Assembly: GCA_027459625.1 (NCBI GenBank)
Contig: DAIDHP010000004.1
Span: 169,276-233,275 of the forward strand
DNA from: Chthonomonadales bacterium
GTDB lineage: Bacteria > Armatimonadota > Chthonomonadetes > Chthonomonadales > CAJBBX01
DNA: 64,000 nucleotides
Direction: 5' to 3'
The translations under genes were made by a program, and so were the position numbers. The notes beneath the pieces were generated by a model. The model ran no database searches. It was given only the letters and a program-made list of their open reading frames with translations, and was not told where the DNA came from. This document shows positions 1 through 64,000 of the stretch, one piece after another; the first letter of the stretch is position 1; every line of letters starts with the position of its first letter.

Positions 1-1
1 C

Positions 2-101
2 TTGACAGCCGCAAGGAATTCTGATTTAATACTGATGAATGTTGGATAGACACATCGCACGATTTGACAGCCGCGAGGAAATCTGATTTAATACTATTGA
101 A
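2..101. repeat. Two-copy tandem repeat at window edge
   Basis: A 32-base unit beginning TTGACAGCCGC and ending TTTAATACT occurs at 2-33 and again at 64-95 with two mismatches, a period of 62 bases. The next bases (roughly TGAA at the end of each unit) are also partly shared. The sequence between the copies is unrelated. Each unit contains a TTGACA hexamer and an AT-rich stretch, so it could be a duplicated promoter. A repeat-spacer layout at the leader-distal end of a CRISPR array is the other reading. The window starts one base before the first copy, so further copies may lie outside. Confidence 0.7.
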
Positions 102-237
102 CGCGAAATTATCATCCCCAAACATGAATGAATCCAAGAGGGATATATCAAGTCGCAGTGCGAATCTTGGGCGTCCATTTCGCTCATGTCATGATGAGTA
201 TTTGAAAACGCTCTGCGCTCATTGAACTACGCGATAC

Positions 238-807
238 ATGATCAAAACGAGAAAAGCGGCTCCCTTTTTTCGGAGAGGTGAGAGGTATAGAATCTCCGGC
301 AGATTGATGGAAGCGATAAATGAATATAGGAGCGCGATTCAGTATGATGATCAACACCCCTATTATCGCTTCAAGCTGGCGGAAACCCTGCTTGCGGTTG
401 GGATGATTCAAGAGGCGTCGGAGCAGTTGGAGATGGCTTGCGCACTCGATTCCGAGAATGGATATTATCATTTCAGATTGGCGGAAGTATACAATCGGAT
501 GAATCGCATTTCCGAAGCCATCGATGAAATGCAGCAGGCGTCGCTCTTTTCGCCGACCGACAGCTATTACAATATACGCCTAGGCATTCTCTATCTCCAA
601 TGCGACAACGTGGCGGATGCTGTGTTCGCATTTTATCGTGCCGTCAGCCAGGAGCCTAAGAACGCTTCTTATCACTGCCTGTTAGGGGATGCGTATGTGA
701 AACTTGGTTCGGAGAGGCAAGCTTTGCGCCATTATAGTTGCGCAGGCGATCTCAGCGATTATGATACAAAGTATTTGGAGAGAATGCGGCGTCTGTGCAG
801 CGATTGA
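238..807 (+). CDS. TPR-repeat protein
   Basis: The protein has 189 residues and is built almost entirely of about five 34-residue tetratricopeptide repeats, roughly residues 17-185. TPR consensus positions are visible, for example AINEYRSAI, HFRLAEVYNRM and AVFAFYRAV. There is no signal peptide or membrane segment, so it is probably a cytoplasmic scaffold for protein-protein contacts; the partner cannot be inferred. The ATG at 238 has no clear ribosome site; an internal ATG at 307 is an alternative start. It is followed by a dispersed palindromic repeat, and the next gene starts 230 bases downstream, so it is probably a single-gene unit. Confidence 0.75.
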   Translation: MIKTRKAAPFFRRGERYRISGRLMEAINEYRSAIQYDDQHPYYRFKLAETLLAVGMIQEASEQLEMACALDSENGYYHFRLAEVYNRMNRISEAIDEMQQASLFSPTDSYYNIRLGILYLQCDNVADAVFAFYRAVSQEPKNASYHCLLGDAYVKLGSERQALRHYSCAGDLSDYDTKYLERMRRLCSD

Positions 808-816
808 CCGTATAAT

Positions 817-907
817 ACAGGTCATTGCAAAAAAACGTTTTTCTGGTATGCCAACGTGCGTGATACACATATTGGCTGTCAGAACTGCTGAATTTTGCAA
901 CCACCTC
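817..907. repeat. Dispersed palindromic repeat, copy B
   Basis: This is a 91-base element whose ends are near-perfect inverted repeats (AGGTCATTGCAAAA on the left, TTTTGCAACCACCT on the right). It matches the element at 59022-59111 in both termini and in an internal TTTTC(A/T)GGTAT block. It sits just behind the TPR gene and has no coding potential of its own. Confidence 0.6.
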
Positions 908-1035
908 AACCGAGGGATATGAGTTGAAAAAACAGGGAATTGCAGTATGCGCTTTTCGGCTCTTTCACCAAGCGTTTCCTGTGAGCTATAAGCCCCTCAT
1001 CCATATATTGCAATGTCCTCAGGAGGAAAATTCAA

Positions 1036-1482
1036 TTGCTTAATAACGGATTTATCTCCGGAAACACGATACCGGATATGTCGGAGTTGGAAATACTAGA
1101 TATCACCCGAAGATTACTGCAGGCTATTCACGATGGGGATTCCGAGGCATATCGAGCCTTATGCGCCCCCGAAGTCTCTTGTTTCGAAACGGATGTGGCT
1201 CCTTATCGCATAGATGGCGTGGATTTTCATCTGGATCTGATTCAGGCGATGAAACGTCAGGACGTGTATGAAAAGCTTATCCGGTTTGATCTTCTCTCTC
1301 CCAGAGTTCAGCTTTATCCCGGTTTCGCCGTGATCACTTACACTCGCTTGATGACTTATCAAGGGGAAGGCAACCCATACTATAAAACCTCCAATGAAAC
1401 CAGAGTGTTCGCCAAGGAGAGCGATGGCTGGAAGATGATACACTTTCACCGTTCCGAGATGAGTTCCGATTTCATGCCATGA
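1036..1482 (+). CDS. SnoaL/NTF2-like (CaMKII-association type) protein
   Basis: The product has 148 residues with the layout of the NTF2-like superfamily, closest to the calcium/calmodulin kinase II association domain type. Features are an N-terminal helix (EILDITRRLLQAIHDGD), a central DGVDFHLDLI segment, and a C-terminal beta strand ending in the hallmark W-K-M-I-H-F-H-R-S. Such proteins form cone-shaped barrels that bind small hydrophobic ligands or oligomerise; the ligand is unknown here. The TTG start at 1036 is chosen because AGGAGG at 1021-1026 lies 9 bases upstream. It is cytoplasmic, and a universal stress protein gene follows 48 bases downstream, so the two may be co-transcribed. 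Confidence 0.75.
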   Translation: MLNNGFISGNTIPDMSELEILDITRRLLQAIHDGDSEAYRALCAPEVSCFETDVAPYRIDGVDFHLDLIQAMKRQDVYEKLIRFDLLSPRVQLYPGFAVITYTRLMTYQGEGNPYYKTSNETRVFAKESDGWKMIHFHRSEMSSDFMP

Positions 1483-1530
1483 GCCGTTAGCATCAAAAAC
1501 GAAATATTGCCTATGAAGGAGGGGTCCGAT

Positions 1531-1971
1531 ATGTTCGCTAAAATTCTTCTCGCTTCCGACGGATCAAAATACGCATTGAAGGCGGCGAAGTTTGCCGCCG
1601 AACTCGTCATCCAAAACGGTTCCAAATTGATAGTGCTCCATGTTTTCACAATTCCCGTATCTCTCGCTGCGTTTTCCGCATATGGAGGAGGGGAGGTGGA
1701 TCAGACGGAGTTTGAACGATACACCACGGATGTTCAGGACGCCGTTTCGCGCCGCACCGCCGAGGCTTTGGAACCTTACTCTCTTGATTATGAAACGCGA
1801 CAGGAGGTGGGGCATCCCGCTGAGACTATCATCCGAGTTGCCGAGGAGGAGAATTGCAATCTGATCGTGCTGGGTAGCAGAGGCTTGAGCGAAATTCGCT
1901 CGTTTTTAATGGGGAGCGTTTGCGATAGAGTGAGTCATCACGCCCATTGCCCCGTTCTTATAGTAAAATAG
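1531..1971 (+). CDS. Universal stress protein (UspA family)
   Basis: This 146-residue single-domain Usp protein begins MFAKILLASDGSKYALKAA, the usual first strand with an Asp near the nucleotide site. It ends with the ATP-binding signature G-S-R-G-(9)-G-S (GSRGLSEIRSFLMGS) followed by HHAHCPVLIVK. Presence of the G-2X-G-9X-G(S) motif predicts an ATP-binding rather than UspA-like non-binding member. An in-frame TTG lies upstream at 1507, but the ATG at 1531 is preferred because GAAGGAGGGG (1515-1523) is correctly placed before it. Role: a cytoplasmic stress/energy-status protein; the specific signal is unknown. Confidence 0.9.
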   Translation: MFAKILLASDGSKYALKAAKFAAELVIQNGSKLIVLHVFTIPVSLAAFSAYGGGEVDQTEFERYTTDVQDAVSRRTAEALEPYSLDYETRQEVGHPAETIIRVAEEENCNLIVLGSRGLSEIRSFLMGSVCDRVSHHAHCPVLIVK

Positions 1972-2106
1972 ATTCATCACCGAGTTTTCATCTTCACGCA
2001 TCCAAAGGGGCATGCGGATTTGATGAGTAGCCTTTATTTCCGTGCAATTGCATTGAATTGCTATTCTGAAACACCGATTGATGTATTCATGAATTAGGAG
2101 GAAGGT

Positions 2107-2697
2107 ATGTCGATTCAAATCCCCAAACCGCCAGGATTGGAGTCTCTTAAAGCGCTTGGCATTCATCCGAGGAATGTCAACAAGGAACATGAGGAAAGCC
2201 TGAGTTTCCTCGACCGTATTGCATTGAAAATCACGGTTGTAGTTGGAACCATGGGCTTTTTCCTCTTGATTGCCTTATGGACCTTCATATGGACCGGTTA
2301 CAATATGATCGCGTCTCTGTTTCCCAAACTCGGGATAAGACCGTTCGATCCGTTCCCCGCATTTGTCGCTTATCTCTTGATTAGCAATGTGGTCCAAATA
2401 CTACTAATGCCGCTCATCATGGTGGGGCAGAATCTTCAAGGCAAGCACGCCGAACTTCGCGCTGAAAACGATTATCAAATCAATTTAAAGGCGGAGAAGG
2501 AGATTAACATGATCATCAGCCATTTGGAGTATCAAAACTCATTGCTGTTGATGATCATCGAGAACCAAGGCGTCAATCATGAGGAGGCTCTTAAGATGAT
2601 CACAAAGAATGAAGCTGAAATTCGCAAAATTCTAAGTTCCCAGGAGAATCAGGAACCGGCGAACATAACATCAGATATGAAAAGCGCGGAAAGCTAA
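2107..2697 (+). CDS. DUF1003 membrane protein
   Basis: The protein has 196 residues. It has two transmembrane helices at about residues 44-66 and 80-103, with the DUF1003 signatures FLDRIALKIT, W-x-x-x-N and the acidic segment RAENDYQINLKAEKEI following the second helix. The C-terminal third is a charged helix. Members of this family are small inner-membrane proteins of unknown function. AGGAGG lies at 2097-2102 before the ATG. The 3' end overlaps the convergent membrane-protease-like gene by 27 bases, so the two transcripts are antisense at their ends. Confidence 0.85.
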   Translation: MSIQIPKPPGLESLKALGIHPRNVNKEHEESLSFLDRIALKITVVVGTMGFFLLIALWTFIWTGYNMIASLFPKLGIRPFDPFPAFVAYLLISNVVQILLMPLIMVGQNLQGKHAELRAENDYQINLKAEKEINMIISHLEYQNSLLLMIIENQGVNHEEALKMITKNEAEIRKILSSQENQEPANITSDMKSAES

Positions 2698-3561
2698 GAT
2701 TATCAGCAATACCATGATTACCGCATACAGCATTGCGAAAGCTTCCGATCTTGAATAGCGGAAGCTTTTCCAATGCAACCCTATCATCACCACCGCCATG
2801 GGCACCAAAGCCGGAAGATTTACATTGAAGAATATCGTGAAACCCATATAGGCGCAGAGGGTGATGATCAACGCCTTCACCGTTAACGAATACGTCCGCT
2901 GATTGGGCGAAAACCTGCAAATCGCCGCCACGAAGAAGGCGATAAAAAGATAATCCGCAAATCCGATGGATGGAAGCTGTTGAAAGATAGGAAGTTTCGG
3001 TGCGGTTTTCACCAAGAGGGTGTGCCTTACCGCGTGAGCGACAGGGGATGGACTTTGAAGCGCTTTTTGCACCGGTCCGCCTAGCAACACTGTCCAAATA
3101 TCCACGAAAGCCAACGCGATGGAGACCGGCAAGATCAGATTCACGTCGCTTAATAGATACGAAAGCGCACCGCCGATGCTTGCAGCGAACCAAATCAACA
3201 ATAGGTTGGTTACGCCTGGAAGAAAGCTCTCCACCGCTATTACAGGCAAGAACCCAATTCTTGACAGCGCCACCCAAATGGCTCCCAAAATCGAATATAA
3301 CATGAACTTGATGGCTATGGATCGATTATGTGAGCCTTTTACGCCCACGAGTGTGGCGAACCAAAGAGTCAATGCCATGGAGCATAGTGCGAGAAGAGGT
3401 GCGAGAACAATGATCGCTCGTCCGTGCAGGAACCAAGTTAATACTCTCCACATTGCCAAATAGGAGATGAGAATAATTGGAATGTAAGAGCGGGGGGCGT
3501 CTGGTAAAGTGTTTGTTTGACCTTCGCCTGAACCATCCGATGAAGTGTTTTGTGATTCCAT
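2671..3561 (-). CDS. Polytopic membrane protein with presenilin/SPP-like aspartyl protease motifs
   Basis: The protein has 296 residues: a short polar N terminus, then about eight or nine hydrophobic helices. Three motifs appear in the order and spacing expected of GxGD intramembrane aspartyl proteases. The first is AFVDIWTVLLGGP with Asp154, compared with YD-x-x-AVL-x-x-x-GP of presenilin. The second is IGFADYLF with Asp203, compared with GLGDFIF. The third is LPALVP at residues 249-254, compared with the PAL(P) motif of presenilin/SPP. The third GxGD position is Ala instead of Gly. AGAGGAG precedes the ATG. Family membership is inferred by eye; a chance match in a hydrophobic protein is the alternative. 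It is transcribed divergently from the ANTAR regulator. Confidence 0.6.
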   Translation of the reverse strand: MESQNTSSDGSGEGQTNTLPDAPRSYIPIILISYLAMWRVLTWFLHGRAIIVLAPLLALCSMALTLWFATLVGVKGSHNRSIAIKFMLYSILGAIWVALSRIGFLPVIAVESFLPGVTNLLLIWFAASIGGALSYLLSDVNLILPVSIALAFVDIWTVLLGGPVQKALQSPSPVAHAVRHTLLVKTAPKLPIFQQLPSIGFADYLFIAFFVAAICRFSPNQRTYSLTVKALIITLCAYMGFTIFFNVNLPALVPMAVVMIGLHWKSFRYSRSEAFAMLYAVIMVLLIILAFRAFHI

Positions 3562-3888
3562 GAACTCCTCTGGAAATTCGCTTTGACAAAAGATACTGTT
3601 TTATTATATAATAGGAATGAAACTAACGTCAAACATAGGAATGATAGTTCATTCACATATCAACTCCTTAACGCATAGCCACAAAACGCGATGTATCAAT
3701 GAGGATATTTTGCGATCCCTCCGGTCGGTTCCACTTCTTCGGGTTGAATCCTAAATCTCAATGACGCAGTGTGAGGCGTCTTGATTGTCTCAATCAGCCA
3801 AATTCACCAACGTTCCGGAGGCTCTATATTCATACATGGAGCGATGAGGCTTCACCGTCCAAGTTGATCATTACAGGAGGGCTAGGAA
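3562..3888. other. Intergenic region with long regulator leader
   Basis: This 327-base gap holds the divergent promoter pair and the predicted 270-base untranslated leader of the ANTAR regulator. Small hairpins are visible in the leader (GACGC/GCGTC near 3763-3781 and TGATTG/CAATCA just after). I see no obvious poly-T terminator and no small coding gene. Confidence 0.5.
3582..3631. promoter_or_regulatory. Overlapping divergent promoters
   Basis: On the plus strand TTGACA (3582-3587) and TATAAT (3606-3611) are separated by 18 bases. On the minus strand TTGACG (3631-3626) and TATAAT (3607-3602) are also separated by 18 bases. The two -10 boxes overlap inside the palindrome TATTATATAATA. The plus promoter would drive the ANTAR response regulator with a leader of about 270 bases; the minus promoter would drive the presenilin-like gene with a leader of about 35 bases. 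Confidence 0.75.
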
Positions 3889-4482
3889 ATGTCTGAAACC
3901 ACTGGTAAAACAAAGCTGCGTATTTTAATCGCCGATGATGAGCCAATTATCCGTCTGGATTTGAAGAAAATGCTCGAGGAAATCGGATATGAATGCGTTG
4001 CCGAGGCTGGTGACGGGGCGAAAGCCGTGGAAGCGGCTCGAAACCTATCTCCAGATCTTGTAATCCTGGATATTATGATGCCTGAAATGGATGGCATTGA
4101 CGCTGCGAAAATCATTGATCAGGAAAAAATAGCTCCGGTGATACTTCTTTCCGCCTACAGTCAGGTGGATTTGGTGAATCGCGCCAAGGAGGCGGGTGTA
4201 TTCTCCTATCTGGTGAAGCCATTCAAGATGGCGGATTTGGTACCCGCAATCGAGATCGCCATGTCCAGATGGCAAGAGATGCTGGAATTGGAAAAAGAGG
4301 CCAAGGATTTCGAAGATAAACTGGAAACGAGAAAAGCCGTTGATCGAGCGAAGGGCATACTGATGGATCAGTACGGGCTTAAGGAGCAGGAAGCATTTCG
4401 ACGAATTCAGGTCCAAAGCATGAACACTCGGAAATCCATGCGTGAAATCGCCGAAGCCATTATCATCGCCCATAACGTGTGA
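3889..4482 (+). CDS. ANTAR-domain response regulator (NasT/EutV type)
   Basis: The protein has 197 residues. The N-terminal receiver domain (10-125) carries acidic Asp16/Asp17, phospho-acceptor Asp61 in LDIMMPEMDG, and Lys110 in LVKPF. The C-terminal ANTAR domain (about 136-190) has the typical VDRAKGILMDQYGL and EAFRRIQ helices. ANTAR proteins bind paired RNA hairpins and prevent premature transcription termination. The sensor kinase gene follows 50 bases downstream, so this is a cognate pair of the EutV/EutW type. AGGAGGG lies at 3876-3882. Its RNA targets are not evident in the window, although its own long leader is a candidate for autoregulation. Confidence 0.92.
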   Translation: MSETTGKTKLRILIADDEPIIRLDLKKMLEEIGYECVAEAGDGAKAVEAARNLSPDLVILDIMMPEMDGIDAAKIIDQEKIAPVILLSAYSQVDLVNRAKEAGVFSYLVKPFKMADLVPAIEIAMSRWQEMLELEKEAKDFEDKLETRKAVDRAKGILMDQYGLKEQEAFRRIQVQSMNTRKSMREIAEAIIIAHNV

Positions 4483-4532
4483 GGTGTTTAAATCCCATTG
4501 CTTCACAACCTTGGGTGAATAGGAGTTAGATT

Positions 4533-6287
4533 GTGCGAACCCCGTTGAGAATGCGACGTCTCTTTTATCCGGGACGGCGAAGCGAGAATCCGGATGTCGC
4601 TATCCTCCAGCAGGAGCTTGAGGAAAAAGACAGACAGCTTCGAGACACGCTCATGCTGGTGGATAAACTGCGCGCGGAATGCACCGAGAAAGCCGCCGAG
4701 GCGGAATCCTTGAGCCGTCTGGGAGAGGCCACGGGGTCAGTTTTTGATTTGGAGGAGATGCTCAAGGCCACCGCTGAAATCGCCATTCGCCTTACCGGAA
4801 CCGATTCTTGCCAGGTTTATCTCTACGATAAGACGCGGGATGAACTCGTTCTGCGCGCCGCCGATGAAACCGCCACGAACATGATAGGCAAAATCCACCT
4901 GAAATTGGGCGAAGGCATTACGGGTTGGGTGGCGAGAGAACGAAAGCATGTGGCTATCGTCCGAAACGCGACCCGGGATCATCGCTTTAAATACTTCTCC
5001 GAGATTCACGAGGAGGAATATGAAAGCATTCTCTCCGTGCCTCTCATTTTCCGAAATGAGGTGCTTGGAGTTATCAATGTTCGCACGAAACATCCTCACG
5101 AATACACCCTCAACCAAGTGAGACTGCTTTCGGGCATCGCGAACCAAGTGGCGGGCGCCATCGATAAAACACGGCGCGCACGGCTTCTGGAAAAAACAGC
5201 GGATCAGTTGCACACACTGTCCGAAGTCAGTCAGGCGATCACTTCCAACGTATACCTTAACGATATCCTCGAACTATTCGTGAAGATGACCGCCCGCACC
5301 ATGAACTACAAAGTATGCACGGTGTTATTGCTGGATCAGGAAAAGAACGAACTGGTAATCAAAGCCACTCAAAGCGATGACCCCGCCTACACAAACAAGC
5401 CCAATTTGAAAGTCGGAGAGAGCCTCGCAGGCAGGGCTGTCATGGACGGAAAAGTCGTTACCGTGCTGGATGTTAAAAAGCATCCGCGTTATAAGTTTCC
5501 CGATATCGCCGAGCGGGCCGGATTGTGTTCCCTTGCGGCGATACCGCTGATGTTTCAAGGCAAGGCGATAGGGATTCTTAACTGCTATACGGATAAGCCC
5601 CACACCTTCACCAAAGAGGAGATCACCATTCTCCAGGCGTTGGGCGCCCAGGCGGCGTTTGCGGTGGAGCACGCCAAATTAATGGTGAAATCCGCCGTCA
5701 TACAGGAGATGCATCATCGCGTCAAAAACAATCTCCAACAAATCGCCAGTTTGGTCCGACTTCAAATGCATTTCAGCAAAGGCGCGAGTGTCGAGGAGAC
5801 CATGAACGACACTCTGAATCGTATCCTCGCCATTGCCGCGGTGCATGAACTCCTCTCGCGGGAGGATTTGGATTCAGTAAGCGTAAAAAAGGTGTCGGAG
5901 CAGATACTCACCGCCACAAAGCAGAGCGTGGTGGCTCCAGGCAAAAGCCTGTACACGCTCGTGGAAGGCCCGGATATCCGACTCCCGCTCAACCAAGCCA
6001 CATCATTGGCTTTGGTGATAAACGAGTTGGTGCAAAATGCGGTGGAGCATGGTTTCGCTACCATCGATGAAGGACGGATTTGGGTGAAACTAGAGGAAAC
6101 CGATTCGGAAATAGCTCTTTATATTTTAAATGACGGTCAACCGTTGCCCGAAAATTTCGACCCCGTAAAAACGAGCAGCCTAGGCTTAAGGATCGTCATG
6201 GACCTGGTCCGTGGCGGCTTGGGAGGCACATTTGTGATGGAGAACAAGGACGGAATTCTCGCTACGGTGCGATTTCCGAAAGCTTAA
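4533..6287 (+). CDS. Cytosolic sensor histidine kinase, GAF-GAF-HisKA_2
   Basis: The kinase has 584 residues. It has an N-terminal coiled coil (about 20-60), GAF domain 1 (about 69-212), GAF domain 2 (about 233-382), the HisKA_2 box with phospho-acceptor in QEMHHRVKNNLQQI (His394 or His395), and a HATPase (about 465-584) with N box NELVQNAVEH and DGQPLP. No transmembrane segment is present, so it senses an intracellular small molecule or redox state. HisKA_2 kinases commonly pair with ANTAR regulators, and that regulator is the gene just upstream. The GTG start at 4533 is chosen because AGGAG at 4521-4525 precedes it. A terminator-like hairpin follows at 6318. Confidence 0.9.
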   Translation: MRTPLRMRRLFYPGRRSENPDVAILQQELEEKDRQLRDTLMLVDKLRAECTEKAAEAESLSRLGEATGSVFDLEEMLKATAEIAIRLTGTDSCQVYLYDKTRDELVLRAADETATNMIGKIHLKLGEGITGWVARERKHVAIVRNATRDHRFKYFSEIHEEEYESILSVPLIFRNEVLGVINVRTKHPHEYTLNQVRLLSGIANQVAGAIDKTRRARLLEKTADQLHTLSEVSQAITSNVYLNDILELFVKMTARTMNYKVCTVLLLDQEKNELVIKATQSDDPAYTNKPNLKVGESLAGRAVMDGKVVTVLDVKKHPRYKFPDIAERAGLCSLAAIPLMFQGKAIGILNCYTDKPHTFTKEEITILQALGAQAAFAVEHAKLMVKSAVIQEMHHRVKNNLQQIASLVRLQMHFSKGASVEETMNDTLNRILAIAAVHELLSREDLDSVSVKKVSEQILTATKQSVVAPGKSLYTLVEGPDIRLPLNQATSLALVINELVQNAVEHGFATIDEGRIWVKLEETDSEIALYILNDGQPLPENFDPVKTSSLGLRIVMDLVRGGLGGTFVMENKDGILATVRFPKA

Positions 6288-6770
6288 CCCATTTAGGTAA
6301 AGGTTTAATTCGATACGAGCGGCTTTCGTCGCTTATTTTCCATTCAATGATCCATCGGCGATCGGATTGAAGAATTACCTGCATTCGTGTTACCTTATCC
6401 GTTCCTCGTCGTAAACTGCATGCTTGGCTATCGAACCATTCCCACTGTCAGAAATTGCCATGTTTCCTTTAGCAGAGTGTATATGGATGGCCATAATCGC
6501 GAAAACTCTCTTTTCAGCTTAAGAAATTCCAAGCTTTTCTGAAGCCTGATATAAGACTTCGCACTTATACTCTATGCCTGTGAATGCGGGGGAATGCAAG
6601 TATCTGTGGTTGGAATTTCAATACCCGTGAACCGTTCGCCCGCAAATTCAAAAGTCCTTATCAGGAAGATCACCAAACTCGTTTCATGATCCTATTGTTC
6701 GAGAACCAGTGTTGATAGATGAGGGTCGGACTCCGCTTGGAGTTTCAGGCGAGAACCAAATAGGGACTAT
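6288..6770. other. Gene-free interval before efflux operon
   Basis: This interval is 483 bases. Apart from the hairpin at 6318 and a small inverted repeat (GACTCC/GGAGTT) near 6728-6745, I see no open frame, tRNA or convincing -35/-10 pair. It presumably contains the efflux operon promoter and operator. Confidence 0.4.
6318..6339 (+). terminator. Probable intrinsic terminator after sensor kinase
   Basis: AGCGGC pairs with GTCGCT (one G-U pair) around a TTTC loop and is followed by TATTTT. The stem is short, so strength is uncertain. Confidence 0.45.
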
Positions 6771-8030
6771 ATGATAGGGAAAGGATGTACCAAGCCTATG
6801 CGCATTTTGATCGTAACGATTATATTGATGATGGCGGGGGGATACGCCTGTTCGCAAACCCCTACGCCGCGCCAGCTGTCATTGGATCAAGCCTTGCAAA
6901 TGGCACGGCGGAATGATCCGCTGGTAAAAAGCGCTCGCTACCAAGTTCAGGGGACGAGCGCCCTCCTCAAGGGTTCGTCGCTTCCTCAAAACCCCACATT
7001 AAGTTTGGCTCACGGTGTTGGACAGAACACAGGGGGGTTGGACGAGGATGTGCTTCTTTCACAAGTGATCCCTCTGGGCGACAAGACTCGGCAGCTTATT
7101 CACGCCGCAAGGGCGGCGAATGGCGCCGCAGTGGCTGACTTGGGGTCCACATTGACGAACTTGGATTTTGAGGTGTACCACGCCTATTACCAGGCGCTTG
7201 AGGCGGATGCGGACATGACATTAAGCTCGCAGGCTCTGGATACCTCAAAAGAGTTCTCCAAGGCTGCCACTCTCCAATATCAAGCCGGAGATGTGGCGCA
7301 AAGCAATGTGCTGCGAAGCCAGATTGAGGTTACCCGAGCGGAGCAGGCTCTTACGGCTGCGCAAACGAATCGAGCCAACAAATACCTCGCATTGCGAAAT
7401 ATATTGGGGTTGCCCGCCAACGAACCCCTCCAGCTCACGGATAAGCTTGCCTTTTCCCCCGTGAGCATCAAACTTGACCAGCTTATCACCACCGCGCTAT
7501 CCAATCGTCAGGAAATCCAGTCCGCATACGAAATGGAAAAGCGGCAGGAGGCGTTATTACACGAGACGAAGGCGCAAAGTCAACCGGATCTCTTTTGGGA
7601 GGCGAGGCATTCCAATATCGATCCCGGTCTCAGCTCGGGGGATTCCTTTCGAGTGGGCTTGCTCATTCCAATCTTCGATTTTGGAACGATTAAACAGGAT
7701 GCTCGAGCCAAGGAGGCGGATGTCAAAGCTCAGCGAGAAGTGTTAAAGGAGACACAGCGTTCCGTTGAACTGGAAGTTGAAACCGCTTACAGCAACCTTC
7801 TGCAGGCGCAGAAGGATGTTCAATCATTTGAAAACGGACGTTTGGACCAAGCCAGGAAGCTGTTGGACATGGCGCAAACCGGTTACGAATCGGGAGCGAA
7901 TTCCTATTTGGAGCTGCTTGACGCGCAGCAGGTCTACCGGTCCGAAGAGATGAACTACACACATGCACTTGCCACCTATTGCGTCACCAAAGTGGCGTTA
8001 CAAAAGGCGGTGGGAGGGAAATTGCCTTGA
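6771..8030 (+). CDS. TolC-family outer membrane efflux protein
   Basis: The product has 419 residues with an N-terminal export signal ending near MAGGYAC, possibly a lipoprotein signal with acceptor Cys27. The mature part has two OEP repeats: residues 35-230 (LDQALQMARRNDPLV, QAGDVAQSNVLRSQIEVTRAEQAL) and 235-415 (GLLIPIFDFGTIKQDARAKEADV, GYESGANSYLELLDAQQVY). It would form the trimeric outer-membrane channel of a tripartite pump. The ATG at 6771 is followed by an in-frame ATG at 6798 which is also possible. The stop codon overlaps the start of the adaptor gene, indicating an operon with MFP and RND. Confidence 0.92.
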   Translation: MIGKGCTKPMRILIVTIILMMAGGYACSQTPTPRQLSLDQALQMARRNDPLVKSARYQVQGTSALLKGSSLPQNPTLSLAHGVGQNTGGLDEDVLLSQVIPLGDKTRQLIHAARAANGAAVADLGSTLTNLDFEVYHAYYQALEADADMTLSSQALDTSKEFSKAATLQYQAGDVAQSNVLRSQIEVTRAEQALTAAQTNRANKYLALRNILGLPANEPLQLTDKLAFSPVSIKLDQLITTALSNRQEIQSAYEMEKRQEALLHETKAQSQPDLFWEARHSNIDPGLSSGDSFRVGLLIPIFDFGTIKQDARAKEADVKAQREVLKETQRSVELEVETAYSNLLQAQKDVQSFENGRLDQARKLLDMAQTGYESGANSYLELLDAQQVYRSEEMNYTHALATYCVTKVALQKAVGGKLP

Positions 8031-9625
8031 TCTCTACACGAAAACGAAACCTTGTTCTATTCTGCTTGACCCCCATTTGCGGGCTGATTCTGCTATCCGG
8101 ATGCGGCAACAAAGCGGACCCACCCTCTGACAATACGGACCCGGCCCCTATTCCCGTGAATGTAGTGAATTCGCGGGTGCAATCCATGAAGGTGACGGTA
8201 AACGCGCAAGGCACAATTGTTCCAGCGCAAGGCGCAAGTTGCACTATCGCTCCAGTGATATCCGGCAGACTGGTAGCGGTGTTGGTAAAGGAGGGCGACA
8301 ATGTGAGTAAAGGGCAGGTGGTGGCGTATTTGAACTCCGGCACTCAAACCGCCGCCGCGCAGAGCGCTAAAGCCGCCCTTTCCGTGGCTGCGGCGCAAGC
8401 CTCCCAGGCGAGCATCGCAGCGAAAGCCTCCGCAGTGGATCAGATCAATTCGGTGAAGCAGGCGCGTATCGCTCTTAATGCGGCGATAGTTAACCGCAAA
8501 AACTCCATAGCCCAAGCGCAGACCGCTCTCGCGGTCGCACAAACCAACCTGCGTAAACTAAAAGCGGGCGCCAGACCACAGGAGATCGCTCAGGCTCAGC
8601 AAGAGGTGGAAAAGGATCAAGCCACTCTATCCCGTGCGGAAACTGAACTGAACCGCGTTCAATTTCTGTTCCAAAAGGGAATTGCCGCTCAAAGGCAGGT
8701 GGATGACTCCCAAACCTCTGTGCAAGTGGCGAAATCCACGCTTAAGAGCGCCATGGATCAATTGAACCTGCTCAAAGCCGGAGCTAGGTCGGAGGATATT
8801 CAAACTGCGGAACTTCAGGTGCAGCAAGCCCAGGAGTCCCTGTCTCAAGCGCAAACCGGAGGGGACGCGGCTGTGCAACAGGCGCAAGCCACCTTGAATC
8901 AATCGGACCAAAGTCTGTTGCAGGTTGAGGCGAAACAACAGGAGGCGCATGCGATGCAGGTTAGCGTTTCCCAAAAGGAGGCGGATTACTCAGCCGCGCT
9001 TGCCAACGAGGGGTATACATTGCTTCGATCTCCCATTAACGGCGTGGTGGTGAAAAGAATGCTCAATCCCGGAGACATGACTGACCCCAACACCCCGGTG
9101 CTGCAGATAACAAACGTCAAAACCCTTAATCTTCAGGCGAGTTTGCCTGCGGAAAACGGATCCAATGTGAGAGTTGGCATGCAGGCTTTCGTATTTGCAT
9201 CGGGCGGCGCCAATGCTATGATTGTTGGACGGGTGATCTATGTGGGACAGGTGGATCCGTTAAGTAACCTGCTTACCGTTCGCATAGAGTTTCCTAACCC
9301 CGGAAAAAAGATAAAAGTTGGAGAGTTTGCATCCACTGAAATTCGGTTGAACGTAATACCGCATGCAATCACGGTTCCTCAGCAAGCGATCATTGTTCGA
9401 AATGGGCGGGATTCCTTGTTCACAGTGAGTTCCGATAACGTCGCTCATCTCGTCGAAGTTGTAACCGGCGCTCAGCGCAATGGCACGGTTCAGATAACAA
9501 ATGGTTTGATGGGGGGTGAGAATGTCATCCTGCTGGGGCAATATGAACTCGCAGACGGAGCAAAGGTGGCGAAGCGATTCGATGCCGTTGCTCCTTCCCA
9601 AAGGAGCGGTAACAATGGGAATTAG
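8027..9625 (+). CDS. RND efflux periplasmic adaptor (membrane fusion protein)
   Basis: The product has 532 residues from the TTG at 8027, which overlaps the TolC stop and has GGGAGGGAAA upstream. An in-frame TTG at 7979 would only add non-signal residues. The N terminus is a lipoprotein signal with lipobox LLSGCGNK. The order is biotinyl-lipoyl half (SGRLVAVLVKEGDNVSKGQVVAYL), a long coiled-coil hairpin (about residues 90-330, with two KAGAR repeats), the second lipoyl half (YTLLRSPINGVVVKR), then beta-barrel and membrane-proximal domains. The long hairpin suggests a CusB/TolC-contacting adaptor. It lies between the channel and pump genes and would bridge them. Confidence 0.92.
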   Translation: MISTRKRNLVLFCLTPICGLILLSGCGNKADPPSDNTDPAPIPVNVVNSRVQSMKVTVNAQGTIVPAQGASCTIAPVISGRLVAVLVKEGDNVSKGQVVAYLNSGTQTAAAQSAKAALSVAAAQASQASIAAKASAVDQINSVKQARIALNAAIVNRKNSIAQAQTALAVAQTNLRKLKAGARPQEIAQAQQEVEKDQATLSRAETELNRVQFLFQKGIAAQRQVDDSQTSVQVAKSTLKSAMDQLNLLKAGARSEDIQTAELQVQQAQESLSQAQTGGDAAVQQAQATLNQSDQSLLQVEAKQQEAHAMQVSVSQKEADYSAALANEGYTLLRSPINGVVVKRMLNPGDMTDPNTPVLQITNVKTLNLQASLPAENGSNVRVGMQAFVFASGGANAMIVGRVIYVGQVDPLSNLLTVRIEFPNPGKKIKVGEFASTEIRLNVIPHAITVPQQAIIVRNGRDSLFTVSSDNVAHLVEVVTGAQRNGTVQITNGLMGGENVILLGQYELADGAKVAKRFDAVAPSQRSGNNGN

Positions 9626-12600
9626 TAAATTCGCAACGCACAACATCAAGGCAATTCTCTTTGTCACCGTGGTGTTATGTGCGCTTGGCGCATGGATTGT
9701 CACCTCTTTTCCCGTTTCGATCCTGCCTGACATTACGTTTCCACGGGTTGAGATTGTTGTGCATGCAGGGGATCGACCAGTCAACATGATGGAGGTGGGC
9801 GTATGCCGTCCGATGGAGCAGACCATCGCGACGATTCCCGGCGTTACCCGCATTCGGTCTCGTAATATGCGCGGCGCCACAAAGATATCCGTGGATTTTG
9901 ATTGGGGCACGGATATGATAATGGCGGAGCAGCTAATCAATACCAAAGTGAATGAATTGCGTTCCTCTCTGCCTCCTGATGCCGAAGTGAGTGTGGAGAG
10001 GATGAATCCAACCGTTTTCCCCATCTACGGGTTTTCGCTTGAGTGCAAAGGATTGACTCAGTCGCAACTGTGGGATTTGGCGACTTACACATTGAAACCA
10101 TTACTCGTTCGAGTCCCAGGCGTGGCGCAGGTTGTGGTTCAAGGGGATAAAATCCCGGAACTTGCGGTTAATGTTCATCCGCTCAGGCTTGCTGCGTTCA
10201 ATCTATCCCTTCAGGATGTGGAAAATGCAATCGCCCAGAGTAATGTCATCAAATCGGTGGGACGGATTGACGCTCATTTTCAGCAGTATCAGGCCATTGT
10301 GACAGGGCAAATCACCAATCCGGATCAATTGAATAATATCGTCGTCGCCACGCATAACGGCATACCCATCACCCTTAAGGACGTTGCAAGTGTCTATCCG
10401 TCCGACAAACCGCAACAGACAATCGTGACCGCCAACGGCAGGGAATCGGTGCTTCTGAACATCGTACGGCAACCTAATGCCAATACTGTGACCGTGGTCC
10501 AAGGGGTGAAGGCGGAATTGGCCAAGGCGATGATTATGCTTCCTGCGGGAACGCATACGAAGGTTTTCTACGACCAGTCCATTTTGGTGGAGGATGCCGT
10601 AAAAAGCGTTCGCGACGCGGTGCTTATCGGCGCAGGGTTGGCGATGATTATTCTGATGATGTTTCTGGGGGACCTTCGAGCCACCTTGGTCACCTCGGCG
10701 ATTATCCCGGTAACGCTGTTGATCACGTTTCTACTTATGCGTGTAGCCGGATTAACGATGAACCTAATGACGCTTGGAGCCTTGGCGGTTGGCATAGGAT
10801 TGGTCATCGACGATGCGATAGTGGTGGTGGAGAATGTCTTTCGGCACCTCTCTCTCGGGGAGTCCAGGAAAAATTGCATCGAGAAGGCTTCCGCCGAGAT
10901 GACCGGCCCGATGATCGCCTCATCGTTAACCTCGGTGGTCGTTTTTATGCCTCTGGTTCTGTTAACCGGCGTAGCGGGGGCGTTTTTCACCGCATTGGCG
11001 ATCACATTGACGTTGGCATTGATTACCTCCTTGATACTGGCGATTATTGTCAGTCCAAGTCTCAGTTCCGTTTTCCTGAGGGTGAGGAAAAATCATCAGG
11101 AACACGGCAAATTGATGGAGGAAGCGATACGGTTTTACGAGAAGGTCATTCGCGGGGCGCTCAAGCGACTGTGGATATTTCCGCTAAGCGCGGCGATTAT
11201 TCTTGCATGTATCTTCTTTTTCGCCTCCAGACTGAAAACCGGATTTATGCCGAGCATGGATGAGGGCTCCTTCGTTTTGGATTACATCACCCCGCCCGGC
11301 ACCTCGCTTCAGGAGAGCAATCGAATATTGATGAAGATCGAGGATATTTTACGGAATACGCCTGAAGTTAAGTCTTTCTCCCGTAGAACAGGCACTGAAT
11401 TAGGCTTTTCAATCACGGAGCCTAACACGGGTGACTTCGCCGTCATGTTGAAGCCGCCGCCGCGTCGTAATATCGACGATGTTATGAACGGAATAAGAGA
11501 TCAAATACAGCGGCAGGTGCCCGGGGTTCAGGTGGATTTCATAGAGGTGATGCAGGATTTGATCGGCGACCTGTCCGGTGCGCCCGCTCCTGTGGAAATC
11601 AAGCTGTTTGGCGATCATTTAAATCAGTTGAATTCAACCGCTCGTAAGATCGGGGATAAGCTAGAAAAAATACCGGGCGTGGTGGACATGAATGATGGGG
11701 TGGTTGAAATGGGGCCCCAGATGGTGATGGATATCGATCCGATTAAGGCGGGCAGAGTGGGAATGACGGTGGATGATGTCGCCACGCAAGTGAACGCAGC
11801 CATGTACGGGGATGTTGTGACCAGCTATCTTGACGGATACAAGCAGATCGGCGTTCGCGTTAGATATCCATACCAATACCGCGAGGATCGCGCCCAAATG
11901 GAGATGATCCCCATCCGCACGCCCAATGGGATCATCCTTCCATTGTCCGCATTTGGAACCATTAAGCGCTCGTTAGGATCCACGGAGATATATCATGAGA
12001 ATCAGAGAAGAACCGTCTCCGTGACCGCGCATCTGGCGAACAGAGACCTTGGCAGCGTCATGAAGGATGTTAAGACGATGATGCAAAAAATGACTATGCC
12101 TCCTAGCGTGTCCTATGTTCTTGCGGGTCAATACGAGAGCCAGAAAGAATCCTTTAGCAACCTTATGATGGTTTTGATCCTTGCGGTGATGCTGGTCTTT
12201 TCCGTGATGCTCTTTAAATTCGGCAACTTCACCTCACCGTTATCTATCGTATTAGTGATGCCGCTATCCTTATTCGGTGTCACATTGGGACTATGGATTA
12301 CGGGCACGGCATGGAACGTATCCTCCTATATGGGGGCGATTATGCTCGTGGGAATCGTGGCGGAGAACGGTATCCTTCTGTTTGACCAAGCTCAGAAAAA
12401 CGAGCGCTCCGGGATGAAGTTGGAGGAAGCCGTTGTTCACGCCGGACGAGTGAGGCTGCGGCCTATTCTCATGACCAGCATGGCTATGATCCTCGCACTA
12501 TTCCCGCTCGCTATGGGGTGGGGCGCCGGTGCGGAGATGCAGAAGCCATTGGCTATCGCCGTGATTGGGGGAATGTGTTTCTCCACGCTCTTCACGCTTA

Positions 12601-12713
12601 TCTATGCGCCGATGATATATGTGGCATTGCGCAGGTTTGAGATATTTGAGTTGCTTCAGCATAAATTGCACAGGCAAGAGAAATTAAAACCCGTACCAAG
12701 CGATGCCGATTAA
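9615..12713 (+). CDS. RND-family efflux pump (HAE1/AcrB-like)
   Basis: The protein has 1032 residues from the ATG at 9615, which has AAGGAG just upstream and overlaps the end of the adaptor by 11 bases. It shows TM1 (NIKAILFVTVVLCALGAWIV), the porter domain opening PVSILPDITFPRVEIVV, TM4 with VGIGLVIDDAIVVVENVF, a second TM1-like segment near residue 515, and the C-terminal six-helix block (IMLVGIVAENGILL, RLRPILMTSMAMI). The acidic pair in TM4 supports a proton-driven HAE1-type pump rather than a heavy-metal exporter, although substrates cannot be deduced. It forms the inner-membrane engine of the TolC-MFP-RND system; a strong terminator follows. Confidence 0.93.
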   Translation: MGISKFATHNIKAILFVTVVLCALGAWIVTSFPVSILPDITFPRVEIVVHAGDRPVNMMEVGVCRPMEQTIATIPGVTRIRSRNMRGATKISVDFDWGTDMIMAEQLINTKVNELRSSLPPDAEVSVERMNPTVFPIYGFSLECKGLTQSQLWDLATYTLKPLLVRVPGVAQVVVQGDKIPELAVNVHPLRLAAFNLSLQDVENAIAQSNVIKSVGRIDAHFQQYQAIVTGQITNPDQLNNIVVATHNGIPITLKDVASVYPSDKPQQTIVTANGRESVLLNIVRQPNANTVTVVQGVKAELAKAMIMLPAGTHTKVFYDQSILVEDAVKSVRDAVLIGAGLAMIILMMFLGDLRATLVTSAIIPVTLLITFLLMRVAGLTMNLMTLGALAVGIGLVIDDAIVVVENVFRHLSLGESRKNCIEKASAEMTGPMIASSLTSVVVFMPLVLLTGVAGAFFTALAITLTLALITSLILAIIVSPSLSSVFLRVRKNHQEHGKLMEEAIRFYEKVIRGALKRLWIFPLSAAIILACIFFFASRLKTGFMPSMDEGSFVLDYITPPGTSLQESNRILMKIEDILRNTPEVKSFSRRTGTELGFSITEPNTGDFAVMLKPPPRRNIDDVMNGIRDQIQRQVPGVQVDFIEVMQDLIGDLSGAPAPVEIKLFGDHLNQLNSTARKIGDKLEKIPGVVDMNDGVVEMGPQMVMDIDPIKAGRVGMTVDDVATQVNAAMYGDVVTSYLDGYKQIGVRVRYPYQYREDRAQMEMIPIRTPNGIILPLSAFGTIKRSLGSTEIYHENQRRTVSVTAHLANRDLGSVMKDVKTMMQKMTMPPSVSYVLAGQYESQKESFSNLMMVLILAVMLVFSVMLFKFGNFTSPLSIVLVMPLSLFGVTLGLWITGTAWNVSSYMGAIMLVGIVAENGILLFDQAQKNERSGMKLEEAVVHAGRVRLRPILMTSMAMILALFPLAMGWGAGAEMQKPLAIAVIGGMCFSTLFTLIYAPMIYVALRRFEIFELLQHKLHRQEKLKPVPSDAD

Positions 12714-12714
12714 G

Positions 12715-12753
12715 CCCCGACAAGCGTCGGGGTGTTTTCCCCGACGCTTTTTT
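12715..12753 (+). terminator. Terminator after RND gene, with alternative hairpin
   Basis: GCGTCGGGG (12724-12732) pairs perfectly with CCCCGACGC (12739-12747) around a 6-base loop and is followed by six T. A third segment, CCCCGAC at 12715-12721, can pair instead with GTCGGGG at 12726-12732, giving two mutually exclusive hairpins. Confidence 0.9.
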
Positions 12754-12819
12754 ATCAGGAGAGCTATGTGAATGCTTAATAGACTCACAGTAATTTCAAA
12801 GAGAATACACAGTGGCGCT

Positions 12820-12828
12820 TGATATAAT
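12820..12828 (+). promoter_or_regulatory. Extended -10 promoter for PepSY gene
   Basis: TGATATAAT is an extended -10 element (TG-n-TATAAT) about 50 bases before the PepSY start. No good -35 is visible. A small hairpin (GTATCC/GGATAC, 12835-12850) lies in the leader. Confidence 0.5.
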
Positions 12829-12877
12829 GAACGTGTATCCGCAGGGATACATCTCAATATACGAAGGAGAGTATGAA

Positions 12878-13510
12878 ATGAACCGTTCCATAAGAAATGG
12901 AAAGATCGTTCCAATTGTTTTCGCCTGTTTGATTGCCGCATTCGCTGCATGCGCATTTGGTAAGCCGTATCACACCACTTCCTCTCACGCCTCTATCTCA
13001 TCGCAGAGGGCGAAAAAAGTCGTTTTGAGGAGATTTCCCGGTAGAATAACCCAAAAGGTCACTTTGGAGAATGAATCCGGCCATTGGCAGTACGGTGTCA
13101 TGGTTCTTTCCGGAAAGACTTTGCGCGAGGTGATGGTGGATTCTCACACAGGAGAGATCGCGAATGTGGAGGTTACCAATGCTGGCAAGGAGAGGATCGA
13201 GGAAAGACAGGACGCCGTCAAAGCGGGAAATCCACGGGACCGCAGAGGAGAACTCAAACATGCGACTATTTCCCCTGAGACCGCGAAAAGGATCGTATTG
13301 AAACGAATTCCCGGTAGAATAACCCAAAAGGTCACATTGGAGAACGAATCCGGCCATTGGCAGTACGGTGTCATGGTTCTTTCCGGAAAGACCTTGCGCG
13401 AGGTGATGGTGGATTCTCACACAGGATGGATCGCGAATGTGGAGGTTACCAATACGGGCAAGGAGAGGATCGAGGCAAGGCATGACGCCGTCAAGCGTCA
13501 TAAACGATAG
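12878..13510 (+). CDS. Exported protein with two duplicated PepSY domains
   Basis: The product has 210 residues. An N-terminal signal peptide (IVPIVFACLIAAFAACAFG) is followed by two PepSY modules at about residues 45-115 and 136-206, each with AKKVVLRRFPGRI-type and SGHWQYGVMV/HTGEIANVEV-type segments. PepSY domains act as periplasmic inhibitors or sensors in envelope proteins. The ATG at 12878 is chosen because AAGGAG (12864-12869) precedes it. The two modules are about 95 percent identical in DNA. It lies between the efflux operon and an OmpR/HK pair, a placement typical of envelope-stress modules. Confidence 0.85.
   Translation: MNRSIRNGKIVPIVFACLIAAFAACAFGKPYHTTSSHASISSQRAKKVVLRRFPGRITQKVTLENESGHWQYGVMVLSGKTLREVMVDSHTGEIANVEVTNAGKERIEERQDAVKAGNPRDRRGELKHATISPETAKRIVLKRIPGRITQKVTLENESGHWQYGVMVLSGKTLREVMVDSHTGWIANVEVTNTGKERIEARHDAVKRHKR
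13035..13494 (+). repeat. Intragenic tandem duplication (PepSY modules)
   Basis: Bases 13035-13221 and 13308-13494 are near-identical with an offset of exactly 273 bases (91 codons). I count about ten differences over 187 positions, several of them synonymous. Confidence 0.9.
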
Positions 13511-13598
13511 TATGAGATATAATTTGGTATCAATCGCTGAGGATTCCAAACTTTTCGGTGATCTTTAACGTGATGCCATTGGAATCGTGCGAAATATT

Positions 13599-13620
13599 GG
13601 GACGGGTTGCCACCCGTCCC
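13599..13620 (+). promoter_or_regulatory. Perfect 9-bp hairpin before response regulator
   Basis: GGGACGGGT and ACCCGTCCC pair around a TGCC loop, ending 7 bases before the GGAGG ribosome site of the response regulator. There is no T tract, so it is more likely a translational or RNA-stability element than a terminator. Confidence 0.5.
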
Positions 13621-13640
13621 TAATGTGGAGGAGGAAGAAA

Positions 13641-14318
13641 TTGAAGGTGTTGATAGTCGAGGATGACCAGAGCGTATCGCGCTTTCTGAAGCAAGCCGTC
13701 TCCGAGACAGGCTACGCCGCCGAAGTGACAGAGGATGGCTTGCGTGGAGCGGAACTTGCGGAGATATCCGAATATGATTTGATACTACTGGATGTGATGT
13801 TGCCTGGAATGGATGGTTTTTCCGTATGCAAACGCCTTCGCGCCAATCACGTACACACTCCGATTCTCCTGATCACCGCTCGTGATGCATTGCAAGATAA
13901 GATAGAGGGCTTGGATAGCGGAGCGGATGATTATATTGTCAAGCCGTTCCAAGTGGGGGAACTATTGGCGAGAATGCGCGCACTGTTAAGGAGGGGCGCC
14001 TCCTCCCCGGCAATACTCAAGGTTGCCGACTTGGTGTTGGATCCCGCCACTCGCAAGGCGGAAAGAGGCGGTAAGCAGATATATCTGTCCGCCACAGAAT
14101 ATTCCCTTTTGGAATATCTCATGCGGAATGAGGGCAGAGTTCTCACAAGATCAATGATCCTGGAGCATGTGTGGCAGTATGATTTTGAAGGCAACGATAA
14201 TGTTCTGGATGTATATATCAGTTATTTGCGGGGGAAGATCGACAAGGGGCATCCAACTCCCTTAATCCATACGGTTCGAGGCGTTGGTTACAGAATGGAG
14301 AACGAGCATAATGGTTAA
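13641..14318 (+). CDS. OmpR/PhoB-family response regulator
   Basis: The protein has 225 residues. Its receiver domain (1-115) has VEDDQS, phospho-acceptor Asp in LLDVMLPGMDG, and DYIVKPF. It also has a winged-helix effector domain (about 128-223) with TRKAERGG, YSLLEYLMRNEGRVLTR and VDVYISYLRGKID-type segments ending HTVRGVGYRM. The TTG at 13641 is chosen because GGAGGAGG lies 7-8 bases upstream. It overlaps the following histidine kinase by 8 bases, forming a cognate pair. Probable targets are the neighbouring efflux or PepSY genes, inferred from position only. Confidence 0.93.
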   Translation: MKVLIVEDDQSVSRFLKQAVSETGYAAEVTEDGLRGAELAEISEYDLILLDVMLPGMDGFSVCKRLRANHVHTPILLITARDALQDKIEGLDSGADDYIVKPFQVGELLARMRALLRRGASSPAILKVADLVLDPATRKAERGGKQIYLSATEYSLLEYLMRNEGRVLTRSMILEHVWQYDFEGNDNVLDVYISYLRGKIDKGHPTPLIHTVRGVGYRMENEHNG

Positions 14319-15618
14319 TTCGATGCGAGCGCGGATGACACTCGTCTTCACGTTCTCCATCGCCGTTCTTCTATTCGTGGCGAGCGCAGGTATCTCCAGT
14401 TATTCTCGCCGTTTCGCCGAAGGGCACGCCTCCTACATGCTTCATTCCACCGAACAACGCTTGCGCAGGGAGATGAAAGAGCGGGGGAATAAGTTCAGCC
14501 TCATTGACTTTTATGATGAGGAGCCGGATATCTCCGTGGAGAATATCGCCATCCTCATTCTTGGTCCTCACGAAAAAATACTGCAAAAGACGCCTGGGAG
14601 AGTCCCCTCCTTGCCACTCGTTCCCTCTGACCAATGGCGCATCCGGCATATGAAAGTAAATCATCTTAGCGTGGTGGTTGCGTATCCGTGGGACCAGCGC
14701 GAGGAAGCCCTGCAGGATCAAGTCAAGGATCTCTTTGTCTTCAGCATGATATTGCTTTTGGGTGGCATGATCGGATCTTGGATGTTGGTCGGCAAAACGC
14801 TGTCACCGATTCGCCAACTTTCACAACAAGCGATGGCGGCATCAACGGATGAGCTTAAAGTCAAACTAACTTCCCCCTCCGAGGATTCGGAGATGGTGGA
14901 GTTAGTGGGGACGTTAAATGACCTTTTGGCGCGCATTTCCGAATCCGCCGAGATGAAAGGAAGGTTTTACGCAGGAGCCTCTCATGAGTTAAGAACCCCT
15001 TTGCAAGCGTTATCCGGACACTTGGAACTGTCGTTGACGCGCCCTCGCACGGCTGAGGAATATCGGAAGGTGATAGAGGAGGCGAGCCTGCAGACGCGCC
15101 GATTGATTTCCCTCATTCGTGACCTGCTTCTATTAAATCAATTGGACACCTCTCCGCCTCCGCCGAATGAGCCTGTGGATATCTCAGATTTATGCGAGCA
15201 ATCCGCTTTGACCATGAAATCCTTTGCGGAAGAGTGTAATATTCACATTCATTTGGATGTTCCCGATAATATAACCCTTCAGGCGCCTTACAACCATATC
15301 CAAATGCTCATACGGAACCTTATAGAAAACGCGGTAAAATACGCGAAGGAGAATGGAAATGTGACAATTTCCGCCGTGATGGAACCAGTAGTTAAGATTA
15401 CGATTTTCAATGAGTGCGATTATATCGGCAGTTGGGACGAGAAAAAGCTATTCGAACCTTTTTATCGCCCTGATGCTTCAAGGAACTCAAAAACGGGCGG
15501 GAACGGACTCGGGCTTGCCATATGCGACGCGATTGTTCGTATCAATGGATGGAGCCTGACTCTTCGTCAGGAGGTCGGAGGGATTAATGCTCAAGTGATT
15601 TTGACAAATCGAAGATAA
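14311..15618 (+). CDS. Membrane sensor histidine kinase (partner of OmpR-type regulator)
   Basis: The kinase has 435 residues. It has two transmembrane helices (about 8-27 and 141-165) flanking a periplasmic sensor loop of about 110 residues. A HAMP linker follows (KTLSPIRQLSQQAMA), then HisKA with GASHELRTPLQAL, and a HATPase with NLIENAVKYAK, EKKLFEPFYRPD and GGNGLGLAI. The overall layout is like CusS/heavy-metal or envelope sensors. The ATG at 14311 overlaps the response-regulator stop, giving translational coupling. Confidence 0.92.
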   Translation: MVNSMRARMTLVFTFSIAVLLFVASAGISSYSRRFAEGHASYMLHSTEQRLRREMKERGNKFSLIDFYDEEPDISVENIAILILGPHEKILQKTPGRVPSLPLVPSDQWRIRHMKVNHLSVVVAYPWDQREEALQDQVKDLFVFSMILLLGGMIGSWMLVGKTLSPIRQLSQQAMAASTDELKVKLTSPSEDSEMVELVGTLNDLLARISESAEMKGRFYAGASHELRTPLQALSGHLELSLTRPRTAEEYRKVIEEASLQTRRLISLIRDLLLLNQLDTSPPPPNEPVDISDLCEQSALTMKSFAEECNIHIHLDVPDNITLQAPYNHIQMLIRNLIENAVKYAKENGNVTISAVMEPVVKITIFNECDYIGSWDEKKLFEPFYRPDASRNSKTGGNGLGLAICDAIVRINGWSLTLRQEVGGINAQVILTNRR

Positions 15619-15727
15619 AACCAATAAGGCGCAAAGGATGTGATTTTCGTGTATTGGTATAAGTCATATTTCATATCAGTCGTTCCATGCATGTGTCTTG
15701 GATTGAGAAGAATGATAGGTGGCGTCG

Positions 15728-18040
15728 ATGTGCATTATGCGTGAAAATACCCCTTCGGATTCATCCAAAACTTCGGATTTGCCAACGCGCAGGGACATTT
15801 TGAAGATAGCCGGACTGGCGTTGATTGATCCAATTGCGTCGGTTAAAACTGCGGACATGCCCTTCAATACCCCCTCTGTTTACTGGGTTGCGCAACCATC
15901 CCGACCAGATGAAACCGTGATGATCGTCGGTGCGAACCTTGGGAATGTTCGCAAGGTGAAAGTGGCGTTGTTGAGGGATAAGCCCTTTGCCCCGCCCTCC
16001 ATTCGAGTGAATTCGGAGCCTGTTCCGGATTCACTGCCTTGGAAAGAGGTTTCACCCCTGCAGAAATCAGATATCTGTGTGAAGTTTGTCATCCCGAAGG
16101 ATTTAGGTTACGGGGTTTACCTCTGTCAATTGGTTTCAGGCAAACAGCCTGTGTCCACGATAAGGATCAATGCGCCCGATATTTGGTGGATCCAGGGGGA
16201 CGAAGGGAGGACCGCAACATCCGGCGGGAGGCTAAGAATCTTTGGCAGATGCATGGCGATTCCGTCCTTGCATTCAAGTACGAGCGTGCGGGTTGACACT
16301 GAGCCCTACCCTCCGAGCGATTACCCCATACAACCAAAACATCCGAAACAATCCGCGTCAATGGTCTGCTTGCGAGGCGCGGATGGAAGGAATCGTTATA
16401 TCAAAGCCCGATCCCATGATCCATGGTCTATCTCTTGCGATTTAAGCAAGGAACTCGAACCCGGCTCATACTCTGTGATGGTGCATAACGGACGTGGAGG
16501 GGAGTTCGGGTGGGTTCCGGCGGGCTCCATTGAAGTTAAAACTAGGCAAGCTGCGAATAAAAATGTCTACAGCGTGATGGATTATTACGGGGCAAACGCG
16601 AAGCAAGAGATGCTCAGCACCCTTCCAAAGGGCTCAATCTCGGTGGATCGCACGGATGCCGTTTCCTCGGCGCTGAAAAAGGCGCAAGCGTATGGCGGGG
16701 GGATCGTCTTCTTCCCCGCAGGCGTCTACACGCTCCGTGCACCGTTGAACATTCCTCCGAACACCATTCTCAAAGGGGAGGGGATGGGGTTGGTCACATT
16801 ATGGTGGGGAACCGGAAACATGGCTTTGGATGGAGGGAGCAATCGCAGACGTCTCACGGCGGAGGATAAGAACAATCCCCCGGTGATGATATCGGGGGAT
16901 CGTTATGGTATCGAAGACCTTACCCTCATCATGCCCAGAATGTATCAGACCGGTGTTGTGACCGGTAACGGTTTTCGGATGCGGCGAGTGAGGGTTCTCG
17001 TGGACCGGTATTGGATTAGGTCGGGAGAGAGGGAGGAAGGGTTATTATTGCAGCTTGGCGACAATTGCCAGGTGACCGATTGCGATATCGTCGCCCGAGG
17101 GGTTGCCATGATTTCCGGAGCGGGCATGGTCATCGCCAGAAATAGAATAACCGCAGGCAAATCCAACTTGGATTTGGCGCACTCTGATGGTGTCATCGTT
17201 GAGGACAATGTCATGATCAGCATGGATCCAACCGCTTACATCAACCTGAGCGGAGAGGGGCGTAATGTCTATTATTCCCGCAACAGGCACGAGGCTTTCT
17301 ATGCGCAACAATCGGATTTCTCATGGACATTCGATGGCGTGGCGCAAGCGTATCTTGGACGGGTCGCATCGGCTCATGGCGTGGATATCGAATTGGGGGA
17401 TGATCCGCAATATCCTGACTGGGCGAAAGAGAACAGCCCGCTGTGGAGGCGATCCGTGGTCTGCATCCTTGGAGGAAAGGGCGAGGGACAATACCGATAT
17501 GTCGTCGAAAACCGAGGGAGAAGCTGGAAAGTGGATATGCCGTTCTCAATCCCGCCGGATTCGAGTTCGGTGATTAACATCATTCCGTATCGGGGTAACG
17601 TGATGCTGATTGGGAATCGATTCGAAGACGCCGGTTGGGTGAATCTGGGATATGGATCTTCGTTCAACGTAATTGGAGCCAACAACCAAACATTCAGAGT
17701 CGGGGAGATGCTGAATCTTGGATTGCGAAATACAGATGGAGTGATGCCTTCCTGGTACGTCCAATATCACGATAACGATATTCGCGAAGGGGATACAATG
17801 GTGCAATCCGTCGGTGACATGAGAAACTCGCAACTGTTTTCGAGTTCCGTAACCCGTTTCTGTTTGCATAGAGGCCAACACATCCATGACGACAACTGGG
17901 GCGGAATAGGCATCACCGGGAATGCGGAGGATATCATCGTGGAGAATTGCACATTGGATAATTCAAACGGGGCAATTCGGGTGGATGCGGAAACAAAGGG
18001 GGTGCTGGTGCGACGCAATCATCTGAAATCAGCCTCGTAA
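15728..18040 (+). CDS. Secreted right-handed beta-helix protein (pectate lyase/GH55-like)
   Basis: The product has about 770 residues. A Tat-like signal (TRRDILKIAGLALI) is followed by about 250 residues of beta-sandwich-like sequence. Then comes a parallel beta-helix starting at VYSVMDYYGA, with SVDRTDAVSSALKKAQAYGGGIVFFPAGVYTL, the signature of the pectate-lyase-3/GH55 superfamily. Later turns include RNRITAGKSNLDLAHSDG and GVLVRRNHLK. It probably binds or cleaves a plant or microbial polysaccharide outside the cytoplasm; catalytic residues cannot be assigned. Starts at 15719 (GTG), 15728 and 15737 are possible; 15728 is preferred for its AGGTGG spacing. Confidence 0.8.
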   Translation: MCIMRENTPSDSSKTSDLPTRRDILKIAGLALIDPIASVKTADMPFNTPSVYWVAQPSRPDETVMIVGANLGNVRKVKVALLRDKPFAPPSIRVNSEPVPDSLPWKEVSPLQKSDICVKFVIPKDLGYGVYLCQLVSGKQPVSTIRINAPDIWWIQGDEGRTATSGGRLRIFGRCMAIPSLHSSTSVRVDTEPYPPSDYPIQPKHPKQSASMVCLRGADGRNRYIKARSHDPWSISCDLSKELEPGSYSVMVHNGRGGEFGWVPAGSIEVKTRQAANKNVYSVMDYYGANAKQEMLSTLPKGSISVDRTDAVSSALKKAQAYGGGIVFFPAGVYTLRAPLNIPPNTILKGEGMGLVTLWWGTGNMALDGGSNRRRLTAEDKNNPPVMISGDRYGIEDLTLIMPRMYQTGVVTGNGFRMRRVRVLVDRYWIRSGEREEGLLLQLGDNCQVTDCDIVARGVAMISGAGMVIARNRITAGKSNLDLAHSDGVIVEDNVMISMDPTAYINLSGEGRNVYYSRNRHEAFYAQQSDFSWTFDGVAQAYLGRVASAHGVDIELGDDPQYPDWAKENSPLWRRSVVCILGGKGEGQYRYVVENRGRSWKVDMPFSIPPDSSSVINIIPYRGNVMLIGNRFEDAGWVNLGYGSSFNVIGANNQTFRVGEMLNLGLRNTDGVMPSWYVQYHDNDIREGDTMVQSVGDMRNSQLFSSSVTRFCLHRGQHIHDDNWGGIGITGNAEDIIVENCTLDNSNGAIRVDAETKGVLVRRNHLKSAS

Positions 18041-18261
18041 GGGAGATGCCAAATGAGCTATTTCGGATCGAGTTTCGAATGGAAATAATTAATTCCGATT
18101 AAATCGCGAATATACGCTGGAAGCCATCGGCGATGATTTTGATGAGCTAAGGATAACCCTATGAAGCGGGAGGATTTTCTGTCACATCACCGACGCCGCT
18201 GCGTTTTCGATTGATGTAATTATGAGTATTATTATAAATAGTGTATGTGTCTGTTGCATGA

Positions 18262-19806
18262 TTAACTCCTAACCTCTTTGACGCTATCCTTCGGATCAAT
18301 TGCATAAACCCTGACGTAGTCGAAGAAAGTATTGGGTGTTCCGCCCATTGCACCACCGATCATCAGATTCCGCCACAGCGGAGGGGATTTGGGAGTCCCA
18401 TCACACATACTGAATAGGTAACTGCCCGATGGCTGACTTGTTTCAGATATCTGGTTGCCGATCCAACAAATAGATTGCTGCGGAACGCCGTCGAAATACA
18501 CCTGTCGATAGCCATGCCATCCGTTTTCCGCGGACGCCGGTATCCATAGCTGCCCGTAGGTGTGCCACTGCGTGAAGTCTGTTCCGGCGGGCGGATACAC
18601 GACGGCATTGAAGTTGCCGATGTTACCGTTTTCCTTTCCGCTGCTCCAGTCATGGATGGTGGAATCGAACAGCTGCGGATGTCCCCATGAGGGATTGTAT
18701 TCCATGATGTCATTCTCAATCGCCTCCCATTTGCCCGGCCACCCGGGCATCGGCGTGTTCTCGGCACAAAAGCTCCATGGTGGCGGGTTCATATTTCTGG
18801 GCCTCGAGGGAATTGGCATGGTTCCGGACCAGAAGCCCGCCCATCCATTTTTGCCGATGTGAGCAAGGTCTCCACAAGCTATTCTGGCTTCGTAATAGAT
18901 CCCCTTGCCGGGCAGGAACACTGTCCCGCGGTAGCCTTCAGGCACAGCATTGTCATAAAGGGTGGTCGAGAAATCCCAGCTCATGGAAACAGGCGCATCC
19001 TTGATCATCAGAACACCCTTCGCCCCTTTGTAGGAGGGGAGGATATCATACATGGATGGTGACGTGCTGGGAAACCACATGCCTTTGACGTACCACTTAT
19101 AGCCGTCCTTCTGTGTATTATTGACATCGATGGAACGGCTATCGTTGAATTCATCGTTAAAGATGAGCCTGAACCCTCGTGGGGCATGCGGACTTGGATC
19201 GTTCGCAGGTGGGGCTGTAAATGCAATCGTACGACCATCCTTAAGTCCGGTATGGAAGTCGTCAATATATAGAACGCCACTGGCGGTTATATCATCCTGA
19301 AAGCCTACGACGACATCCGTTTGCTCGCCTGAATTCCACGGGAGACTAACTTCACGCCAGTTAGCGGTGGCAGTGATAGTGGTGGTTGAAAGTCGTTGCG
19401 AAAAATCATCGGTTGCGACGAACAGAGTCCCGCCTCCACTCCCTCTGACCCAGATTTTCGATATGTAATCCGTATTCTTCCAGACGCTGATGTGTGACCA
19501 TATTCTCTTACCGCTGCGGGAAAGAGTCGCCTGCACATCGGCCTTGCCTGTATGGGCGTAAGGGTCTATGACGATTCGGAACGGCGGATCGAGCGTAAAG
19601 GCGCTCGTTTCAATCGATTCGAAGCTTGAGTCCGCCATCAGGTTCGGACCGGTCATACCGGCATGTGTTCCCCGTACCACAATGGGTTTCGGAATATGGA
19701 TGGATTTTGGATCCTTTCCGTATAGGATTTGGGGCAACGCCCATGACAAGGTAGCTGCGTCCTTCAAGAATTTTCTGCGCGTCAAATCGGTATCATATGT
19801 TTTCAT
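18262..19806 (-). CDS. Tat-exported GH16-like glycoside hydrolase
   Basis: The product has 514 residues. It has a twin-arginine signal (LTRRKFLKDAA) and an N-terminal carbohydrate-binding-like sandwich (about 55-200, NLMADSSFE...YIDDFHTG). The GH16-like jelly roll runs from about residue 215 (RLIFNDEFN) to about 505 (FFDYVRVYA). The catalytic signature E-x-D-x-x-E is seen as ENDIME with Glu364 as probable nucleophile, Asp366, and Glu369 as acid/base. This suggests a laminarinase, agarase or related endo-beta-glycanase. It is convergent with the beta-helix gene and presumably part of the same polysaccharide-use region. Confidence 0.82.
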   Translation of the reverse strand: MKTYDTDLTRRKFLKDAATLSWALPQILYGKDPKSIHIPKPIVVRGTHAGMTGPNLMADSSFESIETSAFTLDPPFRIVIDPYAHTGKADVQATLSRSGKRIWSHISVWKNTDYISKIWVRGSGGGTLFVATDDFSQRLSTTTITATANWREVSLPWNSGEQTDVVVGFQDDITASGVLYIDDFHTGLKDGRTIAFTAPPANDPSPHAPRGFRLIFNDEFNDSRSIDVNNTQKDGYKWYVKGMWFPSTSPSMYDILPSYKGAKGVLMIKDAPVSMSWDFSTTLYDNAVPEGYRGTVFLPGKGIYYEARIACGDLAHIGKNGWAGFWSGTMPIPSRPRNMNPPPWSFCAENTPMPGWPGKWEAIENDIMEYNPSWGHPQLFDSTIHDWSSGKENGNIGNFNAVVYPPAGTDFTQWHTYGQLWIPASAENGWHGYRQVYFDGVPQQSICWIGNQISETSQPSGSYLFSMCDGTPKSPPLWRNLMIGGAMGGTPNTFFDYVRVYAIDPKDSVKEVRS

Positions 19807-20123
19807 ATTCCTGGAGCCTTGGATGATGGGATTGTTCCAGCCGTAGTTGGTAGCTATCGTTGATATATATTCATTTTACGCCACTTTTTCGTTATTGCAA
19901 GCTTTGTTTCGGACAGCATTAAACATTCAAACCTTCGAAGAAAGCCACCACACCATATGCAAGTCGCAATAATATCCAATGCTTTCCGTATATCGAGTGC
20001 GTCGTCAATTCCGCGTGAATTGGGTGAGTTATTATACCGTTTCGTTATGAAACACTTGTTATTGAGGTGGGTGATAGTTTACACATCATCAAGGTATTAT
20101 ATTTAAAATAGAGGGGTGAATGG
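19807..20123. other. Divergent intergenic region
   Basis: These 317 bases separate the GH16-like gene (leftward) and the URO-D-family gene (rightward). It contains GTTTC/GAAAC around GTTAT at 20040-20053 and AT-rich stretches, but no clear paired -35/-10 that I would defend. Confidence 0.35.
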
Positions 20124-21188
20124 ATGATAAACTCTCATGAGCGCTTTAAGAGAATGTACGAACATAGGGATGCGGATCGCATTCCTATCATTGACAGTCC
20201 ATGGGGTTCCACCATCGAACGATGGCGAAGGGAGGGGATGCCATCCGATGTGGATTGGGTGGATTATTTCGATTTGGACAAGGTGGCTCATATCGGCGTC
20301 GACAATAGCCCCCGCTATCCCAGCAGAGTGATTGAGGAGACGGAGGAGTATCGCATTCACACCACGCCTTGGGGCGCCACTCTTAAGGACTGGCGTCATG
20401 CCGGCGGGGTGCCGGAGTTTTTGGATTTCACGATCAAAGATCCGGATACCTGGAGAGCCGCGAAGGAGAGAATGACACCGGACAAGAACCGCATTCCGTG
20501 GGAATGGCTGAAATCGAATTACAGCAAATGGCGCGATGAGGGGTATTGGATTATCGGTGGTCTGTGGTTTGGTTTTGATGTGACTCACTCGTGGACCATC
20601 GGCACGGAACGTATGCTGATCGCACTGGTGGAGCAGCCGGAATGGTGCATGGATATGTTCGAACATTTTTTAAATGTGAATCTTCAACTCCTGCAAATGG
20701 TTTGGGATGAAGGTTACGAGTTTGATTGCATCTCTTGGCCGGATGACATGGGGTTCAAGCATAATCAGTTCTTTTCCCTCAAAACATACCGAAGACTTTT
20801 GAAACCGTTTCATAAACGCGCGATGGATTGGGCGCATGCCAAGGGGATCAAAGCGCACTTGCACTCCTGCGGGGATGTGAATCCGTTCATTCCCGAGCTT
20901 TTGGAAATCGGGCTTGACGCGCTAAATCCACTTGAGGTCAAGGCTGGGATGGATCCAATTCATATCAAGAAGACGTTCGGAGACCGGTTAGTTCTGCATG
21001 GAGGGATTAACGCCGTTTTATGGGACAATCTCGAAGCGATTGAAGCCGAGATGGAAAAGGTGATCCCGGTTGTGAAGGAGAACGGTGGATATATCTTTTC
21101 CTCAGATCACTCCGTGCCGGATAGCGTGAGCCTTGATAACTTCAAGCATATCGTGGAGCATGCGAAAATGTTGGGGAGCTACTCGTAA
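20124..21188 (+). CDS. Uroporphyrinogen decarboxylase-family protein (methyltransferase-like)
   Basis: The protein has 354 residues and adopts the URO-D TIM-barrel pattern. The N terminus INSHERFKRMYEHRDADRIP, the central DCISWPDDMGFKHN, the His-x-Cys type HLHSCGDVNPFIPELLEIGLDALNPLEVKAGMD, and GGINAVLW near the end are typical. These are features of the MtaA/CmuA-like branch, which transfers methyl groups or acts on methylated substrates, rather than of HemE. It sits among carbohydrate genes, a common location for this subfamily in Armatimonadota and Planctomycetes, where its substrate is unknown. The start follows GAGGGGTG. Confidence 0.82.
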   Translation: MINSHERFKRMYEHRDADRIPIIDSPWGSTIERWRREGMPSDVDWVDYFDLDKVAHIGVDNSPRYPSRVIEETEEYRIHTTPWGATLKDWRHAGGVPEFLDFTIKDPDTWRAAKERMTPDKNRIPWEWLKSNYSKWRDEGYWIIGGLWFGFDVTHSWTIGTERMLIALVEQPEWCMDMFEHFLNVNLQLLQMVWDEGYEFDCISWPDDMGFKHNQFFSLKTYRRLLKPFHKRAMDWAHAKGIKAHLHSCGDVNPFIPELLEIGLDALNPLEVKAGMDPIHIKKTFGDRLVLHGGINAVLWDNLEAIEAEMEKVIPVVKENGGYIFSSDHSVPDSVSLDNFKHIVEHAKMLGSYS

Positions 21189-21213
21189 GCCACAATCGGG
21201 ATAATCCGGCGGA

Positions 21214-22857
21214 TTAGTCGGATAAAGAGGATGCCTTGCTGACGATCGCGCCAATTATATTCCGTATCTTAAGCAGGATGTTCGGGGTTGTGTTCCAGCG
21301 ATTCCAGTCCGTGGCGACTTGGCTCACGAGGTTGTTCACATATTTGCGGCCCTTGAGCTTTGCGAGTATCGTGAAATAATCGTAATCCTGCATTCCATCC
21401 CGTATCGCTTTAATTCTAAGGGATTCGATCGGACCGTTCACCCCCGCTTCCATTCCCGGGTAAAACAGCATCCCCTCGCCGTTGTAGTTTTCATAGGTGG
21501 CGGGTTCCGTCCATGGATCGATTCCCTTTTTCCAGTAAACCGTAGACCAATACAGTAATCCCGTAGAGCCTGTTATCCAATTTTGCCAGCTTGCTATGCG
21601 ATAGTTCAGTAAAGGAAAGTCCGTTTCCCAGAAGGGGGTTGGGGTTTTTCCTTGGGTTAACGCCGTGTAACTCCAGACTTTGTCTCCATGATCCAGTCTC
21701 TCCTGTATGCTCGCATTGTCCCATAACGCCCACAAGGGACACCAGATGTTCACCGCACCGACGAGGCTACCCCAGGCGGGATTGTCTGGTATGGGTTGCT
21801 CCGTGCAAAGAAAGAGGATACGAGGATCCGCCTCGTGCACCATTTTAGAGAGCGCCCGCACATCCTCATAGGCTTTCAAATCATTGGGTTCATCAATCAG
21901 ATAGGTGTAGGCGTATTTCCCCCACCCGTGATCGGCGAGGTATGCGTAGTATCCTTTTAGATATCTTATAGAGCTATTCCTGCCTTTGCCCAGAGGATCG
22001 GATATCGGCAAATACAAATCCAACGAATTTGCATGTTGATTAACAAAGTAGTCCTTTAACAAAGGCGCCACTTTGCTCATGTCAGGCGTTCCGTCCTTGG
22101 CAGTGGGCGCCACAGTCCCCTGAGGCATATTAGGCATAAGACGATCTGTCATGAGAGCGCGGACATATTTCAAACGTAAGTTATATGCATCAGTGGATGA
22201 GGAATCCATTCCGTAATACAGAGGCACGTCGTTAAACCCTCCGAAGTCGCTTTGACAGGACGGTGATATCGGAAGACTGAAATTCCACACTCTTAAGCTT
22301 ATCTTCAATGAGAAGGATTTTGTGTTTTGGGAAGCCACTTCGATGAAACCGTGATAGACGCCGGGGATGGCGTCGCGCGGTATGAATATCTCCGCATACA
22401 ATGGCTGAGTTTTGGAAGCCTTCACGGTGAATGGCTCCCCGACGTATTGAGGCGTGCCCGGGAGGCGCAGGCGAGAAGGGATTTGCAACGGCACCAATGC
22501 GTCGGGGTACCATCCGGGCTTCATTGCGGTTCGATGCGAGGATCTCACGATCCGAATAAAATGCTCCCTGTAGAGCAATGGGGCTTGAATAACTTTTTTG
22601 CGTGGACCGCGAAAAGGTGCGGATTCCACACGAACATCGTCCAAACTGGTATTTCCAGCAGTGAGGACGATCTGCCAATCCACCCACTCTCCTTTCGCAC
22701 CGTTAACCAGGATTGAGTGAGCGGACGGCGCTGGCTGATCGGGATGGAATCGTTCCAGCGCATTGGAGAGACCGCAAAGGGGTTGGTTGGAGGGTAGGGC
22801 GAATGCCACGGAACGAATTAGTAATTCTATGAGGACAATGAGAAATGCGTTTTTCAT
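21214..22857 (-). CDS. Secreted DUF4091 (GH123-like) protein
   Basis: The product has 547 residues from the ATG at 22857, chosen because AGGAG lies about 9 bases upstream and a signal peptide (KNAFLIVLIELLIRSVAFA) follows immediately. It has an N-terminal beta-sandwich region and then a TIM-barrel-like domain containing YTYLIDEPNDL with the conserved Asp-Glu pair. It closes with the DUF4091 hallmark IRDGMQDYDYFTIL. The family is related to GH123 glycosidases acting on N-acetyl-hexosamine-type substrates; activity here is unproven. Convergent with the URO-D-family gene, 25 bases apart. Confidence 0.82.
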   Translation of the reverse strand: MKNAFLIVLIELLIRSVAFALPSNQPLCGLSNALERFHPDQPAPSAHSILVNGAKGEWVDWQIVLTAGNTSLDDVRVESAPFRGPRKKVIQAPLLYREHFIRIVRSSHRTAMKPGWYPDALVPLQIPSRLRLPGTPQYVGEPFTVKASKTQPLYAEIFIPRDAIPGVYHGFIEVASQNTKSFSLKISLRVWNFSLPISPSCQSDFGGFNDVPLYYGMDSSSTDAYNLRLKYVRALMTDRLMPNMPQGTVAPTAKDGTPDMSKVAPLLKDYFVNQHANSLDLYLPISDPLGKGRNSSIRYLKGYYAYLADHGWGKYAYTYLIDEPNDLKAYEDVRALSKMVHEADPRILFLCTEQPIPDNPAWGSLVGAVNIWCPLWALWDNASIQERLDHGDKVWSYTALTQGKTPTPFWETDFPLLNYRIASWQNWITGSTGLLYWSTVYWKKGIDPWTEPATYENYNGEGMLFYPGMEAGVNGPIESLRIKAIRDGMQDYDYFTILAKLKGRKYVNNLVSQVATDWNRWNTTPNILLKIRNIIGAIVSKASSLSD

Positions 22858-22936
22858 TTGACCGAGTCTCCTGAAAACGATTGTTGCGTGCCAAAAAGGC
22901 ATCCCCTTGATGAGGATTCGGGAAGGAGATGAAATA

Positions 22937-23009
22937 AGCCTCAGACCGGAATCGAACCAGCGACCTTCGCTTTACAAGAGCGTTGCTCTACCAGCTGAGC
23001 TACTGAGGC
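22937..23009 (-). tRNA. tRNA-Thr (anticodon TGT)
   Basis: The minus strand folds as a complete cloverleaf of 73 nt. The acceptor stem is GCCTCAG/CTGAGGC, the D arm contains AGCTCAGCTGGTAGAGC, and the anticodon loop CTTGTAA has TGT. The T arm carries GGTTCGATTCC. CCA is not encoded. Confidence 0.95.
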
Positions 23010-23095
23010 GAACTGGATTACATGATGGTGTATGCTCACCCACGTATTAATATAATCAAAAGAGGGGCGAAAAGTCAAGGGCTCAAGCCGTTGGC

Positions 23096-23998
23096 TTAAT
23101 CCGCATGTCCCTCGTTCTTAATATTCGCCATCTCCTCCAGGAGGGCGATCAAGCTTTGCGTTCCTTCGTCGCCTCTTCCGTGCGCTTCGATTGAGTTGTA
23201 CAATTGATGTGCAAGGGACGCACCGGGCAGACAGGCGCCGATCTCGGAGGCTGTGGCAAGACATATGCGCAGATCCTTCTGCAGCAATCGAACCATGAAC
23301 CCTGGGGCGAAGTCGTGTTTCACCATCTTCTCCCCGAGATTGTTGATCACCCAGCTTCCCGCAGCTCCCGATCCCACCGCTTTCACCATGAGCGATGGGT
23401 CCAGTTCCGCCTTCTCTGCGAACGCGATCGCCTCGGAGGCTGCGAGCATGTGCAGGCAGATGGCGACCTGGTTGCAGAGTTTGGTCATCTGTCCCATGCC
23501 ATGTCCGCCGCAATGGGTTATCGTCTTGCCCAGTGCATCCAGAACCGGCATGGCTTGTTCCAACACCTCTTTCTTGCCTCCGACCATAATGGAGAGTGTC
23601 CCAGCTATGGCGCCCGTGTCCCCGCCGGATACCGGCGCGTCTAACATCTCAATGCCTCGCTCCTCCAAGTTTCGTGCGATGATACGCGTGGCTCTCGGGG
23701 ATATTGTGCTCATATCAATCACGATGGAGCCGGGCTTGGCAGTCCGGATCACACCGTTTTCTCCCGTCAAGACCTGTTCCACGTCCGGGGTGTCCGAAAC
23801 GATACTGATAATGACGCCGGCGTCTTTCGCCGCTTCGCTTGGCGATGAAACCAATAAGGCTCCATCCTTTTGCAGAGGCTCCGCTCTGGATATGGTCCGA
23901 TTGTAAGCCGTGAGCGGATAGCCTGCGCGGAGTAAATTCCTCGCCATGGGCAGACCCATGAGTCCGGTTCCGATGAACGCTATTTTAGTTGAATTCAT
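23096..23998 (-). CDS. Beta-hydroxyacid dehydrogenase (3-HIBADH/tartronate semialdehyde reductase family)
   Basis: The protein has 300 residues. It begins with a Rossmann fold IAFIGTGLMGLPMARNL and shows the family signatures DAPVSGGDTGAIAGTLSIMVGG and GHGMGQMTKLCNQV, with the catalytic Lys region in KLCNQ. The C-terminal all-alpha domain contains LLQKDLRICLATA. It would reversibly oxidise a 3-hydroxy acid using NAD(P), such as 3-hydroxyisobutyrate or glycerate; the substrate is undetermined. GGAGA precedes the ATG. It lies just downstream of tRNA-Thr on the opposite genomic side and is likely monocistronic. Confidence 0.9.
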   Translation of the reverse strand: MNSTKIAFIGTGLMGLPMARNLLRAGYPLTAYNRTISRAEPLQKDGALLVSSPSEAAKDAGVIISIVSDTPDVEQVLTGENGVIRTAKPGSIVIDMSTISPRATRIIARNLEERGIEMLDAPVSGGDTGAIAGTLSIMVGGKKEVLEQAMPVLDALGKTITHCGGHGMGQMTKLCNQVAICLHMLAASEAIAFAEKAELDPSLMVKAVGSGAAGSWVINNLGEKMVKHDFAPGFMVRLLQKDLRICLATASEIGACLPGASLAHQLYNSIEAHGRGDEGTQSLIALLEEMANIKNEGHAD

Positions 23999-24297
23999 TA
24001 CAGTTCTCCAGTGATATTATTCAAGCGTGATGTGTAAGCGAGCGAAATTACAGGCGACAAAGCGAAGTCTTACCGCGTGAAAAATGCGATATCAGGCGCA
24101 ATAGGATGCAATCAAGCATATTATATCCTGTTACCCGCATGGTCGTAAACCTTCCTGCACGCTCGGGTGACGCCCCCTTCGTTGACTCCCTGATATGATA
24201 AGTGCAATAATATGATAGTGAATCTGCACAGATTCCCCTTAAAACAACAAAAAAAAAGGCTGATATAAGCCTAAGTTATGAGGAAGGAGTTACACCC
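23999..24297. other. Divergent region between dehydrogenase and gap
   Basis: This 299-base gap contains TTGACT near 24183 and a TAATAT box about 20 bases further, a weak candidate gap promoter. A small hairpin AGGCT/AGCCT lies just before the gap ribosome site. Confidence 0.4.
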
Positions 24298-25311
24298 ATG
24301 CCTGTTAAAGTAGGTATCAACGGGTTCGGCCGAATTGGCCGCCTCACTCTGAGAGCGATTCTGGACAAATATCCCAACGACATTGAAGTGGTTGCAGTGA
24401 ACGATCTCGCTGATCCAAACACAAACGCATTTCTTTTCAAGTGGGATTCTAACTACGGTGAGTTTAACGGTGTAGTCGCCACCGAAGGAAGCGATTTGGT
24501 GATTAACGGCAAGAAAATAGCCGTATTTTCCGAGAAGGACCCAGCTCAGATCCCATGGGGATCGGTTGGCGCCCAGATTGTCATAGAGTCCACCGGGTTC
24601 TTCACCGACGCCACAAAAGCGGTTGCTCATAAGAAAGACACCGTTAAGAAGGTCATCATCTCCGCCCCTGCGAAGAATGAGGACAAAACCTTCGTGCTTG
24701 GAGTGAATGAGAAGGATTACGATCCCGCCAAACATCACGTCATTTCCAACGCCTCCTGCACCACCAACGGATTGGCTCCGGTAGCCAAAGTCTGCAACGA
24801 CGTTTTCGGTATTGAGAAGGGCTTGCTCACCACAATCCACTCGTACACCGGTTCGCAGAAAATTCTGGACACCGTGGCGAAAAATATCCGTGACGCACGC
24901 GCGGGCGCTTTGAATATCGTTCCGTCCACCACCGGCGCGGCGAAAGCCGTCGGGCTTGTTATTCCCGAACTCAAAGGCAAATTCAACGGGATGTCGTTTC
25001 GCGTTCCCACCCCCACCGTGTCCGTGGTGGATTTCACCGCCGTTCTGAAGAGGGACACCACCGTCGAGGAACTGAATGCCGCGATGAAGGCTGCAGCGGA
25101 AGGACCGATGAAAGGGATATTGCAATACACCGAACTCCCCTTGGTTTCCATGGACCTTAAAGGAAACACCAACTCCTCGATCTACTCGGCAGTGGATACG
25201 GTTGTGGTCGGTGGAAATCTGGTCAAGCTCGTCGCTTGGTATGATAACGAGTGCGGTTACGCCACGCGCGTTGCCGACCTCATCAGCTACATCACCGCAA
25301 AGGGACTGTAA
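24298..25311 (+). CDS. gap: Glyceraldehyde-3-phosphate dehydrogenase
   Basis: This 337-residue type I GAPDH has NAD-binding [14 protein letters not shown] and catalytic Cys154 in [13 protein letters not shown]. It also has the S-loop region [20 protein letters not shown] and the C-terminal [11 protein letters not shown]. It converts glyceraldehyde-3-phosphate to 1,3-bisphosphoglycerate in glycolysis. AAGGAG lies a suitable distance before the ATG. pgk follows after a terminator, so the two are adjacent but at least partly independent; tpiA lies 3 kb further on, making a loose triose-phosphate locus. Confidence 0.98.
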
Positions 25312-25325
25312 GTTTTCACTTTTCA

Positions 25326-25356
25326 GGGAGGAGCGTTTCGCTTCTCCCTTTGCTTT
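25326..25356 (+). terminator. Intrinsic terminator after gap
   Basis: GGGAGGAGCG pairs with CGCTTCTCCC (one G-U) around a TTT loop and is followed by TTTGCTTT. Confidence 0.85.
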
Positions 25357-25557
25357 ACGTACGCCGCGCACTTGCGGTTTGTATCTCCCCTATTTTTGTA
25401 AGCTCTTCCTTGACATTATCTCCATTTTACGCTTGCTCCGTCGATTTTTTTCTGAATTTTACGATCGCCTAAGGTAAACTGATTATTGAGTTCGTCTGAA
25501 AGCGAACGAATGGATTTGATGATGTTTCACCATACAACGATCATGCGAGGAAACAAA

Positions 25558-26754
25558 ATGAATAAGAAAACGATTGAAGACATTCAAGTTAAGGGAAAAC
25601 GTGTTTTGGTCCGCGTGGACTTTAATGTGCCCCAGGACGGTTCCGGCAACATCACGGATGACCGCCGAATCAAGGCGGCGATTCCCACAATTCAGTATTT
25701 AGTGAATCACAGTGCGAAAACGATACTTGTCTCACACCTGGGCAGACCCAAGGGGAAAGAGGGGGACAAGGAGAAATTCACCATGCGACCGGTTGCGGCG
25801 CGTTTGAGTGACCTTATGGATAAAACAGTGACGCTCGCTCCCGATTCCGTTGGACCCCAAGTGGAGAGTCTTGTCGGCGAAATGAATGACGGCGATATCC
25901 TTTTGCTTGAAAACGTGAGGTTTCATCCCGAGGAGGAGAAGAACATTCCGGAATTCGCCAAACAACTCGCCTCGCTTGCGGACCTCTACGTCAACGACGC
26001 TTTCGGCACCGCGCATCGCGCTCACGCCTCCACCGAAGGGGTGACGAAATTCATTCCCGGTGTGGCCGGTTATTTGATGCAGAAAGAGATTGATTATCTC
26101 GGCGGAGCTTTAAGCTCTCCAAAACGACCTTTCGTGGCAATCCTAGGCGGAGCGAAGGTGAAGGACAAGATCGGGGTGATCGAAAGCCTTATAAGTAAAA
26201 CCGACAAGCTGATCATAGGCGGCGGCATGGCGTATACATTCCTGAAAGCGCAGGGCAAGGAGATCGGCAAGTCCCTTCTTGACGCCGATTCGCTGGATTT
26301 CTGCAAGGGCGTTTTGGCGAAAGCCGGGGATAAGATACTCTTACCGGTGGATGTGATTGTAACCGACGATAACCCCTTCGACAAGGGACCGGATAACGTA
26401 CAATCCCGGGAAGTTAGCGTGGATGAGATACCAGCCGATTGGCAAGGGGTGGACATCGGACCCAAAACCGCCAAGGCGTTCGCAGCAGCCGTCAAAGGTG
26501 CGGGGACGGTGGTTTGGAATGGCCCGATGGGCATCTTCGAGTTTGATAAATTCGCAGTAGGCACTTGCGCCATGGCGGAAGCTTTGGCGGAGTCCGGAGC
26601 GATTACCATCATCGGCGGAGGCGACTCCGCAGCGGCTGTGGAGAAACTGGGGTTTGCGGAGAAGATGACGCATATCTCCACCGGAGGAGGCGCGTCGCTG
26701 GAGTTCCTTGAAGGCAGGGAGTTGCCCGGAGTGGTCGCTCTGCAGGACAAGTAA
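25558..26754 (+). CDS. pgk: Phosphoglycerate kinase
   Basis: The enzyme has 398 residues from the ATG at 25558, preceded by GAGGAAA; the longer frame from 25486 adds nothing family-like. Signatures include [18 protein letters not shown], the [10 protein letters not shown] segment, [16 protein letters not shown], and the nucleotide-binding [13 protein letters not shown]. It transfers phosphate from 1,3-bisphosphoglycerate to ADP. It directly follows gap, as in many bacteria, and ends in its own terminator. Confidence 0.98.
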
Positions 26755-26766
26755 GCATCGTTGATG

Positions 26767-26797
26767 GAACGCCTTCCGTTTCGGATGGCGTTCTTTT
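26767..26797 (+). terminator. Intrinsic terminator after pgk
   Basis: GAACGCC pairs with GGCGTTC, with an inner TCCG/CGGA helix, followed by TTTTC. Confidence 0.8.
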
Positions 26798-26931
26798 CAT
26801 GTAAATTTGCGTATGAATATATGATCTCGGAGCGGGCATTTTATCCGGATGCAATATGGATGAAAAGCATGGGTGAAGAAAATTGAAACCGAACCGTAAT
26901 CCGATAAGTATGTTTATAGGAGGTTGAAAAT

Positions 26932-27615
26932 ATGAACTATAACATGCCCTACATGCCGCAATATGTGGCTCAAGCATCTCCTGAAGTGCGCAGTGATTTC
27001 ATCCGCCGCGTTTACGGGTTCTTTTTCCTTTCCCTTGTCGTATCCGTATTGGCGGGTTCCTTCGTCTCGCAACCCTCCATGCTGCCGATTGCGACGGCGA
27101 TGACTCTGCCTTTCATTATCGGAGAGTTCATTTGTCTCTTCGGGCTGTATTTCGCCCGTCGCGTCCAAGGGCTGAATATGCTGTTGTTTTTTGGTTTCGC
27201 CGCATTTTCCGGAGCCCTGATAGGTCCGTTACTGGTGTATGCGAATACAGTGGCGCCGGGAATACCCGCACAGGCGGCGATTCTGACCGTGGCTGCGTTC
27301 GGAGGCTTAACCATGTACGCCATTCAGAGCCGCAAGGATTTCAATTATCTCGGCGGATTTCTCATGGTGGCTTTGATCGCGCTCATCGTGGCGGGTTTTG
27401 TGATGTTTTTTATTCACTCCTCGTTTATGAGCATGGTCTATTCCGTGGTGGGGGTGCTGATATTCAGCGGATACGTGCTTTACGACACATCCAATATCAT
27501 GCTGCGACTAAGGCCGGATGAGACCCTGATCGGAGCCATTAGTCTCTATCTGGATTTCATTAATCTTTTCTTGATGATTCTTAACCTCCTTATGCAACTG
27601 CAACGCAGAGATTAA
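26932..27615 (+). CDS. BAX inhibitor-1/YccA family membrane protein
   Basis: The protein has 227 residues and about seven transmembrane helices, starting with FIRRVYGFFFLSLVVSVLAG. It has the family C-terminal segment SGYVLYDTSNIMLR and ends ISLYLDFINLFLMILNLLM. Bacterial members are pH-dependent calcium leak channels or FtsH-associated YccA-like proteins; the role here is inferred by family only. AGGAGG lies before the ATG. Confidence 0.92.
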   Translation: MNYNMPYMPQYVAQASPEVRSDFIRRVYGFFFLSLVVSVLAGSFVSQPSMLPIATAMTLPFIIGEFICLFGLYFARRVQGLNMLLFFGFAAFSGALIGPLLVYANTVAPGIPAQAAILTVAAFGGLTMYAIQSRKDFNYLGGFLMVALIALIVAGFVMFFIHSSFMSMVYSVVGVLIFSGYVLYDTSNIMLRLRPDETLIGAISLYLDFINLFLMILNLLMQLQRRD

Positions 27616-27642
27616 CCGGTTGTATCGGATATACTATCATAA

Positions 27643-27731
27643 GAGGTAATTGCATAATTATTCAAACGCGATCATTCGCACTACTGCCATGGATGAGTGA
27701 TTCGCGGAGTATCAAGTTCTGCAATTGCTGG
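27643..27731. repeat. Dispersed palindromic repeat, possible divergent copy C
   Basis: This 88-base stretch begins AGGTAATTGCA and ends TTCTGCAATTGCT, matching the terminal sequences and length of the elements at 817 and 59022. The interior is diverged, so membership is tentative. It lies directly behind the BAX inhibitor-1 gene. Confidence 0.35.
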
Positions 27732-27877
27732 CTGGAATACCGTGAAAAGGGAGCTTTTACGCGATGGCGGGAAATGCATCCCTTTTTTCGCGTGAATACT
27801 CAGTGGGCCGTGAAGGAATAACTTGCTATCGCGATGATATGTCATAAATAGTCCTTTCTCATAATGAAAGAAATCGA

Positions 27878-28330
27878 ATGGAACAGGAAATACATATATT
27901 TCACACAAGCACTGTTTGGACCGGAGACAGCGATGGGGATGGGGTTATGCAGAGCGACCAATTCTCCTTCGAATATGGACGACCTGCACAGCTTGGCGGA
28001 ACACCTGGGAGAACCAATCCGGAGATGCTTCTCGTTCAGTCCGTGGCGGCATGCTACGCGATAACCTTCGCCATTTTGGTGGAGCGAAAACGGCTGCCTG
28101 TAACCCGTTTTGAAGTGGCGGCGGAAGGGGAAATTGTCCGCCAGCCGGATAAAACGCTGAAATTCACTGCGATCCGATTGAAACCCATGATTGACCTGAA
28201 TGGCGCGGATGAGGCGACTGTGAAGTCCGTCTTGGATGCCGCGCATCGCACTGAGAAATACTGCCTGATATCCAACGCTCTTCGCGGGAATGTGGAAATA
28301 TCCGTTGATCCGCAAATCAATCGTGGGTAA
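27878..28330 (+). CDS. OsmC/Ohr-family peroxiredoxin-like protein
   Basis: The protein has 150 residues. The two conserved cysteines of the OsmC fold are present in VQSVAACYAITF and EKYCLISNAL, and the N-terminal strand TGDSDGDGVMQSDQF leads to a GGTPGRTNPEMLL loop. The family reduces organic hydroperoxides through the cysteine pair, usually with lipoyl or thiol donors. The ribosome site is weak; an alternative reading frame starting at 27864 is not supported by homology-like features. It is a cytoplasmic stress enzyme. Confidence 0.85.
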   Translation: MEQEIHIFHTSTVWTGDSDGDGVMQSDQFSFEYGRPAQLGGTPGRTNPEMLLVQSVAACYAITFAILVERKRLPVTRFEVAAEGEIVRQPDKTLKFTAIRLKPMIDLNGADEATVKSVLDAAHRTEKYCLISNALRGNVEISVDPQINRG

Positions 28331-28437
28331 ATGCGACACTCGCCTGGTTGTTATATCCAATGGCGGTGTTCCGAATCAAAATGTTTTGCATTACCCTCTG
28401 AAAAAATAAGATAACTTTGAAAAGGAGTTTTTACGGA

Positions 28438-29238
28438 ATGCGACGTTATTTAATCGCCGGCAACTGGAAAATGAACAAGCTCACCAGCGAAGCCGAAGCT
28501 CTAGTGAATGAACTGAAGCGGAGCCTTCCTGCGAAGAAAAACGTGGATGTGCTCGTTTGTCCGACATACACCTCGCTTCACCCCGTCAAGGCGGCATTGG
28601 AGGGGTCCAACATCCTTCTAGGAGCTCAGGATGTTTTCTGGAAGGAGAGCGGAGCCTACACCAGTCAGATATCCCCCTCGATGCTCAAAGATGTGGGTGT
28701 CAGTTACGTTATCATCGGTCACTCCGAAACCCGAGGCAGATTTGGAGTGCCGGAGCCGGATTTCGACGAAACCATCCTTAGACATTTCGGCGAGAGCGAT
28801 GAGACGGTGAACCGCAAAGCGAAAGCCGCTTTGTCCGCCGGTCTGATCCCGATTATCTGCGTCGGGGAGACTTTGTCCGAACGCAAGGAAGGGATATCGG
28901 ACGGACTTATCGCTGACCAGGTGGAAAAAGCTCTTGACGGGATATCCGGAGAGGATGTGGCGAAATTGGTATTCGCATATGAGCCTGTGTGGGCTATCGG
29001 AACGGGGGAGACCTGCGAGGCGGACGAAGCGGACCGGATTTGCCATCTCATTCGCACGACTATTGAAGGGTTTTTTGGCTCTACCGTTTCCGAGCGGGTG
29101 AGGATACAGTATGGTGGCAGCATGAAACCCTCCAACGCCAAGGAGTTGCTCGCAAAACCTAACATTGACGGGGGGCTGATAGGCGGCGCCTCGTTGAAAG
29201 CGGGTGACTTCACAGCCATTGTGGATGCCGCCGAGTAA
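28438..29238 (+). CDS. tpiA: Triosephosphate isomerase
   Basis: The enzyme has 266 residues from the ATG at 28438, with AAAAGGAG upstream. It opens with RRYLIAGNWKMNK and has the catalytic His in VIIGHSETR and the catalytic Glu in YEPVWAIGTG. The phosphate-binding loop is GGSMKPSNAKELL followed by DGGLIGGASL. It interconverts DHAP and G3P. Relative to the usual about 250 residues, it has an insertion of about a dozen residues after GHSETRGRFG (VPEPDFDETILRHFG) before the normal ESDETVNRKAKAAL helix. Confidence 0.97.
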   Translation: MRRYLIAGNWKMNKLTSEAEALVNELKRSLPAKKNVDVLVCPTYTSLHPVKAALEGSNILLGAQDVFWKESGAYTSQISPSMLKDVGVSYVIIGHSETRGRFGVPEPDFDETILRHFGESDETVNRKAKAALSAGLIPIICVGETLSERKEGISDGLIADQVEKALDGISGEDVAKLVFAYEPVWAIGTGETCEADEADRICHLIRTTIEGFFGSTVSERVRIQYGGSMKPSNAKELLAKPNIDGGLIGGASLKAGDFTAIVDAAE

Positions 29239-29246
29239 TAAATATC

Positions 29247-29288
29247 AGGGGTGCTCCCCGTTGAGCTTCAATGGCGAGCATCCCTTTG
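29247..29288 (+). terminator. Probable terminator after tpiA
   Basis: AGGGGTGCTC pairs with GAGCATCCCT (one G-U), with an inner TTGA/TCAA helix in the loop, followed by a short TTTG. Confidence 0.65.
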
Positions 29289-29444
29289 AATACGACCCGG
29301 TTTTCTCAATGCCTTGCCACCTGATAAAAAACGTTGCAACGCTCTTATAACGTGATCGCTTCATTTTGAAAATCTCTTTGCATTGATGTTCCGCGTATTA
29401 TTCGATGAAATTAAGTGGTTACACGACCCTGTAGATTTGAAAAC

Positions 29445-30938
29445 ATGAGAATAGTTACTTCCAATCAGATGCGTGAGCTTGATAAGCGAGCCATGACCGA
29501 AGGCGGAATTCCGGGCGTGGTGTTGATGGAAAACGCGGGAAGATCGGTTTTCTCAGTCTTGCAGGAGCGATACTCCCCCTTGCACACCCACTCATTCCAT
29601 ATCTCCTGCGGAGTCGGCAATAACGGCGGAGACGGTTTCGTCGTCGCCCGGTATCTCCTTCTATCCGGAGCCTCCGTATCGCTATCCGTAACCGGCGACG
29701 TCAAACGCATATCGGGTGATGCGCTCGTGCATTTGAATATCTTAAAGGGGAGGAAGGCGAATACCGGTTCGTCGCCAAATCCGAACGCCATCCAGGTGGA
29801 CGCTCTTCTCGGCACCGGTTTGCAGGGCGTTCCACGCGAGGATATCTCCGAGATGATACGAGCCATTAACGCCTCCGCTCAACCGGTGGTGTCGGTTGAT
29901 ATCCCCTCAGGAGTGAATTCGGATACCGGAGCCGTTCCCGGAGAGGCTGTGAATGCCGATGTCACCGTTACATTCGCCTATCCGAAGGTCGGCATGCTCC
30001 TGCATCCCGGGACGGATATGGTAGGCGAGTTGATTGTGAGAGACATTGGGTTTGACTGGGGGAAATTGGAATGGGAGTGCGCGACGGAATGGTTGCGCTT
30101 GGAGGAACTGGCGTCTCTACTGCCTCGACGCTTAGCCAACAGCCACAAAGGCAGTTACGGACATGTGCTTGTGTTAGGCGGATCCAGGGAGATGAGCGGT
30201 GCGGTATGCATGACCGCGCTCGCCGCATTGCGAACCGGAGCCGGGCTGGTAACTATCGCCACTGCGGAATCCGCGTTGCCCTTGGTGGCATCGCGCTTAA
30301 TGGAGGTCATGACGATAGGATTGCCCGATAAGGACGGTGCGCTCTGTGAAGCCTCCTTTGATGCGTTGGAGAGGGTTTTGGAGCGTTTTGACGTATTATG
30401 TATAGGTCCCGGAGGAACGAAGAATCCCGAAACTCAGGCGTTCTTCGCCCGAGTCTTGCGTGAGATTAAAAAGCCGACGGTTCTGGACGCGGATGGTTTG
30501 ATGGCTATCAAGGAGGATTGGGGAGGAACGCATCCGCTTGTGATCACGCCACATCCGGGCGAGAGCGCAAGGATGTTGGATTTACCCGTTTCCGAGATTG
30601 AACGAGACCGTTTGAACACAGTGCGCATGCTGGCAAACCGTTATCAAGCTATTGCAGTGTTAAAAGGCTCTCACACTCTGGTGAGCGATGGACGGTTGAT
30701 ATCCGTGAACACCACGGGGAATCCCGGCATGGCGACCGCAGGCAGCGGGGACGCTCTCACAGGTGTCATCGGAGCTTTACTGGCGCAGTGGCGCCATTCC
30801 TTGGATGCGGCTCGGCTGGGCGTCGCCTTGCATGGATACGCAGGGGATATCGCCTCCCGAGAGAAGGGCGCGGGGTTGATTACCGGAGATTTGATTAACT
30901 CAATACCCGATGCGATTAGCTCGATGTTAGGAGAATAA
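29445..30938 (+). CDS. nnr: Bifunctional NAD(P)H-hydrate epimerase / ADP-dependent dehydratase
   Basis: The enzyme has 497 residues. The N-terminal YjeF_N domain (1-215) shows VVLMENAGRSV, GVGNNGGDGFVVARYL and VDALLGTGLQG. The C-terminal ribokinase-like CARKD domain (225-497) shows GSREMSGAVCMTALAALRTGAGLVT, VITPHPGE and the nucleotide-binding AGSGDALTGVIGALL. Together they repair damaged NAD(P)HX. The start at 29445 is preferred over an upstream GTG at 29415. It heads a long same-strand run, with the first FHA gene only 4 bases after its stop, so co-transcription is likely. Confidence 0.95.
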   Translation: MRIVTSNQMRELDKRAMTEGGIPGVVLMENAGRSVFSVLQERYSPLHTHSFHISCGVGNNGGDGFVVARYLLLSGASVSLSVTGDVKRISGDALVHLNILKGRKANTGSSPNPNAIQVDALLGTGLQGVPREDISEMIRAINASAQPVVSVDIPSGVNSDTGAVPGEAVNADVTVTFAYPKVGMLLHPGTDMVGELIVRDIGFDWGKLEWECATEWLRLEELASLLPRRLANSHKGSYGHVLVLGGSREMSGAVCMTALAALRTGAGLVTIATAESALPLVASRLMEVMTIGLPDKDGALCEASFDALERVLERFDVLCIGPGGTKNPETQAFFARVLREIKKPTVLDADGLMAIKEDWGGTHPLVITPHPGESARMLDLPVSEIERDRLNTVRMLANRYQAIAVLKGSHTLVSDGRLISVNTTGNPGMATAGSGDALTGVIGALLAQWRHSLDAARLGVALHGYAGDIASREKGAGLITGDLINSIPDAISSMLGE

Positions 30939-30941
30939 GGG

Positions 30942-32336
30942 ATGAAACAGCGGCTTGGGGTAATTGGTTGTCTTTTGGAAATGGGAGAGGGTCATGGATC
31001 CATCTCCCTGATAATAAAAAGATTGTTTTCAGTCGTTACAACGCTCCTCTGTTTTATGACACTGGCGCCGTTCTGTTTTGCCGCGCCGACTGCTTCCGCA
31101 CCCGCAAAGCCCAGTGCGTCGTCGCCTGCGGCTTCGTCTCCAAGCGCCAGCGGGGTGACCCTTAATATCACCTTCCCTGCGGCGGGGGATTATTATGTGC
31201 GCATCCATGGGCAACCTCCATATCATTTCATGGATCAGACGGCCACCCTCAACCTTCCATCCAAGCCTAAAACGATTTACGTGGACGATGCTCAGACCGG
31301 AAATGTCGCCGAGTCGCCGTTTCCCGCGAATGGGATGCTCGTTCTTCACACAACCGATTTCAGCTATGTTCGCAAGGTGATCGTCAACGTCACCTATTCC
31401 GGACAACCGGTCACGGCGGCGTTGGTCTCGCTAACGGCGGCCAACTATTCGAAGCAGGTGGATATGACGCCCACCGACCAGGGAAACGTCTCCTTCGATG
31501 ATGTTCCGGCGGGCAAAGCGGTACTGACCATAACCTACGGCCAGAATTTATCCGACCGCAAGGATTTGATGATCTCCACGGACCATCCCGCCGGTCCTGT
31601 GACCATCCCCGCCGCGTTGAGTAATAAAACGGATACCATCTCCGCTCAATCCGCCGCTTCCACGCCCGCCGCTCCCGCCGGCAATGCGCCGCAAACCGCT
31701 CCGAAACCCGTGGCAGGTCCTCAGCCCCTTCCCAAGCCGACCGGTGGGAATCCCGCAGGGCAGTTGATCAACCTTCTGGTCGGGGTGGTTTTAGTGGGAG
31801 GGGCGGTATACCTTCTTTATCGTTGGAGCAAGTCCGGAGGCATGGGAGATTATTTGAAAAAATTGGGTGTCGACTCTCATCCAACCGCTCCGGCGGGAGG
31901 GGCTGGAACGCTAAACAACGCGCCTCCGCCCCCTGTGACGGATCCTTCGCTCTGTTCGTTCTGCGGGCAGAAGAAGGATGCCATGGGGAATTGCGCCTGC
32001 ACGCTTTCCGGCGGAGTGACCTCGCCCGCTCCCGCAATGGGGAATCAACCCCGCTTGGTCGCGTCCGGAGGGCTTTACTCGGGGAATATCTATCCCCTCA
32101 GCGGTTCGCAAGTGTCGATAGGAAGGGACGCGACGAACGCCGTACCGTTAAGCAATGACAACACCGTTTCCAGGCGTCACGCCACGATCGAGCAGTCCGG
32201 GGGGAGTTACGTCATAAGGGATGAGGGCTCCTCGAACGGCGTGTATGTGAACGGGGTTAAAATCAGCGGCATGCAGCCTCTCCATTCAGGGGATGAGATC
32301 CAGATTGGAAACACACGTTTCCGCTTTGAGGCTTAA
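30942..32336 (+). CDS. Transmembrane FHA-domain protein with zinc knuckle
   Basis: The protein has 464 residues. A signal or anchor helix lies at about 27-48, followed by an extracytoplasmic Ala/Pro/Ser-rich stretch and Ig-like region (70-230). A proline-rich linker precedes a transmembrane helix at about 284-303. A small Cys motif C-x2-C...C-x-C lies at 348-363 (CSFCGQKKDAMGNCAC), and a C-terminal FHA domain occupies 393-464 with IGRD, SRRH and SSNG, all key phosphothreonine-binding positions. The layout places FHA in the cytoplasm and the Ig-like part outside, suiting signal transfer across the membrane. Part of a run with VWA, PP2C and a Ser/Thr kinase. Confidence 0.85.
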   Translation: MKQRLGVIGCLLEMGEGHGSISLIIKRLFSVVTTLLCFMTLAPFCFAAPTASAPAKPSASSPAASSPSASGVTLNITFPAAGDYYVRIHGQPPYHFMDQTATLNLPSKPKTIYVDDAQTGNVAESPFPANGMLVLHTTDFSYVRKVIVNVTYSGQPVTAALVSLTAANYSKQVDMTPTDQGNVSFDDVPAGKAVLTITYGQNLSDRKDLMISTDHPAGPVTIPAALSNKTDTISAQSAASTPAAPAGNAPQTAPKPVAGPQPLPKPTGGNPAGQLINLLVGVVLVGGAVYLLYRWSKSGGMGDYLKKLGVDSHPTAPAGGAGTLNNAPPPPVTDPSLCSFCGQKKDAMGNCACTLSGGVTSPAPAMGNQPRLVASGGLYSGNIYPLSGSQVSIGRDATNAVPLSNDNTVSRRHATIEQSGGSYVIRDEGSSNGVYVNGVKISGMQPLHSGDEIQIGNTRFRFEA

Positions 32337-32411
32337 TGTTAATGATTGATTTATCTTATGCCCCCCTTTTCAACAACCTGATAACTATGGTAGTTTCGAT
32401 GGAGTCAGCCA

Positions 32412-33896
32412 ATGCGTTCTAGAATCATGCTTGGGGTCATTTTAGGGGCTGTGGGCGGTTTCATTGGATTTGTGATCCAAGAGATTACTGTAAACCACTC
32501 ACCTCTATTGACGTCGTCCGAAAGCACCCGTCAAATGGCTCTTTTTGGCATTATTATAGGGATATGCATCGGCATTGCGCTCGGGTTGGTGGAGGGGCTT
32601 GTCACCGGCAGGACGGAGCTTTTGCCTCAAGGAGCCATGATTGGAGCCGCCCTTGGCGGAGTCTCCGGGGTGATTGGCATCTATCTGGGGGGTGAGATAT
32701 ACGACGCCATCCTGATGGGGCAAAATCCCGGCACACTTCAGGGATTAGGGCTTTTTGGATTTATCCTTGATGTGGTCGCCAGAACAATAGGTTGGATGCT
32801 ATTCGGCGGTTTCATCGGCGCGGCGGTAGGCGCCTCGCTTATGTCTTGGAAAAGGGTCCGTAACGGACTCATAGGAGGATTGGTCGGAGGGGCGTTGGGG
32901 GGGATGATTTTCGATTTGGCTGCTGAGATAATCACCCAGCCACTGATGACCATGCAAGGAACCGGGGGGATGCATGAAGTCGGCGGACCGAGCCGAGCCA
33001 TCGGAATCACCTCCATCGGATTGTTCACCGGGCTTTTCATAGGCTTGGCCGAGGAGTGGTTCAAGGAGGCATGGGTGGTGGTCACCTCCGGGCGGAACGA
33101 GGGCAGGAGAATCATCCTCGCCAATCCGGTATCGTACATCGGACGAGACGAAAGAGCGGATGTTCCCGTATTCGCCGATCCAACGCTCACCGCTCAGCAT
33201 GTGGCGATCCAGGAGGAGAACGGCAGGAGATTTTTAGTGTTCGGAGGGCACCCGCCGGTGCCGGTCGTCAACGGCGTTCCGATTCAGGGCAGGCAACTGC
33301 TGAAGGATGGCGATGTATTGCAAGTCGGAACTGTGAATATCATATTCCATGAAAAAGCCACCTCGCAGCGAGTGCGGAAACCAGCTGTGGATGTCCCTCG
33401 CCCCGGACCGAACATTTCAAACGTACCCTCCAACTATTGCCCGTTCTGCGGCACGATGAAGGACGCGGCGGGGAATTGCTTGTGCTCCGTTACGACCGCC
33501 GGAGCCCAGGCGCCTCCGCCGAATGTCGCTCCGCCGCCAATGGGCGGCTTTCAATCCGTTCCATCCATGAACATGCCTTTGGGTGGCGGCACGGCGGGTA
33601 TTCAAAGCGTGGGAAACTCCTTGACGGGGATCAACGGCACAAGCATGGGTATGAGTTTTACGCTTGGCGGGGATAATATCACCATAGGCAGGGAGCTGAA
33701 TAACGCCATCGCACTCGCATCCGACAGTGCTGTCTCACGACGCCATGCGCATATCGCCATGGAGCAGGGCGTCCATGTTCTCTACGACGATAATTCGTCG
33801 AATGGCACATTTGTGAACGGTGCGAGGATCACACAACAGGTTTTGAGCAAGGGGGACTTGGTGCAATTTGGTTCCAGCCAATTCCGATACGAATAG
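32412..33896 (+). CDS. Glycine-zipper membrane protein with two FHA domains and zinc knuckle
   Basis: The protein has 494 residues. Residues 1-215 contain about six glycine-rich transmembrane helices (GVILGAVGGFIGFVI, IGAALGGVSGVIG, GGLVGGALGGMIF). FHA 1 (about 221-312) keeps IGRD but has TAQH instead of S-x-x-H and lacks the SNG motif, so it is degenerate. Cys343/346/356/358 form the same knuckle as in the gene upstream (CPFCGTMKDAAGNCLC). FHA 2 (about 420-494) is canonical with IGRE, SRRH and NSSNGTFVNG. It probably reads phosphothreonine marks made by the kinase at 38161. Confidence 0.85.
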   Translation: MRSRIMLGVILGAVGGFIGFVIQEITVNHSPLLTSSESTRQMALFGIIIGICIGIALGLVEGLVTGRTELLPQGAMIGAALGGVSGVIGIYLGGEIYDAILMGQNPGTLQGLGLFGFILDVVARTIGWMLFGGFIGAAVGASLMSWKRVRNGLIGGLVGGALGGMIFDLAAEIITQPLMTMQGTGGMHEVGGPSRAIGITSIGLFTGLFIGLAEEWFKEAWVVVTSGRNEGRRIILANPVSYIGRDERADVPVFADPTLTAQHVAIQEENGRRFLVFGGHPPVPVVNGVPIQGRQLLKDGDVLQVGTVNIIFHEKATSQRVRKPAVDVPRPGPNISNVPSNYCPFCGTMKDAAGNCLCSVTTAGAQAPPPNVAPPPMGGFQSVPSMNMPLGGGTAGIQSVGNSLTGINGTSMGMSFTLGGDNITIGRELNNAIALASDSAVSRRHAHIAMEQGVHVLYDDNSSNGTFVNGARITQQVLSKGDLVQFGSSQFRYE

Positions 33897-33980
33897 TGTC
33901 GGAAACATATAGCATTTAGAAATTGCCCGCAGAAATAATCGGCCGTTCGCATTGAAATCATTCACTTACGAGGAAATGAT

Positions 33981-35339
33981 ATGGAAGATAAAACCCAACA
34001 GATGAGCGGTTTTCCGGACCCACTCTCCGGCGCCACTCAGAGAATGAATATGCCACCTGTTTTCGGCGGCGACCCCATGGCGCAGCCAACGGCGATGGGG
34101 ATGTCGGTCCGCGCCTTGGAGATGGAAGTGATCATAGGCAACCAGTTCGCCGAGGCGTCCCGAAGCTCCAGGCTGCATCAGCTTGTGCTTCTAAAGTCCT
34201 CGGGCACCGCCATCGCCCGAAGGATGCCGCTGAACGTTTGTCTCGCCATTGACCGGTCCGGGTCGATGGAGGGGGAGCCGCTCGAATACGCAAAGCGAGC
34301 TTGCGAATACGTTGTGGACTTGCTGGAGACAAACGACATCCTCTCGATAGTCACCTTCGAGGAGCACGTGGAGGTGGTCATGCCCGCCAGAAGGGTGGTG
34401 AATAAAAACCTCATCAAGCAGCATATCCAGAGAATCATACCTGGTAACACCACCAATCTTTACGATGGCTTGATGCATGCGTGCATGCAGGTCGCCTCCG
34501 TCAATGCGACCGGATATGTCAATCGGGTGCTTATCCTCACGGACGGGGAGCCCACCACCGGCATCAAGGATTTCAACAGCATTGTTCAGCACGCGGCGGA
34601 TAACAAGATGCGAGGCATCACGGTGACGGCGCTGGGATTTGGCAGCGAGTACAACGAGGAGTTGATGGCGGGGATCGCAAGGAGGGGCAGTGGGAATTAC
34701 TATTACATATCTCAGCCGGCGCTGATTCCGGAGATTTTCCGCAAGGAGCTGGAAACGCTGATGACCATCACCGCACGCAATGTGCGGGTGCGCTTCTCCT
34801 TCCCCAGAGGGGTGCAGTGCCGCTACGTGTACGGAGTTGCGGCTCCCTCCATCACCGCAAGGGGGGCGGAGTTCGTTTTGCCGGATATTGAGCGCGGCTG
34901 TGTGGTCGCGAATTTGAGTGAGCTTGAACTTGACAGGCATGTTCCCGGAACTTATCGCGTGGTGAAGGTGGAGGTGAGTTACGAGGACACCTGCACCGGT
35001 AAAACCGAGACCCTTACAGGCGAGGGTGTGGTGGAGTTCGTCACCGATTCGTCCCGAATACCGCATGGAGTGAACCCGATGGTGCAATCGGAGTTGGATG
35101 TGCATCTCGCCACCCGAAATCTTGAGAAAACTATGATGGGTATGCGCACGCAGCAGCTTACCGCCATGGGCGCGTTATCCGATCTGCAGCGAACCAGGAA
35201 CATCCTTCTGCAATCCGGCAAATTGGATCAAGCTCAGGAGGTGACCCAGGCGATTGACGCCCTTCAATCCGGGGGCGATGCCGAAAAAACGCTCATTGGC
35301 ACGATATACTCACTTGACAAAGGCAAGCGGAAAGCCTGA
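33981..35339 (+). CDS. VWA-domain protein with putative phospho-docking motifs
   Basis: The protein has 452 residues and no signal or membrane segment. The VWA domain (about 84-260) has a full metal-ion-dependent adhesion site: D-x-S-x-S at Asp91-Ser95, Thr157/158 in GNTTNL and Asp188 in LTDGE. A beta-sandwich follows (265-370) and a helical C terminus. The N terminus contains TQQM (Thr5) and TQRM (Thr19), and the C terminus KTLIG (Thr437), resembling threonine motifs in the adjacent FHA protein. A role as adhesion or assembly platform regulated by phosphorylation is inferred. The next gene starts 14 bases downstream. Confidence 0.85.
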   Translation: MEDKTQQMSGFPDPLSGATQRMNMPPVFGGDPMAQPTAMGMSVRALEMEVIIGNQFAEASRSSRLHQLVLLKSSGTAIARRMPLNVCLAIDRSGSMEGEPLEYAKRACEYVVDLLETNDILSIVTFEEHVEVVMPARRVVNKNLIKQHIQRIIPGNTTNLYDGLMHACMQVASVNATGYVNRVLILTDGEPTTGIKDFNSIVQHAADNKMRGITVTALGFGSEYNEELMAGIARRGSGNYYYISQPALIPEIFRKELETLMTITARNVRVRFSFPRGVQCRYVYGVAAPSITARGAEFVLPDIERGCVVANLSELELDRHVPGTYRVVKVEVSYEDTCTGKTETLTGEGVVEFVTDSSRIPHGVNPMVQSELDVHLATRNLEKTMMGMRTQQLTAMGALSDLQRTRNILLQSGKLDQAQEVTQAIDALQSGGDAEKTLIGTIYSLDKGKRKA

Positions 35340-35353
35340 GGAGAACAGATCAA

Positions 35354-36337
35354 ATGGACGATGTCACTCAGATCATGCCCAACCAGGGAAATATTGAAGA
35401 ACCCACGCAAATTGGAACCGTGAAAATCTGTCCCGTTTGCCAGACTACCAATCCGGGATTGGAGACGTACTGCTCCGAATGCGGGTTTCTGCTGGATTCA
35501 CATCCGGATGAATCCGCCATCATGCCGACTGAGGACGAGGATACGCTCTGTCTTATCGAGCGAAAATCCGGACGCAAGTTCAGACTGTATGACGGGGATA
35601 ATTCGGTTGGACGCGAAAACTGCGATGTCTTGCTGGCGGATAGCTCCGTGTCACGCAAACACGCTCAAATTCATGTGGAGGGATGCCATGTTACTGTGAC
35701 GGATATCGGCAGCACCAACGGCACCATGGTGAACGATGTCCGCTTGAATACAGGCTCCGCAGCGGATGTGAACGATGGAGCCGAGATTCGATTCGGAGCG
35801 GTCTCTCTCATTATGTCGATGCACGGGGAGATTCCCGATACGGTTGAGGATGCATCCGTATCGGATTTCAATGCCGATAAAACACTTGTAGGCGACGCGC
35901 CGAATACGCCGATCCCCGTTTTAACGCAGACGGCACCCCTCTCCCCGATCCGAGTGGGGGAAGGGGAGGTTGTGGCGAAATTGGTTCGCGCGGATGACAT
36001 GGGCGGTGATATACTAATGTCCGAAGGCGAATTTACCATTGGCAGAAAAAAGGAAAACATGATCGTGATTTCCAATGATCCTTTTATCTCCGGCAAGCAC
36101 GCTGAGGTGACTTTCATGAGTGGTGTGTGCCTTTTGAAGGATGTGGGCAGTTCAAATGGAACCCTCGTTAACGGATCGAAGCTTGAACCGCAGGAGCCGT
36201 TGGAATTGCACGATGGGGATGAGATCGTATTCGGTAAGACGCAATATCGCTTTGAAACGGGAAAAGATAACACCGAGGCGGAACCGGAGGCTCCTTTGGA
36301 TGCACCGAACGAGCCTGGAGAGAGCGAGCAACCATGA
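35354..36337 (+). CDS. Zinc-ribbon protein with two FHA domains
   Basis: The protein has 327 residues, all cytoplasmic. A zinc ribbon at Cys26-Cys43 (CPVCQ and CSECG) is followed by FHA 1 (about 75-155: SVGREN, SRKH, STNGTMVN) and FHA 2 (about 215-300: TIGRKK, SGKH, SSNGTLVN). Both FHA domains keep the phosphothreonine-contact Arg, Ser/Gly-x-x-His and Asn residues. The N terminus carries TQIM (Thr5) and TQIG (Thr18), and the linker KTLVG (Thr176), so the protein may itself be a kinase substrate, as Odhl/GarA-type FHA proteins are. Its stop overlaps the PP2C start (ATGA). Confidence 0.88.
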   Translation: MDDVTQIMPNQGNIEEPTQIGTVKICPVCQTTNPGLETYCSECGFLLDSHPDESAIMPTEDEDTLCLIERKSGRKFRLYDGDNSVGRENCDVLLADSSVSRKHAQIHVEGCHVTVTDIGSTNGTMVNDVRLNTGSAADVNDGAEIRFGAVSLIMSMHGEIPDTVEDASVSDFNADKTLVGDAPNTPIPVLTQTAPLSPIRVGEGEVVAKLVRADDMGGDILMSEGEFTIGRKKENMIVISNDPFISGKHAEVTFMSGVCLLKDVGSSNGTLVNGSKLEPQEPLELHDGDEIVFGKTQYRFETGKDNTEAEPEAPLDAPNEPGESEQP

Positions 36338-37206
36338 CTCCTGAAACAAATCAGCAAGAGGAAGAAGAGGAGCGTGAGATCACCGCGCGCTTTTCCACGG
36401 ATGAGTTGGTGAAAGGCTGGCAGGAGAGAGAGCCCAAGCAGCCCTGCGCCACGCCGGTCATTGTCTTCGGCGCACGAACGGACCTTGGAAGAGTTCGCGA
36501 GAACAACGAGGATAAGTTTGATTTCTACGAACCCGAGGATCCCACGATCCTCGCCACCAGAGGTTCCTTCTACGCCGTGGCGGATGGAATGGGCGGACAC
36601 GCTGCCGGGCAGATTGCCAGCGAACTCGCATTGAAAAACATGCTCGCCGCCTACTATAACAGTGTTGCGGACGATGTGCCCTCCGCGTTGCGCGAGGCGG
36701 TGACCATCTCAAACGACACCGTGTTTAATATCGCCGCGATGATCCCGGGCAGAACGGGAATGGGCACCACATTAACCGTGTTGATAGTCATCGAGGATCG
36801 TTGTTTCGTGGCGCAAGTCGGCGATAGTCGCGCCTATCTTATTCGAAACGGCGAGATCAGGCAGGTCACAGAGGACCACTCCTGGGTGGCGGAGCAGGTG
36901 CGAAGAGGCGGCATGACGGAGGAGGAGGCTGAAGCGTCTCCTTATCGAAACGTCATCACGCGATGCATCGGCACCCAAAGGGATACGGTACCGGATATAT
37001 TCGACGAGGACGCAATGGAGGAGGATGTGTGGGTTCTCTGCTCCGACGGCTTGAGCGGGCATGTGCATGCGGATGAGATATTGAAAATCGCCGGCTCTCA
37101 CTGTCCAAGCGAGGTTTCCAGACAATTGATAGAGCTTGCGAACTCAAGGGGGGGGCGGGATAATATCACCACCATGATTGTTAAAATCAAGGAGGTCATA
37201 AAATGA
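36334..37206 (+). CDS. PP2C-type Ser/Thr protein phosphatase
   Basis: The enzyme has 290 residues. After an acidic N-terminal extension of about 45 residues comes the PPM/PP2C fold: RENNEDKF with metal ligand Asp60, AVADGMGGHAAG (Asp84, Gly85), GMGTTLTVL, QVGDSRAYLI, VLCSDGLSGHV (Asp228) and GRDNITTMIV (Asp276). It would remove phosphate from Ser/Thr of proteins phosphorylated by the kinase encoded at 38161. No transmembrane helix is present, unlike PstP. It is translationally coupled to the FHA protein upstream. Confidence 0.94.
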   Translation: MTPETNQQEEEEEREITARFSTDELVKGWQEREPKQPCATPVIVFGARTDLGRVRENNEDKFDFYEPEDPTILATRGSFYAVADGMGGHAAGQIASELALKNMLAAYYNSVADDVPSALREAVTISNDTVFNIAAMIPGRTGMGTTLTVLIVIEDRCFVAQVGDSRAYLIRNGEIRQVTEDHSWVAEQVRRGGMTEEEAEASPYRNVITRCIGTQRDTVPDIFDEDAMEEDVWVLCSDGLSGHVHADEILKIAGSHCPSEVSRQLIELANSRGGRDNITTMIVKIKEVIK

Positions 37207-37308
37207 GGCGAACCATTCGAAGAAAAAGCGAAAAGTGATGGATTCCGTCTTCAAAGGATTGAAACAATCCGTGAAAACGCAATGTAATACCATTTGGAAG
37301 GGAAAAGT

Positions 37309-38022
37309 GTGATTATTTTGGAACATGCTGGTGAGTCATTGGACATGAATGGCGTGGCGGGATGGAATCGCCAAACCATAGAGAAGTTTTTGCAATCGTG
37401 GCTTCGGCACAAGCCTGAGAGCGCCGGTTTGCAACTCTCCTCCGAAGGGTGGGCGAGAATTTCAGACTTGATTGCGGCTTTCGAAAATCAAGGGATCGAT
37501 GTCAGCAAGGAGACGCTGGAAAGCATCATTCGCACCGATTCCAAGCGGAAATTCGAGATGGAAGGGGAAAGAGTTAGGGCGAGATACGGTTATTCCATAA
37601 AGTTCGAAACAAAGCCTCATCCCGGAATGCCTCCGGCGGTTCTCTATCACGCTCTTCCGGCGCGTTTTGTACCGCGCGTATTGGAGTTTGGGATAAAGCC
37701 TATAAAAAGACAGTTCGTGCATCTCTCCCCGGAACGAAAGGATGCGATAGAGATATCGGGTCATGCCAAGAGCCCGTCCATCTTGTTGAAAATCGCCGCT
37801 CACAAGGCTTACGAATCTGGAGTGGCGTTCTACCCGCGCGGAAAAGGGGTTTGGCTGAGCGAAGAGATTCCTGCGGAGTTTGTAACGGTTTATCAAGCGC
37901 CGAAAAACACGCCGAGTGAGAAGTCGGAAACTTCGCCTGCAAACAAGGGTCGTGCACCGGAACTGCGAAGCAGAAGGAGAGGCATGGGGTTTCTGAAAAA
38001 ACCCCGTGATTATGACCGATAA
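37309..38022 (+). CDS. kptA: RNA 2'-phosphotransferase (Tpt1/KptA family)
   Basis: The enzyme has about 237 residues from a GTG at 37309 with GGAAGGG upstream; TTG 37294 and ATG 37345 are alternatives. It has the N-terminal winged-helix part with FLQSWLRHKPESAGLQLSSEGW carrying the catalytic Arg-His, then KRKFEMEGERVRARYGYSI with the third Arg (the usual GHS is GYS here). The NAD-binding half has VLYHALP, FVHLSPERKDAIE and YPRGKGVWL. The family removes 2'-phosphates from RNA ends or splice junctions, or transfers ADP-ribose. Its position between phosphatase and kinase genes is unusual. The C terminus is a basic, low-complexity tail. Confidence 0.88.
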   Translation: MIILEHAGESLDMNGVAGWNRQTIEKFLQSWLRHKPESAGLQLSSEGWARISDLIAAFENQGIDVSKETLESIIRTDSKRKFEMEGERVRARYGYSIKFETKPHPGMPPAVLYHALPARFVPRVLEFGIKPIKRQFVHLSPERKDAIEISGHAKSPSILLKIAAHKAYESGVAFYPRGKGVWLSEEIPAEFVTVYQAPKNTPSEKSETSPANKGRAPELRSRRRGMGFLKKPRDYDR

Positions 38023-38160
38023 TATAAAACGATCGGCGAAGTTTTCTTTCGTCATTTCGATATAGCTCATGAAAGGCATGCATTGCACTATTATTTCGAG
38101 ATATGGGTCCCGGAATGGAATGTTTATCAAGGTTGATGGACTGATTGGTGATGAAAAGTA

Positions 38161-39996
38161 ATGTCGGAAATCCTTGGCAACAAATATAAAATTGTTCGAG
38201 AAATCGCTCGATCAAATGATGTGGTATACGAAGCGACCAATATCCAAAACGGTCGCCGAGTCGCCCTAAAGGAGTTACTGATTCCGGCGAATTTGGTTGG
38301 CAAGGATCGCAGGGATCGGATCGAGCGTTTCAACAGGGAGGCTCGCGCCACGCATCGTTTGAATCATCCCAATATCGTTACGGTGTATGATTACGGCGAG
38401 GAGAATGGCAGATACTATATCGCAATGGAGTTTCTGGAGGGAAACACCCTTCGCAATATCCTGCAGCAGCGAACCGCCCTGTCTGTGAAGGAGGCGGTGG
38501 ATATCACCTCCCAACTCTTATCCGCCTTGAGCCATGCGCACTCCCACAAGGTGATTCATCGAGATATAAAGCCCGACAACATGTATATTCTTCCAAGCGG
38601 ACAGGTCAAACTGACGGATTTCGGCATAGCCCGCTTAACGGAGGAGGCGAGCCTTACGGCTGACGGTCAGATATTCGGAACTCCGAGCTATATGTCGCCG
38701 GAACAGATCGTAGGTGGCGCCTTGGATGAGCGTACGGATATCTTCTCCACCGGCGTGCTGCTTTATGAGATGATCGCCGGGCGCAAGCCCTTCGTCGGCG
38801 ACAGCGTGGTGACCATCACCTACAATATCATGCATAACGACCCTCCGCGCATCCCCGGAATCTCCAATTCCCTGGAGATGGTTATCAACCACGCTATGGC
38901 AAAGGAGCCCCTCAGGCGATATTCCAGCGCGGATGAGATGCGAAGAGACCTAATGAGGGCCGATGTCTCTATGAACGCCATGGCCTCTCTCTCCGCTCCC
39001 ATGCAGCCTCTCGGGGGTGGGGCGTCTTTACCGCAAGTCCCTTCAAGCATCTCGCCGATGCCCTTGAATACACCTTTTTCCTTAAGCAATCCCTTGGCGC
39101 CTCCGGGCTCCGTGCCCCCTGTGTATTCGAATCCATACAATGGCGCCGGGGGCGTGTGTCACCCATCAGGTATCTATCAAAGCGCAGCCCCCACCCTTTA
39201 TCCTGGGCAGGCGGGGTTCGCACCGGGTCCGTTGCCTGCAGGGGGTGTTCCTTTTGCGACGGCCCCACCGCCGCTGCCGCGCCATCACAAGGATTTTCAG
39301 CTTTCGGACAATGCCCGAACGGCGTTGTACGTCCTCATGCTGATTCTATTCATTTCCGGGGCTTTACTCGGTTTGATATATCTTTTTAATGCGGCGTATG
39401 CTAATAGTCAAGCGCAACAAGAGTTACAATCATTAACAAATACTTACAACGACGGTGTTCAAAGATATCAGATGGGGGATTATCAGAATGCAGCCAGAAG
39501 ATTCCAATATGTGATTAATCACGCGGCGGAATCGATGCAGAACTTAAAATACAGTGCCAGAACCGCGCTGGCTCAAACGCTTAACAGCGAGGGTGTGCTA
39601 GCCTTCCAAACCCGACAATATTCCGACGCTGAACAGTATTGGGACGATGTATTGGCTCTTTACAATGAAATGCCGAACAATTTGAGCTCCAATGACCAAA
39701 AGATAATGCAGCAGGTGCAGGATAATTTAAATCAGATCCCCTCGTCGACGGGGGCGAATTCGGATAATCCCCAAATAACTATCAATCCCCCACCGGGCGC
39801 CTCCTTGAATTCGGAATTGGAGCAGGCGTGGCATGATTATCACCAGGGGGAGAGGGATTTTGCGAACGGAAACTATGACGCGGCGCAACGGGATTGGCTG
39901 AATGCGATACAGGATGCGCCGGGAAGCCAGCCTGCGATACAGGCGGCGAATAAACTAATGGATATTCCTCCCGTGCCGCCCTCCTCCGGTTTTTGA
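38161..39996 (+). CDS. Membrane Ser/Thr protein kinase with extracytoplasmic TPR
   Basis: The kinase has 611 residues. The kinase domain (8-265) has Lys37 in VALKEL, HRDIKPDN (Asp135, Asn140), DFG at 153-155 and a MSPEQ element. The glycine-rich loop is replaced by REIARSNDVVYEA, without the GxGxxG glycines. A Pro/Gly-rich juxtamembrane linker (275-375) leads to one transmembrane helix (about 387-410) and an extracytoplasmic region with TPR-like repeats (about 425-600), instead of the PASTA repeats of PknB. It probably supplies phosphothreonine for the FHA proteins upstream and is opposed by the PP2C. PBP2 follows 49 bases downstream. Confidence 0.93.
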   Translation: MSEILGNKYKIVREIARSNDVVYEATNIQNGRRVALKELLIPANLVGKDRRDRIERFNREARATHRLNHPNIVTVYDYGEENGRYYIAMEFLEGNTLRNILQQRTALSVKEAVDITSQLLSALSHAHSHKVIHRDIKPDNMYILPSGQVKLTDFGIARLTEEASLTADGQIFGTPSYMSPEQIVGGALDERTDIFSTGVLLYEMIAGRKPFVGDSVVTITYNIMHNDPPRIPGISNSLEMVINHAMAKEPLRRYSSADEMRRDLMRADVSMNAMASLSAPMQPLGGGASLPQVPSSISPMPLNTPFSLSNPLAPPGSVPPVYSNPYNGAGGVCHPSGIYQSAAPTLYPGQAGFAPGPLPAGGVPFATAPPPLPRHHKDFQLSDNARTALYVLMLILFISGALLGLIYLFNAAYANSQAQQELQSLTNTYNDGVQRYQMGDYQNAARRFQYVINHAAESMQNLKYSARTALAQTLNSEGVLAFQTRQYSDAEQYWDDVLALYNEMPNNLSSNDQKIMQQVQDNLNQIPSSTGANSDNPQITINPPPGASLNSELEQAWHDYHQGERDFANGNYDAAQRDWLNAIQDAPGSQPAIQAANKLMDIPPVPPSSGF

Positions 39997-40045
39997 ATGA
40001 GAAACGGTTACCCCGCCCCGTTAGCAATGGACATGGATAAGTGGA

Positions 40046-42013
40046 ATGATTGAAAAACCCGAGCAACCGCCTAATTTGATACGCGTTAAAACTTTTCTCG
40101 TCTTGGTTATTATTGGAGCGTTTATACTCTCCGGCAGATTATGGTATTTGCAGATAGCACATGGGGAGGATCTTTATGAGATCTCCATGAATAATCAGTT
40201 GCGAATTATCCGCAGAATAGCGCCTCGCGGAGAGATCGTGGACGCCGAGGGGGATATCCTCGCCACGAACCATAATGAGATCATGGTTTCAGTGGCTCCG
40301 GATATCATGCAGAAAAATCCAGGCATGCTCAACATCCTCGCGAAGCTTTTGCATACGGACCCTCAGAGTATTAAAGCCATGGTGGAGAAGAACAAGATCG
40401 ATTCATACGATCCCGTCCGCGTTGCGGATAATATTGATTTGGCCACCGCCACCTGCATCGAGGAGCGTAAGACAAGTCTGCCGGGCGTAATCGTCTCGTC
40501 CGAACCGGTGCGCTACTATCCGAATGGTCCTCTCTTCGGCCATATCCTCGGTCAAATGGGTCAGATACAAAGGAGCGAACTGAACCATAGTCAGTACAAA
40601 GGTTACCGCCCGGGGGATTATTGCGGTAAGCTGGGATTGGAGCGGGCGTATGACACCTATCTTCATGGGACGGATGGAGGAAGAATCATTCAGGTGGACG
40701 CTCGCGGCAGAATGATGAGGCAACTCGGCGAGACAGATCCCATAGTTGGCGATACCCTCACGTTGAACATTAACAAATCCGTACAGGAAGCGGCGTATAA
40801 TGGATTGATGGCTCAGGTGGCGAAGGGGCATCCTGGGGCCGCTGTGGCGCTCGACCCCAATAACGGCGCGGTGATCGCCTTGGTGAGCGCACCGTCGTAT
40901 GATCCCAACCAATTCGCCCGAGGGATATCGTTCAAGAACTGGAACGCCATCAGCAATAACCCTTTGAAGCCTCAGATCAACCGGGCTGTCAGCAGCGCCT
41001 ATGCGCCAGGCTCCACTTTCAAAGTCGTCGTTTCAAGCGCCGCTTTGAACACCGGAACGATTACCCCCTCCACGACCTTCGTATGCCATGGGGTTATGTG
41101 GCTGGGTAAGTGGCCCAAATATTGCTGGAAACGCAGCGGGCACGGACCGCAGGATTTGATTCAGGCGATTGCACACTCTTGCGATATTTATTTTTACCAT
41201 GTCGGATTGCTGCTGGGTCCGGATAAAATCGCGCAATACGCCAAGCGGTTTGGACTTGGCAAAAAGACCGGGGTGGATTTGGCGCGCAAAGGGGATTTGC
41301 AAATTGAAAGAACTGGTACGGTTCCATCCCCTGCGTGGAAGAGAAAGTATTTCCACCAGAGTTGGGTGGAGGGCAATACCGTGGATTACGCCATCGGTCA
41401 GGCTATGCTCACCTGTACGCCGATCCAGATGTGCAACGTGGTCTCCGCGATCGCCAACGGGGGCACGCTTTATCGACCTCAAATCGTTCGCACCATCACT
41501 CAGTATGACCGTAATAATCAACCCGACATAGTGCATGAGATGGAGCCTGAAGTGATAGGCGAGGTTGGTTTGTCACCGCAAACAATAAGCATCGTGACAC
41601 AGGGTATGGAGGCGGTGATGCAGCCAGGCGGCACGGGTGTGAACAGCCGCATTCCGGGGATTACCATTGCGGCGAAAACAGGGACCGCGCAAATGCTTTC
41701 ACATGGAAGACTGGTGGATAATTCGTGGTTTGTCTGTTTCGCACCTGTCGATCATCCGAAGATCGCCATATGCGTCTTTGTGCAAGGAGGAGGGGAGGGC
41801 GGTGTGACCTGCGCCCCGATAGCGAAGAATATGATGGAAGCCTATTTCAATATCGCAAAACCCGCACCCAATGCTGTCAACAAACAATCTGTCCGAACCG
41901 CAATTCGACGACACATCTCCATGAAATCGTCATCCCGCGTCGTGCGGCACCCGAAAAGTCCTAAGAAGCCTGTTATAACGACACCCGCTATGAATTCGAC
42001 TGGTGGCTTTTAA
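40046..42013 (+). CDS. mrdA: Penicillin-binding protein 2 (class B transpeptidase)
   Basis: The enzyme has 655 residues. It has a cytoplasmic tail and anchor helix (13-31), a pedestal domain with RIAPRGEIVDAEGDILATN, and a transpeptidase domain with S-x-x-K at Ser313-Lys316 (APGSTFKVV), S-x-N-equivalent SCD at 368-370 and KTGTA at Lys534. The C terminus has a basic tail rich in Ser, Arg and Lys. It crosslinks peptidoglycan during elongation, usually with RodA, which is not in the window. Its place behind the Ser/Thr kinase resembles actinobacterial pbpA. The 3' end overlaps the convergent phoU by 26 bases. Confidence 0.92.
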   Translation: MIEKPEQPPNLIRVKTFLVLVIIGAFILSGRLWYLQIAHGEDLYEISMNNQLRIIRRIAPRGEIVDAEGDILATNHNEIMVSVAPDIMQKNPGMLNILAKLLHTDPQSIKAMVEKNKIDSYDPVRVADNIDLATATCIEERKTSLPGVIVSSEPVRYYPNGPLFGHILGQMGQIQRSELNHSQYKGYRPGDYCGKLGLERAYDTYLHGTDGGRIIQVDARGRMMRQLGETDPIVGDTLTLNINKSVQEAAYNGLMAQVAKGHPGAAVALDPNNGAVIALVSAPSYDPNQFARGISFKNWNAISNNPLKPQINRAVSSAYAPGSTFKVVVSSAALNTGTITPSTTFVCHGVMWLGKWPKYCWKRSGHGPQDLIQAIAHSCDIYFYHVGLLLGPDKIAQYAKRFGLGKKTGVDLARKGDLQIERTGTVPSPAWKRKYFHQSWVEGNTVDYAIGQAMLTCTPIQMCNVVSAIANGGTLYRPQIVRTITQYDRNNQPDIVHEMEPEVIGEVGLSPQTISIVTQGMEAVMQPGGTGVNSRIPGITIAAKTGTAQMLSHGRLVDNSWFVCFAPVDHPKIAICVFVQGGGEGGVTCAPIAKNMMEAYFNIAKPAPNAVNKQSVRTAIRRHISMKSSSRVVRHPKSPKKPVITTPAMNSTGGF

Positions 42014-42671
42014 CTAATTGTATGAGATCGCCTGTTTCGACGTAATGAACTCGCTCTGCGATATTGACCGTATGATCCGCGATACGCTCTAGATAGTGCG
42101 CCACGAAAAGAAATTGAGAAGCCTGGATTACCGCATCGGGATCGCGCTTCATCGCTGCGAAAAGCTGCGCTTTGATCTTGCGATAGATATCATCCACTTC
42201 ATCGTCAGCGGTGATGACTTTGTCCGCAAGTTCGAGATCGTGATTGACAAACGCGGTTAACACCTCCGTGAGCATGGTTCTCACGGATTGCGCCATGCGC
42301 GGTAGGTCCACAAGGGGTTTGTAAAAGGAGTCCTTCGCCAGATCTCGCGCCACCTTGGCGATGCAGACCGCATGGTCGCCAATGCGTTCGATATCGGTGA
42401 TCACCTTGAACGCCGTGCCGATAAGTCTTAAATCACGAGCGATGGGCTGTTGCAGGGCAATCAGGCGGATGCACTCCGTCTCAATGCTGATGTCCATTGC
42501 GTCCACATTGTCATCCGTCTTGATGACCTCTTCCGCGAGTTGGACATCGAGTTCTGTCAAAGCTTCCATGGCCATGGCGACCATCGAATCGGCAACACTG
42601 CACATTTCGAGGAGTTTGCCGCGCAGGTTCTGAAGTTCCGCTTCAAATTGTGTTCGTGTCATTGTCGCCAT
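41988..42671 (-). CDS. phoU: Phosphate transport system regulator PhoU
   Basis: The protein has 227 residues from the ATG at 42671 (GGAAAGGG upstream); an in-frame ATG further upstream is less likely. It has two three-helix PhoU repeats with the E/DxxxD-type metal-binding motifs: ETECIRLIALQQPIARDLRLI with IGDHAVCIA in the first, and HYLERIADHTVNIAERV in the second. PhoU restrains PhoR/PhoB signalling and Pst transport when phosphate is plentiful. No pst genes are in the window. It is transcribed against PBP2. Confidence 0.95.
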   Translation of the reverse strand: MATMTRTQFEAELQNLRGKLLEMCSVADSMVAMAMEALTELDVQLAEEVIKTDDNVDAMDISIETECIRLIALQQPIARDLRLIGTAFKVITDIERIGDHAVCIAKVARDLAKDSFYKPLVDLPRMAQSVRTMLTEVLTAFVNHDLELADKVITADDEVDDIYRKIKAQLFAAMKRDPDAVIQASQFLFVAHYLERIADHTVNIAERVHYVETGDLIQLVKSHQSNS

Positions 42672-42833
42672 GACGATACCCTTTCCAATCCCTTGAAATG
42701 ATTTGTGATTTATCTCTTCCCTCAATAATCCAATGAGGATTTCGCGAGGCGAAGAGTTTAGGAATAATACAATTGCATATCCTATGATAATACACCAGAT
42801 TTGAGGGATATCGTCATGCGTGCGTGAAATTTT

Positions 42834-42905
42834 ACAAAAACTTAATATTCCACCCCTTCACCGACCCAATGGTTCCATGGGAACGTTGGATCGGTGAGAT
42901 GGTGG
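42834..42905 (-). terminator. Terminator behind sugar-isomerase gene
   Basis: A long stem (CCACCATCTCACCGATCCAA side against CCACCCCTTCACCGACCCAA side, with a few mismatches) is topped by GTTCC/GGAAC. On the minus strand it is followed by TAAGTTTTTG, so it terminates the leftward transcript from 43939. Confidence 0.7.
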
Positions 42906-42934
42906 ATTTAGCCATTGCGCCAAAGCTTTAGCCT

Positions 42935-43939
42935 TTATTTATCGAAGTTGGAGTCGAATGCGAATTCCGACGCCTTGAAGTCGCACTTCCTTACGAACGC
43001 CGCCGACTCCGTTGCGCCATGCTCGCGATCCATCCCGCTATCCTCCCATTCCACTGAGAGCGGTCCTTGATAGCCGATGTTGTTCAGAGCTCGAATGATC
43101 TCCTCGAAATTGATGCATCCATGTCCGAGCGAGCGAAAATCCCAGAATCTTTCAGGGTTGCCGAAACCGGTGTGACCGCCAAAAACACCGATCGGCTTTG
43201 GAACGGATGACCAATATACGTCCTTCATGTGCACATGGAAAATTCGATCGCCGAACTCATACAGGAACCGCACGTAATCCACTCCCTGATATCCCAGATG
43301 GCTGGGATCGAAGTTGAACCCGAACTCCGGTCGGTTGCCCAAGGTCTCAAGCGTTCTTTTCGCAGTGGCGATGTCAAAGGCGATCTCAGTCGGGTGCACC
43401 TCAAGACCAAACTTCACCCCGTTTTCCTTAAAGACATCAAGGATGGGATTCCATCTTTCCGCTAGAAGTTCGTATCCCTTCTCGATCTGCCCCGGCACGA
43501 TTGGGGGGAAGGAGTACAGGAGGTGCCAAATGGAGGAACCGGTGAATCCGTTCACGATGCTCACTCCCAAATTCTTCGCAGCGATCGCAGTTCGCTTCAT
43601 CTCCTCCGCCGCGCGCATGTTAACCTCGGCGGGTACGCCGTTTCCGTAAACAGCTGGAGGAAGTATCGCCTTATGCCGCTCATCGATAATATCCAAAACG
43701 GCTTGCCCTACGAGATGGTTGCTAACCGCCCATACTTTCAAACCGTGCTTTGCAAGGATTTCATGCCTGGATCGGCAATAGGCTTGCGCATTAGGACCAG
43801 TCGCTTCGACCACGTCGAAGTGGTCACCCCAGCATGCTAGTTCCAAACCTTCATAACCGAATTTCGCCGCTTTTTCCGCCACCGTTTCAAGGGGTAAATC
43901 CGCCCATTGTCCGGTAAATAGAGTCACAGATCTGCCCAT
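42935..43939 (-). CDS. Sugar phosphate isomerase/epimerase-like TIM barrel (xylose isomerase-like)
   Basis: The protein has 334 residues. It has an AP-endonuclease-2/xylose-isomerase-like TIM barrel with [15 protein letters not shown], the metal-ligand region [32 protein letters not shown], and [14 protein letters not shown] near the C terminus. It likely isomerises or epimerises a sugar or sugar derivative released by extracellular hydrolases. It faces the Tat-exported Gfo/Idh oxidoreductase across a shared intergenic region, a frequent pairing in Planctomycetes and Armatimonadota. It starts at the ATG at 43939 with a GGAG-type site upstream. Confidence 0.88.
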
Positions 43940-44265
43940 AAGTTCAGTCTCCTTAATTCAGAGGGTATAGTAACGCTGGGATTGCGCATCCATCCCAAGC
44001 ATCTTCACGCTGTGGTCATTTTAACACATACGAAAGTGTATGTATAGTGGAGTGTGAACGATAAATGCGTGTTTTTTTCAAATGCGTGGTAGGAATCCTT
44101 GATTTCCTGTCGAATCCTGTTCTATCTTAGAGATAATTGTAAAATTCAATTTGGAACCACGGTGTTATGAAACACTAAGTCGGATGTTTTCCAGCAAGAG
44201 GCTTTGCAGTTTCCGGTCTAATATGCATCTCAATTTTCCAATTTTACCGAGAGGAGGAAGAGTTT
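43940..44265. other. Divergent intergenic region with palindrome
   Basis: This 326-base gap lies between two sugar-metabolism genes. It has a palindrome ACATAC-N6-GTATGT (44026-44043), placed between weak TATACA and TAAAAT boxes on the minus strand. GTGTT/AACAC around ATGA (44163-44176) is a second, shorter inverted repeat on the side of the oxidoreductase gene. Confidence 0.4.
44026..44043. promoter_or_regulatory. Operator-like palindrome ACATAC-N6-GTATGT
   Basis: This is a perfect 6-bp inverted repeat with a 6-base centre, located about 85 bases upstream of the isomerase start and within its possible promoter spacer. It is a candidate site for a dimeric repressor; no regulator gene is adjacent. 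Confidence 0.35.
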
Positions 44266-45585
44266 ATGAGTTCCAAAACAAGCCGTCGTGATTTTATTAA
44301 GCAGACGGCGTTTACGACCATTGCGATTTGGGCATCGGATAGGGCGTGGGCCAAAGGTGGCAAATCCCCCAATGATCGCGTTCAAATCGCCTGCATCGGC
44401 GTCGGCGGAAAAGGGGAGAGTGACACTGCGAACGCAAATAAATACGGCACGGTCATCGCAATTTGCGACGTTGATGACAACACTTTAAACGCTGCTTCGC
44501 AGAAATACCCAAACGCGAAAAAATATAATGACTACCGAAAAATGCTTGAGGCGATGGATAAGGATATCGACGCAGTGACCGTAAGCACTCCCGACCATCA
44601 TCACGGTCCTGCGGATAGCATGGCAATCTCCATGGGCAAGCACTGTTACGGTCAGAAGCCATTGACCCACAGTGTTTTCGAGACACGTCATTTGGAGCAA
44701 CTTGCGCGAGCAAAGAAGGTTGTCACCCAAATGGGCAACCAAGGTACCGCAAACAACTCCATGAGAGAGGCGGCATACAAGGTTCGTGCAGGCATGATTG
44801 GCAACGTTTCGGAAGTGCATGTATGGACGAACCGTCCGATATGGCCCCAGGGGGTTGAGGTGCCTCCATCCGAACCCGTACCGTCCTATTTGCACTGGGA
44901 CTACTGGATCGGTCCTCGCAAGAAGCGTCCGTACTCCAGCAAATATGAGCCCTTCGTATGGCGCGGTTTCTGGTCGTTCGGAACGGGTGCGATGGGGGAT
45001 ATGGGCTGCCATACCATCAATCTGCCGTTCATGGCGCTTGATCTCCGCAACCCGATATACGCCGTGGCGGAAACTTCCGGCAACAACAAGATAAGCTATC
45101 CGATCTCCTCCAAGATTGAATGGCATTTCGACAAGAATGAATTCCACGGCCCGCTGAAAATGTGGTGGTACGATGGCGGCAAGTTGCCTCCTTCCGACCT
45201 GCTGCCGGGAGTGGAATTGCCAAGCAGTGGATCGCTTATGATCGGTGACAAAGGCAAACTCTTCGCACCTGGCGATACGGGGGATGTGTCCAAAGTGTAT
45301 GGCGGAGTGGATGTGGGGGAGGTCTCCTATCCCGTATCTCCCGGAGCATGGGAGGATGGTCACTGGATGGAGTTCATTAACGCCATCAAGGGCGAGGGTA
45401 CAACGATGTCCAATTTCCCGGATTACGCAGGGCCATTAACGGAAACGTGCCTCGTTGGCAATTTGGCGGTCTGGATGGACGGCACCTCGTTTGAGTGGGA
45501 TTCCAAGAATATGAAAGCTAAGGGGGCTCCCGAGCTTGATCCGTGGATCCATCCGCGCTTCCTGAATGGATACAAGCTTTACTAA
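44266..45585 (+). CDS. Tat-exported Gfo/Idh/MocA-family oxidoreductase
   Basis: The protein has 439 residues. It has a twin-arginine signal (TSRRDFIKQTAFTTIAIWASDRAWA) and a Rossmann domain with QIACIGVGGKGESD. The catalytic-type segment is EKP-like (YGQKPLTHSVFETRHL), with GPADSMAISMGKHC nearby. The C-terminal domain contains WRGFWSFGTGAMGDMGCHTINLPF. The family uses NAD(P) to oxidise or epimerise sugars; secreted members carry tightly bound cofactor. GAGGAGGAAG precedes the ATG. A perfect terminator follows, directly abutting a group II intron. Confidence 0.92.
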   Translation: MSSKTSRRDFIKQTAFTTIAIWASDRAWAKGGKSPNDRVQIACIGVGGKGESDTANANKYGTVIAICDVDDNTLNAASQKYPNAKKYNDYRKMLEAMDKDIDAVTVSTPDHHHGPADSMAISMGKHCYGQKPLTHSVFETRHLEQLARAKKVVTQMGNQGTANNSMREAAYKVRAGMIGNVSEVHVWTNRPIWPQGVEVPPSEPVPSYLHWDYWIGPRKKRPYSSKYEPFVWRGFWSFGTGAMGDMGCHTINLPFMALDLRNPIYAVAETSGNNKISYPISSKIEWHFDKNEFHGPLKMWWYDGGKLPPSDLLPGVELPSSGSLMIGDKGKLFAPGDTGDVSKVYGGVDVGEVSYPVSPGAWEDGHWMEFINAIKGEGTTMSNFPDYAGPLTETCLVGNLAVWMDGTSFEWDSKNMKAKGAPELDPWIHPRFLNGYKLY

Positions 45586-45614
45586 TAAAGCGGAACCTCG
45601 GTTTCGGACGAATT

Positions 45615-45650
45615 AAAGGGGCGATTGCACAAATCGCCCCTTTGTTCTTT
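45615..45650 (+). terminator. Strong intrinsic terminator, intron insertion point
   Basis: AAAGGGGCGATT pairs perfectly with AATCGCCCCTTT (12 bp, 5-base loop) and is followed by GTTCTTT. The group II intron appears to start immediately behind it. Confidence 0.93.
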
Positions 45651-47587
45651 GTATGCCGGGCATGTTCATGCTCTCGGAGGTGCAAGTCCTCTACGGTGCA
45701 GGAAACCGTAACCGTTAAGCGAAGGCAAGGGCGTCACTGCGAAGTGGGGTCTGAAAGAAGCCGGAGCCACAGTCACGACCTGACGAACAGAAATCGGATA
45801 TAAGGCAATGAGCGATGGGTGAGCTGGCAAAAGACAGTCAAACCCGTGGTTTCCAACACTGGCTCGTGGTAAATCCGGCAGGTTCGGGACGAAAGTGCAT
45901 GAACTTATCCCGGGATATCTGGCGTCCCGCCTCGTGAGGAGGCTACCAAACGGGTAACCGTCTGGGAAGGGACGTCAGAAGTCAGCAGAGGTCATAGTAC
46001 TCATCAAACGCGAACCGCTTATTGGCGAAGCATGTCACCCCGGCGGTGAGACGCGGTGAGGAAGTACGGAACACACAATCACAAGGGAGCGGAGGTTTCC
46101 TCGGAGTGGTAATGAGACGGAAAACCAATAACTCAGCGGTTAACGCGGAACAATTGGCCTTCGTGTGGGAGGATGCTGGTGAAGTCCTGCCGGAGCCCAC
46201 GCAAGGGTCTAAACCATCCCCGGCGGATACGTCCATGCGAACCTTGACGCAGAATCTCATGGAAGCAATTGTACTACGCAGCAATATGAGCCAGGCCTTA
46301 AAGCGAGTTCGTACGAATGGTGGTTCAGCGGGAATAGACGGTATGACTGTGAAGGAACTGCAGGCATATCTTAAGGAACACTGGCTCCGTATTCGTAAAG
46401 AACTGTTAGACGGCACTTACCAACCCCAACCGGTAAGACGAGTTGAGATACCAAAACCGGATGGGGGAGTGCGGCTTCTTGGCATTCCTACGGTTGTAGA
46501 CCGTCTGGTTCAGCAAGCTATATCACAAGTGCTGAACCCTCTTTATGACCCAACGTTTTCCACCTCAAGCTATGGTTTCAGACCGGGAAAGAGTGCGCAT
46601 GACGCAATTTCGGCGGCTAAGAAGCACATGTCGGAAGGTGGAAATTGGGTTGTGGACCTTGACCTTGAAAAGTTCTTCGACCGGGTAAACCATGATATCC
46701 TTATGGGTCGTCTTGCTAAACGTATTGGAGATAAACGGCTGCTTGGCCTAATTCGCCGATATCTGGAAGCGGGAGTACTTCTTAATGGTGTGATGGTTGC
46801 AACCGAGGAAGGAACTCCTCAGGGCGGTCCCTTATCACCACTGCTCGCCAACATCCTTCTGGATGACCTTGACAAAGAGTTGGAGCGGCGCGGACATCGG
46901 TTTTGCCGATACGCGGACGACTGCAATATCTATGTTCGGAGCAGGCGATCCGGGGAACGAACGATGCTCACGGTTACGCGATATCTGGAAACAGTGCTAA
47001 AGCTGAAGGTCAACAGGCTGAAGAGTGCGGTTGACCATCCTGCCAATCGCAAGTTTCTGGGTTTCACGCTCGCACGGTTCAAAGGCGATATTCGCCAATT
47101 GATATCCGCTAAGAGCAAGAAGCGCATGATGGATAAAGTTCGCGCTATCACGCGGCGAAACCGGGGAGTGAGCTTTGATACGGTGATAGCGGAGTTACGT
47201 TCCTTCACGGACGGATGGATGGGCTACTTTTGGCGCGCCCACACGCCAAGCGTCTTTAAGGACGTTGACTCATGGATACGCAGGCGTCTTCGGTGCTACC
47301 AATGGAAGCTCTGGAAACGCTGGCGCACCCGTGCGATAAACATGGTCAAAGCGGGGGTGGGTCCATATCTGGCTTATGGCATCGCTCTTAAAGGGTGCGG
47401 TCCCTGGCGTGCGTCGGACTCACCGGCAATGAAAAGGGCATTGACCAATAAGAGACTGGGGCGCTGCGCGGATACTCCAGCTTGTATGAACGTTATCTGT
47501 CGTTTGCGAAGGTGTGAACCGCCCGGTGCGGACCCGCATGCCGGGTGGTGTGGGAGGCGGGATCAGTAATGACCCCGCCTACCCGAT
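45651..47587 (+). mobile_element. Group II intron
   Basis: The 5' end probably lies at GTATGCCGGGC (45651), which would be a variant of the usual GTGYG start. A long structured 5' region without coding capacity follows (to about 46110), including the CTGACGAACAG and AGCAGAGGTCATAGTAC blocks common before maturase genes. The maturase ORF comes next, then domain V (about 47515-47552, AACCGCCCGGTGCGGACC and CCGGGTGGTGTGGG halves). Domain VI has a GGCGGG/CCCGCC stem and a bulged A, ending in TACCCGAT (47587). Boundaries are inferred from conserved ends and may be off by some bases. Confidence 0.85.
46112..47569 (+). CDS. ltrA: Group II intron reverse transcriptase/maturase, C terminus frameshifted
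   Basis: The ORF reads open from 46022; the ATG at 46112 is a likelier start. Reverse transcriptase blocks are present: GIDGMTVKELQ, RPLGIPTVVDRLVQQA-type, SSYGFRPGKSAHDA, DLDLEKFFDRVNHD, GTPQGGPLSPLLANILL and the catalytic FCRYADDC. A maturase domain follows (FTLARFKGDI, VIAELRSFTDGWMGYF). No HNH endonuclease is visible. The last residues in this frame run into domain V. In the -1 frame, codons from 47470 read GYSSLYERYLSFAKV and stop at 47517, which looks like the ancestral C terminus, so a one-base loss near 47455-47470 is likely. Confidence 0.88.
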   Translation: MRRKTNNSAVNAEQLAFVWEDAGEVLPEPTQGSKPSPADTSMRTLTQNLMEAIVLRSNMSQALKRVRTNGGSAGIDGMTVKELQAYLKEHWLRIRKELLDGTYQPQPVRRVEIPKPDGGVRLLGIPTVVDRLVQQAISQVLNPLYDPTFSTSSYGFRPGKSAHDAISAAKKHMSEGGNWVVDLDLEKFFDRVNHDILMGRLAKRIGDKRLLGLIRRYLEAGVLLNGVMVATEEGTPQGGPLSPLLANILLDDLDKELERRGHRFCRYADDCNIYVRSRRSGERTMLTVTRYLETVLKLKVNRLKSAVDHPANRKFLGFTLARFKGDIRQLISAKSKKRMMDKVRAITRRNRGVSFDTVIAELRSFTDGWMGYFWRAHTPSVFKDVDSWIRRRLRCYQWKLWKRWRTRAINMVKAGVGPYLAYGIALKGCGPWRASDSPAMKRALTNKRLGRCADTPACMNVICRLRRCEPPGADPHAGWCGRRDQ

Positions 47588-48185
47588 TCGGTCTCCGTAG
47601 GTCGTCAATATCGGCGTTGCGGGTGGTTGCGGAATTATCCACTCGGGAGCGTCGTTAAGGGTGAGATGAGCGGTGCAATCCGAATTTTCAGTTTTTTGCA
47701 AGTGTCTCATGCGATATCGAGTAAGACCAATTCACCTCTTCCGTTATTTTATCCTCATCCAGGTGTTCCCACGTTCAGGTTGTATCCTTTTAAAAGTAGG
47801 ATGAGACCGGGTTTTCCCGTTCAAGATAAGGGAGCTGCTTAAGTATCCTCATTAAGGAGTATGGATCACCTCCCAGGTTATTTCACTTCATACACCCTTC
47901 GCATCGCTCTTAGTCCCTTCCGTTTTCCTTGATTTTATGCACCCGGTAAGGGGATGCGATGAAGTATAATGTGTGGATATGAATTCCCTCAATTGTTATG
48001 ATTTCCATAGGATTAGACACATCTTGTTATGATGTGTTTGAGGGTAAAATTGGAATGATGTAACGATAAAGCATTGCGGACTTCCATCCCCTTAGGCGGG
48101 ATGGGGGAGTTTATGCGTCACCTCTGTTTTGACTTGCTGCTGTTATTTAAATTGCGCGTCCAATTCGATCACATGAGGGCTTACG
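47588..48185. other. Gene-free interval behind intron
   Basis: These 598 bases contain a possible divergent palindromic repeat (47622-47707). There is an inverted repeat ACACATC/GATGTGT (48017-48037) and a CCATCCC/GGGATGG hairpin (48084-48104). I see no convincing gene or RNA gene. Promoter elements for the DUF6785 gene are presumably near 48000-48170, but no clear pair stands out. Confidence 0.4.
47622..47707. repeat. Dispersed palindromic repeat, possible divergent copy D
   Basis: The left end GGTGGTTGCGGAATT resembles the inverted right end of copy B (TTTTGCAACCACC). The right end TTTTTTGCAAGTGTCTC resembles TTTTGCAATTACCTC. The length of 86 bases fits the family, but the similarity is weak. 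Confidence 0.3.
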
Positions 48186-50189
48186 ATGGTCATGAAAAAC
48201 GCGGTGAATTCGGGTGATACATCCTTGGCGCAAAAGACCGGACCAAAAATCCTCACTCTGCGCTCTCTCTTACTTGGACTGATTCTCACAGCCGTGACGG
48301 ATTTTTGGATTCATTGGGCGGAATTGGTGCTCGGTCAAAAAGGGCATACCGCCTTGGCGAACACCAGCATCCCCGTAGGGGCGTTCAACGTACTGTTTTT
48401 ATTGGTTATCATTAATATCCTTCTGACCAAATTCCTAAAGCCATACGCATTCTCGCAAGGGGAGTTGCTGGTCATTTATGTCATGATGACCGTCTCGACG
48501 GTTATCTCCTCTTCCGGTGGGATCCATTTTATCGTCCCCACCATCACCGCCGCCTTCTTCTATGGCAGGCAAGGTAACGGATGGGACACGCAATTCTTCA
48601 AATACATCCCGAACTGGATCGCGGTAAAAAGTCAAAGTGCGTTGGATGGTTTTTACGAGGGCAATTCTCACGTTCCCTGGCATATTTGGGCAAAGCCCAT
48701 GATTGCATGGGTGGGATTTCTCGTTATTTTCTCCCTGGCTACGCTATGCATCGTAATTATCCTGCGCAGGCAGTGGTCGGATAGGGAGCGTTTGGCGTTT
48801 CCCACGGTCATCGTGCCCACGGAGATGATCAGAGACGGGGAAGGATTTTTAACAAACAAGTTGCTTTGGATCGGGTTCGCGATTCCATTTTGCATAGATG
48901 TCATCAACACCATTCACATGAATATCCCCTCCGTACCATATTTCCCCACGCGAACCACGGATCAGCCCGACCTGCTAAACCTGTTCACTTCGCCTCCATA
49001 CAACGCCATTGGAAGCACGCCCATCTCCTTTTATCCGTTCGTGCTAGGGATCGCCTATCTGCTTTCGGTCGAGATGACCTTTAGTTGCTGGTTTTTCTGG
49101 CTTGTCACAAAGATCGAGTTTGTTGTCGGCGCGGCAACGGGAATCAATTCAGGCGGGACCGCAGGCGGCATGAGCGCGTTCCCATATATCGGTCACCAAG
49201 GAGCGGGGGCGTTTATCGCCCTTACATTTGTGGGATTATGGATTTCGAGGGGTTATTTGCGGGAGGTGTGGATAATCGCCTTTTCCAAGAGGAAAGCGAA
49301 CATACAAGGGCTTTCTGACAAGGAGGAGTCTGCGCCTTACCGTTTAGCGTTTATTGGATTGGCAATATGCATGATACTGCTTGTCGGATGGTGCACGTAC
49401 GCCGGAATGAGAAGTGGCGTGGCTATTATTCTTATTCTTTTGTCGCTCACTTACATGATCGCGGCTACGCGAATACGTGCGGAGACCGGAAACGCCTGGC
49501 TATGGGGACCGAATGTGGACGCCTACAAAGTGATGACAACCACTTTTGGCTCCAATGCATTCACCCCTACGGACCTTACTATCCTAGCCTATGTGCGCAA
49601 CGCCATCGCCAATTTCGATCTGCGCTGCATCACTATGCCTAATCAGTTCGATGCGTACAAGATGGCGGACACGTTAAAAGTCAACAAGCGTCAGTTAACC
49701 ATCGCCATGGTGCTGGCTTTGGCTTTCGGGATCGCGGTCTCTTTCGCGATCGCCCTGATGATTTGGTATGCGTTCGGTGCGGGCGCGAAATGCGAGCCGT
49801 GGCGCACCTACATGGGCAGGGTGCCTTTTGATCAATTAAGTGATGCCTTGAAGACTCCAGTGAAAACAGATCTTCCCGGAACAATGGCGATGGGCGTGGG
49901 ATTCCTGATCACGACCGTGCTGATGTTCATGCGATCCCAATTCATCTGGTGGCCGTTTCATCCCGTGGGATATGCGATGGCGAACACCAACACGATGAAT
50001 GCGGTTTGGCTGCCATTTTTCCTTGCATGGCTTACAAAAACGCTCATTCTTCATTACGGAGGAATGAGGTTGTATCGAAAATCGCTTCCATTTTTCTATG
50101 GTATGATTATAGGAGACTTTCTTGCGGGAGGTCTGACCACGCTCACAGGCTGTCTGACTGGCATTAATGTCTATCCTATTAACTGGTGA
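48186..50189 (+). CDS. DUF6785/DUF6784 polytopic membrane protein
   Basis: The protein has 667 residues and roughly 12-14 hydrophobic helices, for example LLLGLILTAVTDFWIHWAEL and FNVLFLLVIINILLTKFL. Characteristic segments include SGGIHFIVPTITAAFFYG, AFPTVIVPTEMI, SGGTAGGMSAFPYIGHQGAGAF and FHPVGYAMANTNTMNAVWLPFFLAW. The size and GG-rich re-entrant loops recall the OPT oligopeptide transporter superfamily, so a transporter role is a guess. Start at ATG 48186, with GAGGG upstream. It is followed by a GH5 glycosidase. Confidence 0.75.
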   Translation: MVMKNAVNSGDTSLAQKTGPKILTLRSLLLGLILTAVTDFWIHWAELVLGQKGHTALANTSIPVGAFNVLFLLVIINILLTKFLKPYAFSQGELLVIYVMMTVSTVISSSGGIHFIVPTITAAFFYGRQGNGWDTQFFKYIPNWIAVKSQSALDGFYEGNSHVPWHIWAKPMIAWVGFLVIFSLATLCIVIILRRQWSDRERLAFPTVIVPTEMIRDGEGFLTNKLLWIGFAIPFCIDVINTIHMNIPSVPYFPTRTTDQPDLLNLFTSPPYNAIGSTPISFYPFVLGIAYLLSVEMTFSCWFFWLVTKIEFVVGAATGINSGGTAGGMSAFPYIGHQGAGAFIALTFVGLWISRGYLREVWIIAFSKRKANIQGLSDKEESAPYRLAFIGLAICMILLVGWCTYAGMRSGVAIILILLSLTYMIAATRIRAETGNAWLWGPNVDAYKVMTTTFGSNAFTPTDLTILAYVRNAIANFDLRCITMPNQFDAYKMADTLKVNKRQLTIAMVLALAFGIAVSFAIALMIWYAFGAGAKCEPWRTYMGRVPFDQLSDALKTPVKTDLPGTMAMGVGFLITTVLMFMRSQFIWWPFHPVGYAMANTNTMNAVWLPFFLAWLTKTLILHYGGMRLYRKSLPFFYGMIIGDFLAGGLTTLTGCLTGINVYPINW

Positions 50190-50288
50190 GGCGATTGCAC
50201 TCTTCGGCAGAAGAGACCCAATCCCCTTTTTACAGTATCATGTGATCGATGATACGAGAATATTGCAGGCTTCCGTGGTAAAGGAATT

Positions 50289-51341
50289 ATGAAATACGTA
50301 AAGACGTGTCCCATTCAATGCGTTTCTCTATTGTGCATTGGTTTGTTAATGATGTTTGTGTCTTCTTCCGGATTTTGTCAAAATCAACCGCCTGCATTGC
50401 ATGCCGCGGGCGATCTTATAAAAACAAGCGAAGGTAAAACCGTGCGTTTGCAGGGTGTCAATATTCCTAGTTTGGAGTGGTCCAATACGGGGGAGCAGGT
50501 GCTGAAATCCGTTGGCGTCGCCATGGGGGATTGGAAGGCGAACGTCATAAGGCTGCCGTTGGCGCAGGATAGATGGTTTGGGAAGGCTTCGGGACAAAAT
50601 GATGGCGGCAAGGCGTATCGAGCGATAGTACAGCAGGTGGTGTCGGCGATATCATCTCACCAAGGGTATGTGATTTTGGATCTTCACTGGTCCGACATGG
50701 GGCGATGGGGTGAGAATATCGGACAGCACAAGATGCCTGACGATAACAGCGCTCTGTTCTGGAAATCCGTTGCGAAGGAGTATGCCAATAATCCCGCGGT
50801 TCTCTTTGATCTGTACAATGAACCCCACGATGTATCCTGGGATGTATGGAAAAATGGCGGTGAAGTAACCGAGGAGGTGAAAGGAACCAACGTCACCTAT
50901 CACTCTCCGGGCATGCAGTCGCTTCTGGATACGGTGAGAGCCGTTGGTGCGAAAAACTTGGCGGTGGTTGGAGGATTGGATTGGGCTTATGATCTCACGG
51001 GAGTGATGAACGGCTACGCACTATCGGATTCTGACGGCGTGGGTATTATCTACTCCAGCCATATCTATCCATGGAAGAGAGATTGGGAGGGCAAGGTGGC
51101 TATCGCTGCGAAGAAATATCCGGTGATTCTCGGGGAGGTGGGATGTCAACCCGACCCGAAGCAGGAGGATCCGTCAATCTGGGCTCCCAAAGTGTTAGCA
51201 TTCATAGAAAAGTATCAGCTTAACTGGACAGCATGGTCGTTTCACCCGGGGGCGTCCCCATGCCTGATAACGGATTTCAAAACCTACAATCCCACGCCTT
51301 ATTGGGGGGTGTACGTGAAGAAAGTGCTTTCAGGAAGCTAA
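50289..51341 (+). CDS. Secreted GH5-family glycoside hydrolase (cellulase-like)
   Basis: The product has 350 residues. A signal peptide (about 1-31) is followed by a GH5 (beta/alpha)8 barrel: RLQGVNIPSLEW, VIRLPLAQDRW, YVILDLHWSD, and the acid/base Glu178 in LYNEPHD. Later come SSHIYPW, the nucleophile Glu283 in VILGEVGC, and WTAWSFHPG. It likely hydrolyses beta-1,4-glucan or mannan outside the cytoplasm. It lies 99 bases after DUF6785 and ends only 4 bases before the convergent queC. Confidence 0.93.
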   Translation: MKYVKTCPIQCVSLLCIGLLMMFVSSSGFCQNQPPALHAAGDLIKTSEGKTVRLQGVNIPSLEWSNTGEQVLKSVGVAMGDWKANVIRLPLAQDRWFGKASGQNDGGKAYRAIVQQVVSAISSHQGYVILDLHWSDMGRWGENIGQHKMPDDNSALFWKSVAKEYANNPAVLFDLYNEPHDVSWDVWKNGGEVTEEVKGTNVTYHSPGMQSLLDTVRAVGAKNLAVVGGLDWAYDLTGVMNGYALSDSDGVGIIYSSHIYPWKRDWEGKVAIAAKKYPVILGEVGCQPDPKQEDPSIWAPKVLAFIEKYQLNWTAWSFHPGASPCLITDFKTYNPTPYWGVYVKKVLSGS

Positions 51342-51345
51342 GCTA

Positions 51346-52077
51346 TTAAAGGTAGTCTGGCCGTGTGAGGTATGGTATGGGATCCTCCATTCCGGCTTTT
51401 TGAAATCCGCGGAGGCGAAGTGCGCAGGAATCACACACCCCGCACGCCAAATCCTCGTTTTGGTAACAAGACCAAGTCAGATGAAGAGGCGCGCCCAATT
51501 CAGCGCCCTTGAGGATGATCGCCTCCTTGGACATATGGATGATTGGCGTTTCTATGCGAATGTCCCCCTTCGCCGTTCCAAGCCTTATCACTTCATTGAA
51601 TGCCTCATAATACTCCGGCCTGCAATCGGGATACCCGCTGGAATCCTCGTAAACGGCGCCAATGAAGATGCGCTCCGCGCCGACCGTTTCCGCCCAACTG
51701 ACAGCTATGGAGAGGATGTGCGCGTTGCGAAAAGGGACGTATGAGGTTGGGATATCCATGTTTTCCAAATTGGCTTTGGTAACCGGCATCCGTTCATCCG
51801 TCAGGGATGACCCGCCAATTTTGGCGAGATGCTCAATGGAGACCACCAATTGATTCCTTTCCCCCATATCGTAGTACTCCGCCAAGTCTCGAAACGCCTT
51901 AAGTTCGCGCTTTTCCGTGCGCTGCCCGTAGTTCATATGAAGAAAAAGGAGTTGATAGCCATACAGCCGGGCTATTGCGGTTGTCACGCAACTGTCCATT
52001 CCCCCTGAAACCAGAATGATCGCTTTTTTCAATTGATCCTGTTGGTTTTCAGTTGTTATCTTTTGCATATCCCCCAT
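51346..52077 (-). CDS. queC: 7-cyano-7-deazaguanine synthase
   Basis: The enzyme has 243 residues. It has the PP-loop ATP-binding motif VSGGMDSCVTTAIA and zinc ligands in CYQNEDLACGVCDSC. The family segments LLFLHMNYGQRTEKRELKAF and VPFRNAHILSIAVSWAE are present. QueC makes preQ0, the precursor of queuosine in tRNA and of 7-deazaguanine DNA modifications. It begins 37 bases after hypE and is probably in the same transcript. No queD, queE or queF is in the window. Confidence 0.96.
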   Translation of the reverse strand: MGDMQKITTENQQDQLKKAIILVSGGMDSCVTTAIARLYGYQLLFLHMNYGQRTEKRELKAFRDLAEYYDMGERNQLVVSIEHLAKIGGSSLTDERMPVTKANLENMDIPTSYVPFRNAHILSIAVSWAETVGAERIFIGAVYEDSSGYPDCRPEYYEAFNEVIRLGTAKGDIRIETPIIHMSKEAIILKGAELGAPLHLTWSCYQNEDLACGVCDSCALRLRGFQKAGMEDPIPYLTRPDYL

Positions 52078-52114
52078 CCCATATTCCTTTGCTCCAACCT
52101 GTAACTGGACTGTC

Positions 52115-53191
52115 TCAGCAAATCCTCGGCAATTGCTCCCCGCTGAGCATATCCACGATGCGGTTCGAGCCGATCCTGCTCCTCATCGTGACGACGCCCT
52201 TCTCATCTTTTTGCACCTTTCCGATTACGGAGGCTCCTTCGCCCAAAGGATTGGATTGAAGTATCCGCAACGCTTGCGCTGCGTACTCCTCCGGAAGGAT
52301 GCAGATGAACCTTCCCTCGTTCGCAACGTACAGGGGATCGAACCCGAGTATCTCGCACGCCCCCTGCACGTCCTCCCGAACGGGTATCGATTTCTCCTCG
52401 ATATGCAGGTGCAATCCGCAACCTTCGGATATCTCGATCAGCGCCGAAGCCAATCCGCCTCTGGTTAGGTCTCGAAGGCAATGCACTGGAATGTGAGCAT
52501 CCAATAGCGATCCCACGATGCCATGTAAAGGAGCGCAGTCGCTTTCGATTACGGTTTCAAACTCCAAACCTTCGCGCACCGCCATGATGGCTATCCCGTG
52601 ACGGCCTATGTCCCCGCTTAACAGGATGACATCGTCTTCGCTCACTTCGGATGGGGCGATGGTGAGTCCGCTCTCCCGGATTCCTATGCCTGCGGTGTTG
52701 ATATATATCCCGTCGCCCTTGCCGCGATCCACCACCTTCGTATCGCCGGTTACTATTTGCACTCCCGCCTCATTCGCTTGATCGCTCATGGACCGCACCA
52801 CTTTCCAAAGGGTTTCCATCGGAAGCCCCTCTTCGATAACGAATCCCGCGCTGAGATACAGTGGCTTGGCGCCGCACATCGCAAGATCGTTCACCGTGCC
52901 GCACACTGCCAGTTTCCCGATATCCCCGCCGGGGAAGAAAAGCGGTCGGATGACATAAGAATCGGTCGTGAATGCGACATGATTGTTCGGCAACGATAAC
53001 AGTGCGCCGTCGTGGCGTTTATCCAATTCCGGGTTTGAAAATGCGGCTCCGAACATCTTTCCGATCAATTGATGCGTGAGTCTTCCTCCTCCGCCGTGTG
53101 CGAGAAGCACATTAGGATAATCCGAAATCGGGATAGGACAGGCGAAACCGGCGATATCGGTGGCTTTTTCGAGGGACACTTTGTTACTCAT
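52115..53191 (-). CDS. hypE: Hydrogenase maturation protein HypE
   Basis: The protein has 358 residues from the ATG at 53191; the longer frame is not family-like. It has a PurM-like fold with [52 protein letters not shown] and [16 protein letters not shown]. It ends with the essential C-terminal PRIC cysteine, which carries the carbamoyl that is dehydrated to cyanide. It receives carbamoyl from HypF and delivers cyanide with HypC/HypD to the Fe(CN)2CO centre of NiFe hydrogenases. The start is one base from the hypD stop. Confidence 0.97.
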
Positions 53192-53192
53192 T

Positions 53193-54275
53193 CTATTGTT
53201 CGTTCCTTCTGTAACGATAATACGCCGCGCAGGCTCCTTCGGAGGAGACCATCGGCGCCCCGAGGGGATGTTCCGGAATGCATTTATTTCCAAATGAGGG
53301 ACACTCCTGCGGTTTGATAACCCCTTGAAGCACCAGACCGCTTTGGCATTCGAAGGGCTCTTCGGCGGTGTAATCCGATAATCCGAATCTGAGTTCCGCA
53401 TCGAAAGATTGATAGCCCGGCGCCAGCGCCAAACCGCTTTGGGGGATGGAGCCAATGCCTCTCCATTTTCGAGGAACCGTTATGAAAACCTCGGAAACGA
53501 TTTGCTGCGCCTCCCGATTGCCTTCACGCTTAACGGAACGAGCGTATTGGTTCTCCACCTCGCATCGCCCCCCTTCCAATTGCTTTATAACCATCCATAA
53601 TCCTTGCAGGATGTCCAATGGCTCGAAACCGGTGACAACTATCGGCGTATTATATTTCATTGCGATAGGTTCATACTCCGTATATCCCATGACCGTACAG
53701 ACGTGCCCCGCAGCAAGAAACCCTTGCACCCGATTCGTGGGCGAGCTTAATATCGCCTCCATCGCCGGAGGCACCAGCACATGCGACACCAAAAGAGTAA
53801 AATTGGTGATCCCCTGTTTTTTCGCCTGAAATACGGACATTGCGTTAGGCGGAGCCGTGGTTTCAAAACCCACCGCAAAAAAGACCACCTGTTTTGTCGG
53901 GTTCTCCCGCGCCAGTTTCAAGGCGTCCATCGGGGAGTAAACGATACGCACATCCCCTCCGTTCGCTTTTGCGGAGAGAAGATCGCCCTTTGTCCCCGGA
54001 ACGCGCAACATGTCACCGAAGGAGCAAAAAATCACATCCGGGATGGCAGCCATTTGCACCGCTTTGTCTATCTGCTCAATAGGGGTCACGCATACCGGGC
54101 ATCCAGGGCCATGAACCAATGTTATGGATCTGGGAAGCAGGGAATCGATGCCGTATTTGACGATGGAATGAGTCTGCCCACCACATATTTCCATAATCGT
54201 CCATGGGCGGGTCACAATTTGAGCGATGGCGGAACTGATTTTATGCGCATCCTCGGCGTTTCGATACTCATCCAT
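53193..54275 (-). CDS. hypD: Hydrogenase maturation protein HypD
   Basis: The protein has 360 residues from the ATG at 54275 (MDEYRNAED), which overlaps the end of hypC by 8 bases. Signatures include [37 protein letters not shown], and [11 protein letters not shown]. The C-terminal 4Fe-4S cysteine cluster lies around [14 protein letters not shown] and GACAAYYRY. HypD is the scaffold on which, with HypC, Fe(CN)2CO is assembled. Confidence 0.97.
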
Positions 54276-54534
54276 GAATCGCACGTTCGTTCTCCTCCGC
54301 CTCGGCGCATTCCTCCATCTCCTTGAGATAGGTGAATATCTCGTTCGCCTCCTCTTCATCCACGATGCTGAGAGCGAATCCCACATGCGTGATCAGATAA
54401 TCGCCGATCTTCGCTTCCGGGACATAAGCAAGGTTCACTTCCTTGATAATTCCTCCGAAGCTGACCTTGCCCGTTCGCTCCATGGGATCGGTTCCCTCTA
54501 TACTCATTAACTTGCCAGGTATGGCTAGGCACAT
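54268..54534 (-). CDS. hypC: Hydrogenase maturation chaperone HypC
   Basis: The protein has 88 residues from the ATG at 54534. This start, preceded by GGAG, gives the mandatory MCLAIPG N terminus whose Cys2 binds iron; the frame upstream adds five residues and is not used. It also contains [36 protein letters not shown] family segments. It ends in an acidic tail. It pairs with HypD. Confidence 0.95.
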
Positions 54535-54538
54535 TTTT

Positions 54539-56926
54539 TTATTCTCCATTCCTCTTCATAAGGCGTGTGTCCGAGTCCATTCCGGCGGCTAAATGCCCGA
54601 GAGACAACCCCCCGTCATTGGGGGGATATCGTTGATGCCAGTATGGACGGAACCCCTCATTTTCCAGCAGTTGGACGGTGCGCTCAAGCAATACTCCGTT
54701 CTGGAAACACCCACCACTTAATACAATTTTGCTTAGCGACGCTCTGCGAGCTATCTCCAAAATGATCAGCGCCAGAGTATTATGAAAACGCAGCGATATC
54801 TCACCGATATCGACTTTATTCTTGTAATCCTCAAGTACGCCTCTGACCATATCCTCCCAGTCGACGATATCCTCTTGATCGGAGGATATCGAGCTGGTGT
54901 TTTCATCATCAGGACGAAATCGAAAAGGGTAGGAATCCTCTGAAAAGGACGGAGAGACGGCGAATTCCAAAGCCATCGCCGCCTGTCCCTCATGGCGAAC
55001 GGTCTGTCTTAAACCTGTCAGGGATGCGATTCCATCGAACAGCCTGCCCATGCTGGAAGTGAGCGGGGAGTTTATCCCTCTCTCCATCATGGTTAGGAGG
55101 TTCGCCCTCTCTTTTTCCTCGAAGGCTTTTATGGAGGGGATATCCGTTCTCGCGGAAACATCCCTCCCGAAAATCTCAAAAAGCAATCCTAATGCGGCTC
55201 TGCGAGGCTCCTTTATCGCCGCATCCCCGCCAGGGAGACGGAATGTTCGCAGGTGCGCTTTGCGCCGCCATCCGTCTTCCGACGCCACAATAAATTCACC
55301 CCCCCATATTGTACCGTCTCCGCCGTATCCCGAGCCATCCCACGCCACTCCGAGAACTGGGGGGGCGAGATCGTTTTCCGCCATGCAGGAGCGAATGTGG
55401 GCGTAATGATGCTGAACGCGAATTTGAGGATATCCCATGGATTCCGCAAACTGAGACGGGAAATAATCCGGATGCGAATCGCGTACAACCATATCCGGTT
55501 CGAGGTTGTATAGCCTCCGGAAATCGGCGATGACCTTTTCAAATGTTTTTGATGCCGCCAGCGTGTCCATGTCGCCGATGTGCTGGCTTAAGAATGCATG
55601 AGGGCCAACATTAACACCGATTGTATTCTTTTGATGTGCTCCTACAGCGATAAGGCGTCTATCCGTGGATTGAGGCAGGATGGCGGGCATAGGAACAAAC
55701 CCTCTCGATCGCCGCAGCATCATTTCCCTGCCAAGAAGAACCCGAACGATGCTGTCGTCCGCATGACGGGAGATGGGGCGATTGTGCACAAAAAAAACGT
55801 CCGCGATGTTTTGAAGTCTATCCAACGCCTCCTTTTCATCGATGCAGATCGGTTCATCGGAGAGATTTCCGCTTGTGGCGACGACAGGGAATCCCAAATC
55901 CTCCATCAGAAGATGATGCAAAGGAGTGTAGGGTAACATCACGCCCAATCTCGGATTTCGGTCATCCTTGGAGACGAACAGGCATGAGGGGTGGGGGATA
56001 GGTTTCATGCCATCGGCTATATTACTCCAGTTTTCCGATCCAAAAAGATGTTTGAGAAGGAGAATTGGAGCTTGAGGGGAGAAAAGGCTTCGCATTTCCG
56101 TGTCGGATATCTCGCAATGAGAGCGGATCAGGTCGATAGTGGGATACATGAGTGCGAAGGGTTTCTCCTCTCTCCTTTTCCTAGATCTCAAAGCTTGAAT
56201 GGCGTCGGGATTACGCGCGTCACACAGCAGTTGGAACCCTCCTAATCCTTTTAGCGCGACAATTTTTCCCTCCTTGATAGCCATGGCGGCATTGAGAAGG
56301 GCGTCATCATGGGAAAAGAGGATTTCGCCTTCCTTGTCCCAAAGTTCCAAATGTGGTCCGCACACCGGGCATGCGTTGGGTTGGGCGTGAAACCTGCGAT
56401 CAAGCGGGTCTTCATACTCCCTTTGGCACTCGTCGCACATTCGGAAAATATTCATAGTGGTGTTTGGGCGATCATAGGGTAGCGATTCAATGATCGTGAA
56501 ACGTGGCCCGCAATGTGTGCAATTGGTGAAAGGGTAACGGTAGCGGCGATTGCTCGGATCGCGAATATCCGAAAGACATATAGGGCATGTGGCTAGGTCC
56601 GGGGAGATGAACGCGGTTTTTCGCCCTTTATCCTCGCTCTCTCGTATCATGAATCTATCATGCCCCGCCGCATCAAGCCAGGTCGGTTCGATGCTCTCGA
56701 TGAAAGCCGGGGAGGGTTTGTCCGATTGCAATCTGTTTAGAAATTCGTGCAGCACGGGCGTATCGCCTTCCACCTCGGTGATAACCCCCTGTGAATTATT
56801 CAACACCCAGCCTGTCAATCCAAGCGATGTTGCAAGTTTGTAGACGAAAGGTCTGAAACCAACTCCTTGGACTGTCCCGTGGATCAGAACACGCAATCGG
56901 CGTTTATCGGCGGAAAAATTCTCCAT
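54539..56926 (-). CDS. hypF: Carbamoyltransferase HypF
   Basis: The enzyme has 795 residues from the ATG at 56926. It has an acylphosphatase domain (VLIHGTVQGVGFRPFVYKLA) and two zinc fingers (CPICLSDI...CTHC and CDECQREY...CPVC). A YrdC-like domain is present (ALKGLGGFQLLCDA...), and a C-terminal Kae1-like carbamoyltransferase has HHYAHIRSCMAEN, GVAWDGSGYG and VLSGGCFQNGVLLERTV. It converts carbamoyl phosphate to a carbamoyl on HypE. No Shine-Dalgarno site is present. It heads the hypFCDE operon; the gene order without hypA/hypB is notable. Confidence 0.96.
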   Translation of the reverse strand: MENFSADKRRLRVLIHGTVQGVGFRPFVYKLATSLGLTGWVLNNSQGVITEVEGDTPVLHEFLNRLQSDKPSPAFIESIEPTWLDAAGHDRFMIRESEDKGRKTAFISPDLATCPICLSDIRDPSNRRYRYPFTNCTHCGPRFTIIESLPYDRPNTTMNIFRMCDECQREYEDPLDRRFHAQPNACPVCGPHLELWDKEGEILFSHDDALLNAAMAIKEGKIVALKGLGGFQLLCDARNPDAIQALRSRKRREEKPFALMYPTIDLIRSHCEISDTEMRSLFSPQAPILLLKHLFGSENWSNIADGMKPIPHPSCLFVSKDDRNPRLGVMLPYTPLHHLLMEDLGFPVVATSGNLSDEPICIDEKEALDRLQNIADVFFVHNRPISRHADDSIVRVLLGREMMLRRSRGFVPMPAILPQSTDRRLIAVGAHQKNTIGVNVGPHAFLSQHIGDMDTLAASKTFEKVIADFRRLYNLEPDMVVRDSHPDYFPSQFAESMGYPQIRVQHHYAHIRSCMAENDLAPPVLGVAWDGSGYGGDGTIWGGEFIVASEDGWRRKAHLRTFRLPGGDAAIKEPRRAALGLLFEIFGRDVSARTDIPSIKAFEEKERANLLTMMERGINSPLTSSMGRLFDGIASLTGLRQTVRHEGQAAMALEFAVSPSFSEDSYPFRFRPDDENTSSISSDQEDIVDWEDMVRGVLEDYKNKVDIGEISLRFHNTLALIILEIARRASLSKIVLSGGCFQNGVLLERTVQLLENEGFRPYWHQRYPPNDGGLSLGHLAAGMDSDTRLMKRNGE

Positions 56927-56933
56927 ACTAAAT

Positions 56934-56939
56934 ATTATA
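56934..56939 (-). promoter_or_regulatory. -10 box TATAAT directly upstream of hypF
   Basis: On the minus strand TATAAT ends 7 bases before the hypF ATG, so transcription would begin at or next to the start codon. No Shine-Dalgarno sequence and no clear -35 are visible. Confidence 0.5.
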
Positions 56940-56944
56940 GCGTA

Positions 56945-56985
56945 ATGAAGGCGTCCGTGCCGAGTATGCATGGACGCCCCTTCAT
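56945..56985. terminator. Hairpin between oxidoreductase and hypF
   Basis: AATGAAGG-CGTCC pairs with GGACG-CCCCTTCATT (two-base bulge). On the minus strand it follows the oxidoreductase stop and is not followed by a T tract; it may still serve as a terminator or block read-through into hypF. Confidence 0.45.
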
Positions 56986-56992
56986 TGGCGGC

Positions 56993-58114
56993 TTACAGAA
57001 GCGGGAATAGCGTTGACAGAGTTTGTGTCATGCCCGTTTGGGCGGAACGATATGCCGCCTCGAATATCTCTATGACATGCCTTGCGTGTTCCGCGGAGAC
57101 GATGCTTGGGATATCCTTCGCAACCCAATCCACCAACTGCATGATATCCTCGAAGATGTGAGCCTCCTCCATCTTTTGATGCTCCCCTTTCACATGGGGT
57201 AGCAGCGCCACATCGCCGCGCCCGGATGCTTCGGCAATCTCGCGTCCTGGATATTGCACAGGTTCGCCGTTGAACAACCCATTGGAATAGGAGCCTTCGG
57301 TCCCGTAGATGTTAGCCGTGCCAAAAGGGGTGAGGGATCCCACCGCGGCGCCGTAAACGAATGCGAAGAGGTTGTTTCCGAAATCCAGCAGGATCATCGT
57401 GTTATCATCCGCGTCGCACTCCACTCTCTCTCCCTTAAACTCACGCTCCTTGATGGCGAGACCGGAAAAAGAGGTTACCCGCTTCGCGGGTCCCAATATA
57501 CCGGTAAGGGCGTGCAAACCATATACGGTCATGTCGTACAAAGGTCCGCCGCCCGGTTTTTTCCAATACCATGCGGGATTGATATTGCCCAAAGGGTCAT
57601 CCCCCTGACGGCATTTTTCGTTTTCATGATACGCTCCGAAGCCCGCGCCGGTCGCAGCCCATGCGATGACTCCGAACTCCCCGTTTATTGCCATCTCCCT
57701 CAACCGCCGATGGATCGGACGCAGCATCTGCCCAGGGGAGGCGACGATCTTCACCATGAATCTCTTTGCCTCCTCGATCAGATGCGTAGCCTCTTCTGAC
57801 GTAACCGTCATGGTTTTATTGAAGTGCACATGCTTGCCGGCGCGAATGGCTTGAAGTCCCTGCTCGTAATGGATGCCTATGGGAGAGCCGAGGGTTACGA
57901 TATCCACTCCATCATCTTTTAGCAACTCCTCGTAACTCTCGTATGCGCGATCAACATGAAACCTTTCCGCTGCCGCCTGAGCCCTCCCCGGAGCGGGATC
58001 GCATACGGCGGCTAGATGAATACGATCCTGAACATCGGGCAGGCTTAGATGCATTAACGCACCTCGAATGCCGATGCTACCCGCGCCGACGACGCCTATT
58101 CCTATCTTGCGCAT
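56993..58114 (-). CDS. Gfo/Idh/MocA-family oxidoreductase
   Basis: The protein has 373 residues from the ATG at 58114, with AAAGGGGA upstream. The Rossmann domain has IGIGVVGAGSIGIRGA, and the substrate domain carries HFNKTMTVTSEEATHLIEEAKRF in place of the usual EKP. Other segments are SPGQMLRPIHRRLREM and YDMTVYGLHALTGILGP. It lacks a signal peptide, so it is cytoplasmic. It likely oxidises a sugar or cyclitol; substrate unknown. It lies in a run of minus-strand genes with an SDR gene upstream. Confidence 0.9.
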   Translation of the reverse strand: MRKIGIGVVGAGSIGIRGALMHLSLPDVQDRIHLAAVCDPAPGRAQAAAERFHVDRAYESYEELLKDDGVDIVTLGSPIGIHYEQGLQAIRAGKHVHFNKTMTVTSEEATHLIEEAKRFMVKIVASPGQMLRPIHRRLREMAINGEFGVIAWAATGAGFGAYHENEKCRQGDDPLGNINPAWYWKKPGGGPLYDMTVYGLHALTGILGPAKRVTSFSGLAIKEREFKGERVECDADDNTMILLDFGNNLFAFVYGAAVGSLTPFGTANIYGTEGSYSNGLFNGEPVQYPGREIAEASGRGDVALLPHVKGEHQKMEEAHIFEDIMQLVDWVAKDIPSIVSAEHARHVIEIFEAAYRSAQTGMTQTLSTLFPLL

Positions 58115-58239
58115 TCGGATTTCCCCTTTCAGATTAAGGTCAGGCATTGAAAAATCGCTTTTCGATTTCGCGCCATGCATCATTGGAGATGCAAGCGCGT
58201 GTGTCGAAATATTTCAATTGCATAAGGGAGGCGCGTAAT

Positions 58240-58995
58240 TCACACGCCCGCTTGAGTGATTCTTCCCCCCGTGACCGGTAGATAAGCGCCGGTCACATAG
58301 GAGGCAAGGTCACTTAGGAGAAACACGCAAGCATTGCCGATCTCATCCGCGGATCCGTGCCGACGCAGCGGGAGCGATTTGCCGAAATCAATGGAGCCTT
58401 TGGATTGGGTGTCCACCTTTTCGTCAGCCATCCATCCAGGCGCAACGATGTTTATCGTGATGTTATCCGGGCCTAACTCGCATGCGATCGATCGGGTAAT
58501 ACCAACCATTGCGCCTTTTCCCGCCATATAAGGTGACCAGTTTGCAGGGGCGAGATTCCATAGCTCAGTGCCGATATTCACTATTCGACCCCCGCCCTGT
58601 TTCTTCATGTGGGGCCTTGCAGCGTTGATGGTGTTCAAAACGGCGATGCATCCGAAATCGAACATGTTCTGATATGCTTCCAATCCGGATTCCGCCAGAG
58701 ACCCATCCTGCCTGCCGCCAATGGCATTATTCACGATTCCGTTCAATTTGCCGTATTCAGCTACGATCGCTTCGATCATATCGCTCACTTCATCCGATTT
58801 TCTCACATCCGCCTTGAATGCTTTCGCCGAACCGCCGTTGTCCATGATCTCTTTCACCACTCGGTTCGCTCTCTCAGCGCTTTGGGAATAGTTTACGGCG
58901 ACGGTGGCGCCGTGCTTGGCGAGAACGCGGCTGATATTCGCTCCAATTCCTCTTCCGCCGCCTGTGACAAGGATGACCTGGTTTTCAAGTAACAC
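58240..58995 (-). CDS. SDR-family oxidoreductase
   Basis: The protein has 251 residues from a GTG at 58995, chosen because AAAGGAGGAG precedes it; upstream residues in the open frame are not SDR-like. The classical SDR motifs are present: TGGGRGIGANISRVLA, NNAIGG region, and YMAGKGAM active site (Tyr-x-x-x-Lys). VAPGWMADEKVD follows and TGAYLPVTGG is near the end. It reduces or oxidises a keto/hydroxy compound with NAD(P); closest to FabG-like reductases but substrate unknown. Confidence 0.92.
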   Translation of the reverse strand: MLLENQVILVTGGGRGIGANISRVLAKHGATVAVNYSQSAERANRVVKEIMDNGGSAKAFKADVRKSDEVSDMIEAIVAEYGKLNGIVNNAIGGRQDGSLAESGLEAYQNMFDFGCIAVLNTINAARPHMKKQGGGRIVNIGTELWNLAPANWSPYMAGKGAMVGITRSIACELGPDNITINIVAPGWMADEKVDTQSKGSIDFGKSLPLRRHGSADEIGNACVFLLSDLASYVTGAYLPVTGGRITQAGV

Positions 58996-59021
58996 TGAAA
59001 CTCCTCCTTTGAAGTTTATAT

Positions 59022-59111
59022 ACAGGTAATTGCAAAATTCGCTTTTCAGGTATTTCGCCGAGCATGAAATGAGCGATATTAGCCTCATTTTCTGAATTTT
59101 GCAATTACCTC
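59022..59111. repeat. Dispersed palindromic repeat, copy A
   Basis: A 90-base element bounded by a perfect 17-base inverted repeat (AGGTAATTGCAAAATTC at 59024-59040 and its complement at 59094-59110). An inner AAATGAG/CTCATTT hairpin is present. It matches the element at 817-907. A partial left end (GTAGTTGCGAAATTC) follows at about 59121. It lies upstream of the SDR gene. Confidence 0.7.
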
Positions 59112-59217
59112 GTATTTAAAGTAGTTGCGAAATTCTCACTTCAAAACTCACATCAAGCATGGAGCGTAATGGGCGATCAAACTGTGAAAAACCGCAAGAG
59201 CATCAAAAAGGCGTGAT

Positions 59218-60087
59218 TTAGCTGTTCACACGCTCCCCCCAGAGGAGACGCTGGTGTATTTTTCGATAAAATCCGCCTTTTTTCAAACGCACTAGTCGAA
59301 CATTGTAGTTCGCTCGTTGGACGAGCACCTTGTCACCCGTATTTAACGAAGTCACGCGGAAACTGTCCGCGACGAAGAGCACCTCTCCCCCGTCGGATTC
59401 AACGCTGAAGTTCACAGTTTCATCCGCAGGTATCACAATAGGGCGAGCGTTGAGAGTATGGGCGCATATGGGAGCCACGATGAACGCTTGAACGGTTGGG
59501 GCGACCAAGGGGCCGCCCGCTGAAAGTGCGTATGCCGTGGAGCCGGTGGGAGTCGCAACGATTACACCGTCCGCGAGATAGTTAGTTAACTTCTCGGCTC
59601 CGAAGGAAGTTGCGAGGTGGAGCATTCTTGAACGCGCACCCTTGTTTACGACGATGTCATTCAATCCGGTGGCTTCAAAGATGGTTTTCCCGTTACGGAT
59701 CACCTCGCCTCGGATCATCATCCTCTCTTCAATCTCGTACCGCCCCATGATGATATTGGGCAGGTTTGTGATCAACTCCTCGGGACTGGCTTCGGATATG
59801 AATCCGAAGCGCCCCAAGTGCACACCGAGTATGGGTATGCCGCGCGGAGCGGCGATATGAGTGGCGGTAAGGATGGTGCCATCCCCACCAAGAGTTATCA
59901 TGAGCTGCATCTCATCCAGGCACGCCTCTTGGCAGGAAATATCATCCATGGAGAGTTTCTTCGCCGCTATCGCATCGATTCGCACCGTGACCCCCAACGC
60001 CCCTAGTTGCTCCACAACATTGGAGGCGAGTTCCAAAGCTTTGGGTTTAGTGCTGTTGGCTATAATCCCCACATGATCAATCAGCAT
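59218..60087 (-). CDS. nadK: NAD kinase
   Basis: The enzyme has 289 residues from the ATG at 60087 (GGAG upstream). The NAD kinase signatures are present: MITLGGDGTILTATHIA with the catalytic GGDG, GVHLGRFGFISEASPEEL, the donor region LNDIVVNKGARSRML, ADGVIVATPTGSTAYALSAGGPLV, and PICAHTLNARPIVIP. It phosphorylates NAD to NADP in the cytoplasm. It is transcribed away from the str operon. Confidence 0.96.
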   Translation of the reverse strand: MLIDHVGIIANSTKPKALELASNVVEQLGALGVTVRIDAIAAKKLSMDDISCQEACLDEMQLMITLGGDGTILTATHIAAPRGIPILGVHLGRFGFISEASPEELITNLPNIIMGRYEIEERMMIRGEVIRNGKTIFEATGLNDIVVNKGARSRMLHLATSFGAEKLTNYLADGVIVATPTGSTAYALSAGGPLVAPTVQAFIVAPICAHTLNARPIVIPADETVNFSVESDGGEVLFVADSFRVTSLNTGDKVLVQRANYNVRLVRLKKGGFYRKIHQRLLWGERVNS

Positions 60088-60248
60088 GGGTTCTGACTCC
60101 ATCCGCGTGATATGAATGACTGTTGATCGAAAGCGATTCACATCCCGTTTTTTGAATAGGATACCTTACTTCGCTTCGGTTCAATGGAAATTCGGACAAG
60201 GGATTACGGGTCTATTTAACGAAATATGAAAAATCTTGGGGTTACAGG

Positions 60249-60278
60249 TTGACATACGTGAAAGGGATAAGATATACT
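60249..60278 (+). promoter_or_regulatory. Strong sigma-70-type promoter of the str operon
   Basis: TTGACA (60249-60254) and TATACT (60273-60278) are separated by 18 bases. Transcription would start near 60285, giving a leader of about 320 bases to rpsL. Confidence 0.85.
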
Positions 60279-60326
60279 ATGCAGGTTTTCGGATGAATTA
60301 ATCAATATCCATTCGATTTCAATTCG

Positions 60327-60443
60327 CTCACACAAGGAGGCTACGCGAGGGGGAATACGATCCCCAAGTGAGTTTCTCAGGGCTTTTATACGTGCCAACA
60401 TCACGTCGTGCCGCCCCTTCCTCTGTGTGAGAAGGGCTTTTTT
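60327..60443 (+). promoter_or_regulatory. Structured, attenuator-like leader RNA
   Basis: A closing helix pairs CTCACACA..GAGG (60327-60340) with CCTCTGTGTGAG (60420-60431). Inside lie three hairpins: GGGG/CCCC (60349-60365), TGAG/CTCA (60369-60379) and CGTG/CACG (60391-60405). The 3' strand of the closing helix is also part of an intrinsic terminator (60415-60436, then TTTTTT), so the two structures exclude each other. The layout is that of a transcription-attenuating riboswitch or r-protein leader. I do not recognise a known class. Confidence 0.5.
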
Positions 60444-60444
60444 A
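60415..60444 (+). terminator. Conditional terminator in str leader
   Basis: CCCTT-C-CTC pairs with GAG-AAGGG around a 5-base loop, followed by CTTTTTTATT. It lies between the promoter and rpsL, so it must be leaky or regulated. Confidence 0.65.
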
Positions 60445-60604
60445 TTGAGCTAATCGCTTCATTCATCAAGCTTCACGGAATACGACAGTCACTTTTCGAA
60501 ATTGAGTGCAAGCGAATGATAAGAGGCGATACGTTGGACTGATACATTTTTGCAATACGCCAAAGGACATGGCGATGTTGCAGGCGAACAACGGAGGATT
60601 ATGT

Positions 60605-60976
60605 ATGCCGACCATTAACCAGTTGGTTAGAAAAGGCCGAATGCGTTTGAACAAAAGGAGCGCCGCGCCCGCCTTGCGCGGAAATCCTTTCAAAAGAGGT
60701 GTCTGTTTGGTGGTGCGCACCGTGCAACCCAAAAAGCCGAATTCCGCATTGCGTAAAATCGCTCGCGTCCGACTAACCAACGGAATGGAAGTGACCGCCT
60801 ACATACCCGGAATTGGGCATAATCTTCAGGAGCACTCCGTGGTCATGATACGTGGCGGTCGCGTGAAGGACTTGCCCGGGGTGCGATATCACATCGTTCG
60901 CGGCACTCTTGACGCCGCTGGAACGAGGGACCGTAAGTCCAGTCGCAGCAAATACGGAACCAAGAGACCCAAGTAG
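60605..60976 (+). CDS. rpsL: 30S ribosomal protein S12
   Basis: This is a 123-residue S12 from the ATG at 60605, with GGAGG just upstream; the longer open frame is leader. It has [12 protein letters not shown] with Lys43 and [13 protein letters not shown], both the wild-type form of the streptomycin-resistance positions, so a sensitive ribosome is predicted. It is the first gene of the str operon, with rpsG 59 bases downstream. Confidence 0.98.
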
Positions 60977-61023
60977 GGTCCTGTTTGTTGCTTGCAAGAC
61001 ACAACGCGAGGAATTTTCCATAA

Positions 61024-61506
<483 letters not shown>

Positions 61507-61594
61507 GTCAGGCGGCGGCATGTATTCGAGGCGAAAAAGGAATATCCTTTTTCGCTTCGTATTGAACGCTTCCTGAGAGGATTTTGAAAATTAT

Positions 61595-63688
61595 ATGTCA
61601 CGAGAGTATCCATTAAATAAAACCCGTAATATCGGTATCGCAGCGCATATTGATGCGGGAAAGACAACCACAACGGAGAGAATCCTCTACTACACCGGTC
61701 GAACTTACAAGATCGGCGAGGTTCACGAGGGTACCGCCGTTATGGATTACATGGAGCAGGAACAGGAGAGAGGAATCACCATCACCTCCGCCGCAACAAC
61801 CTGCTTCTGGAGAGACCATCGCATCAACATCATCGATACGCCGGGACACGTGGACTTCACCGCCGAAGTAGAGCGATCGATGCGGGTATTGGATGGAGTT
61901 GTCGCCGTATTCTGCGCCGTGGGCGGTGTCCAACCGCAATCCGAAACGGTGTGGCGTCAAGCCAGCAAGTATAGAGTTCCAAGAATCGCCTTCATCAATA
62001 AGATGGACCGAATGGGCGCAAACTTCTTCTCCGTGGTTGAAAAAATGCGTGAAAGAATGGGTGCGAACGCGGTTCCTATTCAGATTCCCATCGGAGCGGA
62101 GGCGGATTTCAGAGGAATTATAGATCTGGTGACCATGCAGGCCTCCATATACCGAGGCGATGATGGCAAGGAGTTTGATATCACCGACATTCCCGATGAG
62201 ATGAAGGATGTCGCGATTGAGTGGCGAGAAAAACTAGTGGAGACGGTAGCTGAGTGCGACGATCATTTGATCGAGAAATACTTGGACGGAGAGAAAATCA
62301 CATCGGATGAGATACGTTACGGTCTGCGAAAAGGAGTTATCGATAACAAGATCATTCCCGTCACTTGCGGATCGGCTTACAAGAACAAAGGTGTGCAACC
62401 TCTCCTGGATGCGGTGGTGGATTATCTGCCATCCCCCGAGGATATCGATGCGGCGATTGGCATTGATCCGAACACTGGCGAAAGAATCACACGCAAGCCT
62501 AATGACGATGAACCGTTCAGCGCTTTGGCATTCAAAATTGTAACGGACCGTTTTGGAACCCTGACGTTCTTTCGCGTCTACTCCGGTTCGCTTCAAAAGG
62601 GACAGGCAGTCTATAATCAGACGAAGCAAAAGAGGGAGCGTATGGGGCGCATTTTGCGCATGCATGCCAACACCCGGGAGGATGTGGATACGGTGTATGC
62701 AGGGGAAATAGCGGCGGCGGTTGGGTTGCAGCTCACCACCACCGGAGATACGCTTTGCGATGAGAACCATCCGATCCTGCTGGAGTCCATACAATTCCGC
62801 GAACCAGTCATCTCGCTTGCAATTGAGCCTAAGACGAAAATCGATCAGGAGAAGATGGGGATCGCGTTGCAAAAGCTCTCATCGGAGGACCCCACGTTTC
62901 GTGCATCCACCGATCCTGAAACCGGACAAACGATTATTTCCGGAGTTGGTGAACTCCACCTTGAAATCATGGTGGATCGAATGAAGCGGGAGTTCTCGGT
63001 CGAGGTGAACCAGGGTGCGCCCCAGGTGGCGTATCGGGAAACCATCTCACGCAAAGCCGTTGCACGCGAACCATATAAAAGGCAAACTGGCGGTCGCGGT
63101 CAATACGGAGATTGCGAGCTTGTGGTTGAGCCTTCGGATCCGGGCAAGGGTTTTGAATTTGTGAACAAGATTGTGGGCGGCGCAATTCCAAAGGAGTATA
63201 TTCCTGCGGTGGAGTCCGGGGTGCGAGAGGCGATGGATACCGGTGTTCTTGCCGGATATCCTTTGGTGGATATTAGGGTGACTGTCGTTGATGGTTCCTT
63301 CCATGAAGTTGACTCCTCGGAAATGGCGTTTAAAATCGCTGGATCCATGACTTTCAAGGCCGCTTGCCGCAAGGCCGCTCCGGTCATCAAGGAGCCGATT
63401 ATGGCGGTTGAGGTTGTCACCCCCGAGCAGTTTATGGGGGATGTCATTGGCGACTTGAACTCTCGCCGCGGCAGAATTGAAGGGATGGAGCCAGGCCCCG
63501 GAGGAATGCAGATTATCAAGGCGCAAGTGCCGTTATCGGAGATGTTCGGTTACGTCACGGCTTTGCGATCCCTTACTCAGGGAAGAGCCGACCCGAATGT
63601 TGAACCCTCGCATTACGAGGAGGTGCCTAGGAATTTGGCTGAGGAAATCATTGCCAAATCTCAAGGCAAGCAGTTGATAAATCGTTAA
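61595..63688 (+). CDS. fusA: Elongation factor G
   Basis: This 697-residue EF-G has GTPase motifs [17 protein letters not shown] and NKMDRMGAN, and domains II to V including [16 protein letters not shown] and [14 protein letters not shown]. It drives ribosomal translocation. The ATG at 61595 follows GAGAGGATTTTG. It lies 88 bases after rpsG. Confidence 0.98.
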
Positions 63689-63746
63689 ATGGAAGCGACG
63701 CCATGAGCGTCAATAGCAAAAATAAGCCGGTATCGGAGGATTATTA

Positions 63747-64000
63747 ATGGCAAAGCAGCGTTTTGAGCGCAACAAGCCGCATGTGAACATCGGCACCATT
63801 GGTCACGTGGACCATGGCAAGACGACATTGACATCCGCCATCACTCGCGTTTTGGCGGAGTCCGGCAAGGCGAAGTTCCAGGCGTACGACGAGATCGACG
63901 CCGCCCCCGAGGAGAAGGCCAGGGGGATCACAATCAACACCTACCACGCCGAATATGAGACGGACACCCGCCACTACGCTCACGTGGACTGCCCCGGACA
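63747..64000 (+). CDS. tuf: Elongation factor Tu (5' part, cut by window end)
   Basis: The first 84 codons are present, beginning [14 protein letters not shown] and then [19 protein letters not shown] with the P-loop, the switch I segment [10 protein letters not shown], and ending in HVDCPG of the G3 motif. GGAGGATT precedes the ATG. It completes the str operon order rpsL-rpsG-fusA-tuf; the rest lies beyond base 64000. Confidence 0.98.

Follow-up and report, generated by a model that had tools for sequence, protein, structure and literature searches.

A 296-residue membrane protein encoded in a 64,000-nucleotide stretch of DNA from a Chthonomonadales bacterium (hereafter the window) is probably a protease with the presenilin/SPP fold, conserved across the phylum Armatimonadota and likely to cut transmembrane helices by means of Asp154 and Asp203. 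The wider proposition, to which we give about even chances, is that the presenilin superfamily has a third, bacterial branch, which is core to Armatimonadota and is marked by a trimmed N-terminal half, an added C-terminal helix, and GxAD as the native form in nearly half of its sampled members. The first-pass annotation had called the product a candidate A22-like protease, an interpretation supported by the fold predictions and broad profiles described below.

The gene is real and constrained. Its minus-strand open reading frame (ORF) starts with ATG, a ribosome-binding-like motif lies just 5' of it, and comparison with a genome of the same genus indicates purifying selection (dN/dS 0.043/0.317). 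Over 27 bases the ORF overlaps a DUF1003 gene (2107-2697) that runs towards it and ends within it; the latter belongs to a plus-strand group (1036-2697) that also encodes a CaMKII-association/SnoaL-like protein and a universal stress protein. At its very start the window has two direct copies of a 38-base sequence, at positions 2-39 and 64-101, with 89% identity. A search with the window protein recovered 76 homologues, which are called "hypothetical protein" wherever they are named and which contain no Pfam domains. Features of the locus are collected in Table 1.

Table 1. Features of the presenilin-like gene and its surroundings (window coordinates)
Feature	Position	Strand	Basis
CDS, 296 aa, predicted presenilin/SPP-fold intramembrane aspartyl protease	2671..3561	-	ORF; model and PDB matches; phylum-wide homologues
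AGAGGAG, Shine-Dalgarno-like motif, 3 bases before ATG	3565..3571	-	read from sequence
Asp154 codon, predicted first catalytic aspartate (FVDIW)	3100..3102	-	D in 71/71 A2, 56/56 A3 and 72/73 frames
GFAD 200-203 with Asp203, predicted second catalytic aspartate (GxGD counterpart)	2953..2964	-	G200 and D203 invariant in A2 and A3; aligned to presenilin-1 GLGD by A3 and A4 profiles
PALVP 250-254, PAL motif counterpart	2800..2814	-	conservation in alignments; A3 profile match
Glu273 codon, near start of extra C-terminal helix (271-293)	2743..2745	-	E in 56/56 A3 rows
Promoter-like site TTGACG-18-TATAAT, 11 of 12 consensus, probably for the protease gene	3603..3632	-	consensus match only
Second promoter-like site, divergent from the first and overlapping it, TTGACA-18-TATAAT (12 of 12 consensus), probably serving the ANTAR regulator next to it	3583..3612	+	consensus match only
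Receiver and ANTAR response regulator, conserved divergent neighbour	3889..4482	+	Pfam
GAF-GAF-HisKA_2 histidine kinase, conserved neighbour	4533..6287	+	Pfam

Three alignments were used: A2, comprising the window protein and 70 of its 76 homologues (71 rows; the near-identical P0001 was left out, as were P0031, P0038, P0055, P0059 and P0074); A3, comprising 56 phylum-spanning sequences (the window protein, 54 frames from other genomes, and P0076); and A4, a third, broad alignment of 24 members. The positions invariant in all 71 A2 rows are D154, G200, D203, A251, L252 and P254, and P250 is kept in 70. In A3 the columns invariant in all 56 rows are G130, D154, P191, G200, D203 and E273, while the PAL columns hold P in 51 rows, A in 36 (G in 17, L in 3), and L in 53. 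The fetched loci gave 73 frames, counting that of the window; each aspartate is retained in 72 of them, and the other frame covers just the C-terminal part of a copy split by a frameshift. In the genome concerned (G015, a single contig of 3.44 Mb) the gene occupies two overlapping frames (L027:7802-8808), with the PAL part and the Asp part in different frames, and is either a broken copy or a sequencing error.

The residue preceding the first aspartate is Val in the window protein, and it is Tyr in only one of the 73 frames (LIGYDAFLV). The strict signatures of the A22 peptidases are given as YD, GxGD and PAL (PMC2947513); at these places the window protein has VD, with the first Asp itself kept, GFAD, and a C-terminal PALVP. 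The earlier annotation had matched Asp154, Asp203 and PALVP 250-254, in order and spacing, to the three signatures. Its residue positions are right (D154, GFAD 200-203 and LPALVP 249-254), and the two aspartates, the order of the motifs and the PAL hold, but the window protein lacks the Tyr of YD and the Gly at the third place of GxGD. By the strict signatures and the Pfam cut-offs the window protein is not an A22 member; its predicted fold and the GxGD form of its distant members place it in the same superfamily.

Two structure predictions both led to the presenilin, SPPL2a and PSH structures, the only superfamily at a comparable Z. The best-ranked PDB entries were presenilin-type in 22 of 22 and 24 of 24 cases for the two models, with a Z gap to the remainder, and Foldseek E-values were weak for both. 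This presenilin fold is seen on predicted models only. The structural alignments end with residue 268 on 451 and residue 263 on 452 of presenilin-1 in the two models. If ungapped, they would place P250 and P244, respectively, on presenilin-1 residue 433, which we take to be the PAL proline; such a placement is consistent with a shared PAL position but is not proof of it.

Searches with profiles point in the same direction. Against 177,635 distinct PDB sequences, the top match of the A3 profile was the presenilin-1 C-terminal fragment (2kr6, E 0.013), with GxGD on GLGD and PAL on PAL, and the remaining two were acetylcholine-receptor constructs matched in another region (E 0.051 and 1). The sole PDB match of the A4 profile was presenilin-1 (E 0.0072), again with GxGD aligned to GLGD. 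Both presenilin-1 E-values would fail a threshold of 0.001, but we consider the matches telling because two motifs fall in register. A PDB search with a profile of the Asp154 region only gave no match, and searches with the single sequence or the A2 close-homologue profile gave no A22 match.

Family databases were also searched. The window protein had no Pfam match at E <= 1 and no A22 match in NCBIfam, and PF01080 (Presenilin) and PF06550 (SPP) were above cut-off in none of 101 genomes. Below cut-off, the Presenilin HMM gave 29 weak matches over these genomes, two of them at this gene (G031:C295 and G038:C72) with perhaps a third in G084. The SPP HMM gave six, none at the presenilin-like gene, and no match in the window's own genome, with archaeal controls positive. 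Among alignment members the Pfam Presenilin family matched 1 of 71 in A2 (best E 0.35), 4 of 56 in A3 (best E 0.055) and 10 of 24 in A4 (best E 0.036), always under cut-off; in A4 and A3 it is the family matched by most members. Other matches were to DUF7657 (5 of 71 in A2, best E 0.0038), to unrelated families by single A3 members (E down to 0.0086), to Peptidase_A22B (PF04258; 2 of 24 in A4, best E 0.014, below cut-off) and, for one A4 member, to an ABC transporter family (E 0.0027). The Pfam Presenilin and SPP HMMs thus do not find the Armatimonadota family. Both models agree with the presenilin-type fold expected in the first-pass annotation, although the predicted helix plan departs from the canonical nine that it had named; at the level of profiles presenilin-1 is the best PDB match of A3 and A4, with weak E-values, but the Pfam families stay under cut-off.

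In the model of the window protein, helices span residues 27-44, 50-78, 80-102, 105-113, 117-136, 140-159 (with Asp154), 201-217 (with Asp203), 221-245, 252-262 (after the PAL) and 271-293, and there are additional short helices in the loops. Presenilin aligns over residues 50 to 269 approximately, and within this core four full helices and a short one lead up to the first aspartate, whereas presenilin has six up to and including it. The core would thus be short by one hairpin, with one helix added at either end; Glu273, the invariant glutamate, falls close to where the last helix begins. Loops 2, 4, 6 and 8 are denser in Lys and Arg than loops 1, 3, 5 and 7 in all 71 A2 rows (mean 0.198 versus 0.073) and in 55 of 56 A3 rows (0.235 versus 0.067), with loop borders and the even/odd split chosen after inspection of the per-loop counts and the tails excluded. 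We predict nine membrane helices, a cytosolic N-terminus and a non-cytosolic loop between the aspartates. Contrary to this orientation, the C-terminal tail, predicted to be outside, is itself rich in Lys and Arg (3.7 in about 25 residues in A2). Friedmann reportedly described in 2004 an orientation of SPP opposite to that of presenilin. The corresponding loop of presenilin-1 is described as cytoplasmic (PMC4326451), and the predicted orientation would therefore be SPP-like rather than presenilin-like.

The gene was found in 82 of the 101 genomes by single-protein search. The A3 profile recovered it from 269 of the 291 genomes in the phylum, from 186 of the 194 with completeness of 90% or more and contamination of 5% or less, and from 152 of 156 genera. 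Most genomes have one match and some two or three, with the multiple matches in G015 being due to its broken gene. One genome (G087) has two tandem copies, both GPGD (L036:7723-9618). The phylum here is the grouping of the genome set itself, which takes in an Abditibacteriales genome; NCBI taxonomy treats Abditibacteriota and Fervidibacterota as separate phyla. Two further profile searches were made against 5.8 billion proteins, with about 8,000 candidates scored each time and most matches unnamed, and a scan of 84,980 species genomes gave 19 loci. Names among the wide-search matches were Armatimonadetes/Armatimonadota, Chthonomonadales, Hebobacteria, one Abditibacteriales, one Fervidibacter, two "Bacillota" metagenome-assembled genomes and one "uncultured bacterium". 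The "Bacillota" (G230 and G227), "uncultured" (G098) and Abditibacteriales (G081:C481) loci all fall in the same phylum in the genome set, and no relatives clearly outside the phylum group were found among the candidates scored from the 5.8 billion proteins or in the 84,980 species genomes. These observations suggest a phylum-wide bacterial presenilin-like family that goes unrecognised by the family databases searched here.

The alanine before Asp203, to which the annotation had drawn attention, is real and proves to be a trait of an entire clade rather than a peculiarity of the window protein. Over the 73 frames the second-Asp motif is GxGD in 38 and GxAD in 34, with the region absent in one; in a set of 70 frames (excluding L027 and the partial L065) the preceding residue is Gly in 37 and Ala in 33. 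On a tree built without the motif columns the Ala/Gly state needs at least two changes. The Ala-type frames form one group of 22 from the window's order, all GFAD, and a second of 11 with GPAD or GFAD; a single Ala origin appears in 1% of bootstrap trees and is compatible with the starred branches. The G219A mutant of archaeal MCMJR1 is described as slowing proteolysis, and presenilin-1 G384A as slowing Abeta40 production (PMC2947513); for G384A another study reports raised Abeta42 and no significant effect on Notch (PMC2405781). Because G219A and G384A have such effects, a native GxAD enzyme is expected, by analogy, to be active yet slower or choosier. The S49 peptidase SppA is absent in 31 of the 33 Ala-type frames and present in 29 of the 37 Gly-type frames, but the Ala/Gly state needs only two changes on the tree, which leaves few independent pairs behind this association.

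We envisage that a substrate helix of type II orientation, with its N-terminus cytosolic, would enter the protease from the lipid, be unwound at the PAL turn, and be hydrolysed by water activated between Asp154 and Asp203. Remnant signal peptides left after signal peptidase, which a preprint describes as type II (PMC13252537), would be one such substrate. The alanine before Asp203 would make the window enzyme slower or choosier than its GxGD relatives, as with the corresponding changes in presenilin-1, SPPL2b and archaeal PSH. Given such N-in substrates its job would be membrane housekeeping, and the core, mostly single-copy nature of the gene fits this role. As a counterpoint, SppA is above cut-off in 43 of 101 relatives, though not in the window's genome.

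Gene neighborhoods were surveyed in 61 loci from 61 genomes, with distances taken between open frames and denominators restricted to loci with enough sequence. Upstream on the opposite strand, 21 of 54 loci carry the ANTAR regulator at a distance of up to 1.5 kb, and 16 of 49 carry the kinase at up to 3 kb. A gene for leucyl-tRNA synthetase (leuS), named by reading the protein without a family search, lies downstream in the same orientation, no more than 1.5 kb away, in 21 of 57 loci (L029, L030, L037, L041, L043, L046, L048-L050, L052, L053, L055, L056, L058-L061, L065, L066, L070 and L077). The regulator or leuS adjoins the gene in 38 of the 61 loci and both do in four (L049, L053, L058 and L060); a kinase-regulator pair divergent from a protease-leuS pair may be the ancestral arrangement. 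In all, a scan for sigma-70-like sites found 3 against 2.4 expected, so it is the strength of the overlapping sites at 3583-3632, not their number, that stands out.

These associations raise the less probable, though appreciable, alternative that the protein is an active diaspartyl protease with a regulatory task, cleaving one particular regulator anchored in the membrane, as part of the same pathway as the ANTAR regulator and GAF kinase, rather than bulk signal peptides. The recurrence of the divergent regulator and kinase in several families of the phylum and the overlapping divergent promoter-like sites are consistent with this. However, the regulator was not found there in the remaining 33 of the 54 loci, and leuS follows instead or as well in its share of loci. 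Moreover, the only domains above cut-off in the window are GAF, HisKA_2 and ATPase in the kinase and receiver and ANTAR in the regulator; as neither is thus an evident membrane substrate, we take the linkage first as one of shared promoters and operon history. We regard as improbable a presenilin fold put to a use other than proteolysis, whether as a pseudoenzyme, a chaperone or an ion-leak protein, with another role for the aspartates. The missing Tyr and, in the Ala clade, the missing Gly could be read in this way, but both aspartates and the first Gly of GxGD are among the phylum-invariant columns, each aspartate is kept in 72 of the 73 frames, the one exceptional frame being a piece of a broken copy, and the equivalent Gly-to-Ala mutants of PSH and presenilin are reported to be slowed in cleavage, not dead (PMC2947513). 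Still less credible is a polytopic protein with no relation to presenilin, for instance a transporter, that matches the motifs by chance. The negative Pfam and single-sequence PDB searches and the weak Foldseek and profile E-values would allow it, but the motif residues are among the few phylum-invariant positions, two models lead to one superfamily with a clear Z gap, and presenilin-1 is matched in register at two motifs; chance matching of the motifs was rejected on the grounds of conservation and predicted fold.

The familiar GxGD-type aspartyl proteases of bacteria are the A24 enzymes. Although this type is stated to include A24 (PMC4343526), identity as a prepilin-peptidase-like enzyme rather than a presenilin relative is barely conceivable and was rejected, as the window protein lacks a Pfam match, PF01478 included, the genome's single PF01478 match is a separate A24 gene (G000:C1:27162-27518, E 4.6e-12), a PAL motif is present, and both models are presenilin-type.

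If the wider proposition of a third branch is correct, diaspartyl intramembrane proteolysis of the presenilin kind would reach deep into bacteria, beyond archaea and eukaryotes. Few membrane proteases have been studied as intensively as SPP and presenilin, the latter an enzyme with a link to Alzheimer's disease; the prokaryotic relatives covered by the surveyed literature are archaeal. No paper on a bacterial or Armatimonadota presenilin was found by title or abstract start in a literature search that had most subscription journals outside its scope; the title of a paper by Steiner from 2000 is said to speak of bacterial polytopic aspartyl proteases. A bacterial family of this breadth would supply small single-chain proteins on which to study structure and mechanism, allow the origin of the superfamily to be tested anew, and lend a likely function to a core "hypothetical protein" of an entire phylum. 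As GxAD is the active-site form of a familial-Alzheimer-type presenilin mutation, natural GxAD enzymes would help to ask what the glycine before the catalytic aspartate does (the G384A question).

Several differences set the family apart from known systems. PSH (MCMJR1) of Methanoculleus marisnigri was not found by PDB sequence searches with the Armatimonadota family, which has fewer predicted helices before the first aspartate, an extra helix at each end, the invariant Glu273 and, in the window's clade, GxAD. In comparison with human presenilin-1, the catalytic subunit of gamma-secretase, the loop between the aspartates is predicted in the opposite orientation and is shorter, with an Asp-to-Asp spacing of 43-61 residues in 71 Armatimonadota frames against 128 in presenilin-1 (257 to 385); nor is there any sign of partner subunits for the bacterial protein. 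Unlike SPP and SPPL2a (A22B), the window protein has VD and GxAD instead of YD and GxGD, and no Pfam A22B match at cut-off. The bacterial signal peptide peptidase SppA (S49) is a serine enzyme unrelated to the window protein, but the two might do the same job, the clearance of signal-peptide remnants.
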